The position numbers were made by a program, and so were the translations under genes. Positions 1 to 64,000 of a DNA stretch of 64,000 nt are shown piece by piece. This stretch comes from Warburgia ugandensis. Lineage: Eukaryota; Streptophyta; Magnoliopsida; Canellales; Canellaceae. Position 1 is the first letter of the stretch. Each line of letters starts with the position of its first letter. Under the pieces are notes generated by a model, which saw nothing but the letters and a program-made list of their open reading frames with translations, made no database searches and was not told the origin of the DNA. The stretch lies in contig CP141136.1 of NCBI GenBank assembly GCA_035236585.1, positions 28,426,449 through 28,490,448 of the forward strand, given 5' to 3'.

Positions 1-38
1 AAGAGAAGGGAAACCGAGAAGTGCAGTAGAAGAGGGGG

Positions 39-2648
39 TGTAATGACTCCATTTTTGTAACCTTGAAATCCCATGTTGGTAATGAAAAGTTCACTTTTTG
101 AGATAAGGGTATTTTGGTCATTTCATTGTTCACCCTAACTAGACCCAGAAATTTGGTCCTTAGAATAGTACCCTTAGGTGTGTCTCAGAAAAAGGAATCC
201 AACAAGACCAGAATCACCCAAAATGGAGTTAAAATGAGCAAGTTATGGCCCTTTGAAGTTCAAGGGCAAAATTATAATTAAATTTAAAACGAATTGGCCT
301 GAGAAAATAGGGACCCGTTTTGATACGAGCACCCCCTTCTTCGCAAACATACTGCATCACCGACAATCTAGAATGTTGGTGTGCAGGGTGGAAACCATCT
401 CCATTCTGGAGGTTTCTCCACTGCCATTAAGCTCTATAAATAGAGCTCTTGGGCGCCTCCAATGGTAGCCCAAAACCTTGGGAAAAACCTGTCTTGGAGT
501 TGCAGGCAAGAGGAGAAACCGTGAAAAATGCCCAGCCATAAACCAGGTACGCCTTAAACAACTCCAAAACCATCTCCCCCTCAGTCTTAGGTTGAATGTC
601 CCTAAGTTTTTGCATGAGAAACCCTGCCAAACAAGGCTCTAGGGAGCCACAATAGACCCAGGGTAGGTGCCTGAGGCGTTCTAGTTTGACAGGGTTGAAC
701 CAGGGTGTCCCAAGGATGCCCAAGTCACCACAGAACCAAAACGCACCCAGTGCGTTAAAGGGAAACCGACGGGCGCGTTGGTGGATGCGCCTGCAAACGA
801 GAAAAGGTGCAGAGTCCCGGTGCGTCGGCTGACGCGCCCTGTGGGGCGTGCACCGCTGACGCGGGACGCGTTAGCATCCCGGGCGCCCGTCTCGTGTGGG
901 CCTACGACGGTGGCGTCGTTCGTTTTGCGTAAGCAGAATGCGCAGCCTGATGACGCCCGAGAGCTTGCGACCGCACTTGCGGGCCAGTCGCCGCTCGACT
1001 GGGACGCAGGGCCCATTTTGGGTCTTCTATGTATTCTTAACACTAAAATACCCATAACTTGAGTTCTAGGACTCCAATTGAGGTGTCGCGAGAGGCATTG
1101 TGTCCGTATCGATGGCGCAGACACACCCAAACCATAAAATACGTTATCAATCCCCTATATAAGGCTAGCATGACTCTTGGCGTGGGGCCACTAAACCTTT
1201 GTAAACCTGACTATACCAAGGCCTAGTTAGGGACCTTAAGAGGCCCTTAAGCATGAGAATGAACCCTTAATGCCTAAGTAGTGAGGTAAACTATTCTAAA
1301 ACCTATAGAAATAAGCCAAGCTAACCTTTTTCCCCTAAACCATGTCCAAGAATGTACGAGGACAAGGGGACTAGCGTGATCAAACCAGGTAGGTGTCCTA
1401 TCGCTACTAGACTTTTAGAAAAGAGCCCATGATGCTTTGAGAATGCATGTTTTGATTCATGGTTGCTTTTCTAATGCATGTTTTAAGTTTTTAAGTTGCA
1501 TGTCCTGTCTTTATGCGTATATCATATAAACTTATGTTACATCCTTATGCACATGACCTGTTTAGCATGAATTGATTTCATAAATGTACTTAGCATGCAT
1601 ATGAAAAATACATTGCGCATATATTGCCAAGACATGTGTTACATGCATAGACATGTTTTGAAAAAGGATTCTTGTCTGCATGATACATGCATAGACATGT
1701 TTTGAAAAAAAGGTTCTTGCCTGCTTGATAGTATATGATTTGGGCTAGTAAGCTCGTGAGTGCTATGCCAAGAGGTTCAGGGTGGCCTCCCAGCCTCTAC
1801 CACTATAGGTGGAAAGGGTACCACACTAAAAAGGCTTGTCCTCACTTCGATTGCTATGGTAAACAAGGACTACCACTAGAGGTGTCACGGCACCCGTCGA
1901 AGTGTCATATGCCCTGTGGAGGCTATGACCGAGAGTCCCTAGGTACCCGGGGACCACACGGCACTGAGGTCGTGAGCATAGTGTGCCCTATGTTTTTGAG
2001 GATTTACTTGCATGCATATGGCATGACATGAGTATGGTCGACCATAGATCCATGAGTTGGATTCAGTTGAGCATCTTATGCATATCATAGTATATGTTTA
2101 TGATATCTATGTTACTTTTGACTTGGATTATGCGTTTCTTTAAGTCATCAGTATTCTATTTTGACAATGGCTTTTAATATCGATATTGAACATGAGTGTC
2201 AAACATGCACATGGTTTAAAGAACATATGGTTTAAAACATAGCATGCATTGTAAAACTAGTAGTGATAGACTCCTACTGAGTATAGTGTATACTCACCCA
2301 ATCCTTAACATTTTTCAGATACAAGTAAACATTTAAGAACAGGATACACCCGTGACAGAGAACATTCAAATTAAGTACAAGTAAGTAAACCCCTACCTTA
2401 TCTTTTAGTGAATGTTACTTGATTGTGGTTACTCTTTGTAGCTGGGGCTGTGACTAACACTTTTTTGGGAATAGAATTGATTTAAAACTATATCATGGCT
2501 ATATGATTTGAAAATGTGTTTTGACACTTGGGGTTTTATACAAAAGATTGCTTTCCAAAACAAAATATTTTCATGCATTTCATATTTCTAAAGCAAGAGA
2601 TTTCGCCTTTTTATGAAATTTGCATCATATGAAACCCGGGTTGTCATA
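39..2648 (+). mobile_element. Solo LTR 1 (Gypsy-type, 2.6 kb) nested in the LARD LTR
   Basis: Starts TGTAATGACTCC and ends GGGTTGTCATA, flanked by GGGGG on both sides (34-38 and 2649-2653). The interrupted sequence reads through at about 10030 without the insert, which supports the boundaries. It has a GC-rich island at about 740-1020, a TATA box TATATAA at 1156-1162, and near the 3' end a perfect 7-bp hairpin GAGTATA/TATACTC (2279-2295). Short ORFs inside are not genes. No internal domain is present, so it is a recombined solo LTR. Confidence 0.7.
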
Positions 2649-2794
2649 GGGGGAGAGAGATAAAGTCGAGCAAGAGAGGAAAGGTGGAGGAGAATGTAAG
2701 AGAAGAAGAAGAGTGTGTAAGTGAGAGAGATTGAGAAAGAGAGAAGGAGAAGAGAGGAGGAGTACAGGAAAGAGAGAAACAAGATGGGGAGATA

Positions 2795-2893
<99 letters not shown>

Positions 2894-2930
2894 GAGACAG
2901 ACAGAGACAGAGACAGAGACAGAGAGAGAC

Positions 2931-2962
<32 letters not shown>

Positions 2963-3454
2963 AGAGATAGAGAGAGAGAGAGACAGAGACAGAGAGAGAA
3001 CCACCCCTCTTTCCCTAACCTCCTAGTGCATGCACCTCCCTTCTTCTTTATATAACTTTTCTCATAAGAGTTGATTTTGATTCAAACTCCAATTTCCTCT
3101 CCCTTATTCAGGTTTTTGCATTTAATGTCTTAATTATCTTGAATTTTCTCTTTTTTCTAGGAAGTTTCCTCATCTTAATCTTATCCATCTAAGTTGATAC
3201 GTATCATCCAATTTGTGTTTGATTGATCTACTACACACAAGACCAAATTAGAATCATCTAAACCATTCATTACACATTTGATTAGCTCTGATGATTATCT
3301 GACTGTTAAATTTTGCTATTTAATGGTTGGATGGTCAATTAGAGCTAAAGTGCAAAATTTATGCAAAATTTCAAAATTGATTGCTTAGATGATCTAATCA
3401 GATGTTAGATTAAGGGTATTTAAGGGTATTTTGGCTAAAATTGAACACTTAACA
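2649..3454 (-). repeat. Part of the 3' LTR of the LARD-like element
   Basis: Matches 10036-10660 over its length: GA-rich purine tract, then the sequence around TTTATATAACTTTTCTCAT and further unique sequence, ending CACTTAACA (minus-strand LTR start TGTTAAGTG). The rest of this LTR is 1-38 and beyond the window edge, split by the solo LTR at 39-2648. Confidence 0.7.
2797..2998. repeat. (AG)n microsatellite with (GACAGA)n tail
   Basis: An almost uninterrupted (AG)n tract to about 2885, followed by a compound GACAGA/GATAGA tract to about 2998. It belongs to the LARD LTR; the other LTR has a shorter tract at 10201-10245. Long Arg-Glu or Leu-Ser reading frames here are by-products of the repeat. 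Confidence 0.95.
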
Positions 3455-5024
3455 CACCCTCCAACCAGTATTTTACTAGTCCTTAGTAAACATACGAAAA
3501 TAGAATTCTAGAAATTATTTTCAAGTCAATTCCACTTTTTTCTCAGAGAATTATCTTCAATAAATTTGTCAACTTTAGTATACTAATAAAAATGAATGAA
3601 GAATTAAAAATGCTACTCATATGCTAAAGGTATTCTATTTGAGCTCAGATCTCAAAATGAATGTGTGTGTGTATAAAGTTTACATATAGAATAATCTTTA
3701 TCTCTAAGTGGACTTCTAACTTTTGAACTCCATCTGAAATATGTTTTGATCTCAATCCTCACTAATGATATGTGCTCGAAAATAAAGTCTCTCAAAAAAT
3801 GGTTCAAATCATATCTTTCATTTAAATATGTAAGCAGAGTCAATAAAATCAAAATTTTCTCACATATATTCATGAAAAACAGGAGTTACAAACTAATTTA
3901 GTTTTTGATCCCTTTAGAATGGATGTCATTACCTTTGAATATTTAGAAATACTACTCTTTAAATCCTATTTTTTTATCCTCATCAAGACTATATTCCTCC
4001 CAGAATCAATAGGTCTTTAATTGAGACAAAACATAAGCTTTAGACAGGGTACCAAAGAAAGGGTATAAAGGATATTTAACAATTTCTTCAAAAATAAGTA
4101 GAGGTCTTCTAAAGTTGGAAATTCTTCTTTACTTTGCTTGCTTGAAGTGAACATTTATTTTCACTATTCTTTGCATTCTTCAAACTTTTTCTTTCAACAC
4201 CTTTGAATCTCTTTTCATTTCAACACTTTGAATCACTTTGAAGAATATTTCTTTTATTGATATTCACTTTTCTACTTTCATTGCAACTAGAAAGTATATC
4301 TTCATTCATCTCTAACTTATTTTTTAAAGAAAATGGGTAATGGTTATATTAAACTAGGTAAAATATGGGTAAAGGTGATTTGGGTGACAAAAGAAAAGAC
4401 TTATATAAAAGGCTCAAATTGGCTAATTAGTGGTAAAAAAGCTTTTGGATAGGCTTTATGTCTGTAGGTTAACAACTAGCATGGCCTAAATCATTTTCTA
4501 GGTTTCTTATAATCTATCAAATTTAATAAAATTTTATAATTTTAAAGGTAATACTCTGGTAATTCAGGTAATATGCAAAATTTAAGAATTGATGGGATCA
4601 AATTTTCTTTAAGCATGCTGAAGGAAAATTTGGAACATTTTTATAACCTCTAAAAAAGAATGAATTTCTCTAAAACTCATTTAGGGTATAGATCTCCATT
4701 GAATTTCTTCAAGATCTCTAAGTTATAACTACTTATCAATTCAGACTATGTATATGCAATTGTGTGTATAAATGCGATATGAGACTTAGCTTTCATGGAA
4801 TACTTTAAAAAATGAGTAAAATGATGAATTAATCATGTTCACTTCCATTAATAAGCTAAAATTGTCTAGAATATACTTCAGAAAATCCAATTCTCATCAT
4901 AGTGTAGGAATTGACCTAAAAATTTCAAAATTCTTTTTAGCAAATTTTTAAATTTTAAAAAAAATTAATTTACACAAAAAACTAGATTCTAATAGAATTC
5001 TACACCCCCCAACTTGAAAGAAAC
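3455..5024 (-). other. LARD internal region, 3' part: no coding content
   Basis: AT-rich, no open frame of note. Ends near the phrase CACCCCCCAACTTGAAAG, a motif I associate with internal regions of coding-poor plant LTR elements. It continues after the nested LTR at 7489. A motif CTTTCATT/CTTTGAATC recurs around 4130-4330. Confidence 0.5.
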
Positions 5025-7488
5025 ATTGTCCTTAATGTTTTAAAAGTAGGACCTAAAATGAATTAATAAAATTAAAATTTTTATAAATAGAATTTTGACT
5101 TTAAACTACTAAAATTAGTAAGTACGCATCTATAGGATTTGAATGGTATAAAGAACAACGGAAACAGAGTTTGCATGGGGGAGATATGGACCTTTTAAGT
5201 TCTGAGGGCATTTTGGTAATTAGGAAAGGACCCGAATTAGAGGGGGTCATTTTGATAACGACACCCCCTTTCCATTCCGTTCCCATTGCAAACAGAGGAA
5301 GGTGGTGATCCTCTTTTCCTGCGAGGAAATTGGATCTCCAGCTACGAAGGGCATGTTTTCCCCTTTTTCCTAATGACAAATAACCTAGGAACCCTTACTT
5401 TCTTCTCTTTGTTCTCTAGCAAACACCACGATATCTTCACACACCAGAGGACTTCAATCTCCCGTCTCTAGCTCAATTCAGGTGGGTCACACCCTCTATC
5501 CTTCTCTTTTCCTTATTTTTTAGCTTTTCCCTCATAAATTGGAACTAGATTTGGTCTCAACGATTGTTAGAAGGCCTAGGAAACTAGAACCTTGGATCAT
5601 GGTTAGACTCACATTAAGGACAACTCAGATTATAGATCTGAGCCATCCAATGTGATCTTTGGACCCAAAAACTCTAAGAACGACAAAAACAGATAAAAAA
5701 TAGGAAGTTGAGGCTCCGATCAAGTTAAAAGAAAATGGACGACTCGGGTTCATCGTCCCCGATGGACGATGTACCAAGACGCCGATCGTGACACCCAAGC
5801 AAGGACGGCGCTTACGTGTGTGGGGACGCTATCGCGCGCTGTCACAGACGGCCAAAATGCTTGGTGTCTTGGAAACCAGGATGCACGCGGGGAGCGTCTT
5901 GACGACCAGGATGCATGCAGTGTGTTCCCGGCGCGTTTCGAAGTTGGTGCATCCTGGGGATGCTGATATAAACCAGTGTAAACCGTTCCACCTATGCAAA
6001 CCAGTGTAAATTGGATTTTTTTGTCCGAATTTTGATCTGAAATTGTTTTTTTTTTTTTTTTTAATTTTGGAGGCTATAGAAGCCTAATCTCTAATCCAAA
6101 AGGTCCGTTAGAATAGTCTCAACAATGTGGACATGAATTTAACCTCTAAACCTTGCTCTGAGCATAGTTAGTCCTTGAGACACTAACCCCTAGGTGGTGG
6201 AGGCTTGGTGGCTGGCCTTGAGACACTAACCCCGGCGTGAGGGGTGTACCTTGGGGATTGTGAGCCGTGAGTGCTCCTAGTTTTACAAGATACACAATTT
6301 TTGTGTTTTGTGATTTATGACGGGTGTTCTTACCTGGTAGATGTCATGCTAGGAGGGAGTAAGGCTAGCCACCCACCCTTTGAATTATGATGTGATAGAC
6401 ACCTACCCACAGATGGCTTTCGGTAAGGGTTTGGTAATATGGGTAATCCACATTATCGGTCCGGGCCTTCCTATGGGGATGGACATTAAGTCTCACATTA
6501 TGTTGTCAACAGAGAGCAACGGTGGTTGAGACTGTAGAGTGGTTGCCACTGTAGCATGACAATCCATACTCTTGGTTTGTATGCTTGCATGATGAGCATG
6601 GAGACATTATTGTATGCCTAGGTGTGACGACACTCAGAGGATTGATATGAGTACTCATGATATGTTGTATGAGTGTATGAGACACTCGTGGGACCCATGT
6701 ACTTTGGGGTGCCCTACTGGTTATTGTATGTTCATTGAGATTAGATCATATCATGTTTTACATCCATAAAAGTATCATATTTTTAACTCATGAGATTCAT
6801 GTTTTTATCACACATGATGTTTTGCTTATGATACTTATACTCCATCGATGTTATGACTTACACTTATATTAGCATTGCTATTCGACTTGCTTTTTATGTT
6901 TCAATTATTATTATATTAAGTGTCTATGTACCTACCAAGCATAGCTTGCTGAGGCATTGCTTTGTTTTGTAATGCCTAAGATATTGAGCGCGACAGTAAG
7001 AAAGGCAAGGCCGTAGTGGGACCATGATAGCAGTGGGGATCATCTTTACGTTACTGATAGATAGCTCGACATAAGTGATGAGATAGACTACATTTCAGAT
7101 TTATAATATGGACTGTATACATTTATACTTGAGTTGATTATGACATTTATGCATTATGGACATGTTATTACGTATGGTGGAATGTTATGATGAATAGACC
7201 CTATGCACCATTATTATGTTTTGGATATTTATGGTTTAAAATAAAGGCGTCATTGGTTTTGACATTGGATTTGACATTAGTATTGTTTTAAATTTATTGT
7301 TGCTTACTTATATTTATCTCATAATCATGATTGTGATGTTTTCAAAAAAGGAAATAACACCTGGGGGTTTTTAAGTGAACGTTTTGTATAATATGGCAAA
7401 TAAAACCTTTTGACTCTGGGATCTCGAATATATTTATTATTATTATTATTATTTATAAAAAAAAGGTATAAAAGCCCAAGTTGTTACA
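5025..7488 (+). mobile_element. Solo LTR 2, same broad family as LTRs 1 and 3, inside the LARD internal region
   Basis: Aligns by eye along its length to the solo LTR at 22449-25337: the TCCTTAAT start region, the block around GAGATATGGACC (5190), GATAACGACACCCC (5255), the ACGGGTGTTC...AGGAGGGAGT block (6320), the tract CTACCAAGCATAGCTTGCTGAG (6932) and the end GTTGTTACA. The left edge is uncertain by about 25 bp and I could not find a matching target duplication for the CCTCT at its right edge. It carries the 3' hairpin AGGCATT/AATGCCT (6952-6977). Fossil, no coding region. Confidence 0.6.
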
Positions 7489-8483
7489 CCTCTCTTTTAT
7501 ATTTGACTACTGCTTACCAATTAGGTCCTACTCTAAAGTAGTTAATACAATCCTCATGTTAGGAGGCATTTAAACTTCAACAGATGTCAACAGAAGACAT
7601 AAGAAAATCACTTGGATTTTAAGACACCTACTATAACCACAATGCTCAAAAGCCACTTAAGTGATAATAGATTGCATCCTATTAAGAGGGTCTTACGAGC
7701 ATATGATGACCCTATAGGTCTCTCCTAATTAATTTTAAATTAATTTGAATGGCTGAGTTGGCGCTTATGGTAATTATCCCAGGTGGGCCAAGAGGTGGTG
7801 ATGAAATCCACCCTTGATCTTATGAGGTCAGGTGCCCTTACTAAGTAATTTTCACACTTCATGGTAGTTCGATCAACATATAAATCACCTTAAAGCAATA
7901 AATATGCACTAGGAATGCAATTAAAAATAATAAACTAATGCAAAATCCTAAAATGCAACAATAATCAAATATACTTTCTATATGCAATTATACTACCAAA
8001 CAATGCAAAATGATTCTAAATACAACTATACTAAGAAAATAAAAAGAGTGAGGAAGACTTATAGTGGGGTTTCTGATGATGATCAATTATGGGTCACTTT
8101 ATCCCACACTTGCCTATTTGAATACAACCCTTTTAAAATTGGAATTAAAATTATAGGTTATAATGTGCCTCACTACAAGCTTCACTCAAAAAAAAGAAAA
8201 AAAATCCTATTTTAGGAAAGCAAGAAAATTCTATTTATTTGATGAAGCTCCACTTGCCAATTTTCTCACTTTTCAATTTTAATAAAAATAAAAATAGCAA
8301 TCAGTACCAAATTCAAAAAATAGAGTGATTATGCACTAATAAAAATAAAATAAAAATGTACCTAAAATACCTAGAATGCTAAAGCAATGCAATTCCTAAA
8401 AAAAATTATTTTCTGAATTTTTGGATTTTTATTAAATTTTATGAAAATTCCATTGCGAGTCCCCTACAACAGTGCCAAAAACC
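7489..8483 (-). other. LARD internal region, 5' part with primer-site region
   Basis: AT-rich, no gene. At its right edge (8455-8483) the minus strand gives the LTR end ...CAACA followed by GG and TTTTTGGCACTGTTG, the expected place for a tRNA primer site. Confidence 0.5.
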
Positions 8484-10197
8484 TGTTGATTGTTTTATTG
8501 CAAGTGCAAGGGTTATTGTAGTATAGCTGGTGTAACTACGAGTCGATCCCATGGGGACTTACCTTAAAAAGATTGAGATTAAATAAAATTTAATTATCAA
8601 AAAATAAAGAAAATAACAAAATTTAATTAATAATTGAATCAAAATTTAAATCTATTTAACTGATAAAAATTACAAAATTTCAAATTCAAAAAGACAAAAA
8701 ATTAACTAAAATAAACATAAAATCTACTTCCCTAGCTAGATCACAGCCAATTTCTTCAAATTTGATATCAAAAACTTCAATCAGCCTTCATCAATCTCTT
8801 ATCGGTACATCTGATTAAGGATCCAATAGCTGGATTAAGCATATTCTCCAAAATTAAATGATCTGGGATTAAGAGTGTTTTTGAGTTTTGGACGGCTTAG
8901 ATCTCATTTTTGGATTTCAGATTGAATATCATAATCAATGAATAAACTAGGAGGTGTCTAAGAATAAAACATGAAAATTAATTAAAATTTTGATGTGAAA
9001 CAGAAGATGAATTAAAGAAATCCTCTTTATTCAAGCTAGACCATTGATTTGGTTAAGCTCGAGTAAAACAGGTTTTGATAACTCAATTCCTGCATTAAAT
9101 TGAGAATAAAACAAAACTTGGATAGGCAGAATAGGGATAGGGTAAAACTGGAATAAGATGAAAAAAGATTGAAATGGAATTAAATTTATTACCCTAAGGG
9201 CAAATCTAAAATTTTATCGAATTTCTAATTTTAAACGAAAATCAAAGAAACCTGACGAGCAAGACGGTGAAAGCAAGGGGGGAAGGAGATGGAGGGAAGA
9301 AGAGGAGCAGGAAGATAAAACTCCTGTGGGTAGAGCGGCAAACAGAGGAAAACGCCGGCCAGTGCAGGCTAAGGATGGTGATGCCAGCGTCGGGTTTTGG
9401 CTGCCTACGCTATACTGTTATGCGATGCTGTGACAGAGGGAGTACGAATAGAGGAGGTGAGGAGGATAGAGGGAGAAGCTGGGTAGGAGAACGAGAGGAA
9501 AACTCAGGTAGATTAGTCGGAGAGAGGAAAGGAGGGAGAGCAGTGAGGGGTTCCGACCAGTGAATAGGGGATATGAGGAGGAGTCGGCCGAGGAAGACAA
9601 AGGAATAGAGAGCAGTGAGGAACGATATGCTGTTTCGGGTTGTGAGGAAAACATAGATGGTGCGGAGAACAGGGTTGGTGTTGTAGATCTCCTGCGGCTG
9701 TCATCGGAGTCAGGCCAGTGACAGAGGGAATGACGAGAGAGAGAACGAGCAAAGAAAGAGAGAGTGCGGCTAAAAGGAGAGGTGCTCACTCGGGTTCGAA
9801 CTAGTTGAAGGAGGAGGAGAAAAGAGGGTGCGTTGAGGGGTGGATGAGAAGAAGAGAGGGAAGCTGCCAGTTTTCCATTGCAGCTCTTCTCTTCAGTCTT
9901 TGGTAAGAGGCAGACAAGAGGGGGAGATGAGAGAGAGTGAGAGAGAAAAGGGAGAGAGAGGTGAGTACGAGTATGAGGAAGACAGAGGAGAACAAGAGAG
10001 AGAAGGGAAACACAGAAGTGCAGTTGAAGAAGGGGAGAGAGAGATAGAGATTGATCAAGAGAGGAAAGGTGGAGGAGAATGTAAGAGAAGAAGAAGAGAG
10101 GAGGAAGGAGAAGAGCGCACATGTGAGAGAGATTGAGAAGGATAATATAATGAGAGATGGAGAAGAGAGGAGGGGGAGGGGGAGGGGGAGTGGGGGA

Positions 10198-10247
<50 letters not shown>

Positions 10248-10660
10248 CATCTTCTCTATGCGTAACCTCTTCGTGCATGTGCCTCTCTTCTTCTTTATAT
10301 AACTTTTCTCATAAGAGTTGATTTTGATTCAAAGTCCAATTTCCTCTCCCTTATCCAGATCTTTGCATTTAATGTCTTGATTATCTTCAATTTTCTCTTT
10401 TTGCAGAAAGTTTTCTCATCTTAATCTAATCCATCTAAGTTGATCTAGATCATCCAATTTTGATTTGATTGATCAGCAACACAGGACCAAATTAGAATCA
10501 TCATCTGATTAACTTTGATGATCATCTAACTGTTAAAGTTTGCAATTTAATAGTTGGATGGTCAATTAGAGCTAAAATACAAAATTTCAAAATTGATTAC
10601 TTAGATGATCTAATTAGATGCTAGATTAAGGGTATTTTAGCTAAAATTAAATACTTAATA
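8484..10660 (-). repeat. 5' LTR of the LARD-like element
   Basis: 2.18 kb, minus strand. The inner end is CA (TG at 8484-8485 on the plus strand). The outer end is at TATTAAGTATT, corresponding to TGTTAAGTGTT of the other LTR. Between about 9250 and 10250 the plus strand is strongly purine-rich (GA/GGA), giving long Ser/Leu reading frames on the minus strand that I do not regard as genes. Confidence 0.68.
10201..10245. repeat. (AG)n microsatellite in the LARD 5' LTR
   Basis: Pure (AG)n of about 45 bp. It occupies the same LTR position as the roughly 90-bp tract at 2797, so the two tracts have drifted in length since insertion. Confidence 0.95.
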
Positions 10661-11330
10661 ATAGGAATTGGCCACTCAAGAATCGCTTGAATTTTTCATT
10701 CATCTATCCTTATCTTGCCTTCACTAATCCAATGCCCTATGAACATTATTTCTTTTGGGAAAACTCACATTTTTCCTTTTTAATGTAGAGTTGGTATTGT
10801 TTCAACAAAGCCAGTACCTTGGTCAAATGCTCTACATGTTCCTCTAGGCCATTGCTATATATTACAATATCATCCAAGTAAACGACCACAAACCAATCAA
10901 TATACTCATAAAATACATTGTTCATTAAATTGCAAAAAGGTTGTCAAGGTATTAGTTAGCCCAAATGGCATTACAAGAAACTTGTAAGACCCATAGCTAG
11001 TCACACAAATGGTCTCTTCTTCATCACCTTCTGCAATTCTAACTTGCCAATATCCAAACCGTAGGTCCTACTTAGTGAAGTATCTTGCCTTACATAAACG
11101 ATCAAACAAATCAGCCACTAAAGGAATTGGATATTTATTTTTTATAGTTACCTTGTTTAAGGCCCTATAATCCACAAATATTCGCAAGGAACTATCCTGC
11201 CTCTTTTGAAACGAAACTAGGGTACTACATAAAGCTTAGGAAGGTTGAATATATCCAGCATCAAGTAGCTCACCCAACTGTTTCCTCAATTCAGCCAATT
11301 CTAGCGGGGACATTCTATAGGGAACTTGTG
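10661..11330 (-). pseudogene. Gypsy reverse transcriptase region, broken
   Basis: Minus strand shows RYFTK-DLRFGYWQVRIAEGDE, then PFGLTN and YLDDIVIYS, the core RT motifs in the right order. It ends at the LARD insertion just after the ILEWP region. Fossil. Confidence 0.8.
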
Positions 11331-11477
11331 CAGGGGGTCAGAACTAGGCAATAACTCAATTTTCTGATCAACAGCACCTCAAGGTAGAAGAACCTTAGGA
11401 AGTTCCAAAGGCATTACATTTGTATAATGTTGTAGAACTTCTGCAATCTCATAAGACACCTCCATAGTTTTGCCTTC

Positions 11478-11936
11478 CTAGATCTCCACCAAAGTAGCCA
11501 AAAATGTCTCGTGTCCCTTTCTCAAGCTTGACTTTACTTGAAAGGCTGAGAACATTTCCACCTTGCATTTCTTGTTTGTTTTTGCTTTGTTATTCATCAC
11601 CATAGAAACAAAGCATGATTGACGTTTATCATTGAACAACAATCCACCAAGGTGTGGCATCAACACCACTTTAGCCTGCAAAAAGAACTCAATTCCTAAT
11701 ATAATATCAAAGTAATCTAAAGGGACAAACATGAGTGTTGTCTTTCCTTTCCAATCACCAATCTGGACATCAGCATCATTAGCCATCCTTGGGATGGTTT
11801 GGGCCTCCCAATTTTTAGCTCTTATTTTTCTTGACTTCTGTACAACCTTTATATTGAGGTGAGATTCCTTTCTATTAGCAACAAAGTTATATGTTGCACC
11901 ACTATCGATCAGAGCCAATACATTAACTCCATTCAC
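11478..11936 (-). pseudogene. Retropepsin-like aspartic protease region of the Gypsy fragment
   Basis: Opens with VNVLALIDSGATYNFV, the catalytic Asp-Ser-Gly loop of retroviral-type proteases, followed by IILGIEFF, the typical second motif (ILG). The Gypsy RT region follows downstream. Part of a dead element. Confidence 0.85.
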
Positions 11937-11959
11937 TTTGGCTTAAACATACATCAACC

Positions 11960-13440
11960 CCTTATGAGGATTTCTCTCAGATTATAAAGCATTTACAATT
12001 TGTAATGGGTTAACTCTCATAGACCCACCCAAATATGAAGGTTCCACTTTTTTCTCCACAACAATTGCATTCAATTTTTCTGTTTTTAGAAAATCCTTTG
12101 CACAATCAGGTACATCACAAATGAAGCAACCAGATGGTCTATTACTCCCTTTGCTTGATTGTGCCTCTATACTAGGGCTCAATTTGCTAGTATCCTCTTT
12201 CTTTTCTCTTATCTCATTTCTTATCTTTTTGGGACTCAGTCTTGCCTTTTTCTTTTGACATAGACTTATCAAACTTGGAACTTTTAGCAAAAGAAGAATT
12301 ACCAAATTTGTAGTTACTCAAGCCATCTGCTGCCACCATTATAGTAGGGAGATCAAGAACTCCTTTGCTTGTGGAGTTTGATTTGTGCCCAAGGTTGCAA
12401 TCCAGACATAAAGTTGAATAATTTATTTGCCTTAGACATATCTTTAATATCAAGTAGTAACAAACTAAATTCCTTGACAGATTCATGAACACCACCTTTA
12501 TGGTGAAGACGTTTCAATCTGTCTCATGCCACCCATATAGTGTTAGCGAGTAGGAACTGCTCTTTGAGCTCTTTCTTTAGAACATCCCACGAGTCAATTT
12601 TAGGACGTCCAACATCAACATCGTCCTCTGAAAGAATTCTCCATCATAGCTTGTCATCATCAGAAAGGAACATTGTTGTAATGGTCACCATTTTTTGTTT
12701 GGACACTTGGGCAGCTTTGAAGTATTGCTCCATGTCTCATAAGAAAATTTTCAACTCTTTAGCATTACGTGTTCCAATAAAAGGCTTTGGGTTAGGAACT
12801 TTTACCTTGTGTTTTGCTGCAAACATTCCACGAGTCAATTTTAGGACATCCAGCATCAGCATCGTCCTCTAAAAGATTTCTCCATCATAGCTTGTCATCG
12901 TTAGAAAGGAACATTGTTGTAATAGTCACCATTTCTGGTTTGGGCACATGAGCAGCTTTGTAGTATTGCTTCATGTCTCACAAGAAAATTTTCAAGTCTT
13001 TAGCATTGCTTGTTACAGTAAATGGCTTTGGGTCAAGAACATTTACCTTGTGTTTTGCTACAAACTCACCATTTTGGGATAAATTGTTTAGGTCCACTCT
13101 CTTGCATAGGGCCACATCATCTTCTATGGTATGAAATCTCCCTCTGAAAGATCTACCAAGGCTACAAAGTTCCACTCTCTTGAGTAGGGCCACATCATCT
13201 TCTATGGTCTGGATTCTCCCTTTGAAAGCATCTGCCAAGGCAAGCAAATCACCTTGAGTCTGTTCATGCTTTGTCTGATAGAAACAACATAATCCTCAAA
13301 GGATTTCTTTAGGATCTCCAAGCTCTCCATCAAATGTTCCATTTAGACTAAAAGAGCAACATTGGAATCCGTTGGAGGGTTTCCAAAAAAATCTTCAAGG
13401 CGAGCAACTCTTTCTTTTAGTTGTTCCATTGTAGAACCAC
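11960..13440 (-). pseudogene. Gypsy gag region, broken, with internal tandem duplications
   Basis: Begins at MEQLKERVARLEDFF near 13430 and runs down to the protease. It contains a CXXC-type piece (CFICDVPDCAKDF, complementary to about 12090-12130), which looks like a degenerate zinc knuckle. Part of it is repeated in tandem (see 12587-13070). Confidence 0.7.
12587..13070. repeat. 242-bp tandem duplication within the Gypsy gag region
   Basis: The block starting CCACGAGTCAATTTTAGGAC at 12587 recurs at 12829 and both run to the phrase TTTACCTTGTGTTTTGCT. Roughly 85-90% identical by eye. A second, 77-bp tandem pair follows (TCCACTCTCTTG at 13094 and 13171). Confidence 0.85.
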
Positions 13441-13474
13441 TAGCGATTCACGTACAACAAGTTCTAATATCACC

Positions 13475-14143
13475 TGTCACAAGGGCAATGTTCTCACATG
13501 AATTTATGCCTTTTGTGTAGTACTAAGTGGATCACTTAGTTAGCCTTCTAACTTTCTCTATCACAACAAAGAGGGACATAAAAACTTTATGCAACCGAAC
13601 CCAAATTCTACACACAATTACATGCAACAACCTAACCTTTTTATTCACTTCTAAAATATAAGGATTCAAGTCTTAGGTTCCACACAATATAGGGCGTCTC
13701 ACACACTCTCCTTTGTAAATGTAGGCCTTCCTTTAAATAGGCTACAACAAAAACTGCTTGGTAGTTACAACCCAACCACTGTAGGTCTTGTCACTAATCA
13801 TAGCTTGCCAACTAGCTTATAACTACATAGAGTCATCTTCCTTTGCTGCCACATGGTGAAACCATCCACAACTTAGGGAGCATCTCCTGCTATGTCATGT
13901 GTTAGGAACTACCCATAATTACCTTAGAGCCATCTCCTTTAGGTGCCGTGTTGGAATCGTCCGTAACTACCTTAGTGTCACATGCCACAAGGATTTTGTG
14001 TCACTTGTCACTACATTTTGGTGTCACTAGCCACAACGCTTTGGTGCCACTTGATACAATGTGTTTGTGCCACTTTGCCTTGCTTTTGAGCCCAAATCCT
14101 TCTTGAGTGCTTGAGGTTAGTATGGGTACAAGGTGTCACCACA
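13475..14143 (-). repeat. 5' LTR of the Gypsy fragment (669 bp)
   Basis: Minus-strand start TGTGGTGACACC and end CTTGTGACA, followed directly by the primer-site-like GGTGATATTAGAAC. The partner LTR is outside the window, so boundaries rest on terminal motifs. Confidence 0.55.
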
Positions 14144-14730
14144 TACTTCCGTTACTATGCCATGAGCTAAGAAGCTGAAACTGGTCCTTTTTGCATTCTG
14201 GGGAGGATAATAACCCCTAAAACCTTCTTGAGGTGGTCCTGGAGCAAGTCTCAAGAGGGCATGACGATCGTAGTCACTTGCACTTGCCTAGTTACTCCTT
14301 GCAAGGGAAAGAGAATAAGTGGGGCTACTCTTTATAATCATCCAACTCTTTATTTTGTAAGTTATACTATGCAAAACGTAATGGTGCATTTGACAGCAAA
14401 TAGTTGACAAATCGAAAGCTTTCTGCATTGGAGAAACTTGTTTTTATTATTTTTATTATATTTTTCTACTTAACAGTAAAAATTCCTATTTCATAGTAGA
14501 AAATCAGTTTAGTTTTCTGCTGTGATGTGAAATAGAAAAAATACAATAAAAATAATTTTCCCAAACATAGAATCATGAATAATTTTTAGCTCATCCATGA
14601 CGAGAACTTCCTCCATTGCTTTTGCAGGACTACAGCCTCTTGCTGTAACATCCCTCAGGTATTACAAGGTCCTCTAAACATCTCATATTTGATTAAGAAT
14701 TAAATGACAGATTTTCCTTGGAGATGCTTT
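14144..14730. other. Intergenic, no gene seen
   Basis: AT-rich. Around 14390-14560 are imperfect short repeats of TTTTTATTAT and ACAGTAAAAA type. No motif or ORF that I can support. Confidence 0.5.
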
Positions 14731-15146
14731 CATTTGAAGAGGACAAAACTGAAAAAACCCAGATTAAGTTGCATTTCTAGTGAATCGAGTGAAGACGATC
14801 CAACTGACCCCCTAGAAACATCAGATGAAATTGGCACGAGCCACCATCTTCTTCGTCCATGGGCACGTGGTTGTTCCGTGGGTCAAAAGAGGACTCAATT
14901 TTTTACGAAACCAATTTCTCAATCTCTTGATATCCTTTCATCAGAAGAGGATTAAACTGAATAAAAGCCATATTAAGTTGCATGTCATGTGAAACGGGTG
15001 AAGAAGATCCACCTGAACCACTAGAAACGTCAGATGAAAGTGACAGAGTCACCCATCTTCTTCATCCATGGTGCCACAGTTGTTGGGGTTCAAAAAGGAC
15101 TCCATTTTTTACCAAACCAATTTCTTGAATCTCTTGATGTCATGGG
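14731..15146. repeat. Divergent 208-bp tandem duplication downstream of Rab7
   Basis: Copy 1 begins CATTTGAAGAGGACAAAACT (14731) and copy 2 begins CATCAGAAGAGGATTAAACT (14939). Both contain ATTAAGTTGCAT, GTGAAGA.GATCCA.CTGA, CTAGAAAC.TCAGATGAAA, CACCATCTTCTT.... and ACCAAACCAATTTCT-like blocks. About 80% identical by eye. A plus-strand ORF of 83 codons (14704-14955) covers copy 1, but the unit is not a multiple of three and the second copy is not open in the same way, so coding is unlikely. Confidence 0.8.
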
Positions 15147-16036
15147 TTCAACCCTCAACAGAACGAAAATAGCCTTTTTTCTGTTTCTTCTCTATTCACA
15201 CAAACATGACCTACAAAACTTCAGTGAAGAACCCAATGGTAACAACATGATATTTGTATTCCCAAATTAATATAGTATTGTTCATCTAACTGACATCTTT
15301 AGAAAGAAGAAAAACTTCGCTAACTTTCGCAAGTTACTTTAAATGAGTAAATTCTCCGTTAAGATAATCATCAAAACTGCAACCTGCAAATATGCACAGA
15401 AAATACGCGGTTTTCAACTCTTATGTTTGTTTTCAGGTTTCAACTTCTCAACTCACACATATACATTTGAGGACAGAACAACTTCTGTTCTCCCTTTTCA
15501 TTTTATTTATTTTTTTCCTTCCGACGTACAAAAACAAGTCATGGCTTCTAATTTAGGATATTTAAGGAAAGGTTTTGTATCCAAGAAATTCCTGTTACAT
15601 AATAGACGTTATCTTAAGAAGCTTGCACTTTTGAAATGCCTAGTATTAGTGAAGAGAATTATTACAAAGAACGATTAAGAAGATGCAAGGAACACCGTCT
15701 AGATGGAAAAAGAAAAACAAAACAGAGGAAACATAGACTCAAACTATATAAGATAGCATATTAAGTAATCTCCAAGATAAACCTGGATCACTTGGATAGT
15801 CTTGTAAACGCATATCATCTTGAGTTTGTTTCAATTGTGCCACTTAATGTTCTTAAGAAACAAATGATAAGGAATTATAATGTTCATAATGACAAAAGCT
15901 AGTATACACACATGTGATACAACAAAAAATTGACCAGGATCATGAAGAGAAACAAAAAGAAAAAGCAGCGATCAATAAACCACAAGTGGTCCACGATAAC
16001 CACCCACATGATTCTGTTCCTTGAGAGCAGGTTATA
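15147..16036. other. Region 3' of the Rab7 stop; presumed 3' UTR and flank
   Basis: No second gene is recognised. The minus strand just below 16037 should be the Rab7 3' UTR. I saw no clear AATAAA in the first 250 bases. A plus-strand 111-codon frame at 15343-15678 has no recognisable motif and is probably chance. Confidence 0.4.
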
Positions 16037-16103
16037 TCAACATGCACAGCCTCCCCCGCGCTGCTCAACTTCTGAAACAGCCTCAGGAATCATCTGGAAA
16101 TAG
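16037..16103 (-). other. RABG3: Rab7 exon 7, terminal exon with CAC prenylation motif
   Basis: 67 bp after acceptor TTGCAG|. The first C completes Ile185 (AT|C), followed by [21 protein letters not shown] and TGA. Phase, family-type sequence and total length 206 all agree, so I accept it despite the 13.2-kb distance from exon 6. This exon alone supplies the two geranylgeranylated cysteines. Confidence 0.88.
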
Positions 16104-19100
16104 CTGCAAGATGACAACAGCTTCAGCTAATTTCCCACAACCCAAGTGGCGATTTCTTCATGGGAAAGCAGTTTAAATAAGGCCATTTCTTTTGGGGCAA
16201 ATGACAATGAAGAAAAGATGTACACACTGATAACTGATAACAAAAAATTCTAAGTGCTTGATCAAAGGTTGATGAAGATCCGACAAACACAATAACATGT
16301 AAGGTCATGCAATTCCTATTTGGTTATCAATGCATCACGAGAGTGGAAGTAAGCACAATTGCTCATATACTCAAGTATGCCACGATAATGCAGTTTCTTT
16401 AGTGCTAGAGCAATACCAGATGCATGCAGCTGTTTATGACCACTGCACAGGAGCAACAAGACCATAAGATGAATGCTGTTGGGAGTAAATTTACAAGACG
16501 TGCAAATTATATAATAATCAAATGATCAATTCTTAAAATTTTGTTTTGTTCCTTAACAACGCATGGAAAACATAAGTAATGCAATGGCAGAGCTAGTAAA
16601 ATGAACATCACAGATTCATGATCCTCAGTCATCTGAAGCACTCTCTACAGATACCAGCACCATTTTCAGATGAAATAAATTATAGAAGCAAGGCAGATGA
16701 ATAGCTTGTCCATAATGTTAAAACAAGTTACAGTTCTTAAGTTGTACTTATGAGATACCAGCAAAAACAAGTCCATAATTCAAAGCTAATAAATGTCTCC
16801 AACAGCTGCTCTTTCCAATACTGCTAACCTGCTAATCCAGTCGCTTGAGCAGTCAAATATATTTCTACTCCAACAACAACTCATAGTTCTCATTTAGATC
16901 ATTTCTTCAATTCTCTACCAGACTCGGATCTTCTTGAGTTTCATGATCTCATTCAGTTAATGCTTCTGGATTTTCATATTCTTTTACGACTTTCAAGGTC
17001 TGAAACAATAAACACAGTACCTGAGACAATATTCATCCTCTTTTTTATCCCTAGGGCAAGATAAACAATATTTCTACAAATGGCTTTCCGCCAACCTCAC
17101 ATGTCTTTTCAAACCCCTTGCTGAGGACCTCGTCTTCATCCCATGCAGATATCTGCAACTTTGCTACTGGATTCCAAGACCCTCTTGATTCTTGTTCTTT
17201 TTCATAATGAAAAACATCCACCTTCACAACCACAAAAGTTGCACACTTCAATCTGTCCTGAGCCATCACCTCTAGAAAGAATAGAAAAGAGGCCTGCGAT
17301 CAGAGCAGAGTAGGAAGAAGAACTAAAGATTGAGAGAAAGAGGAGGCTCGAGCTGGTGCTTCTCTTCACAACTTCCAGTAAGAGCTCAAATAACCAACAG
17401 CTGGAGTTTCAAAGTATGAAATCATAGTAGGGTATTTTCTCTCATTTGTCAATATCACCATTTTAACAAAAATTGAATCCATTGGGTCCATCTTTCTCCC
17501 TTTCCTTTCATCTGGAACCCACTTCAACGAGAGTAACAGGAATGGAGTACTGCCCAAGGGCTGTAAAGAGAAAATAAAGGGGACCTATATCATTTCCCTA
17601 CATATGCATCTTTCTCTACTGGCTAAGTTGTAATGAGTATACTCTATAGTCCTATGCAATCCAACTGGAATCTAGACTACTTTACAAATGACATGCTACA
17701 TGGTGCATCACTTTAGAAAAGCTGTTACAAGTGAGAAATGACTTCAGAAGTCATTCCACAAAATTCCTCTTTGATAAAAGAAAAACCATCAGAGACAAAT
17801 TAAATAAATGGTACTGTTTTATTGCACAAGACCTCTTAAGTATAATAGAAAAAATAAGAAATGCGACGAGAGAAATCCTAGAATGGGTAATGATGCAAAA
17901 GTAAAAGTTACACTGGGTGCTACATGATTGTATAGAACCTAATGGTGATAAGTTACAAAACTATGCTGGACTTATGCGACATCTGAAATCAGGTCTAACT
18001 CCCATCTTTTATCATTTCTTTGTAGGCTGAAATATGGTATCAAATATATTCAGGTTGCTAATCAACAGGGTATATTGGTAAAACTAAGTCCCTCAATAAA
18101 TGTCTGCAACTTGCTCTGACTTTCCAACCAGTGACGTGCAATCTGTCACTACGTTCCCATTCTTTAACAAATAAATGGATTTTGTGATATTCTCAAAGCA
18201 GTCTGATAGTCAGAAAAATGAACAAAATGTATTAGCCCTCAGCTAAGTTCCTGCAACGGAAATGCAAGCCATTTCAATTATGGTGTAATGGATGCCAAAG
18301 CTCTACAGACTGCCGTTGGCTTCTTACTGCTCCATGATATTAAACACCCACTAATCAGAATAAAATACCTTGCTACCAATTTTTAAGTCTCCAAAACTCT
18401 TACTATCCAACAACAATAATAATGGTTCTGTGACCTCTGATAAATTAAACCTTGCTATTAAATCCTTTTATGTACCTAAAGGTCCCTTTACTGCCTAAAG
18501 ATGTTATCCTATACAATCATGCATGTGATTAGGCAAAGAAAAGAAGGTACTGACCCACACCATGCTCCTATATGTGACAGAATCTTTATATTTTCTCCCT
18601 TTTCTCCAGCCATTTTTTGTTTAAGAAAGGTACCAACTAGTTTCCATGTGCAGTACCAAATCTTTTAAGGAAACTTGGAAGATGTTCTTTTCAGTTAATT
18701 ACTGCTTCGTTTTTTGAATTTCAATGCCTACAAAGTAGTATTATTCTCCTAAACCTTTCACGTAAAAAGATCCCTTTTCACATTTTATTCAGTCTGCTAT
18801 TTTGATGTTCTCATGCCCCTCAATTCTCTGTATTTCTTTGCCATCAGAATCAGTAAAAATGATCTCACCAACATAAACTATAACATTCTCTGTATTTGAC
18901 ATGTGCCAAACCAATAGGGAGTTATCTAGCCTGCTCCTCCAATACTAGCATCCCCTAGGGGTCAAGTGTGATCACGAAAACCAAGTGACTGGAAGTGTAG
19001 AGCTTGTTTGAATCAGTCATTTCCTTTTAAAGATGACGCCAAGCTGATATTTATATGCAGTCTACACCCTTTTGACTACCCTCCAGGACTCTCTGCACTG

Positions 19101-22100
19101 GCTGGCCATCTAAAAGCACATTATTCAGGTCTACTTGCAACAGAGGTCAAACAGATTTGTTTTAATTCTATGACAAGTCTAACTACCGTGCTCCTAACAG
19201 GAATGGCCATTTCATCATAGTCTAGTCCATGTCATTAATTGTAGTCTGCCTCATACAAAGCAATTGTCATTATTTCCATTTTGTTATATTCATTCATTTG
19301 TGACTTATTACACCAGGCAGCCTGAGGACCATTACCTGCATCTATTACAATGTAGGCTTCCATTTCCTTCATCATGGCTCAAATCAATCTAGTACTAGTT
19401 CTAGCATTGAGAAAGAGGCATATTCACTAGAATGTGTTCCCAAAGCCTGATCACAAAGGTAATGAAAACTGTAAAACATCTCAAATAGTTGTGTAGTATC
19501 TGATCTCGGATAAATTGTAGCCGGACCTAGATAAGAACTACAAGGCCAAAGCTTTGAAAAGATAAGCCCTAGTTATCTCAAGGAAGAAGGATCACAGAAT
19601 TTACTCTCTGATAATAGCAAGGCAAGAGATGAAAACTTTTAGTGAAGCAAGAGATATGCCAACACAAAGCTCAGTGTTGTAGCTGAGCAAAGATGCAAGT
19701 GAATGCCTTAGAAGAAAGCCTGTTTAGATGAAATGACGAAAACTGCTAATAGCGAGACATGCTTGACAACATGAATAACTGTAATCAGCTATGTGACCAT
19801 TAAGCAGCGAAGACCTGTAACAGCCCGAGGGCTCCACACACAACAATATTGTCCGCTTTGAAGATTGGGGCCCATATCACCCAGCCCCCTCACGGCTTTG
19901 TTCTTCCCTTGCGGAAAAAGGCCTTGTTACATGTAAAGTCATCATAACTCTTATCAACAGCCCAGTAACTTTCCCCTTAGCGATGTAGGACTAACTCTTA
20001 GACCTGCCAAACGCCACTTAACAGCAGTCCTACCCCCCTTAGGGAACATGCGTCCCCTCGTGTTGCGCCCACACGTACCTGAGAACCACATGCCAGCCAG
20101 CCCACATTGGGTCAGGGGTTGGCTCTGATACCATTTGTAACAACTCGGGGTTCCAATAGTCACAATATTGTGCGCTTTGGGGCGCCCATACACCCCTCAT
20201 GGTTTTATTCTTCCCAAGTTTCCTAAGGAAAACGCGTTGTGACCGTTAGAGTTCCCCAAACTCTTATAAACAGTTCAGTTTCCTCTCCCCAAGCAATGTG
20301 GGACTAATTCTCTGTCCCTCACCCTAACCTAGAAGCCTGCCAACCTTCTTTTGGCCCGCCCTCATCAACCTAGGATTTCACATAAAACTAGGCCGATGAG
20401 GGCGGGCCAAGAGAAGGCTGGCAAGCTTCTAGGTTGGGGTGAAAGACAGAGAGTTAGTCCCACATTGCCTGGGGAGAGGAAACTGGGTTGTTTATAAGAG
20501 TTTAGGGAACTCTAATGGTCACAACATGTTTTCCCTAGGAAACTTGGGAAGAACAAAACCGTGAGGGGTGTATGGGCGACCCAAAGCGGACAATATTGTG
20601 ACTATTGGAATCTTGGGGTGTTACAAATGGTATCAAAGCCAATTCCCCTCGTGGTGTGGTGGCTAGCCACACGCGGGCGCCTGGTCGTGGCTATCACGCG
20701 GGGACGCGTGTTCCCTAAGGGGGGAAGATGTGAAGCCCTGGGCTGATGAGGGCAGGCCAAGAGAAGGCTGGCAAGCTTCTAGGCTAGGGTGAAGGACAGT
20801 TAGTCCCACATTGCCTGGGGAGAGGAAACTGGGTTGTTTATAAGAGTTTGGGGAACTCTAATGGTCACAACATGTTTTCTCTAGGAAACTTGGGAAGAAC
20901 AAAACCATGAGGGGTGTATGGGCGCTCCAAAGCGGACAATATTGTGACTATTGGAACCTTGAGGTGTTACAAGACCTATGACGAAAAGGAGAAGCAACAT
21001 CCTATTAACAAGATAGTGGTTCCTGTAATGTCTCTAACAATAACCATTTTTTAGTACAACAGCAAAACATCATTGAAAATTGTGGAGCACCCTGCCTTTG
21101 TAATTGATGATGCTTTGTCTTAGCTACTCTATTCTATGGGTATGAGAAATAGAAGGGATAGATCATCATGTAAAATTATGGAACTTAAGATAGATCAGAA
21201 AATACTTGAGAGGTGCACTCACCTCATACTCCTAATGTATTTAATTCATGAGCCATGATGCAATGTAAAGTATTGAAACAAGAAAACATAAATCGAATAT
21301 GTGATTATATGTTTTAAGGAGAAAATCCAAGTATAGTTGGCATATCACTTCCCTGGATACTACATGCCATATATGTGGGTTGGCACAAGAAATTAACCAA
21401 AGATCCACCAACTCTAACTAGGAAGGAAACAATCTGATAAAATAACATCACACAAAAGATAAAAGTTCTAATAAGAAAGAAAGTGTGGAAGAACTCTATT
21501 GAACTTGTGTAGAATGAGAAGAGTAACTTGTTTAATAGATTATGAAGGTAGTTATTTGCACCACCTGTGTCCCTCCGGCCTTCACTAAATGCCTCTAAAT
21601 TAAGTAATTAATTCACTACCCAACGTGTCCCACATTTGAATTCTGAGACAACCTTTAGTTTTTTAAATTGTAGTGATTTCATTCAAAAATATTTTAATCG
21701 TTAAATATATTTAATTAAAGCTATGGTTGAAAAATCCAACAATGGCCCACTTAATTAAGTGTATTTAACAAAATAACTCACTTAAACATATTTAGTAAAC
21801 TCTGATAGGCCAGACAAATCCAATATGCAACAAATGATAGGCATCTTTCTGTTTGAACCTTATTGTAATCATTGTGAAGTTTCATCTGATTGATATGCAA
21901 CATTGAACCAAGCAACATGAAATAATACAATTGGAGGTGCCATGCACATAACAATGCCATCAAATAAGATGTTTGAATTTCGGTTGCATAGTACTGTAAA
22001 ATGGCCATGTAATGATGCCAGATTCATAAGCAATCAGAGAGAACCCTTACTCTCAAGAGAGGCAGCACTATCTCTATACTCAAATAGGTGAAGTCCTTAG

Positions 22101-25100
22101 TGCACCCCCATTTTACAAGAACATTTCTGTTAAGATTGGTACTTCATTAGGTTTAAATAACCAACTCTCCTTACAGTAACGGTCAGCACTATGCTTCTAC
22201 CACAACCATCTGAAGTTTAAGTCTAGTGACATAGGACAATTGCATTGGTGTAGTGTTTAGAGTGGGAGCCCTCTACATGAACAGCCCATCATATTGAAGA
22301 TGCAGCCTTTGAAAAGGTAGGGAACTCCAGCAGTGAGAAGAAAGCCGTGACTGCGTGTATAACCTCAATGCTGTGACTGTTGGCTAACTAAGATGATTGC
22401 ATTAGTTTATGTTTTAACGTGAAATCCCTCTACAGAAACATCCATTATTGTAATATCCTTAATTTTTAAGATAAAATAGGAAATTATTAAATAAATTAAA
22501 ATAAAATTTTATGGATGAAATTTTTTCCTGAAAACATAATAATTAGAAAGTGCTCGTCGATACGAATCCAACGCCACCAAGAGCAGCGAAAACTAGAGCT
22601 CAAGCGAGGGAGTTATGAGCCGTCAAAGTTGTAAGGGCAAATTGGTCTTTTGTGAGAAATGTAGTACAGGGGTCCAAATTGATAACGGCACCCACATACA
22701 CACGTCTCTACCGGTCCGGCGAAATCGCCGGAGAGACGTGGGAAGAGACGTGTGGGGAAAGTTTCTCTTCCCCAAGACTCTAAAACCACTATATCTATGC
22801 TCCTCACAGGAGCCAAAACGCTCCACTTTGAGCGTTTTCCCGGAGTGCTACGCAAAACCCTAGCCCTGTAAAAACTCAGGTTTTCCGGCGAGTAGAGCCC
22901 GGCAACACGAGCAACCCCGACCCGAGGCCTGAGTAAGCCTCAAATCCGTGTTTTTTACGTATTTATTAATTAGAAAATTAATTAGGAAAGTATTTAAAAA
23001 TTAGGAAAAAATCGGATTTTTGGGGGCTTTGTGCACGCTTCTTGTTGGAGCGTGATTTCATAGACCAAACGTTGTCCGTTTGGAAATCGCACCGTCCAAC
23101 TAGTGCACAAGAGACCCAGAGCAAACCCTTTAAATTTGGGAGTGATCCAACGGTGGATTTCTCTGAGAAAATCCAAAAACCGGTACTATGGATGTTTTTA
23201 GGAACTTGGGAAAAACGTTTAAAAACATGGTTTTGGAGAAATCAATGCAAAAGGATGATAGAAATGGAAACTAGACAAAATTTGGAACAAAATGGTTCAA
23301 AAACCAAGTGATTTGGACACTGTGTAGGGTCACCGGTGATGGCCAGGAAGCCGAGTCGTCTTCTCGAGCGCCGGTTTCCGCATCGGCCCCGGTAATGGCT
23401 AATAGCCGAGCTGCCGTGTAACCCGGTGTACACTGGTGCCGGTGTAACCCGGTGTAAGCTGGCCGCATCGGTGTAACCCGGTGTGCAGTGTCAGCCGGTG
23501 TAACCCGGTGTAAACGGGGCCGTGGTGTAAACGGTGCACCGCCAAACACCTATAAATTAATAAATATTAATTTATGAAGTATTTTCACTTAAAATTGATT
23601 TTTGGGAGCTAGAGAGTCCAAATCACGATCAGAAAGATGCGTTGTGGCCGTATTGTGACGCGGACCTAGTTTTAACTTGAAAACTTATAAATGACCACTT
23701 TTTATTTAGAAAAATTTTTAAATAGTGATGTGACATGTACGGGTGTACTTGAATATACTGAGTTAAAGGGAGTTATTAGCAAGAAATTTAGTGGTCTCAC
23801 GTGAGGTAGGTGACGACAAGTAATGTTTTGCCTTGATTTTTAAACCATGTTTAAACATAGCATCATGTGTGATTGTGTTTTAAAATGCAATTATTATTTC
23901 TAGTGGATTTCATGCTACATTGCGTACGGGATGGTTATTCCAAATTGAAATCTTTTATTGAATAAACTTATTTAAAATGCTTTTACAAGTATGATGTTAA
24001 TTAGTTATGCTTAATTAGAGTTTTATTTCTTATTGTATATATAGAAAATACATGAATTTACATGGAAATGAGAATAGAGGCTTATTAAGTGGTCCTTTTA
24101 TAGGTAACCCCGGGATGAGGGGCATGTCTTGGGGATTGCAAGCTATAAGTGCTCTTGAGTTTTAGCATATACATATGATTTCCGTGTTTTATATTTGATG
24201 ACGGGTGCTCTCGCCGGGTGGGCGTCATCTTTAGGAGGGATAGTGGCGTGCCACCCACCTTAGGATTATGATGTGATGAGTTTGTGATATGATAGACACA
24301 CCATAGATGGCATTCGGTAGGGGTGTGGTAACATGGATAGTCCACACTACTGGGCTGAGCCTTTCCATGGGGACAGACGCTAAGTCTCCCGTGATGGTGT
24401 CGACGGGGGAGAGGTGGTGGTTGATACATGGAGGGGTTGCCAACTGCAGCATGATGGCCCATATTCTTATTATGTGTGCATGTATGATGAGCATGGTTAT
24501 GGATGATATGCACAGGTGTGATGACACTCGAGAGGTTGACTACGTGTACTCACGATCGGGGATGTTAGTGCGATGTGGTGGGACCCATTACCTTAGGGTG
24601 CCCTTATTACCGGATGTATGCTCCATTTTATTGATTCATGTCATGTTTTAACTCTAGTGAATTTCATGTTTTAGCATATGGAATAAATTGGCATTTATTG
24701 AACATGGCATTATGATATCACTATCTTCATAAATGTTAGATTTTTCATCGGTATTGTTCATTATTTCTTTCATTTATTACATTAATTGTCTATGTACCTA
24801 CACAAGCGATAGCTTCTTTGAGGCATTGCTTTGTTTTTGCAATGCCTTAGATCTCGACGCGATAACGGGAAAGGCAAGGTTTGTTGAGAAAGCGTGAGAG
24901 CTCTTGAAGACCATTTTTCTATAGTATTAGGCGGTGATGTGAGTCATTAAAAACGGGATTATCATTTGGATGTTTATTATGGATTTGCATATTTTATATT
25001 GGGATGTGATTTAGATCTTTGGACATATGTTGGACATTTATATGGGATGTTATGATGGATAGACCCTGGGCCATATTATTATTGTCTTTTGGACGTTTAT

Positions 25101-28100
25101 TTGATTTAAAATAAAGGCGCCTATTTATTTGACGTTGATTTATACGCGGATTATTTATTTATGTTTAAATTACATGTACGTCATTTTGAGAAAGGAAAAC
25201 TAACACCCGGAGTTTTTAAGATAGGTTTAGTAAAATGTTGAATAAATCTTTTCTTATGGGATCCCAAATGCTCTTATTTAAATTGCCGTTATAAAAAAAA
25301 AAAAAAAAATTTTGTCTTAAAAATCCGGGGTGTTACAATTATACTTAAGAAGCAACAGCTACAAGCTTTGATGAGAAGGTAGTGAATTCTTTTCTTGTGA
25401 GAAGAGAAGTCATGAGTATCTTGTAGACATAGGCAACCTAGAAGAAGTAAATTGCAGTATCTCGTTTGACCAAAGACTGCTTGACAAGAACAAACTGATC
25501 AAAGAAGAACAGTTATCTTCTGACGGTACTCCCATGTAGACCAATGAACTTTAAAAAAATTGTACTCTAAACTTCAGACTGAAGTGTGAGTAGATATGCT
25601 TATGGAAGAGAAGAAAGATCCTTCTATTATGATTAGTATAAATATGATCTTAAAGAGAAGAAGAAAACCAAGAAAGAGAAGTTTCAAACAGTATATAACT
25701 CAATTCCATATCATACAGATTGTCTGTGGGACATTTGGATTGCCTAGAACAAGTTGGCATTTTTCTTATTTTAAAAATTTGCCACACAGTTATTTCAACT
25801 GCTCGCACTTAGGCTACAAATTGGCTTTATAGCCAAATATTATGATGGTCTGATGTCAATCATTTAATGAATACATTAGCAAATTAATGTGGTAAACTCT
25901 CCCTATTGAAACAGTAGTTTACCTTGATGGCTTTGTCCTTGCACAAATCAAACAACTCTAACAAATCCGGGGGATAAAGTAGCAACCACTAAGGTGTAAT
26001 TGAAACAATCATAAGAAGGAGAATATGGACAGTAGCAACAAATAGCGGCCTATAGGACTTGAGCATCTAGCCAAGTTGATGAGGTGCCTTGTTTCACAAC
26101 ATAGGTTGTGAGTTCAAGTCACTGCTTATGTAACAAAAGGATTTTAAAAGATAAATAAAGGAAGAGGAAGACTTCAACCCTTAGCCTAGTTGGTTAAGTG
26201 CCTTGCCTTCAAGAAGTTGGGCTAAAGTCACTGCTTATCTACCAAAAGACAAAAAACAATTGACGGCCCGTAACCAGCATTATTTGAAGTATGAACAAAG
26301 GTTAAAACATGCTCAAGACAGCAGTCATGAGAGAAGATTTCTTTGCACATTGTTGTGCAGTCTGAGACAAGGTTAATTGTAGTTTCTAAAAACATGGGAA
26401 GCAAGGTTAATCAACTAGTCAGCATAATGCTCTTAGGTTATGATCCTACTGGGTGGTAAGAACATGGGAACAACAATCATGTATCCATGTGATAAACTAC
26501 ATTTCAACTTTGACATATTCATTACCACATAAGAAGTCCCTGAAGTCGATAAAAGATTTTATGTACTAGCTGATTTGCATTACCTTTTCCACAGAAGCAA
26601 ATTATCTTTCTTGAGACTAGTGTAACAAGGTTAGAAAAGAAGATGAAGAAGAAGTGAGATTTTAACATAAAGATAAGGAGATGTGAAGAGAGAAACAAAA
26701 AAAAAAAAAAAAAAACGAAAAAAACAAGAAAAGAAAAGCTAGATTTAAAGCTTGGCAAGAGAAGATGGAGGGTGGAGGAAAATGATTAAGAAAAGGAAAA
26801 AGATGATAAAGCCAAAGGGAAGTATGATTCCAGGTTGAAGAAAGGAATAAGATGTTTAGAAAACTAGAAAAGAAGATCTATTGTTAATGGGAAAAAAGAA
26901 ATAGGAAAAATAATATAGACCAAAATGGAAAAAAGAAGTAAATTGTAAATGAACAAAGGAAAGAGGAGTCCAGGGTTCCAAACAAAAGTGGTAGAAGGAA
27001 AAAGAAAGCGAAGGAAATGAAAGGTTAACAAAAAACACCAAATGTGAGATCTAGAGTTCTGAGAAAAAATGTCTTGTGAGTTAAAGATAAATTCAAAGAA
27101 AAAGGTAAAGTGGGAAAAGAACTTAAACCTAGAAAGAAAAGAAGACAGAAACATACGCAAGACTCTAAGAACCAGAAATCATGGATTTCTTAAGATGGAC
27201 ATGAAAGAAATAAGATATGAGAAAAGGAAAACAAAAGAGAAATAGCAAAATGTAGGAAATTAGTCAAAGACCTTGACCACAATTACTAAGTTAACTCTCA
27301 TGAGTTATATTCCAGACCTTGACCAAGTCAAGTACTAAGTTCTCCAACCTTCTACACCATATCTCTAGGAGCCAACATCATCATGTTCCATGTTGGTGTT
27401 GCTTTTTCTACATACGTTTTCTTCAAAATTCCATATCCTACTTATGTTTCTTTTTCCTTTTTCCTTTATGCCTCTCTTGTTGGTTTTATAGAGGTAGTTT
27501 ATCAAAATTAACTAATGATTAGTAAAACTAATTGCCGCTAGAAAATTCATCATGATTCTTCTCCTGACCTCCTTTGCATGCTCTAACAAATATTATATCC
27601 TATCATCAACAACCTTCTGCTTCTGTAACAGCTCCAAATTCAAAAGAAGATGATTTAACTAGATAGTGAAGATCCACCACTATCATTCAACCACATATAT
27701 ATTCAGCAACCCTTCTCCAGCTGAGACAGACCTATTGGTGGTTCAAGTTAAAAGTCCGATGGAACTACAATGCTTAACTTGAGTTCACAGAGAGTTGAGA
27801 AGTGACAAGAGATGACAATGGACTAGTGCATATCAAGTTTGCACGTTCATTCATATAAAAAATCCTAAGTCACAAAGATTTGAGCTATTGTAGTAGGTCC
27901 AGCAATTTTTAACAAACACTTTATTGACCTTTCATTGTGGAGAGAAGTAGTTGTACATAATAGAAGGATATGTATAAGAAAAAACTCCTCATTGTTGAAT
28001 TCAACTTAATAGAATCTTAGATTACTGTCATCAGCGACTCCTCTTTTTGTGTGGCAGTCCTGTGTCCAAAATGGACGGTTTAACTTGAAAATAGGTAGCT

Positions 28101-31100
28101 ACCATCATTTGTCAGCATAATAAATACTTTGGGACTCTCTTTCAGCAAGGTAGGTATCCCCTTGGGGTTTCAAGTCAATCTCTCAAGGCGCTACCATACA
28201 TATCTCAAGCAAAAAAGAGTTGAGAAGTGACCAGAGCTGAAAATAGAACAGTGAAAGTTGTAAGCGAGCTCTTTAGAAAGACCAAAAATTTTACAAGCAC
28301 TTTATTGGATGTCTCAAGTGGAACGCAATTGCTCACATAATGGAATGACACCAACAAGAAATAATTACCTGATAGTGAAATGATTTGCAGTATGAGTAAG
28401 TGCAGCCACTACTTGAGTTAAACAGACAATTTAACCATAAGAGTTTTATTATTTTATATTGTATGCAAAGAGTTTGTCACCACATTAATTGGTTTGTACC
28501 TCGAGTAATTACAGTTTATACAAAAGCACAAGGACTGATCATTGACATTGGAAAGTACAATATTTACCAGGTTTAAGTACAAGGTTAACTAGTGAAATAC
28601 TATGACCAGACTCATTTATGGATTGCAGAAAGACCAAGTGGATAAAAGCAACCAACTACCACAAGCCATTTTGTTTCTTATATGGTTATAATTAAATAAA
28701 CAGATGAATAAGCAATGCATTTCTGGTCTTCATTTGAGCTGAGAAAAGAAATACAAATAGGACTACCATCCTCTTAGCATTTCCTTCTTTAAGTTACTTG
28801 AAGCAAGGGAAATGTAAAATACAGTTTGTGCGCTAATTCTAAGACCATTTTGTGAAGAAGGCACCGAGTACTCGGCAAAAAATAACTTGCCAGTTTGTTG
28901 CCTGATTTAGTGAAATGTCTCAGACAAAAACTGACACCAAACACATCACTCAGAAGGTGTGCACTGGATCCGGATTGGGCGGCATTCAACTTCAAGTTCT
29001 CAAAACATTGTTATCCCATATGAGTATAATTCGATGAAGACATAATTAATTAAATATTCAATGTTACACTGTTTATCTCAATATGTGAATATTGGTCATC
29101 ATTCCATGCCCTTCAGAACGGAAAAGGTAAGACATAAATACAATCAGAAGGCACGCACACAAACAGAGACCAGCTGCAACAATGACAAAAACCATGTAAA
29201 GGCTCACAGAAAGAAGTCACAACAGTGGCAAGCAGCAAAGTAACAAATTATTCGCCCAAGCTTACTTACATATCCTGCTCATGTTCATTGGCTAGTGCAG
29301 ACTTGGCAACACACAAGAAGGCAGCATCAATATTCCAATCCTCTTTCGCTGAGGTTTCAAAGTAAGGTATATTGCCCTTGGAAGCACACCACTCGTTTGC
29401 TTTTTTCTCAGAAACCTGAAAACAGGAAAGACTTAGATTTTCTTTTGATGGGGAGAAACAAAGCTTTGAGTGGATGTCTATATCTTACCACTCTGCTGTT
29501 TCCACCATCTATGTCAACCTTGTTCCCAAGTAGGATAAATGGAAATGTCTTGGGATCTGAAGGACTTGCCTGCAGTAAAATAAAGACTAAATTCCTTCGA
29601 TAATAAATTGAAGATAGGTAAAGACAGCAAATTCATGACCATGTAACTTGGAGATGGATCCAACTCCAAGTTGCAAAAGCAGGTGGAGGAAGATATGTTG
29701 ACTCTGAAACTGAGAAAAATTCTGTGATGAAAGTCTGTGTAAAAGGGGATGAGAGGGCAAATGATAAATACAAGGATATTACAGAAGAAATTGTGTTGGC
29801 AGGAATACAATTTTAAAAATGTTGAAGGCAATCCAAAAGGCAAAGGAATCAATCACTGTGCTGCAGTTAAAAAACTTGAAACGAGCTATCACAGGGTGCC
29901 AGTGTTTGTTTTATTGTTAATGCTATAAGATCAGAAGCAAAAAGACCAACATCAATTATAAGATGCTCAAGATGAGCCATTTTCATTTGGGACAAGATTC
30001 TGACCATTGTATAAAAAATATTTATTCCGACCATTGCAATGATGTTAGGAAATATCAATTGTGGAAGACGAATAGTAACAATATAGACAAAATATATGTA
30101 GCACAAGTTTCAATAAACAAATAGAATTCCTCACAATTACATGACATGAAGAATATCCACAATATTGGTTAGTTACATTTATAACCAAGGCAGGTTTCTT
30201 TTGATGAGATCCATTGCTGGAGCTTGCATCATCACTGGATGGGGGATTCATTGTTGACAGAAGTAGGCTTTGGTGCTGACAAACAAAGTCTTCATCATTG
30301 TTAGAATTACAAATTATCGTCAGCCTCGGCATAACGGTCGAGTTGTCATCATGTGGCCTCCCGTGTGATCTAGAGGTCACGGGTTAGAGGCTTGGAAACA
30401 GCCTCTTGCAAAAATGCAAGGTAGGGCTGCAAACTATAAACCCTTTGTGGTCCAACCCTTCCCTAAACCCTGCATACGCAGGAGCTTCATGCACCGGGCT
30501 GCCCTTTTATTGTTAATGATGAACTAAATCATAAACATAAAGCCTCTACAATTTCATAGAATCCATGAATTGAATCATAGATTATACAACTTAGAAACAA
30601 TGCTCTCCAGAAGTTTCCAGGATCCGTTTCTTTCTTCCATGTGATTTCATTGAAATCTTGCTGAATCATTGGAAAGCATAGTTGAATGCTTGAATCGTGT
30701 ATCTAGGTTCTTTAGACGGCCAAGATGATAGCCTAGCGTTCCTTATTACCTTCCGTTTGGAACAGTGTAAGTACTTGAGGTCTCTCTTCTTTCCAACATT
30801 TTTATTAATTTGTTTTCATATCTCTTCATCTTCTTCAAACATTCAAAAACAAGCTTTCAAGATCCTCGGCCCATGTTTGGTTATTTAGTTTCCTTTTCTT
30901 GCTGTTTGAGAGTCATGTGCTCTATTGAATGGCATTGATAATCCTCCACACTATCGAGCCTCTAGAAGACCTCTAAATCACTAGTGCTTCTTTATATTTG
31001 CCTTTGCATTTTATTAGATTCTTTTAATTGCCCTCTCAAAGTGTCATATTCTTCCTCTATTTTCTAGCAACAAACTTTCATAATCCTTGTCCAACAAGTT

Positions 31101-34100
31101 TCATTATTTCTTTTTACTTACTTCTCCAAGCTTCATATTCTTGATTTACTTATACATAGAACAGCAATAGACTTTTGAGCTTGTTGTTGGCCTTACATCA
31201 CGTGGGCTTCTTCATGTTGTACTTTAATGTCTATCTGCACTCCTGAGTATTCGCTGCAGATATTAGCTGTCAATCTCGGTACTGTACTGGCCAGTGCACC
31301 AGCATTATCAGTTTCGGTCAGAAGACAGTACAAAAGCATCCAAATCCTTAAGGGGCAGCCCTAGTGCACGAAGCTCCCGCCTATGCGGGGTCCGGGGAAG
31401 GGGTGGACCACAAGGGCCTAAAGTACACAGCCTTACCTTGCATTTTGCAAGAGGCTGTTTTCACGCCTTGAACCTGTGACCTCAAAGTCACACGATGACA
31501 ACTTTTACCGTTGTGCCAAGGCTCCCCTTCAAAAGCATCCAAATCCTTGTACCAGAAAATATCTGTTGCACTGCTATTAAGCAGTACAACCAGCATCTAT
31601 TAGTATTGACCACTAAGACCTGTTTCAGTATTGACCAGTAGAAGTGGTACCATTTACCAAAAAAAATAAGTATTAACCAAAATTCTGTACCAGTCTGTAC
31701 TCACCGGTATCTTTTGTAGTTTGTACCGACAATATGCAGTAGTTAGACCCCAGACCAGTACAAGGCCCAGTATGGTACTGAGAACTAAGCTGCAGATAGT
31801 GAAGCAGCTTAAAGAAAGTGTTTAAAGAACTACGTCAGGGTAAGCCCAACATGGTTTCTCACAAGAGGCCTTGGAGATTAGGCCACCATAAGATGGTCAA
31901 CATAAAGAGGGTTAAGGCTGAAACTGTTAAATAGAGCATAGAAGCATCTTGGAAAGGCTGAAGTTGTTTGTAAGTAGGATGAAGCAGGAAGCAACTCATG
32001 AAACACAATAGTATCTATATCAATTGTTATTTGCAAGTATGTAAGAATCTTGTTATGTATTTTTGGAGTATTTCTTCGTGTGCCTTGTTGTTCTCAATTT
32101 TGCAAGCAATAAGTTTATGCTCATTAACAATACTGCTGAGCTGGAACACAAATAGCGACAACAAAGAGATACCCACTACATTCAACAGCTCTAGTTCTTT
32201 CACATGATCAATCAATCTCCATAATGACAAGAACGATAAAAGATGGCAGATAATACCGTATAATCACATGATAGATCTCCAAATGGCTGTGTCTCGGCCC
32301 TCATGTGCAAGCCCCATTTGTAACAATTGAAGCAGGGAGATATGCACATAATACCATGAAGAAACCATATTTAGAGGGGGAAACCATGGCAAACTCATCG
32401 ACCATCCATGACTTTTGATGACATGGTATGGGCAGTATCAGTAGTTGATTTGAGAGGTCAACCACTGTAAATAGAATCCAAATTGAGGGAGACGAACTAG
32501 CAGTCAAGGACGGCTAGCCATTGAATTATATTTCATAGAACAGGTAAGCAGAAGAACGGACAGGCAATATTATTTGAGTCAGTGAGGTTAGAGCTAAGAA
32601 AAAGAAAAATCCTTCAAGAGGGACTCTGTTACTAAGAAAGGAACTTTCTACCCTTGGTTTGATCACTATCATGGGTTCCTCAGTCATTGTTTGGAGAATT
32701 GTCACTTTCTCCTTTAATGCTCCATTTCTCATCAGTGCCTAATCATAGGATACTTCCACCAATCTCTCCCTACCAGATTGATTCTTTCTATGTCCATTGT
32801 TTCCTTCCCGATTATCATGAAACAATTCTTCCTTCTCTGCCTTTTCATTACTGTCTCAACCACATTTTGCTGCAAAGGTTGCATCCCCTTGCTGTGATGA
32901 AGTTTTTCCTGGGATATTTAGATGGTCCCTTGGTGGTTGGAGGCGACTCACAGAATGTCATAACTTGGCCAAGAATCTCTCCCAATGTCTTGGCAGCTTG
33001 TGCAAACATAAGTATTGAAAGTAAAGGGCAGAAACAAGAGGACCAACAGAAAACCAAGTTTACATGCTATGGAAGGCTTTGCCGTAAGAATCATGAAACA
33101 GTGGTCCTTCAAGTGTCTACTTTCATTTATTTCAACAATAATGCAAGAGTGGCCAAAGAAAATCAAATCTTAAATGTTAATTTAAAAGCTATCATTAAAT
33201 AGAGTGGTGTGCGAAAGAGACTAAATTACCAAGAATATTACATTGGTGCTGGTATTAATATCAAATGTTAGAAACAACAATAACTATAATAAAGATAACT
33301 CCACTCTCATCATGGATCAACCAATTGATCAATAAATTCAGCAGAGTCATGAATCATTAGACCAGACAGCCTTCTTAGACTAATATCATGGTATTTTTCA
33401 TTTCTTTGGATTTCTCCGATTTTTCCTCAAGGCCTGTCAGAATTTTCTAGGGGAAAGGGAGTGCTCACAACCATTACCAACAAATTTATCCACCGAATAA
33501 TCAGTCTGTTAGTTCATGGATAAGTTTTCTTGTTTTCATTAATTCAGATGACTAATCTTGTTATATTAAGATCTACCAGAGAGAATAACAAACTCATAAA
33601 CAAACAAAACATGACTAGGCAACAAAGAATAAGTAACAGCACGAAAAAAAAGAAACATGGAAAAGATAATACCTGGTTCAGAAACTCTTCGTGCCAATTA
33701 TCAAGAGAATCAAATGATTTTAGCACATTAACGTCATAGACAAGAACACAGCAATCTGCTCCTCTGTAAAATGTAACACCTAGACTTTGAAACCTTTCCT
33801 GCCCAGCTGTGTCCCAAATCTATCATCAACACCAACAGATAAGATTCTGAAAAAGTCCAATGAGAAAGGTTATATTAGAAAAGAAAGAACATGACAAGAG
33901 TTAAGATCTTGAATCGAGAACTCACTTGAAGAGTCACAAGCTTGTCATCAATTTGAAGTTCTTTTGTTACAAAATCAGCACCGATGGTAGCTTTATACTG
34001 CTGGCTGAACTTATTGTTTACATATCTTATCAAGACATTAAAGAACCGTGCAGGATGAATGCTGGTTTTTTATAAGAGATGTAAAATTTATAAGATGAAT

Positions 34101-34908
34101 GCATACTATAAGCCCTTGTGGTCCGCCCTTCCCCGGACCCTGCATAGGCAGGAGCTTCGTGCACCGGGGCTGCCCTTTATGTAAAATTTATAAGAATACC
34201 GTATAATCATACAACTATCAAAATAGTGCGGGGTGATCCAATCTCATGACACCACATTATCATGATGACTGCACCACAGTAAACGGCATACATCAACATA
34301 TCCGCCGCAGCCAGATTATGATGCATTGAGAATACATTTGCATATGTAAAAAAAATGTTTTTCATCTCTGAGTGGTGATCAAGGTTAAAAAAGAAAGATC
34401 ATTCACTGATTGAAAAGTTGTAAAATGTGATGCCAAAAAATGATATTGCCTACACTCAAGCAGCCGGAACAGAAAACATGTACAAGCATATCCTCCGCTC
34501 ACAAGTACATCGTATCCAGTAGACTTAATAAAGAGGAGCAAAGTAAAGAATTAAACTAGAAAGAACCTATAGAGTTATTCACGAACTGAGCTCCAAAATC
34601 CGCATTAATCAAAAGAAAGATCAAGTGAAAGCACATTGGTATCTCTACAAGAAATGGAAGCAAGAACAAGAGAAATCAAATTAGAAAAGAAATCTCACAG
34701 ACCCACGCAGTAGCCAAGGATACTGATTCATCAATGATGTCTTCCCAACCCTGGAAAATCAGAAAAATGATGAATAGAGAAAATATTAAAGCATCCGAAC
34801 ACCCCGGAACTTTGAAATATTGCTGCAAAGAGAAAGGGAACCGGTAATTATCTACCCGCTATCGCCGAGAACGATGACTTTAAGCAAGGTTCGCCTTCGC
34901 ATTGACAT
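16037..34908 (-). CDS. RABG3: Rab7-class small GTPase (RABG3 type), seven exons, 206 aa
   Basis: Small GTPase expected to act in late-endosome/prevacuolar-to-vacuole traffic and vacuole fusion, as plant Rab7 proteins do. Exons: 34856-34908, 34724-34750, 33926-34025, 33673-33819, 29489-29569, 29270-29415, 16037-16103. All introns are GT-AG, and exon lengths sum to 621 bp, giving 206 codons plus TGA, the usual plant Rab7 length. Visible motifs: P-loop GDSGVGKTS (residues 15-23), switch I ATIGADF with Thr40, DTAGQE (63-68), NKVD (125-128), TSAK (157-160) and terminal CAC (204-206) for double geranylgeranylation. [14 protein letters not shown] and [10 protein letters not shown] are Rab7 hallmarks. 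The start is the first ATG after the TATA-like site, and [10 protein letters not shown] matches the family N-terminus. The terminal exon has the family pattern [19 protein letters not shown], closest in memory to the RABG3a/b branch; that subclass was not tested. No stop or frameshift is seen. The unusual point is gene length: intron 6 is 13166 bp and intron 4 is 4103 bp, both full of repeats. Confidence 0.93.
17051..17269 (-). CDS. Unidentified small ORF (72 codons) inside Rab7 intron 6
   Basis: Begins [20 protein letters not shown] and ends [14 protein letters not shown] do not recognise it. It is worth listing because the sequence just upstream on the same strand (17270-17340) is CT-rich with a short AG-ending pyrimidine tract, like a plant 5' leader or acceptor. 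A second ORF of 63 codons (17366-17557, minus) lies further upstream. It could be an exon of a captured gene fragment, an alternative Rab7 exon, or chance. No signal peptide or membrane segment. Confidence 0.2.
   Translation of the reverse strand: MMAQDRLKCATFVVVKVDVFHYEKEQESRGSWNPVAKLQISAWDEDEVLSKGFEKTCEVGGKPFVEILFILP
19811..20976. mobile_element. Head-to-head pair of TRIM elements forming a palindrome within a single AGACC duplication
   Basis: Left unit on the minus strand: LTR 19816-20026, internal 20027-20135, LTR 20136-20380. Right unit on the plus strand: LTR 20381-20625, internal 20626-20730, LTR 20731-20971. Each internal part starts with AATGGTATCA(A/G)AGCC (initiator-Met tRNA primer site) and ends with a purine tract AAGGGGGG. 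The two inner LTRs are 245 bp each and abut with no spacer. AGACC occurs at 19811-19815 and 20972-20976 and nowhere between the units. No coding capacity, as expected of TRIMs. Confidence 0.85.
22444..25342 (+). mobile_element. Solo LTR 3 (2889 bp) with perfect ATTAT target duplication, in Rab7 intron 6
   Basis: The LTR is 22449-25337, from TGTAATATCC to GGGTGTTACA (terminal inverted TGTAA/TTACA). ATTAT occurs directly on both sides (22444-22448, 25338-25342). Same family outline as 5025-7488, with a GC-rich block (22690-22930), a GTGTAACCCG repeat cluster (23400-23540) and a 9-bp hairpin AGGCATTGC/GCAATGCCT (24821-24847). The clean duplication suggests a fairly recent insertion followed by LTR-LTR recombination. 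Confidence 0.88.
23400..23540. repeat. CCGGTGTAA-type minisatellite within solo LTR 3
   Basis: At least six copies of GGTGTAA(C/A) spaced by short GC-rich linkers, in a CpG-rich part of the LTR. It corresponds in position to the shorter pair AACCAGTGTAAACC/AACCAGTGTAAATT at about 5971-6010 in solo LTR 2. Confidence 0.75.
26040..26255 (+). mobile_element. Two tandem tRNA-like SINE units
   Basis: Unit 1 (about 26065-26145) has AGCCAAGTTGATGAGGTGCC and GAGTTCAAGTCACTGC. Unit 2 (about 26175-26255) has TAGCCTAGTTGGTTAAGTGC and GGGCTAAAGTCACTGC. These resemble RNA polymerase III A box (TRGCNNAGTGG-like) and B box (GGTTCAAGTC-like) with about 45 bp between, as in tRNA genes. Both end CTGCTTATNTANCAAAAG. 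No tRNA cloverleaf is kept. Probably SINE heads. Confidence 0.5.
29270..29415 (-). other. RABG3: Rab7 exon 6 (G5 / SAK box)
   Basis: 146 bp. Starts [19 protein letters not shown], contains ETSAKED and ends ...ANEHEQD plus AT of the split Ile185 codon. The donor AT|GTAAGT is near-perfect and opens the 13.2-kb intron 6. Ignoring that donor would end translation almost at once (ATG then TAA), giving a protein of about 185 residues without the CAC tail. Confidence 0.92.
29489..29569 (-). other. RABG3: Rab7 exon 5 (NKxD)
   Basis: 81 bp, phase 0 at both ends. Encodes [27 protein letters not shown], with the guanine-specifying NKVD. Acceptor ACTGCAG|, donor GTG|GTAAGA. Separated from exon 6 by a 73-bp intron. 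Confidence 0.92.
30321..30512 (+). mobile_element. Au-SINE, near full length
   Basis: tRNA-like head CAGCCTCGGCATAACGGT with B box GGTCACGGGTTAGAG, followed by the Au core: GGAAACAGCCTCTTGCAAAA, GCAAGGTAGGGCTGC, CCCTTTGTGGTCC and the 3' end GCACCGGGCTGCCCTTTT. About 190 bp, the usual Au size. Target duplication not clear. Within Rab7 intron 4. Confidence 0.88.
31270..31800. repeat. Stretch rich in GTAC / CCAGTAC-type short motifs
   Basis: Variants of GTACTG, CAGTAC, CCGGTA and TGGCCAGT recur many times on both sides of the Au-SINE at 31350-31530. Looks like a degenerate repeat family built on GTAC palindromes. I cannot name it. Confidence 0.5.
31332..31548 (-). mobile_element. Au-SINE, full length, with 18-bp target duplication
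   Basis: The SINE is 31350-31530 on the minus strand, from GGGGAGCCTTGGCACAACGG through GCCTCTTGCAAAATGCAAGG and GGTCCACCCCTTCCCCGGAC to GGGCTGCCCCTT. AAAAGCATCCAAATCCTT occurs on both sides (31332-31349 and 31531-31548), so the copy is young enough for intact duplications. Within Rab7 intron 4. Confidence 0.93.
33673..33819 (-). other. RABG3: Rab7 exon 4 (switch II)
   Basis: 147 bp, phase 0 at both ends. Encodes [14 protein letters not shown] (switch II) and [15 protein letters not shown], then the NWHEEFLNQ helix. Acceptor GATAG|, donor CAG|GTATTA. Confidence 0.92.
33926..34025 (-). other. RABG3: Rab7 exon 3 (switch I)
   Basis: 100 bp. Encodes [25 protein letters not shown]...LVTLQ, including the effector Thr40. 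Acceptor GATAAG| is pyrimidine-poor and looks weak; the donor CAA|GTGAGT is strong. Intron 2 (34026-34723) contains a truncated Au-SINE. Confidence 0.9.
34080..34195 (+). mobile_element. 5'-truncated Au-SINE in Rab7 intron 2
   Basis: Only the 3' part remains (about 34096-34179): AAGCCCTTGTGGTCCGCCC, TTCCCCGGACCCTGCATAGG, GTGCACCGGGGCTGCCCTTT. Flanked by TGTAAAATTTATAAGA at 34080-34095 and 34180-34195, a 16-bp target duplication, which shows it was inserted already truncated. Confidence 0.9.
34724..34750 (-). other. RABG3: Rab7 exon 2 (27-bp micro-exon)
   Basis: Only 27 bp. Encodes VGKTSLMN, the GKT half of the P-loop, between acceptor TTTCCAG| and donor CA|GTATCC. The Gln27 codon is split CA|A. 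It is needed for nucleotide binding, so skipping it would destroy the GTPase even though the skip keeps frame. Confidence 0.9.
34856..34908 (-). other. RABG3: Rab7 exon 1
   Basis: 53 bp. Encodes the basic N-terminus (Arg4-Arg6) and the first half of the P-loop up to Gly18, whose codon is split GG|G. The donor reads GG|GTAGAT. The 5' leader has no upstream ATG between the TATA-like site and this start. Confidence 0.9.
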
Positions 34909-35083
34909 GGGGAGGAAGAAGAAGAGAATTCGATCGGGTAATCTTGGAAAAGAAAGTTGGAAAAGATGGCCGTTCTGGAGGTTTCTCTCGCCTTTTTCTG
35001 GTTGCTGTCACCACCTTGCCCGCTGCGAAATGTGAACGAACGAACGAATGAATAATGTGGGAGTTGCCGACCACACCCGAGCC

Positions 35084-35090
35084 AAATATA
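35084..35090 (-). promoter_or_regulatory. TATA-like element of the Rab7 promoter
   Basis: Minus strand reads TATATTTGG. It lies about 175 bp upstream of the ATG, leaving a leader of roughly 150 nt that is pyrimidine-rich near the start codon and free of ATG. A short GTTC-type tetranucleotide repeat (about 35036-35050) lies just downstream. Inferred from position and sequence only. Confidence 0.45.
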
Positions 35091-36359
35091 CGCGCCAGCG
35101 ATGCCTTTTTTAAAATAAACGGAGTCAGACGGGACTCGAGCGGCCCGTTTCCCTTGGGAAATGCCACGCCTCGTTCCGCTAGCTTACCGTTTTGGTGGTT
35201 CTCATCCCATCCACTTCAGTAATGATGATGTTAATTATCCACTTCCAGTAATGATGAAGTTAATTATTATGAAGTGGGGCCCACGATAGGATTCCTTATC
35301 CCTTTGTCTCACCATTGATAAAAAAAAGTTGACTTGGGTTGTGCGTGTGCGTGTGTATGTATATGTATGTATGTATGTATGTATATTGCATTAAAAATTT
35401 CTAATTATCAGCTACTCATCATTGCAATGTGATCATTGAACATGGTTTGAGATCATGATATGCTACTACTTTTAATTCACTTATTGTTAAACGGGGATTC
35501 ACTTAGTGTGATTCGTTGACTCCCCACATTAGATTCTGAGTGGCATTTTCAGATTAAATAGCGACTCACGTTCATGTGATCTTATGACCAATACACTTGC
35601 TAGATTCATGTTAGGCCTTTCTTTTACGAATTGTAAATTTAATCCCCAGCCAAAGAAGAAATATAGTGACTCAAACTTCCAAGCACATTTTAAAAGAGAT
35701 GTTGATTTGCTTGTAACCATCTACGTTGGGCATTTGTTGGCGAATTTTTTGCCTTTTAGTGGCAACATTGCATTCACAAAAATGCATGACATATGATTTT
35801 GGGATTACTAAGCTGTTCTTCATAATTTTGACATTAAAAGAGATCCAACTTATGCGTATTAGATGGACGGTCTAAATCAATGAAAAGGTCTCGTTGTACA
35901 ATAGCAAAGTAGTAGCCCGCAACTTAGTAGAGCACTTTTTGAGTATGTATGCTGCACATTAGGAAAGAGAAAAGTCAGAAAAAACAGAGTACTCTGTAAT
36001 GTCCAGAAAGCTTCCCTTTTGGGTTTAATTAATTATCTAGTTGATTAGATTAAAGTTAGTTTTGCACCACTCCATCAGCAGGTCTATCCACATGGAAAAG
36101 ACGTGCATACATCCAAGGGAATGTCTACTCCTTTGGAAATAGACGGTCATGGGCCCTTTTTTTGTTTTTGTCCTTTTGGAAAGTTTGAATTAGTGGTGGT
36201 AACTGGACCCATCCTTGACCGCCAGCACATGAGGCACGTGCAGGTAGTAAGGAAAATTGTTTTAGTGGCCCATAATGGCTTGTAACACAATTGTCGTGCA
36301 TGATATTTGAATTGGATTCCTTTAAAGGATTAAGGCATGGAAACAGCTTTAATCCATGG
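35091..36359. other. Rab7 upstream flank, no other gene seen
   Basis: No divergent gene is recognised. Contains a (GT)n/(GTAT)n microsatellite at about 35338-35385. Otherwise unremarkable. Confidence 0.5.
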
Positions 36360-36500
36360 AAAGTTATTGTCGTGTGACTTTGAGGTCACGGGTTCAAGGC
36401 ATGGAAACAATCATTTACAAAATGCAAGGTAAGGCGGTGTACTTTCCTGGACCCCTCATAAGCGAGAGCTTTGTGCACCGGGGCTGCTCCCTCCCCCTTT
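36360..36500 (+). mobile_element. Au-SINE, partial
   Basis: Starts within the head (AAAGTTATTGTCGTGTGACT), then B box GGTCACGGGTTCAAGGC, ATGGAAACAATC, AAAATGCAAGGTAAGGC and GTGCACCGGGGCTGC. A stray GGCATGGAAACAG fragment just upstream (36333) suggests a rearranged or second copy. Confidence 0.85.
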
Positions 36501-36875
36501 AGATGTTAGGATCATCAAATCAAGGTTTTAGGTAATGTTAACATGTACAAGTTGGGTCCATGCAATATTGCCACCTGAGTCTTTAAGCAATAGCGCTTCC
36601 TTCTTTCATTCCTACTAATTGATATGAAAGGTTGAGCTAAGGTCACTCTAGTGAATGCTGAACATGGTGGTTAAGGGAGTTCTCTAATAGAGCCTTGCTC
36701 TTTCCCTAGCTTCTGTTGACGTTTGTGAAGTCTAAACGCCTCCTTACATGAGGATTGAAGTAACCACTTTGTGTTCAACCATTCAGCTAGTAAGCCTTAG
36801 CCAATTGGAAATAAGAGGAGTAGTCTAAACTTAGGATGGAATAAGCTATCTTCAACCAGCAAAACATTAACTAGT

Positions 36876-36906
<31 letters not shown>

Positions 36907-37970
36907 GAGCATAAAAGGTTAGCAAATTATCTAATCCTAATAAAAATATTAAGTAAGATAAGGATGATCAAACAAGATCTATACGATCTTGAATTATCAA
37001 GAACAATAAGAATTCTAATGTCGTATTTTATTATGTATTTATGTATGTATGTTGTAGAAAAATCTAGATAGAGAATCCAAACCCTTGATCAAATATGATT
37101 CAAGAAAGAGAACCAAGATCATCCTCCTTAGGGATGATCAAACAACTGAATGCAGATCAAAGAAGAACTAGATGATAGAAGATCTAAGCTCTTGATCTTT
37201 ATCAACAAGTATAAATTGTTGATCAAAGGATTTATGAAAGATCAAGATCAAAGAAAGGAATACACAAAGACTTAGAATTGAAAATACTTAGATTTAAAAG
37301 ATTAGAAGATCATTCTAACCGTTAGATCATTGATCAATGGGATAAACACTATCTAAGGAAGATAGATCATGATAAGATACAAGATACAGATCCTTTATAT
37401 CAAAGGACAAGATTAGACAAAGAATATAGATAGGATAAAAAATATAGGATTGTTCAGATTGTATAAATATTGACAGTATGTGTGGATTTACAGATTTCAT
37501 ACGTTAATCAGGATCATGGAAGATTTGAAGAGATGAATCATTAGTTGAAGTTAGGAGGATTTTATGAATACATCTACATGAGAAATACATGTTGAATACA
37601 TGATCTTATATCTGGAAATGTTGACAAGTATAATGTAAATACTTGTATTAAATCCATTGAAAACCCTTATGATCTAACCAAAACACATATGAAATGGTTA
37701 AGTTAGAATTGAGGAAAACCCTAAGTGAATAGGGAACTAGAAGGTATTCCAGCCCTAGATAAATAGATAAATTGTCTGATAGGTATAAAATCAATACATG
37801 GGAATCATTCATATAGAAAGGTGATCCCTAAACTTACATGAACATGGGCATCATTCATTGTAAATGATGATCCCTAAGTTTGAAGTGAAATCCTATCCTA
37901 GGTATAAGAATACCAAAATATGAGGATGATGACATAAATAGACAAGACGTCTAATAAGTAAAAAGATTAC
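36501..37970. other. AT-rich region with (AAT)n microsatellite, no gene seen
   Basis: A run of about eight AAT/ATA units lies at 36880-36906. From 37000 to 37700 GATCAA/GATCAT-type words (ATCAAGATC, AAGATCTA) recur unusually often. This may be the 5' part of the LTR whose 3' part starts near 37980. Confidence 0.4.
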
Positions 37971-37979
37971 TTTATATAT

Positions 37980-38905
37980 AAGCATGGAGGCTTGTGGTTT
38001 TGTTTTAAACAAGCATATGCCTGGGGATGCTATGCTAGGAGGGTTTGACCACTCGCTCTCTAAAATGTGATATATATGATGATACCGTGCCCAAAGAGAG
38101 GCAAAATGTCAGGGGGTAATTATGGGAAGGCCACCACTATGATGGTTTGTCTCCCCATATAGACATGACATGGATGATTTTCCACACTTGGTATTCGTGG
38201 AGTATGAAAGCAGTTATTCGAGTGCGCTGGTATGGATCAGACTGCAGCATAGTAGTCCTTTGAGTATTTTGAATTATGATGCATGGCATAGTGAGATGCT
38301 GATACTGCCCAAATAAGGGAGTATTTTCCAACAGAGTCTGGATGTTTTATCAACTCAGTGTGTCTGAGTATGGCTATTGATATTTGAGATATTAACTAAT
38401 TTTCACAGTTTTGACTATATATATATATTTATACGACACATACAGTATGTATGTGTAAGGATGTACATATATGACAAAGTAAAGAGATTGATCCATGAGT
38501 ATGAATAATGGGATTATGAAGTATTAAGATTATACTGTTAAATTATTATGCTTTTTGAATCCCTTACCAAGCATAGCTTGTTGAGATATTGTAAATATTT
38601 GAATGTTTACAATATCTTAAATATAGAGAAGGAGAATTAGGAGTTCAAGACTTAAGAAGATTTGGAAGAATAATCAACCAGGGTATTCCCCTTCAAGACA
38701 TGTATTTTTATTTGAGAGCATTGTATTGTATTGAGAGTTTTAAATGTATGGTGAGGTTTGAAATTTGGATTATGTAATTTGGACAATTATTGTACTGATG
38801 CCCGAGCTATACTGTGAACTACTAGATGGATTCTGAAATTTAATAAAAGTATATACCTTCAATAGAATTTTATCTTGTACAAAATTCTACATATGTTATG
38901 TATAA
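37980..38905 (+). mobile_element. 3' part of another Gypsy-type LTR
   Basis: Shares with solo LTRs 2 and 3 the block TGCTATGCTAGGAGGG (38028), the plus-strand order of features, and ACCAAGCATAGCTTGTTGAG (38566) followed by a hairpin (38583-38618). The left end could not be placed. Fossil. Confidence 0.5.
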
Positions 38906-39046
38906 AGTGATGACTTGGGTTTTACAAAACAAGTTCTAAAGAAAAGAATTTTCGCTACTTTGTTTTGCAAAAAATTTTTACTACTAAGGGTGCCCTACCT
39001 TTGAAAAATGTTTACAAAATGTGTTACAAAAACCCAGGTCATCACT
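38906..39046. repeat. Short fold-back (141 bp) with 18-bp inverted ends
   Basis: Left arm AGTGATGACTTGGGTTTT and right arm AAAACCCAGGTCATCACT are inverted repeats with one mismatch. The interior is AT-rich. It could be a MITE-like element or opposed LTR ends. No clear target duplication. Confidence 0.6.
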
Positions 39047-39635
39047 GACTTAGTTTTGATTGATAAGACAAAGGAGGGTATACACACAAAGCTAGATTTA
39101 TGGATGAATTGATAAAACATTTGCATGAGGAGATTCTATGTTGCATGTTATTTACAAATGACGTAGTTTTGATTGATAAGACAGAGAGAATAAATATAAG
39201 GCTAGAGTTGGGAGAGATGTTATAAAGTCTAAGGGATTCAAAATTAGCTGAATTAAGATACATAATGCAATTTTAGTAAGTACATGAGTTAAAGTGAAGT
39301 ACCAGTAAAGATTGATAATCAAGAAGTGCCCCCAAAAGACCACTTTCCATACTTGTGATAGATAATTCATGAGAGTGGAGAGATTGAGAGGGATTTTACC
39401 AGAGAATCCAAGTGGGTTGGAATAAATGGAGATGTGCCTCTAGAGTTTTGATTGGTGGGTGCCACTTAAACTGAAAGGAAAATTCTATGCAATGGCTATA
39501 AGGTCGGCCATGCTCTATGGATTAGAGGGTTGGTCAGTTAAGGAATAAAGTGTATAGAGGATGAGCATAGCAAAAATTCGGATGTAGAGATGGATGAGTG
39601 GCAAGACAAGAGGGATAGATTTAGAAATGAAAACT
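39047..39635 (+). pseudogene. RTE-type LINE fragment (C-terminal part of RT), plus strand
   Basis: Matches the part of RTE reverse transcriptases after the FADD box. It shows DVVLIDKT, then IQVGWNKWR, a piece like GG.PLKLKGKFY and a frame reading RPCSMD...VGQL, with IRNE-like ends. Several stops and frameshifts are present. The first part is repeated in tandem with a 113-bp period (GACTTAGTTTTGATTGATAA at 39047, GACGTAGTTTTGATTGATAA at 39160). It abuts the fold-back on the left and truncates the LTR at 39636 on the right. The LINE at 51107-53790 covers the same region on the opposite strand. Confidence 0.75.
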
Positions 39636-39992
39636 CAAATCTCACCCTTAAACTCATTTAACTAACTAGTTAGTTAAACTAACTAACTAGCCATACTAAT
39701 TTGACCAACTTAACTAACAAGTTAGTTAAAATATGCTTTTATTCAAAAACATATATAATATTTCACCCTTAAACTCATTTAACTATCTGGTTAGTTAAAC
39801 AACTAACTAGCCACATTAATTTAACCAACTTAACTAAAAAGTTAGTTAAAATATGCTTTTATTCAAAAACATATAATTCATTCTATTATATTTTAGGGAC
39901 ATTTTTCTATCAGATGTATACAATTATTAATTTGACCAATTTACCCTCATATATCCATATAAATTTCCTATGTAAGAATTTAGGTCATTACA
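39636..39992 (-). repeat. Truncated 3' LTR with 121-bp tandem duplication
   Basis: Starts TGTAATGACC at 39992 after a purine-rich tract (39993-40015) and is cut off by LINE sequence at about 39636. The unit beginning CACCCTTAAACTCATTTAAC occurs at 39643 and 39764. Each carries palindromic AACTAACTAGTTAGTT-type words. The 5' LTR has one copy (about 50893). Confidence 0.75.
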
Positions 39993-40139
39993 TCTCTTTT
40001 GCCTTAAAAGAATCTAGTTCTCTAAATTCGTACACCTTATCATTGTAACAAGTAGGGTACTTTCCCCTGATTTCATCTTCACATTCCTAGGTAGGTTCCT
40101 CTACACAATGATGATATAATAACACTTTTACTAATGAAT

Positions 40140-40420
40140 TTGCCTTCGTTCTTAGTGTTTATTCCATCCTATCCAAAATATATATTGGTTGTTCAAGGTA
40201 GGTGATGCTATCTCTAATTTGAATTGGTACAAAGACTATAACATGTGATGAATTTGATTCATACTCTTCAAGCATTAACTCATGGAAAATATTATGAATC
40301 ATTAATAGCGTTGGAGGTAAGGTTGTTCTGTATATACATGACATCTTTGATTCTTTCCATGATTTCATATATTTTGATGAATCTTGGACTAATTTTTCCT
40401 CGTTTACCAAACCTCATAAT
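40140..40420 (-). pseudogene. Gypsy integrase C-terminal chromodomain region
   Basis: Frame ends SITYLEQPIYILDRME. Further on are KANSLVKVLLYHHCVEEPT and a KYP-like tail, in the order known for plant chromoviruses just before the purine tract and 3' LTR. Broken. Confidence 0.75.
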
Positions 40421-40689
40421 GCCTTTGGTAGGTTACATATTTATAAATACATGACTACCCATTTAGAATTCCAATTCTCATCAATGATTATCCACATAAC
40501 TCTTCTGTTTACTCTATCCTATTCCAAGTCATTTGTTGATTAACTTGATTATGATTCTCTTCTGCTCAACTATGTCAATTAACTTGATTATACTTCTCTT
40601 CTACTCAACTATTGCTGGTCCAATTAAGTTCCTTTCACCTACTTAATCACAACAAACCGGTGATTTACATTTTCTTCCACATAAAGCTT

Positions 40690-41480
40690 CGTAAGGTACC
40701 CTCTAAATACTAAAGTGGTAACTATAATTATAATCAAATTCTACTAAAAGTAAATGATCATACTAGTTGTCTTTCAAGTCTATGACACAAGGTCTTGATT
40801 AGTATATCCTCCACTATTTGAATGATCCTTTCTAACTGTCCATCAAATTGAGGGTGAATTGTTCTACTAAAGTTCAATTGGGTACACATGGCTTCTTGTA
40901 AATTCCTCTCCAAAATTGAGAAGTGAATCTTGATTCAACACAATTGTCACTAGTATCCCATGTAATTAACTATTTCTTGAGTGTAGAGTCTAGCTAAATG
41001 ATATAAAGAGTTAGCTATTTGAATAACAAAAAAGTGAGATGATTTTGATATGTCAATGATAACCCAAATAGTATCATGGTTGTTTTGGGTTCTTGATAAT
41101 TTAGTGATGAAATCCATATTGATATGTTCCCATTTTCATTCTATAACCAGCCATGGTTGTAGTGTATCCACAATCTTTTGATGTTCTCCCTTAATTTATT
41201 GAAACACTAAACACTTGGATACAAACTTAGTAATTTTACTTTTTATGTTTTCCCACCATTACGCACTTTCAAATCCTAATGTTTGCAGATGTACCTTATT
41301 ATAACTATTTAGTAATGGATTGGTTAGTGACTCATTGGGCAATAATGGATTGTTGGAGAAAGAGAGGCAAGTTTTGTGCACCAGGTCAGGCAAAGGTTTC
41401 ATTCCAGGGAAGACTAAATACCATTGGTATTGTGTTATTTCAACCATGAAGTAGTGTGACACATTTCTAAGACGTGTCAA
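40690..41480 (-). pseudogene. Gypsy integrase core region, broken
   Basis: Motifs WWENIKSKITKFVSKCLVFQ (zinc-binding end), KWEHINMDFITKLSRTQ with the first catalytic Asp, TIWVIIDISKSSHF, then SRTIHPQFDGQLERIIQ near the DGQTER box. Several breaks. Confidence 0.8.
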
Positions 41481-41499
41481 GCCTTTCTGGTGAGTATGG

Positions 41500-42820
41500 T
41501 TATAGATAAGTATTCAATTTTGTATAAGAAGTACCCAATTAGTGGTTCATATGTTATAAATTATAGGACATTATTATAAAAAAAAATTCAAAATTCATGA
41601 TACATGCATTTCTGTGCTAATGATTCAAAAGTTTGATATTTTTCAGGTTCAAAAGCTAATCCAAAGTAAGTATGTGAATTTTCATAATTTTCTACATATT
41701 AATTAGGATTTTTAATCTTTTCTAGGTTTTGAAAGAATGATCCTGTGGCTAAGATCGCTTTAGATGAGAATTAAGGATCCAGATCAATCTAAAGAGCAAG
41801 GAACGATTCTCATCATTCCAAAGCTCAAGTAAGGGTCATCATTATTCCAGAACAAGTAGATTAGCCCAAGGAAACATTTGGAAGAGTTCAAGGTGACTAG
41901 AAATGGGCCCATGTAAAATTCATGCAATTCCACCCCCTTTGCATGAGAATTGGAGCCATGCAAGTCACCTGCTAGAGGGAGATTTTTCACATCACGTCCT
42001 CAAGAAAGAATGAATCGATGAGAGGAGGAAAAGCCATGAAACCATGGGACTAAGCCATTGAAGCCACCAAGCTAGAAGCCATCAAAGAGGAGCCATCTGA
42101 GCCATCTGAGCCAAGCACAATGGGACCACACACATTTTCAAGCTAAAAATGTATTTCCACTTTGAAGAAAACATGATCTAATGTGGATAATTAGTAAGGG
42201 AGCATGCACTTTAGCAATAAGAGGATATGCATGTATAAGTCAACCAATAAGAGAGAACTCCATGATCATCTCTTCATCGCTCCCTCTCTTTTCCAACTTC
42301 TATTTCCCTTTCCAAGTCTCCTCCATGTCCCACATTCTCATCCTAAAGTCTCTCACACAATCTCCCTTCCACATCTCCCTTTTTAGTTTCCACTTTCTTT
42401 CCTCCTAGAGTCCCACTTCTAATTCTCTTCTCATGTAATCAAAGTTTGATTCATATTTTATACTTGTGGATAAATGATGAGGGCAAGTGTAAGAGGCACT
42501 AGTAGGCTTATCAATGGGGTGCTTTTAGGTGGCGTGCTTCTGGGTGCTCACAATATAGTGGTGATTTGCCTAAAATTATTTTTGAGATGTTTTTACATTC
42601 ATTGTTTGATTCATGACTTGGTTTCTAGCATGTATTTGCCTACCTTAAGATTTGATATGTTTGAGACAATTGACATGGATTTGCTTATTTTATGAGCTAG
42701 TATGCTTTGAGATGATCGGCCATGGATTTGTCTATTCTAAGATGTGATTTCAGTGTATCATCACTTAGCTCCGATTTATACATGCTAATGGCTGAGTATC
42801 AGAGTGCATAATGAAATTGG
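41500..42820. other. Inserted LTR-like sequence, family unclear
   Basis: Interrupts the Gypsy pol region. Contains TATTTTTCAGGTTCAAAAGC (41636) and a CT-rich stretch (42265-42430), as in LTRs of coding-poor plant elements. Its left part resembles 60940-60980 (ACCCAAT...AGTG.TCAT...GTATAAATTA). No gene. Confidence 0.35.
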
Positions 42821-42824
42821 ATCT

Positions 42825-44680
42825 TTATAGCTCAAAGCATATAGAAAAGCTACATTAATAAGTGGCATAAAGACCTAGAGTTTGAAGTTGGGAATCATGT
42901 GATTTTATAAAGATGTCTCTAATTAAAGGGGTTATAAGATTTGGAATAGAAGGGAAGTTGAGGAATAAAGAAATTTCTTTGGTTAAAGCCCTTTCATATA
43001 ATCACTAAGTCAAAAAGGTAGCTTAGAACTAGAGTCTATGATGAGATGAGAAGGACACATTTAGAATTGTTTGAAGAATGATGTAGAAAGAACTTTAAGG
43101 ATAAAATTCCTCTAAGGGAGGAAGAGTGTAACAATCCTAATCTTATATTTCACTTCATGTATTTTCATCACATTTTAAATTAAAATGAAATGAGGAAATG
43201 ATTTTTGGAATATTTTCCTTCTGTGATAATGAATTCTCTTAAAACTTCAAATCAGACCTTGAAACTTAAAAAATTTAGAAAAATGCTAGGAAAATGGTAG
43301 AATCCGATTGGGTTTTCCTTAATCCATCTTCGAGTTGCATTTTTCCTAATTTTTCCATATATTATTGATGAAAAATTGAAGTTATTTCTGTATGATATTA
43401 GATGCCCCACCCATTAAAGGGCCGTTTTGGGGTAGGGGAGTCATAGTTACCCTACCCATGAATATCTGTAGCCCTTGTGAGGATGCGGTGGAAGTATCTC
43501 ACAGATATCGGATGAGTACCTGACTTGTTACAAATTGGCAAGTTGATGAACACGGTACAATCCCATTTGTTTTATGCTTTCTGAGCATGAAAGTTGGTTC
43601 AAGATGGACCTCTTTTAGTTGATATGAATACTCATGATAGTATGATGCCCCTGTGAGATAGGGTATCCCTAGTAGATGATGAGACTTTACACTTATTTAA
43701 GTGTTTTGTGAGCGTATGACTCTTTGAGAATGTGATATTCTTCAAAATGGTATTGCAAAGCATGTATTTTCTTTGGTATGGTTGAACTACAAATTTTGTA
43801 CTTATTTTGTACATATTTGAATTTCAATACTAGACTGAATGTTTGGATGGTTTTGCAAATAGCATGAATTTGCATTAGCATGGATGCATTTCAATTTTGT
43901 ACTTATGTTGTACATGGCTAGATTTAACCTTGGTGGGATTCTATTATGATAATGTGTTTCACATGCTTATGACTTTATGAACACAATATCTTCTTTCGAA
44001 CTTGTTTATAAATGGATTTGAATTTCTTTTGGATTTGAATTTATAAAAACTTGTCAAATTAGATGTTAAAACACCTACACATGAACACGTTTTCTGAGAT
44101 ATTGTATTCTTTACAATATGTAAATGTAAAGTAGTTCAAGCTAGAAGAAGGATTCTTGGACGAGGACAACATCATGAGACCTTGTTAACTATGTATTTTC
44201 GAGCAAAACACTTACTTTTGTCTATTGGAAGTGGTAAATGGACTATCTAGATATGACATGATGTAAATATGTTATGAACATACTGGGCTGTAAACTGTGA
44301 CTGATCGGTTTTTGGGAACTAGTAAATTTTGATTTAACTAGAAAAGTTGAATTTTGAAACCTATCAAATATGTTTGAATGCAATGGTGCAGAGATTGAGT
44401 CTCTAAGTGTATTTTAGATTGTATTGTATTGATGAGATGCATCACATCACATGTGTTGAATGTGTTATGTCCAAAAAAGTAGAGGAGACTTTGCCAAATT
44501 TTTTGTAGAAGTGAAAGTTCATTTCATTATTAAATTCATGTTTTGTGAATAAGATTGACACCCAGGTTTTGGAAAAATCTTTTTATAGAAAAATGCTTTG
44601 TTATTTGTTTTCAAAAATAAAATTTCAATTTAGGGATCCCAACTTTCAAAAAAGACTTTAAAAATATGCTTGAAAACTTG
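42825..44680 (+). mobile_element. 3' end of a second Gypsy element: chromodomain tail, purine tract and LTR, plus strand
   Basis: Frame 42835-43120 contains KSYINKWHKDLEFEVGNHVI, the integrase C-terminal motif of Tekay/Del chromoviruses. It is followed by a tail like ELFEE and the purine tract CTAAGGGAGGAAGAG, immediately before an LTR start TGTAACAATCC at 43127. The LTR runs to about 44680, where the host element's pol resumes. Carries the 3' hairpin ATATTGTA/TACAATAT (44099-44119). Truncated and broken; lies inside the minus-strand element. Confidence 0.7.
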
Positions 44681-44689
44681 GATGATCAT

Positions 44690-46300
44690 ACTTCCAACAA
44701 TTCTTTCTTCAAATCTGGATCTTCTAGAACACATATCTTCTTTAAACTTCAAAACACCACCATTCCCAATTTCAAACTCTTGCTTAGATCCCTATTTCAG
44801 CTTTGTTATAATGCTTGGAAAATAAGAATCTTTGGTTTGAGCATCTTTGATCCTTTGAATTAAAACTAGATCAACTCTTAAATTAGTAACTCTTAAATTA
44901 GTAAGAAGTATACGAAGATTTTCTCTTCTAATACTTAGATCCCAACCTTTGACTTTTTCCAATAGTTTCTATTATCTCATTATCAAATGGTCTAAGAGTT
45001 TCATACACTACATTGGCTTTATTTGGGTAATAATGGATGGAGAAGTCATAATTTTTCAAAAAGTTTGCCCATCTTCTCTATCTCATGTTTAATTCTTTTT
45101 ATGAGAATAGATATTTCAAATTCATATGATTAGTATACTCCTTGAACTATTTGTCGTACAAGTAATGTTTCCAAAGCTTCAGTGCAAATATTACTGTGGC
45201 TAACTCTAGATCATGGCTGAGATAATTCTATTCATAATTCTTCAATTGTCTAGATACTTATGGCACTACCTTTACATCCCATACCTTTTCTTGAAGCATC
45301 ACAATAAATGACAAAAATCCCCCATTTTCATTTGGAATAATCAAAATAGATATTGATGTCAATCAAAATTTTAATTCTTGAAAACTCTTTTCATAATCTT
45401 CACTCCACATGAATTTGACCTTCTTTTGGGTTATATTTGCTAAAGGATTTGCAATACCAAAAAATTCTACAACAAATATTTGATGTTATTCCACTAACCC
45501 TAATAGGCTTCATATCACATTCATTAACTTTTTTCCGTTATGTTACTACCTCAACCTTGGTAGAGTCCACTAGTATACCTCTTTTGAAATTACAAGCCCT
45601 AAAGTATGCCTCTCTCTCCAACCTAAACTCACAATCACTCAACTTAACATATAACCTATGCACTCTTAACACTTGCAAGACAATTCTTAACTATTTGTAC
45701 ACAATCCTCTTGATTTTAAGAGTGGACCAAGAGTTCATCAATGAAGATAATGATAAACTTGTATATGAATGGTTTGAATATCCTATTCATTAAATCTATA
45801 AAAGCAGCTGGTGCACTCATTAATCTAAAAGGCATTACTAAAAATTCATAATGGCCATACCTTGTTTGAAATGATATCCTAGCAATATCCCCATCCTTGA
45901 CTCTTAGCTAATTATAGCTGAATGTAAGGTCAACCTTTGAGAATACTCGTGCCCCTTGTAATGATCTAATAGATCATCAATTCTAGATAGTGGTTATTTA
46001 TTCTTTACAAACACTTAATTCCACTCCCTATAGTCAATAAACATTCTCATGGACCCATTGTTCTTCTCCACAAATAGTCATGGTGTACCCCAAGGTGAAA
46101 CAGTAAGTTAGATGAAACATAAGTTTAACAATTCTTCTAATTGTTCCTTGAGTTCTTTTAACTTTGTAGGTGCCACTCTATAAGGACCCCGACTAATTGT
46201 AGCAATTAATTCAATATTGAACATAACTTTTGTTTTAGGTGGTAATCCTAGCAACTCTTCTAGAAAAACATAAGGGAATTCATTGACTGTTAGGATATTG
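44690..46300 (-). pseudogene. Gypsy RT / RNase H region, broken
   Basis: Minus strand includes [28 protein letters not shown] (RT, from about 45855 down) and typical RNase H sequence around 45130-45230 (the ELA.VIFALKLW region). The end EDPDLKKELLEV (about 44730) normally precedes the integrase zinc finger; the inserted element begins there. Confidence 0.75.
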
Positions 46301-46399
46301 TCTATTCTTGATTTATCCTTTGATGTGTTGCATACTTGTCCTCATTCTTGTCCTAATTCTTTCTCTAAGCTGCATACTTAATGTGTAAATCTAGGATCT

Positions 46400-48226
46400 A
46401 TCAAAACTTTAGCAATACTCTTAAAGATAGGAAGAGTACCTTTTGTGACAGATTTAGATGCCTCAACATCTTGATGTATAAGACCAAACACTCTTCCTTG
46501 GACATTGGGTTTTGTGGTTGTTGTTATCCATGCCTAGTTGGACAATCTTTGAAATAATATCCTATTTAGCCACATTTGAAAAAGCACCATTTTTAGGTAA
46601 CAAGATAATGTTCTGTGGATCCTTCTACAATGCTGGCATCTTCATTTTATCTTCTTTGCTCCAATCTCTTTTGATAATTGTTCCTTTATTCTAGAATCCT
46701 TTTAAAAGTGGTAGTGTTTTTTGCACCAACCCTCTTATCCTTCATCTTATGGAATTTCTCACAATCCCTTTCAATAATCTAGGCTAAGTTGACTACACTG
46801 TACTTTTGTAATTTTTGAGATGAGATTGTACTTTACATATTCTATCAAAGACCCCTTTCAAATTTATTTGCCTTTCTAACCTCATCTTCAAGCATATGAG
46901 GTGTGAACCAAGACAACAAATTTTGTCCCGTACTCAGCCACTAGCTTGTTCTCTTGTATCAATATCAATTCCATAAACTCTGCACCCCCTCACAACAAAA
47001 ATAAAAATAAAAAAATTTACCCCTAGTTGATTCTGATTCCATCTTAAGTCACTATTCTCTTTATTATTTTTCACCAATGTTATGCTTCTCATTCTAGCAT
47101 AAATATAGCTAAAATTACCCCATGCTCATTGGGGCAACCCATATCATCAAAACATTTCTCTAGTTGCATAACCCATCTTTCTTACTCAAAGCACCTTTGA
47201 AAGATGATGGATTCAGTTTGTTGAATTCCTTGAGGCTATGATTGTGGTTGGGTTCCTTCTCTTTTGATTTATTCTCATTATTTTGTGTTTATTGTTGTAA
47301 TATTGTTGTTATGTTCTCTAAATTTTAATGTACTCCATCCATGGCTGAGCTAGATACTCCAAAGGTCAACATCTTCTCATTTTCCTATAATTCCACACAG
47401 TTATCAGTTGGAGATTTTAACTAAATTGATCAACCTATACAATAGTTCTTTACCTTAAGAACAAATATGAAGACTTTCAAGAAAAACTATCCTAGTCTGA
47501 ACCTTTGCTTTGGTACATCACATAGAACCCTTCTGAATATCTTGCTTTCTAAACTCATCTTCAACCATATGAGGTGTGAACCTAGACAATATATATATAT
47601 ATATATATATATATTCTCTCATACTCACCCACTATTTTCACTTGTGCCAATTCCACAAATTCTACCTCCTTTTTCCCTGACATTCTTGAAAAAGTATTTT
47701 TCATACAATAGGTTGGCGAATTTCTTTTAATCAATTCCAATTCTTTCATTAGCCACAATTCTCTTTATCATTCATCACGAATGTTCTACTTCCCCCTTTA
47801 GCATAAATACAAATATAATTACCCTATGCTCATTAGGGAAGCCCATAACATTGAAAATTTTCTCTAGTTGCTTAACCTATCTATGTGCTTCAATTGGATC
47901 TAGTGCACCTTTAAATGAAGATGGGTTCATTCCTTGAGGCTATGATCATTGTAGGGTTCCTTCTCTTTCAATTTGTTCCTATTATTATGTGTTTGAGTTG
48001 TAATATTGTTGTTATGCTATGTAGAGTCCAATATACTCCATCTAAGGCTAAGCTAGATTCTGCAAAGGTCGACATCTTCTCGATTTTGTATGATACTACA
48101 AAGTTACCAATTGGAGATGTTCACTAAATTGATGCTCCTAGCATATAGTTCTCTACCCTAAGAACTAATATTACGTCTTTCAAGACAAACTATTCTAAGT
48201 CTGAACCTTTGTTCCGATGACATACA
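46400..48226 (-). pseudogene. Gypsy gag and leader region with a 0.7-kb tandem duplication
   Basis: Between the RT/protease region and the 5' LTR. Two copies, about 46870-47510 and 47545-48220: CATATGAGGTGTGAAC at 46893/47566, ATGCTCATT(A/G)GGG at 47122/47826, GTCTGAACCTTTG near both ends. The offset grows from 673 to about 705 bp because of a (TA)n tract in copy 2. Broken. Confidence 0.75.
47588..47613. repeat. (TA)n microsatellite
   Basis: About 13 TA units in copy 2 of the gag-region duplication; the first copy has no such tract. Confidence 0.9.
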
Positions 48227-51106
48227 TGTCATGCTCCAAGATGCAAATATTTATTAAAAGGGTAGAAGTGTGATACAATCTTAGCATTCAATCATGAAAC
48301 AAAATAGTCATCTCATGTAACTTCAAGAATTCCATAAGAAGAGTATATAAGGCTTACAATAAAATTCTAAGTATAACATATTACAAAACCTTCTAATATA
48401 AGTGTTTCCTCATACATCAATGTACCTTACAAGACTAAAAACTACTCCAAGCCTTAAGATGATTCAATAGCTTCATCATTCACTTGCTTGATCTTCTTTT
48501 ACTCCTTAGTCATTCCCTTTAATATATGATATTTAATAATATCTCAATGAACTTGTTGTTCAATAATTATACTAACTACTATTTACACTATTTATTGAAT
48601 TAACATATACTACATACATATCATGATTTATTACTTTCAACAAATGAAGATTTATACAATTGTAACAATATACAATTTAAACATGCAACAATCATTTAGA
48701 TGTAAACTATAATTCCATATATCAATATTCATGAGAGACATAATTCAGAAGACATATCTTATCTGTTAATAAATTTTAGAAATCCAATTCAAAATTTGAA
48801 TGTATCTATAAATTTCATTTCAAGACAACAAAACTCAATTTGTATGCTTCAAGCATAATCAACCTATAATGGTGCCCATTAACTCACGATTCAAAAGAGC
48901 CCACCACCTCACTGATCAGATGAGGTTCAGGTAACCATGAACAAAGGCCTAAACATCTACCCTCTGATACTAAGTCAATAGAGCTACTGTCCCAGTGCTT
49001 ATCAACATCCGATTAAAGATCTAAGCTAGAAGTCCTCTATTATCTAATTAAAGTAAGTTTAAATTGAGACCTCTCTGAAGTACATCTTATATGATCATAT
49101 GAGTCATCCACTATGATAATCATGGATCAAACAGAGCCCATATCATTAATCTCCACTAACGTCTAATCTAGAGCAAGTACTTTCATAATAACAACTTACT
49201 AGGTACTTTTGTGGGAACAATATAAACTGTAGGACTTTATTTCCAGCTAGATTCATATAAAAAATGGTACATATAATCAATTCTTTGAAAATCACTTTCT
49301 TTCAATATTGTACTTTCCAATGAAAAAGAAACTTCTCATTTGAGCATATCAATCCTCAATCAAAATTGAGTTTAACACTTCCTTTCTTTCTTTCTTTTTT
49401 CTTGAAATACCAATCTCAATAATTACATTTCTTTAAAATTTGATAATATGATAAAGTCTAATTAAATCATTAAACTACAATTTGTAAAACCTATATTATA
49501 TAATCTTTCTAAAAATTTCTAATAATACTTTTATTAAAAAATCATAAAATCCTTGCTTTTTCTATCAAACCTTAACTATTTTAAGTAATCTATTCAAGAA
49601 AATTTAGAAATATGAATTTTATTATGCTTATAAATCCAAACATGTTTTAAGAGATTATGCTAATAAGATCTAAACATTAATTTCACTAGCCTGCTTATAC
49701 AATTAAAGAGTTTATGATCACAACATATATGAATATTTAGATCAAGTAAAAACATAAATTAATAACTTGGATCCAAAATATGGATTTGGAGTAATATAAT
49801 TACAAGATTAAATCTAAAGTGTTGAATATGAACAAGTATACTTACAAAAGATAACATCCAAAACGTGAGATTCTAATGTTCTTATAGAATCAAATATGAA
49901 CAACTAGACTTAAATTGAATAATTAAACTAGATAGTATGATGATTGTTTATTAGTATAATAGTGGCAATAAAATTACTTGGAGATAATATGATGATCGTT
50001 TCTTAGTGTAATTGAAAACTTGTCTCTTCATATCACAACAAGACTTAGTTCCAAACTAATTATTACTTTAATAGATTGATCTTCTTGATTTTGGATTATC
50101 ACACATTTGAAATTTTCTAGAGAGATTGAGAGAATAAAATGTGTTTGAAAGGATGAGAGAGTGGGATAAGGAATTTTTTAAGTCTAGGTTAGTATTTATA
50201 GGAAAATAGCTGTACGCGATTTTAGATTTAGCATTCAATTCAAATGACATTTCAAATCCAATTTTGAATAGCTATTGATTTCTAGATCTAATTTAAGTGA
50301 GTGAACCCTTTGGATTTCATAATTGATGTCATATCTAATTTAAATTTTGGAACATTTCGAATCTATTCTTAATGAAATTTTGAACATTTTAAAACTACAA
50401 TTAAATAAGTTTGAATGTTTCGATCAAAATTTGTGTAGACTTTGAAGGTTACAGGTCTAATCTTCATAGATTTGTTTGAAAATGTATAGATTTGATTCCA
50501 AATCTAAATTCAATTGAGTTAAACATTTCATATTTAAAATTGAATAAATGTTTCCATTTGTTTAAAAACATGTAGATCTAATTTAAATTTTATTTTAGAT
50601 CTAAATTGAATTTAAGAATTTCAAATATGAAATTGAATGAATATTTCTTGATCTGATTTCCATGGTTATAATTTAAATTAAAAGGTGAGGTAACTATTAG
50701 GATTTTTTCCTATCCAAAGTAATTGGTGAAAAATGTTTTCAGGTCTAAGTGATTGTCATTCATTATAGAAGTAAACGCATGTTTCTTTTAAATTAAAATG
50801 TAACTCTCATTAGTTCATCATATTTAGCATCTATTTAATTATAAACTAAGTATAATGAACTCAGTTTATAAATACTTCTTAGTGAATTAACTCTCACCCT
50901 TAACTAATTTGTTGGTTAAGCTAACTAATTAACTAAACTAACCTAACCAACTTTACTAATAAGTTAGTTAAAATACACTTTTATTCAAACATGAGTTGTT
51001 AATTCTATTATATTTTAGGGATATTTTCTATTACATGTATCCCAGTGTCAATTGTTTACCCTTAGGTTACCAAATAAATTTCCTATGCAAAATTTTGGTC
51101 ATTTCA
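48227..51106 (-). repeat. 5' LTR (2880 bp) of the chromodomain Gypsy element
   Basis: Minus-strand start TGAAATGACC (51106) and end GGAGCATGACA (48227). The start region matches the other LTR at 39992 (TGTAATGACC, then CATAGGAAATTTAT). The family recurs at 53925-56430 and from 60285 to the window end. Contains the minus-strand TTTATAGG box near 50196 and a small ORF that I do not count. Confidence 0.7.
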
Positions 51107-53790
51107 AATGAGGGTCAATATTGTTTTACTTTTCTCCTGATCTTATTTTACTTTGTTTCTTGATATTTGTACCTTGTTTTAAAACCTTCTACCCAATCAT
51201 GAAGATAGCTCTAAATATTATCAGCTAATGAAATAGAAAAAAGTCAATTATTTTATAACATCTCCTCCATTCATCAGTTTCTTCCTTTGATACATATTAA
51301 TAGCATTGTACTACATTTAGTTCACCTCTTGTCTTACTACTCATCTATTTCAACATCCTCATTTCCGCCATGCTCATCTTATGAACATGATGTTCCTTAA
51401 CTGCCCAACACTCTGATCCATAGTGCATGGCTGGCCTTATGACCATCCTATAGAAATTTTATTTTAGTTTGAGTGGCACCCACCTATCACACAAAACTCC
51501 AAATGCACTTCTCCATTTGGTCCAACCCCTTGGATTCTCTAGGTGACCTCCCTCTCAATCTCTCCACTCTCATGAATCACTAATCCTAAGTACCAAAAGT
51601 GGTCTTTTACGAGGACTTCTTGGTTATCAATCTTAACTGGTGTTTCACTCCTACTCCTCTCCTTGCTATAATTGCATTTATTATATTTTGTCTTAGTTCA
51701 GTTGATTTTAATCCTTTAGATTCTAATGCTTCTCTCTATAACTCTAGCTTTGTGTTTACACCCTCCCTTGTCTCATCAAGTAAGACTATATCATCTACAA
51801 CAGCATGCACCATGGAATCTCCTAGTGAAGATGTTTTGTTAACTCATCCATAACCAACGTGAAAAAGTATGGGCTCAATGTCGATCTTTGGTGCAATCCT
51901 CCAGTGATAGAAAAATCCCCAGTTTCGCCACTAATGGTCTTAACATTTGTTACCACTCCCTCGTACATATTTTTAATTATGCCTATATACTACTGTGAAA
52001 CCCCTTTCTCGCCCAACACCCTCTATATTAACTCTCTAGGGACTTTATCATAAGCTTTCTCTAAGTCGATAAAGACTACATAGAGGTCTTTCCTCCTCTC
52101 CGTATATTTCTCTATCAATTGTCTTAGTAAGAAAATAGATTTCATGGTAGACCTCCCAAGCATGAAACTAAATTGGTTCTCCAATACACTTGTTTCATGT
52201 TGTAGTCTCTTCTCAATCACTCTTTCAAAAAGTTTCATAGTGTGGCTCATTGGTTTGATCCCCTGATAATTACTACAGCTCTGTATGTCTCCTTTATTCT
52301 TATAAATTGGTAAAATAGAGCTTTTGCTCCATTCATCTAGCATTTTCTTTGATTTTATACTCTTGTTAAACAACTTGGTCAACCAAACTACTCCAATATG
52401 TCCCATATGCTCCCAAACCTCTATTAGTATACTATAGGGGCCCATGGGCTTTCTTGATTTCATCTTTTTCAAGGCCACTTTCACTGTAGGTATTCTAATC
52501 CTACATTCATATCTATAATATCCAATGTTACTTAGGTTTACATTATTTTCAAACCCTATATTCTTAGAGCCATTGTCATTTGACAATTTTTGAAAGTAAG
52601 TTTCCCACCTTTATTTGATCTCATCATCTTTGGCAAGTACCCTTTGATCATCACTTTTAATGCACCGGACATGATCTAAATCCTTACCCTTCTATTCTCT
52701 TATTTTTGCAAGTTTAAACACATCTTTCTCACCTTCTCTTGATCGTAGTCTAATATAGAGGTTATCATATGCCTTATGTTTAGCCTCACTTACTATTCTC
52801 TTAGCAACCTTTTTAGCATTCTTATACTATTCATAGTTTTCATTATTTCTAGTCTTCTGTCATGCTTTAAAATAGAACTATTTTTCTTTAATAACTTTTT
52901 GCACTATTTCACACCACCACCATGTTTCCTTTACTAATTTCCCTTTACCTTTAGATACTCCAAGACATCTTTTGCCAATTTCTTAGTGGACTCAACCATA
53001 TTAGTCCACATGGAGTTTACTTCTGTTTCAAGTTCCAGTTTCCTTCCATCATCAACATATTTGTGAATGAGGTTATTTTCTCACCTTTTAAGTTCCACTA
53101 CTTAGTTTTTGGACACCCATTAAGTTCATTTCCTTTCTTCCATCTTTTAATATAGATATCCATAACCATTAACCTATGTTGTGAGGTTAAACTCTCACCA
53201 GGTATCACCTTACAATCCTTACACACTAATCTTTCCATATTCCTAAGTAGAAAATGTCTATTTGAATTTTATGAAGTCCACTTTTAAAGGTTATTAAGTG
53301 TTCGTCCCTCTTCTTAAAAAATGTATTTGCAATGGCCAAGTTATATGACAAAGCAAAATGGAGAATAGTTTCCCCCATCTCATTTTCTTCTCCTATACCA
53401 TACCCTCAATGTATCCTATCATATCCTTCCTTTTCTTTTTCTACATGGGCATTTAAGTTTGCTCCTATAAATATCCCCTTAGTGTTGGGAATTTCTAGCA
53501 TGACTCCCTCCATATCTTCCCAAAACTGTCTCTTGATTATATTTTCTAACCCTACTTGTGATGCGTATGCAATTATAACATTTATGTTCTGCGCTCCTCG
53601 AACAAGTTTTATTATTATAATTCTATCACTAATTCTTTTAACGTCCACAACTTTATCCTTTAATTCTTTATTCATTATTATTTCTATGTCATTTTTTTTG
53701 TTATCCTTTCCTATGTACCAGAGTTTATACCCATTGATTTCTTTAGTTTTAGCCCCCTTCCACTTAGTTTCTTATATACAAGTGCTGTTG
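51107..53790 (-). mobile_element. RTE-type LINE, minus strand, broken, with endonuclease and RT
   Basis: The endonuclease part (53330-53765) reads IIIIKLVRGAQNINVIIAYA, FWEDMEG.MLEIP and GANLNAHVEKEKEGYDR. The RT part has a 187-codon open stretch (52023-52586): KMKSRKPMGPYSILIEVWEH, NYQGIKPMSHTMKLFERVIE, FSFMLGRSTMKSIFLLRQL and FIDLEKAYDKVPRELI. The later RT part is at 51360-51980. The 3' UTR is about 51109-51330 and matches 58773-59010. Several stops and frameshifts, for example between endonuclease and RT, so it is dead. The GD of the endonuclease motif reads GA. It lies between two LTRs of the chromodomain element family. Confidence 0.85.
52023..52586 (-). pseudogene. RTE LINE reverse transcriptase, palm region
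   Basis: 187 codons open, containing LPIYKNKGDIQSCSNYQGI (fingers), QFSFMLGRSTM and VVFIDLEKAYDKVPRELI (motif A). Motif C (FADD) should follow at lower coordinates, where the frame is broken. Most similar by eye to plant RTE/BovB-like LINEs. Confidence 0.85.
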
Positions 53791-53920
53791 GTAATTGAAA
53801 AGTCTTTGGAAATAAAACTATATTTATGGAGGATAGTTTCTCCCATCTCATTTTGTTCACAATTTTTATACTTATTGGTAATTGGAAAGTCTTTGAAAAT
53901 AAAACTATATTTCAATTCGA
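53779..53920. repeat. About 100-bp tandem duplication at the LINE 5' edge
   Basis: TTGGTAATTG(A/G)AAAGTCTTT(G)GAAAATAAAACTATATTT occurs at about 53789 and 53874. The segment between (GGAGGATAGTTTCTCCCATC) is also related to 53350-53390 within the endonuclease region, so a piece of the LINE was copied here. Confidence 0.65.
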
Positions 53921-53924
53921 CTGC

Positions 53925-56430
53925 AATCATGTAAATATGAAAATCATTTTCAACAAATGATTCATAAAACTCAAATAAATTTAATTCAAGTTGATAAATC
54001 TAGTTTGTGTAATCAATCATGATCAATCACATATAGTCCTCACTAACGAATCAGTAGAGGCCACTACCCCATTGATCAGATGGGGCCACTCATATTACCA
54101 TGCGGTAGGTCCATGTAAACCTCTTTAATAAATTAGTAGAGGCTACTAGCCAGCGCAATCAACGCAGGTCCAAATGTGTCTAGCTAACATATCAGTTAAG
54201 CCCGCTAATACCATTGATCAAACAAGTCTATTAAATATCTCCAAAGATGTCTCTAATCGAACCACTACCTTAATGATGTCTCATCAAGGTCCACTAAATA
54301 GTACATTGTTTGGCCAGATTTCACTAAAAGAATTGATAAATTAATTGATACCTTGAAATTCACATTTCATTTCCATTTCTTAGTTCGCAATGTAAAATGT
54401 TTCATTTGAAACATAACTTATGAATCAAAAATCACTTCCAAGTTCAATTAGACTTCAATACTTCATTCATTTTCATTTTGAAATAAGGAAATTTTTAGCA
54501 ACAGGTCATAAGAACATAATTCTTTCCAAACTTTGCGTTTCACTTGAAAAGATCACTATTAAACTTGTCATAGTAAATTCCAAAACTCAATAATACAATG
54601 GAAACTAAACATAACCTTTGAAATCAAATTCGTTTATTTTTTAAATTGTGAAAAACTGAACTCAAATGCTACAAGGGAAATCAAATACACATACATCACT
54701 ATAATCCCATTAAGTATACCCAACTAGAAATTATTCACCCATGAAATGATAAAATTCTAACTCAATTTGTAACAAACATCAAAATGTTTCAACTATAACC
54801 AAATGGGAGTGTTTAATTCTACAAGTCATACATATTACAACTTAACACAAAGTGTTAAATGAATGGAAGGCTCCTAATAAGAACTCAATCTAATCCATCC
54901 ATCTCTGATTTGACCTAGCCACCTTAATGCATAGTAGCTTAACATGCATGACTTTCACTAAAGGTCAAACACATACATGGTTACACCTACAACTCTTGCT
55001 ATTCAAAACAAGAAGACACAATTTTGCATCCTTTGTCACTTTAGAATTTAGTCATGTAAGAAGTAGTAGTTTGGCTGAGAAATAGTAATGAATGGAAGTT
55101 TCTAAGGTTAATAACTTGGATATTTTTCTAAGTTTTTCTATTGTTCAACAAGATAAACAATAGCACCCTTCTGAAATTCATGCATCAAGGACATTTTAAG
55201 CAAGATACCTAAATTCCAGCATGAATTTAAGACCAAATCAACCTAGTTGCATCCAAACTCTTCAAAAATTCAAACAAGCTTAATAAGATTTTAGGGATTG
55301 TAGTATGATTTCTGTGAAATTTTGACCATACAAATCAAATCTACTAGCTGCTCTTAAAAAGAGTTCCTAAGAAACAACTCAAATTAGAATATGAAAATTT
55401 GAAACTACTTGTTTACAATTATTAGTAAGAAAAAACATTAAGTACAATCATAAGCCCATACATCTAGTAGTTAATCATGTAACAATAAAGAATTTATCCA
55501 TAAATCCCCTAAACTTGTGATTATTATGTGCATGTTGAGATGATTTATACATCTCTAGTGCTATCACACTCCAACTAATTCATAGCATGCTTCTTTAGGA
55601 CAAGAATAACAAACTCAATTTTATCATATTTAAAAGTACTAAATTTGGTAGGATCTAGCAAACTTACTTTAGATCTGATGATATCTAAAAATATATTTAG
55701 AACATTCTAAATTCATGAAATTCAAATGATGGAAAATAAATCATGACTAAACTAAGATTAGTGAAACTTACCATTTTTTTCTAATCTTTATCTTGTATCT
55801 ATCCACTCGATTCCTTCAATTTTCAACTCCAAGACATGTTACTCTATTGTGTCACTTGTTATTGCAAATTTAGAAGAAGAAGAGATCATGGAAATGGATG
55901 TTTTTGAAAGAAAGAAGAAAAGGGCTTATTAGATTTAGAATTTTTTCTTTTCACCTCTCTCTTAAACCAATTAATTCTCATTCATAAATTTAATACAAAA
56001 TGGGGGTAACGTGGCTTGAATGAGTGTAACATCATGGTAGGAATGGTTGTAATGTAGTTTAACACCCAACATTTACTACTATAAATAAGTGGTATTCAAC
56101 ATTTAATGTCTATTTTAAAGTAAAATGGGTGAAATTGTTACATTTATTTCTCTTAAAATGAAATCAACATCTAAATGATGGTCAAGTATTTCACATTTTT
56201 TATCTTAAAGACTTTTCATTTCATCTAGTGGGTCCTAGGGACATTCGCTAGGTGGGATCAATGGACAAAATGACATAATTGTCCCTTTTTAATAAGTAAG
56301 AGTGTTATTATCAATTTTGAACCACCTAGGTCTTTTTCTAAAATTGTTTTATTCTATGTTTGACTCATACTTGGTTTCTAATTAGTTTTAAAGACTATTT
56401 CATCTTTAAAAGATAAAATGTTTCTCATTA
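53925..56430 (-). repeat. Truncated LTR of the chromodomain element family
   Basis: Resembles 48800-51100: a block around ACTACCCCATTGATCAGATGGG (54070) like the CACCTCACTGATCAGATGAGG block at 48905, repeated CACTAA.GAATCAG-type phrases, then AT-rich sequence. The left end is cut by the LINE and its 5' edge duplication. The right end near the palindrome array was not resolved. No gene. Confidence 0.55.
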
Positions 56431-56451
56431 GTGTTTAGTATGCTTTTTGTG

Positions 56452-58497
56452 TGATGTACTTGTTATTACCTCAAGTCTTCGAACATGCAATCACTCATGT
56501 CTTAGGACTTGTTATTACTTTTAAGTACTTTAGACTTGAAATATCTTCTCAAGCCCTAAGGTCTATAATCACTTCTAAGCTTTTTAAGCTTGTTTGTACT
56601 TTGTCTTTTTTACTTGCAATATTTTCTCAAGCCACACAGATTGCAATACTTTTTGAAGCCTTAGGCCCTAATACCACTTTCAAGCATTTTAAGTTTGCTT
56701 TATTTCAAGTCTTTTTTACTTGCAATCACTTCATGTCCTTTGGACAAGCAATTTTTTTCAAGCCATTTGGCTTGCAATACTTGAAGTCTTAGGACTTGCT
56801 TTACCTCATGTCTTCAGACTTCTAATCACTTAAGTCTTTGAACTTGCTTTATCATATTTCTTCACACTTGTAATATTTTTTGAGCCATTTGGCTTGCAAC
56901 ACTTCAAGTATTCAAACTTGATTTACCTCAAGTCTTTTGACTTTTGAAGTCATTTGACTTGCAATACTTTTTAAGTCTTAGGCTTATAATAACTTTCAAG
57001 CTTTTAAGCTTGCTTTGCTTTAGGTCTTTTTTACTTGCAATACTCTTGCAATATTTTCTAAAGCCTTAGGGCTTGTAATCAATTGCAAGATTTTTAAGCC
57101 TACATTACTTTAAGTCTATTTGACTTGCAATCTCCTCAAGTCCTTTGGACTTTCAACTTGGCTTGTAATACTTATGCAAGCCCTTTCAAGCTTTTTAAGC
57201 TTACTTTATTTTATGTCTTTTTTACTTGTAATCACCTCAGTTCCTTTGGACGGTCCTATCAATATTTTTCAAGTCACTTGGTTTGCAATACTTTTTTCAA
57301 GCCTTCAAGGTTCTTTATTATTTATTTATTTTTTACTTTCAATCACTTAAAGTCCTTCTGACTTGCATATTTCAGTTCTTAGGACTTGCTTTACCTCAAG
57401 TAGTAATCACTGACATCCTTAGACTTGCTTTACCTTAAGTCTTTGGACTTGTAATATTTTTCACATCACTTGGCTTGCAATACTTCAAGTCTTCAAACTA
57501 GCAATACTTTAGATCTTCAGAATTTCTTTACCTAAAGTCTTTAGACTTGCAATACTTCAAGTCTTTGCATTTGCTATATTTTCTCAAAACACTTGAAATG
57601 CAATACATTATAGCCCTTAGAGCTTGCAATCACTTTCAAGCTTTTGAGCTTGCTTTACTTTAAGTCTTTCTTAGTTGCAATCACTTCAAGTCCTTTGGAC
57701 TTGCAATATCTTTCAAGCCACTTGGCTTGCTTTACCTTAAATATTTGGACTTGCTTTAACTTAAGTTTTTTTAACTTACAATCATCTCAAGTTCTTTGGA
57801 CTTGAAATATTTTCTCAAGCCACTTAGCTTGCAGTACTTTCCAAGACTTAGGACTTGCAATCACTTTCAAGATTTTTAAGTTTTCTCTACTTCAAGTATT
57901 TTAGACTTGCAATCACCTATCTTCTCAAACAACTTTGGCTTACAATACTTTTCTAGGCCTAGGGTTTGTAGTCACTTTCAATCTTTTTAAGCTTACCTCA
58001 TCTTAAGTCTTATAGACTTGAACTCACCTTAAGTCCTTTGGACCTATAATATTTTCTCAAGCCTCTTAGCTTACAATACTTTTCAAGCCTTAGGAATTGC
58101 AATCACTTTCAAGCTTTTTAAGCTTGATTTATTTCAAGTCTTCTAGACTTGCTATTACCATAGTCCTGTGGACGCCCAATATTTCTTCAAGCAAAACCTT
58201 AGGGCTTGTAGTTACTTTCTTTCGAGACTTGCATTTGTTCTTATTACATTTCTATCATACACTTGTTACAATTCTTTAGTAAAAATCTCATTAATTTATC
58301 AATCTTCATCATCACCATCATTTTGTCACTACATTTGGCATCACATTTTCTTATTTTGGTTAATTTTGTTTGGATTAATCACTCTTTAAGTCTTTTGATT
58401 TGCAATCACCGTTCATGCTTTTCGAGCTTGCAATCATCTTTCATGTTCAGTTTGCGAGTTTATCATCATTTTCCAAGTTTTTAACTTGCAATCATTA
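56452..58497. repeat. 2-kb array of short palindromic units in a higher-order order
   Basis: Roughly 25-30-bp units of the form CAAG-NN-TTT-NN-CTTG followed by CAATCAC or CAATATTTT. Frequent unit types: AAGTCTTTTTGACTT, AAGTCCTTTGGACTT, AAGCCACTTGGCTT, AAGCCTTAGGGCTT and AAGCTTTTTAAGCTT. They tend to follow each other in that order, making a higher-order repeat of about 110-130 bp (AAGCTTTTTAAGCTT-type units near 56579, 56997, 57189, 57632, 58109). Arms differ between unit types but stay complementary. ORFs on the plus strand are by-products. Not recognised as a known satellite. Confidence 0.85.
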
Positions 58498-58772
58498 AAA
58501 AAAGGTTATATGATTTTATTAACTCCCTTTTATCACTATGTCATTCGAATTTCACATCACATTTTCTCATATTATTAGTTTCTCTTAAGACCTTCTTTTG
58601 ATTGATCTTTCACATTTCTTTCAAAATGTTCTTGAAAAAAAAAGGGCAATTCAAGCCCTCATTTGATTGTTTTGTCTAACTTGGATTCTATTCTTTTGAC
58701 TGTCAAACTTTGAAAGTCCACAAATCAAAGTAGGACATCTATAGAGATCTAAATTTGTATTATAAATAATTA
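58498..58772. other. Short AT-rich stretch between array and LINE tail; nothing recognised
   Basis: Contains TTTCACATCACATTTTCTCAT-like words resembling 58330-58350 at the end of the array, so it may be a decayed continuation. Confidence 0.4.
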
Positions 58773-59010
58773 AATGAGGGCCAATCTTGTTTTTTCTATG
58801 TTTTACTTTGTTTCTTAATATTTTTACCTCGTTCTAATCTTTTACTTTGTTTTAAAACCTTTGTCCCAATGATGAATAAAGCTATGGATTTGATCATCCA
58901 ATGAAGGGACTTGAAAGAAAGTCAATAATTTTGTAACATGTCCCCCATTCATCAATTTGATCCTCTATGACATATTAATAGTTTTGAATTAGATTTAGTT
59001 ACCCAATTCT
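58773..59010 (-). mobile_element. 3'-UTR-only copy of the RTE LINE
   Basis: Aligns to 51109-51330 over about 235 bp (AAATGAGGG(C/T)CAAT, TTTACTTTGTTTCTTNATATT, CATTCATCA.TTT, CATATTAATAG). Read on the minus strand it is a LINE 3' end truncated before any coding sequence. Confidence 0.65.
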
Positions 59011-59029
59011 ATCCTGCACGATACTATTT

Positions 59030-59395
59030 CTTACCATTGAGCTATTTTGGTTTCTATTGCCCTTTCTTATCACTAGGCTATTTTGGTTAGTGTTACACTA
59101 GGCAATTTTGGTTACCATTGCACTAGACTATTTGGTTAACTCACAAAAGTTGTAGCACTATGTTATTTTAGTTTTTGTTGCTTTTTCTTAGTATTATGTT
59201 ATTTTGATTAGCATAGTGCAAAGTTTTAATAGTATGTTATTTTAGTTTCTACTTCTTTTTTCCATCGCTATGTTGTTTGAGTTAACATAGCATAACATTT
59301 CAACACTGCACTATTTTTGGCTATGTTGTATTTTTTTTAGCTTTGTGCTTTTTTGGTTAATGCAATACAACATTTCATCCTGAATGACGTTAGCC
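59030..59395. repeat. Degenerate repeat built on CTATTTTGGTTA
   Basis: Around ten loosely spaced variants of TAGGCTATTTTGGTTA / TATGTTATTTTAGTTT / GTTAACATAGCA over 360 bp, drifting from G-containing to T-rich forms. Unrelated by eye to the array at 56452. Confidence 0.6.
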
Positions 59396-59399
59396 AAAA

Positions 59400-60284
59400 T
59401 TGTTATGTCAAGTGTACCATTTTCTACTTGAGAAACTTAGTCCCATATTGACCTGATACATTGAACAACTTGCTTTCTAGTATTATAAAAGGAAAGTACC
59501 TAATAACCAAAGAAAAGGGGAAGAGGAGTAGGAATCCACTTGATAATAAGTACAATTAGCAGTCTTGAGATCAACTATATTAAACTCAAGAGAGTTTGTT
59601 TAATTACTTTCTAGAATGTGGTTAACTTTCAATTAGAGTTTTTAATTGCTCAATTAAGAGTTCAAAACATTTTGAAATCTTCTGAGTTTAGGAAAAGCTT
59701 AAAGAATCATCTTAACTGAGGGCAAGGGTTCATTAGCAACTTTTAGGTAATCATTTTCTTTTTAGTTCTTATTTGGTTTAGCCCAGCTTGGTTTATTTTA
59801 ACTTGTTTTGAGTTTGCTTTAGTTTTCTTTTTTGAAAGTAGTTTAACTAGTTTAGTTTACTTTTTCAAGTGTCTCTTGCCTTTAGTTGCTCTTGATTTCA
59901 CTTTTCATGTGGTCTTCCATATGTTTGATTTTTGTCTCTAGGTTGATATTAGTGCTATGCAATTTTCCAAGGAGAGAATTAGCACTACATTAATGTATCT
60001 AGATTTCTAAAATTAGCTTTTATTATAAGTTTTCTTAAATTTTTATTTCTGATCTCCATAGCTCATTTGGTGGCACCAGAGGTTGACATAACTGATCTAT
60101 TCTAGGAGATTAAGAATTCATATCTTTGGTTATTTTGCTTTAAGAAGGCTAGGTACTATATCCAAAACTATAGATAGCGAATTAGTCATGGTTTCCAATA
60201 CAAAAACTAAAGGTTTTCTATTCAATAGCAATGCTTAGACTATTAATTGGGTATCACATATCATTCTTTACAATCATGACCTAA
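59400..60284 (+). other. Possible LTR and primer-site remnant
   Basis: Has a TATA-like TATTATAAAAGG (59491), a leader-like stretch, and at 60066 ATTTGGTGGCACCAGAGGTT, which could be a primer-site region after an LTR. No partner LTR or coding region was found. Confidence 0.3.
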
Positions 60285-63200
60285 TATCATGCCCCACAAT
60301 GCAAAATATTTATTATAAGGGTAGAAGCATGACAGATTATTAGGGTAGTCAATTATGAGACCAAATGCTTAGTCTCATATGATATAAAACTTTCAAAACA
60401 AATATTTATTATCATGTCATATAAGGTTCTACATTTGTTATCAGTTTATTCTCAATTGATAGAGATATTTAACAACATCTCGAGGAAGTTGCTTTTTGTA
60501 AATGTTCTTAACTACTTATCATATAATATATATTTGTTATATTTTAACAAATGTGCAAGATTGGTATGGATTGTCTCAATTCATTGTTTCTAATAGATAG
60601 GATTTTATAGCTTGACAATTCATACAAATTTCCTTTAATTAGGCCATATAACAGGTTTTGGAATTTAATCAATACTACAATGCATATGAAAGAACATGAT
60701 TTAGAAATTTTTTTTCCATAATTCAATCACATTAGTCTAGTCTAAAAATAATTCATATTAATGAGTTCGATTCAAATGAACAAAACTTAGTTCATATGTT
60801 CAAGCACAATTAACATATAGTGATGTCCACCGACTTGCTTTCAGACAGGTTCACTATCCCATTGTCAGGTGAGGTTTGGTAACCAATTGGTTGGAGTTCA
60901 AGTAATACTCTCTAATATTATATCAACATAGTCCATATACCCAATATTAAGTGCTCATTTTTGTATAAATTACCCTCATTTAGCATGACATTTGATATAT
61001 TTTTAGAAATTTATTAAAAAATATATCATTTGAAATTTTTATCATCTAGTTGTAATTTGTTGAATTTTCAAGGTTAGATGAAGATTCAATGTTTGTGTAA
61101 AACCACTTGTAAAATAGTATGAATTATGACTTTTTTTATGCTTTGTAGGTGGTAGATCAAAATCCACGTGGTCAGATCAAGTTGATTCACATTCTGAATA
61201 GTATATAAAGCTTAGATTATAATGGATGGCTCAGATCAACCCATGATGTACTTTGGATGATCCAAATCAAATTCATAAGCACTAATTCAAGTACCAACAT
61301 TTTCCAAGTATAGAGGGTGTATGCATCATTTTTAGTGCATTCAAAATTTCCATGCATTCCACCATATCACAAGGCTTATACTTGAATCCAAGCAAGATGA
61401 CAACAAGTCAAGGCTTACTAGATGGAGAAAACATGTGGTGTAATGCTATGAGGGAGTGTAAGAACTTGCGTGAAGGAGTTTCTAGCCAATCTTTTTCCTA
61501 GTTTATGGGCACAAAGCCCTAAAGTTGATGACTACCAAGAACTACTTGACCATGGCTGGAGATGATCTAGCTCCTTCCTTCATAAATTGGAGATGGCAAA
61601 GACATATTTCCCTTCATACAATATCCATCTCAAGGCACATAATTTTTTTTCTCTTAAAGAGCAAGTTCGTGTACCTATAAGAATGAAAAAGTTTCTAGAT
61701 CGGACAATAAATGTGAAGAAGTCAAGCAATTTAAGAATGGACCAAATTTCACAAAGGGTGTAGGCTGCTCAATCCATGACACATCCACTACTAACGGATA
61801 TATTTTTCATAACTATGAGGGGAAACATAAGTCTGAATAGTATATAAGATATTTGTTAAAAAAAATAAATAATGTCATAAGTGCATGCATTAGAAGTGGA
61901 TAATTTCCTTTTGATGTTCAACTCCCAAAGCTTATTATCAAGATGGTGACACCTCAAGCTAAGAAGAAGCTAACTAAAGTATTTGAGGGTCAACAAATAT
62001 CTCTAAAGTTTATCATGTTAGATAGAAGACATTGAGGAGAAAAATACCCAAGTTTTAGATTCAAGAAGTCATCGAATGAAGAGCTTGAAGTTAGCCACTC
62101 GTTACTGCTCACTTGAATAGTAATTGTGTTTTTATAGTATTTTGCTCTTGTTTTTCAACTCTATTTTAGGTAGAGGTTTATATAAATTTTTAGTGAGAAA
62201 TCAAAGTTTAATTTGTTGAATTTCAGTGAACATGTATAACATGGTTTGTTATACACGTGATGAACAGTGCATCTTTGCAATTGAATATCTCAATATTTGT
62301 TTGTTCCTATTGAAATGTAACCATTTCATTGGATTACTTTCTATCAAATTGTATTAGGTACAATATTTCAATGAAAAATTCCATCAAGAAGTCAGTGAAA
62401 TTAGTGGCCAAAGTTGACAAAATCATCAAGGATTGTGACTATTCATGAAGCACAAATAGGATCTCAAATTTATACTATGCTAGTGTCACAAGAGCATGAT
62501 AATTTCTAATTACTATTGTGCTAACAAAACTCTTTTGTTACTATTACAGATGCAAGTTGTGCTTCGAATTCTTTCGTAATTGAGTTGAAATTTGAAGTGA
62601 AGATTCTTGGCTACAAGATGGTAAGTAAGACATCAAGATATTACTAAGAAAAGCTACTTGGATTTGAAAATTTTTTAATGTCATTTTTTTAAATAAATTA
62701 CTCCTTTTTAATCATTGTAATGACCAAGCAAGTGAAAATTTGGTTATTTTTTTGTTTAGTTTTAGGACTCGTCTTTTTTTTTTTTTTTTTAAGTTTTAGG
62801 TTAGCTTAGGTCATTTAAATTTCATTTTTTTAGAGTCTTGATTTGAATAATTTACACATAATTCAATAACCATATTAGGTTATTTTTTATTTAGGGTTAA
62901 AATGATCCTAATGTAAATTAAAAACATCACTTACAAATTTCTAATATTTTAATTGTCTTAAAAGTTAATTTTAAAATTAATTTTAATTTGAAATTGTTAG
63001 ATTTGGTTTTAGAATAAAATTTTCATTTTGTGTTATTACTTTTCATAGTGGATGCTTAGAAATAAAATCCTTGATCCATTATACTTAGGTTTTATGTAGA
63101 ATGCTTAAGATTGTTGATCTATATATTTTTGTAAAGTTTAATAATTTCTAAATTAATTTTTTAAAGAAATATTCCTTTGAGAAGATAATAGTAGTTTCAA

Positions 63201-64000
63201 TTTTATTCTTAAGTTATAAGAGGAAAATGTAAGTGGTGTATCTAATTTTATATAGGTGATCTTTAATCCTGCAATTTCAAATTTTGATTAAAAATCCATT
63301 TTTATCTTATCAATTAAATTGAAAAACCATTATATTTCTTTAATTTTACATTAGCTTGAAAATAATTAGACCAACTTTGGCATTTTATTTTCGTACTATA
63401 TCCTCCCTGTGAATTAAACCATGTATAATGCTACAACTCACTACTATGCACTTGCATGAAAAGTACAAGCAACTAACACTGATCAACAGTAGTCCATATT
63501 GATTGGAGCCAGAAGCCTTTAATTACCTCATTGCGGTATGTCTCAACCAAGGTCTCCTAGAAATACTTCTCAGATGAGTCGTCCATGGTGACAACCATTG
63601 ATCAGACAAAGATAAAAAATCTCCAACGACATCTTGCGCAGAGCCAATAAACACTTAGTATCATTGCACTAGCATCTGGTAGTGAGACCAATATAACGAT
63701 ATGACTTTAAGTATGGCCATATTTCCATAAAAAACCAGTGAAAATCATCCGTGCTTTAAAAACTCAATTTTCTTTTCAAGCTTATACCTTTCAATAGAAA
63801 ATAGTTCATTTGAAACATTTTGTTTGCATAGTAACTACCATTTTTTATTAATCTACTTTCAAAACTTTTTCTTCCCATTTTAGTAACATAATCAAAACTA
63901 AAATAATACAAAATCAGAGAAATTCAAGACATGAAATTTATAACATAGTTTTGAAAAACCAAAAATAATCAAATCTCTTCTATAAAATACATACATAGAT
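60285..64000 (-). mobile_element. LTR of the chromodomain element family, interrupted by a 2.5-kb insertion and cut by the window edge
   Basis: Minus-strand LTR end GGGGCATGATA at 60285 matches GGAGCATGACA at 48227, and TATTTATTA.AAGGGTAGAAG matches just inside. It continues to about 60940 and resumes at about 63483 (blocks like TCAGATGAGTCGTCCA). The segment between differs. The right end is outside the window. Confidence 0.6.
60940..63482. mobile_element. 2.5-kb insertion flanked by 17-bp direct repeats, unclassified
   Basis: ATCAACATAGTCCATAT (60923-60939) and ATCAACAGTAGTCCATAT (63482-63499) flank it. It begins with ATTAAGTGCTCATTTTTG, like LTR starts of coding-poor plant elements, and holds no coding region that I recognise. 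A solo LTR with short target duplication within longer LTR repeats, or a non-LTR insertion, are both possible. Confidence 0.35.

What the first reader, a model, noticed from the sequence alone, without database searches (positions are those of the whole stretch)
56452..58497. Array of covarying mini-palindromes in a higher-order order
About 2 kb of units near 27 bp. Most are inverted repeats of the form CAAGxx-TT-xxCTTG with a short CAATCAC/CAATATT linker. Five unit types (arms AAGTC/GACTT, AAGTCC/GGACTT, AAGCC/GGCTT twice with different loops, AAGCTT) recur in the same order every 110-130 bp. Different arms that each keep their own complement are not expected from simple drift of one satellite. 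Either an ancestral five-unit block with palindromes was amplified, or pairing has been conserved. Transcribed, it would give a string of small hairpins. Unit order and palindromes are seen; any function is inference.
Basis: seen in the sequence. Interest (0 to 1): 0.75.

Follow-up and report, generated by a model that had tools for sequence, protein, structure and literature searches.

The report
Decayed hairpin array in retrotransposon tail
A two-kilobase string of small hairpin-shaped repeats looks like the worn tail of an ancient jumping gene; its hairpins go back to one ancestral five-hairpin block and show no sign of having been kept intact since, so it is ordinary in kind.

Summary
56452-58250 (ragged tail to 58497) is a tandem array of five near-palindromic units, CAAGnnn-loop-nnnCTTG, recurring in fixed order in a block of about 131 bp; the inner arms differ between units and match their own partners. 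Related arrays lie at about 39 places in the genome by my count of a capped search. The array is one module of an old LTR-retrotransposon-like element: 5' LTR, internal region without detected coding domains, array, spacer, 3' LTR (about 58739-60290 here). 15 of 18 fetched arrays share the right flank. A tRNA-Arg(ACG)-type primer site follows the LTR in 3 of 6 stretches tested. Tandem arrays before the 3' LTR are known from Ogre/Retand elements; membership is not shown. Pairing was not kept: over 652 units from 19 arrays, arms match the block about as well as loops and linkers (inner arms worse), and with unit type fixed by context the two arms change independently (468 of 746 paired; shuffled 458.6 +/- 6.7). 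Without that filter a small excess of compensated changes exists (71 against 52.0 +/- 5.9), which I attribute to mis-typed units. How the ancestral block got its different matched stems remains open.

The parts
56452..58250 (+). Tandem array of five near-palindromic unit types in a block of about 131 bp
57637..58240 (+). Best-preserved block copies (starts 57637, 57743, 57868, 57979, 58110)
   Evidence: most matches fall in the corresponding query part
58251..58497 (+). Degenerate tail of the array
58498..58738 (+). Spacer between array and putative 3' LTR, shared with other loci
58739..60290 (+). Putative 3' LTR; both ends approximate (the right end may reach about 60335)
54000..56450 (+). 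Unrelated dispersed repeat abutting the array on the left; two other copies (L031, L032) end at the same point and carry no array
51122..51322 (+). Fragment resembling the start of the LTR (75% to 58799-59000); possibly a remnant of a related LTR, link to this element not shown

Best explanation
The array is the 3' non-coding tandem-repeat segment of an old, decayed LTR retrotransposon in which no coding domain was found. Shown: the array lies just upstream of the same LTR-like sequence at many dispersed places; in two elements read as sequence, and a third by coordinates, a second direct copy of that sequence lies several kb upstream; 5' copies run on into an internal region, some with a tRNA-Arg-type primer site; and arms have decayed much like loops and linkers, independently of each other. 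Inferred: while active the element carried many nearly identical 131-bp blocks of five small hairpins, built by slippage or strand transfer during reverse transcription or replication; the copies inserted long ago and decayed neutrally; the hairpins have no retained function in these copies. The differing matched stems predate the amplification and most likely arose by hairpin-templated mutation, possibly by selection on element RNA.
For: Dispersed arrays: 82 matches, 40 of 50 candidates scored. Shared right flank in 15 of 18 fetched arrays, 7 of them reaching window 60231-60292. Direct repeats around internal region and array: L023+L041 72.9% over 1051 columns, L030+L045 70.6% over 667; C7:49.31-49.32 Mb by coordinates. 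LTR end: 18 of 52 matches stop at query 203-225, 10 others besides the query itself run on past 400. Primer site 15, 12 and 12 of 18 bases in 3 of 6 stretches; tRNA-Arg(ACG) gene with that 3' end. Arms no better kept than loops and linkers; arms independent within type. No exact copy of a 36-base two-unit pattern: 24 sites with 1-3 mismatches, control 0.
Against: No target-site duplication was established and no coding domain or RT found. 3 of 18 arrays (L016, L019, L022) lack the right flank. Three of six primer-site stretches do not match (10, 8 and 7 of 18), and one that does (L042) is an LTR copy not shown to carry an array. Internal regions fall into two unrelated sets. In all 652 units double compensated changes exceed shuffling (71 against 52.0 +/- 5.9, 0 of 1000) and T3 alone does so at context 0.8 (9 against 4.5 +/- 1.8, 25 of 1000). 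Base-matched, outer arms are slightly better kept than linkers for C and T. In 8 of 19 arrays, the window included (0.756 against 0.714), block copies are more alike within than between arrays, so some later or array-specific amplification is not excluded.
Confidence: 0.8

Rival explanations
1. Pairing is maintained in the genomic copies because the hairpins act, for example as RNA structure or as sites for a dimeric protein.
For: Excess of compensated changes in the unfiltered 652 units (71 against 52.0 +/- 5.9); better-than-shuffled folding of two stretches, z -3.11 and -2.26, which any palindromic repeat would also give.
Against: Inner arms are the worst-kept part (0.743); with context at 0.8 or more compensated changes are 16 against 14.6 +/- 3.4, at 0.9 or more 1 against 3.7 +/- 1.7.
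Confidence: 0.07
2. It is an independent dispersed minisatellite, or is carried by another kind of transposon, and lies beside LTR-like sequence for other reasons.
For: 3 of 18 arrays lack the right flank; two unrelated internal regions occur; the window's left neighbour is an unrelated repeat; no target-site duplication established.
Against: 15 of 18 arrays have the same right flank in the same orientation; direct-repeat pairs enclose internal region plus array; sharp LTR end and primer site.
Confidence: 0.1
3. Centromere or classical satellite array.
For: Tandem organisation with a higher-order block.
Against: Fetched arrays are 0.45-1.29 kb at dispersed sites on several chromosomes, tied to LTR-like flanks. 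No ChIP data were available.
Confidence: 0.03

Closest known systems
Minisatellite array of Gmr9/GmOgre in soybean (PMC3305785, parts 1 and 2 of 3 read)
   Same: Array between coding region and 3' LTR, several unit families interleaved in repeated order, kilobase length
   Different: GmOgre repeats are of unrelated sequence apart from a shared end of two of them, mostly near-identical, in elements with genes; here five related palindromic units in decayed elements without detected genes
[quoted passage not shown]
   Same: Position before the 3' LTR; about half of surveyed elements have such arrays; family-specific repeats of unknown function
   Different: Retand elements there carry gag-pol and antisense ORFs and LTRs of 315-1,194 bp; none was found here and the LTR is about 1.5 kb
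3'UTR tandem repeats of Ogre elements as source of satellites (PMC7004042, passages read; the 2009 paper behind it was not seen)
   Same: Short arrays inside LTR elements, between direct repeats
   Different: No expansion into long satellite arrays was seen among the arrays read here
Template switching that creates and maintains hairpins (PMC8794818, abstract and outline seen)
   Same: Would explain matched arm changes without selection
   Different: Described for RNA genes; not tested on this array

Membership tests
LTR retrotransposon | Two direct LTR copies around an internal region | tested here: met
   Two elements by sequence, a third by coordinates; not seen for the window copy
LTR retrotransposon | Primer-binding site after the 5' LTR | tested here: inconclusive
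   3 of 6 stretches match tRNA-Arg(ACG) at 12-15 of 18 bases, 3 do not
LTR retrotransposon | Target-site duplication of about 5 bp | tested here: inconclusive
   Ends too decayed to place; looked at by eye in the alignments only
LTR retrotransposon | gag-pol coding domains | tested here: not met
   No such domain of this element in the stretches searched; fits only a non-autonomous or gutted member
Tat lineage (Ogre/Retand) | RT phylogeny and additional RNase H domain | not testable with these tools
   No RT or RNase H of this element was found
Tat lineage (Ogre/Retand) | Tandem array in the 3' region before the 3' LTR | tested here: met
   a common feature, not exclusive
Tat lineage (Ogre/Retand) | Non-Met primer tRNA such as tRNA-Arg | tested here: inconclusive
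   shared with other non-chromoviral lineages (PMC6317226, passages)
Structurally conserved RNA or hairpin array | Compensated arm changes in excess within unit types | tested here: not met
   With context filter 16 against 14.6 +/- 3.4; without it 71 against 52.0 +/- 5.9
Centromere satellite | Long arrays bound by CENH3 | not testable with these tools
   No ChIP data; the arrays read are short and dispersed

The most novel reading that the evidence does not exclude
The active ancestor carried dozens of small hairpins with differing but matched stems in its 3' region, and the matching was actively maintained then, by selection on its RNA or by hairpin-templated copying during reverse transcription, so that the array was a structural device of the element and not a by-product of tandem duplication.
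Probability: 0.3. Interest if true: 0.5.

Novelty: new member of a known kind. Interest (0 to 1): 0.3.

Why it matters
It shows that covarying palindromes in a satellite-like array need not mean conserved structure: here the covariation sits between the unit types of one ancestral block and is absent within types once type is fixed by context. If the matched stems could be traced to template switching, such element tails would be a natural record of that process.

Tried and rejected
Coding reading: no Pfam domain attributable to this element in the stretches searched (open stretches of L023+L041 listed). The RVT_1 stretches (window 52026-52610, minus strand; L027) lie in another repeat shared at 87-90% among window, L020 and L027. 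An antisense plant mobile domain hit in L019 (18.5 bits, cut-off 34.9) was not seen in L021, L033, L029 (antisense frames only) or L023 (six frames) and is not used. Rfam at gathering thresholds: no match in the window. tRNA genes in the window: none.

Later homogenisation inside arrays: over all pairs, block copies are about as alike within (0.693, 621 pairs) as between arrays (0.688, 11160 pairs; 154 of 200 block copies used), but 8 of 19 arrays, the window included, are more alike within. So it is not the main process overall but is not excluded for single arrays. Young copies: none exact.

A first tRNA pattern found nothing; a second found five sites, one of which was checked as a tRNA-Arg gene.

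Literature: the listings show no title or abstract start on palindromic multi-unit arrays in LTR retrotransposons. Only open-licence PMC papers are held and the listed papers were mostly not opened, so this is not proof of absence.

Full report
What is there. The window lies at C11:28426449-28490448 of a 1.12-Gb genome in 14 contigs; that it is a plant is my inference. Between 56452 and 58250, with a ragged tail to about 58497, runs a tandem array of near-palindromes of the form CAAGnnn-loop-nnnCTTG with linkers of 8-11 bp. Five unit types recur in the same order in a block of about 131 bp. A wrap-around alignment places 67 near-complete units and 15 well-covered block copies in the window. 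Perfect hairpins with arms of 6 or more number 15 against 2.35 +/- 1.47 in 300 dinucleotide shuffles. In the block 14 of the 15 inner pairs are Watson-Crick and one is T-G. Extraction by outer anchors alone gives four of the five types as the commonest inner sequences; the fifth, T6, is exact only twice in 372 units and its form is less certain, although column majorities over 266 context-selected units give all five block hairpins.

Where it occurs. The array gives 82 matches in its own genome, 40 of 50 candidates scored, at 66-85% identity apart from itself; I count about 39 separate places. A 36-base two-unit pattern finds 24 sites with 1-3 mismatches, none perfect, control 0. Of 20 stretches fetched, 18 hold an array; two (L031, L032) were fetched for the left flank and gave no array match. 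The 18 and the window are the 19 arrays below.

What it belongs to. 15 of the 18 fetched arrays share the sequence to the right of the window's array; in 7 the match reaches window 60231-60292, and L016, L019 and L022 have none. The right flank alone gives 69 matches, 40 of 275 candidates scored, several directly beside arrays. In L023+L041 a second copy lies upstream in direct orientation (72.9% over 1051 columns), in L030+L045 likewise (70.6% over 667); a third case is seen by coordinates at C7:49.31-49.32 Mb. L019 and L024 show a 5' copy and an array, but no full 3' copy. Searching with one copy and the sequence after it, 18 of 52 matches stop at query 203-225 while 10 others besides the query itself run on past 400 (40 of 116 candidates scored), as expected of an LTR end. 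Behind such ends, 3 of 6 stretches (L019, L030, L042) match the complement of the tRNA-Arg(ACG) 3' end at 15, 12 and 12 of 18 bases (shuffle p at most 0.003); the other three reach 10, 8 and 7. The 3' end was found at five sites, one checked as a tRNA-Arg(acg) gene by ARAGORN. No coding domain of the element was found, and two unrelated internal regions occur with the same array and LTR. From 5' copy to array is about 3.7 kb in L019, 4.5 kb in L030 and 8.2 kb in L023. No target-site duplication was established.

The window copy. Array, spacer and putative 3' LTR (58739-60290, ends approximate) are present. To the left another repeat abuts the array at about 56450; two other copies of it end at the same spot without an array. 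A fragment at 51122-51322 resembles the LTR start. So the window copy is incomplete or interrupted.

Is pairing kept? Of 914 aligned units, 652 with at most two missing hairpin positions were used. Match to the block is 4186/5086 (0.823) in outer arms, 2766/3723 (0.743) in inner arms, 1421/1680 (0.846) in loops and 4860/5852 (0.830) in linkers. Base-matched, outer arms, inner arms and linkers are 0.885, 0.789, 0.885 for A; 0.757, 0.719, 0.717 for C; 0.899, 0.862, 0.863 for T; G occurs only in arms, 0.746 and 0.639. So outer arms are equal or slightly better kept, inner arms equal or worse; the outer arms are the same in all types and anchor the alignment.

Coupling of arms. Among 266 of the 652 units whose type is supported by loop and linkers at 0.8 or more, 468 of 746 inner pairs are Watson-Crick, against 300.8 +/- 11.5 when shuffled across types and 458.6 +/- 6.7 within types; double compensated changes number 16 against 14.6 +/- 3.4. 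At 0.9 or more (87 units) they number 1 against 3.7 +/- 1.7. Against this reading: in all 652 units they number 71 against 52.0 +/- 5.9 (0 of 1000 shuffles) and 1075 of 1769 inner pairs are Watson-Crick against 1014.1 +/- 11.8; T3 alone at 0.8 shows 9 against 4.5 +/- 1.8 (25 of 1000). I attribute these to units placed in the wrong type, because they vanish with stricter context, but this was not proved, and the strict sets are small.

Timing. Over all pairs, block copies are about as alike within arrays (0.693; 621 pairs) as between them (0.688; 11160 pairs); array by array, within exceeds between in 8 of 19, the window among them (0.756 against 0.714). LTR pairs are 71-73% alike. The simplest reading is that the blocks were similar at insertion and that the copies are old; the methods behind these figures differ, and array-specific amplification in some copies is possible.

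How it most likely worked. Inferred: an active element, or one mobilised by a partner, carried a tail of many copies of a five-hairpin block, amplified by slippage or strand transfer during reverse transcription or replication; the tail was copied at each insertion and then decayed. That related units carry different but matched stems is the one point that duplication and drift do not explain. Template switching can create and repair stems without selection (PMC8794818, abstract); past selection on element RNA is the rival. RNA folding of two stretches beats shuffles (z -3.11 and -2.26), as any palindromic repeat would.

What is known. Tandem arrays before the 3' LTR are described for GmOgre, with five interleaved minisatellite families (PMC3305785, parts 1 and 2 of 3), for about half of the Retand elements surveyed (PMC11963269, passages), and for Ogre elements as a source of satellites (PMC7004042, passages). 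Non-chromoviral plant elements use tRNA-Arg among other primers (PMC6317226, passages). It works like these 3' arrays; membership in the Tat lineage is not shown, since no reverse transcriptase was found.

Verdict. A real, accurately described feature with an ordinary home: the decayed 3' array of an old LTR element. The hairpins are inherited, with no good evidence that they were maintained.

Noticed in passing
window 20119-20649: Large imperfect palindrome (about 530 bp matching its own reverse complement at 87.6%), with related copies at about 20728-20972.
   Followed up: partly
window 52026-52610 (minus) and 11481-11942 (minus): Reverse-transcriptase (RVT_1) and retroviral-type aspartyl protease fragments of other retroelements.
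   Followed up: no
L026 (C6:29.02 Mb), C5:75.99 Mb, C6:14.25 Mb: Array pieces at different chromosomes with the same 36-base match (all three), two of them with identical match statistics, hinting at more recent copying of one decayed array.
   Followed up: no
L017:2086-2547: TELO2 ARM-repeat coding stretch (E 2.6e-30) about 1.5 kb upstream of an array, so one array copy lies close to a host gene or its fragment.
   Followed up: no
C7:49314767-49317151 and C7:54140424-54142895: The LTR-like segment itself occurs as several adjacent copies.
   Followed up: no
window 2797-2999: AG-rich simple repeat of about 200 bp.
   Followed up: no
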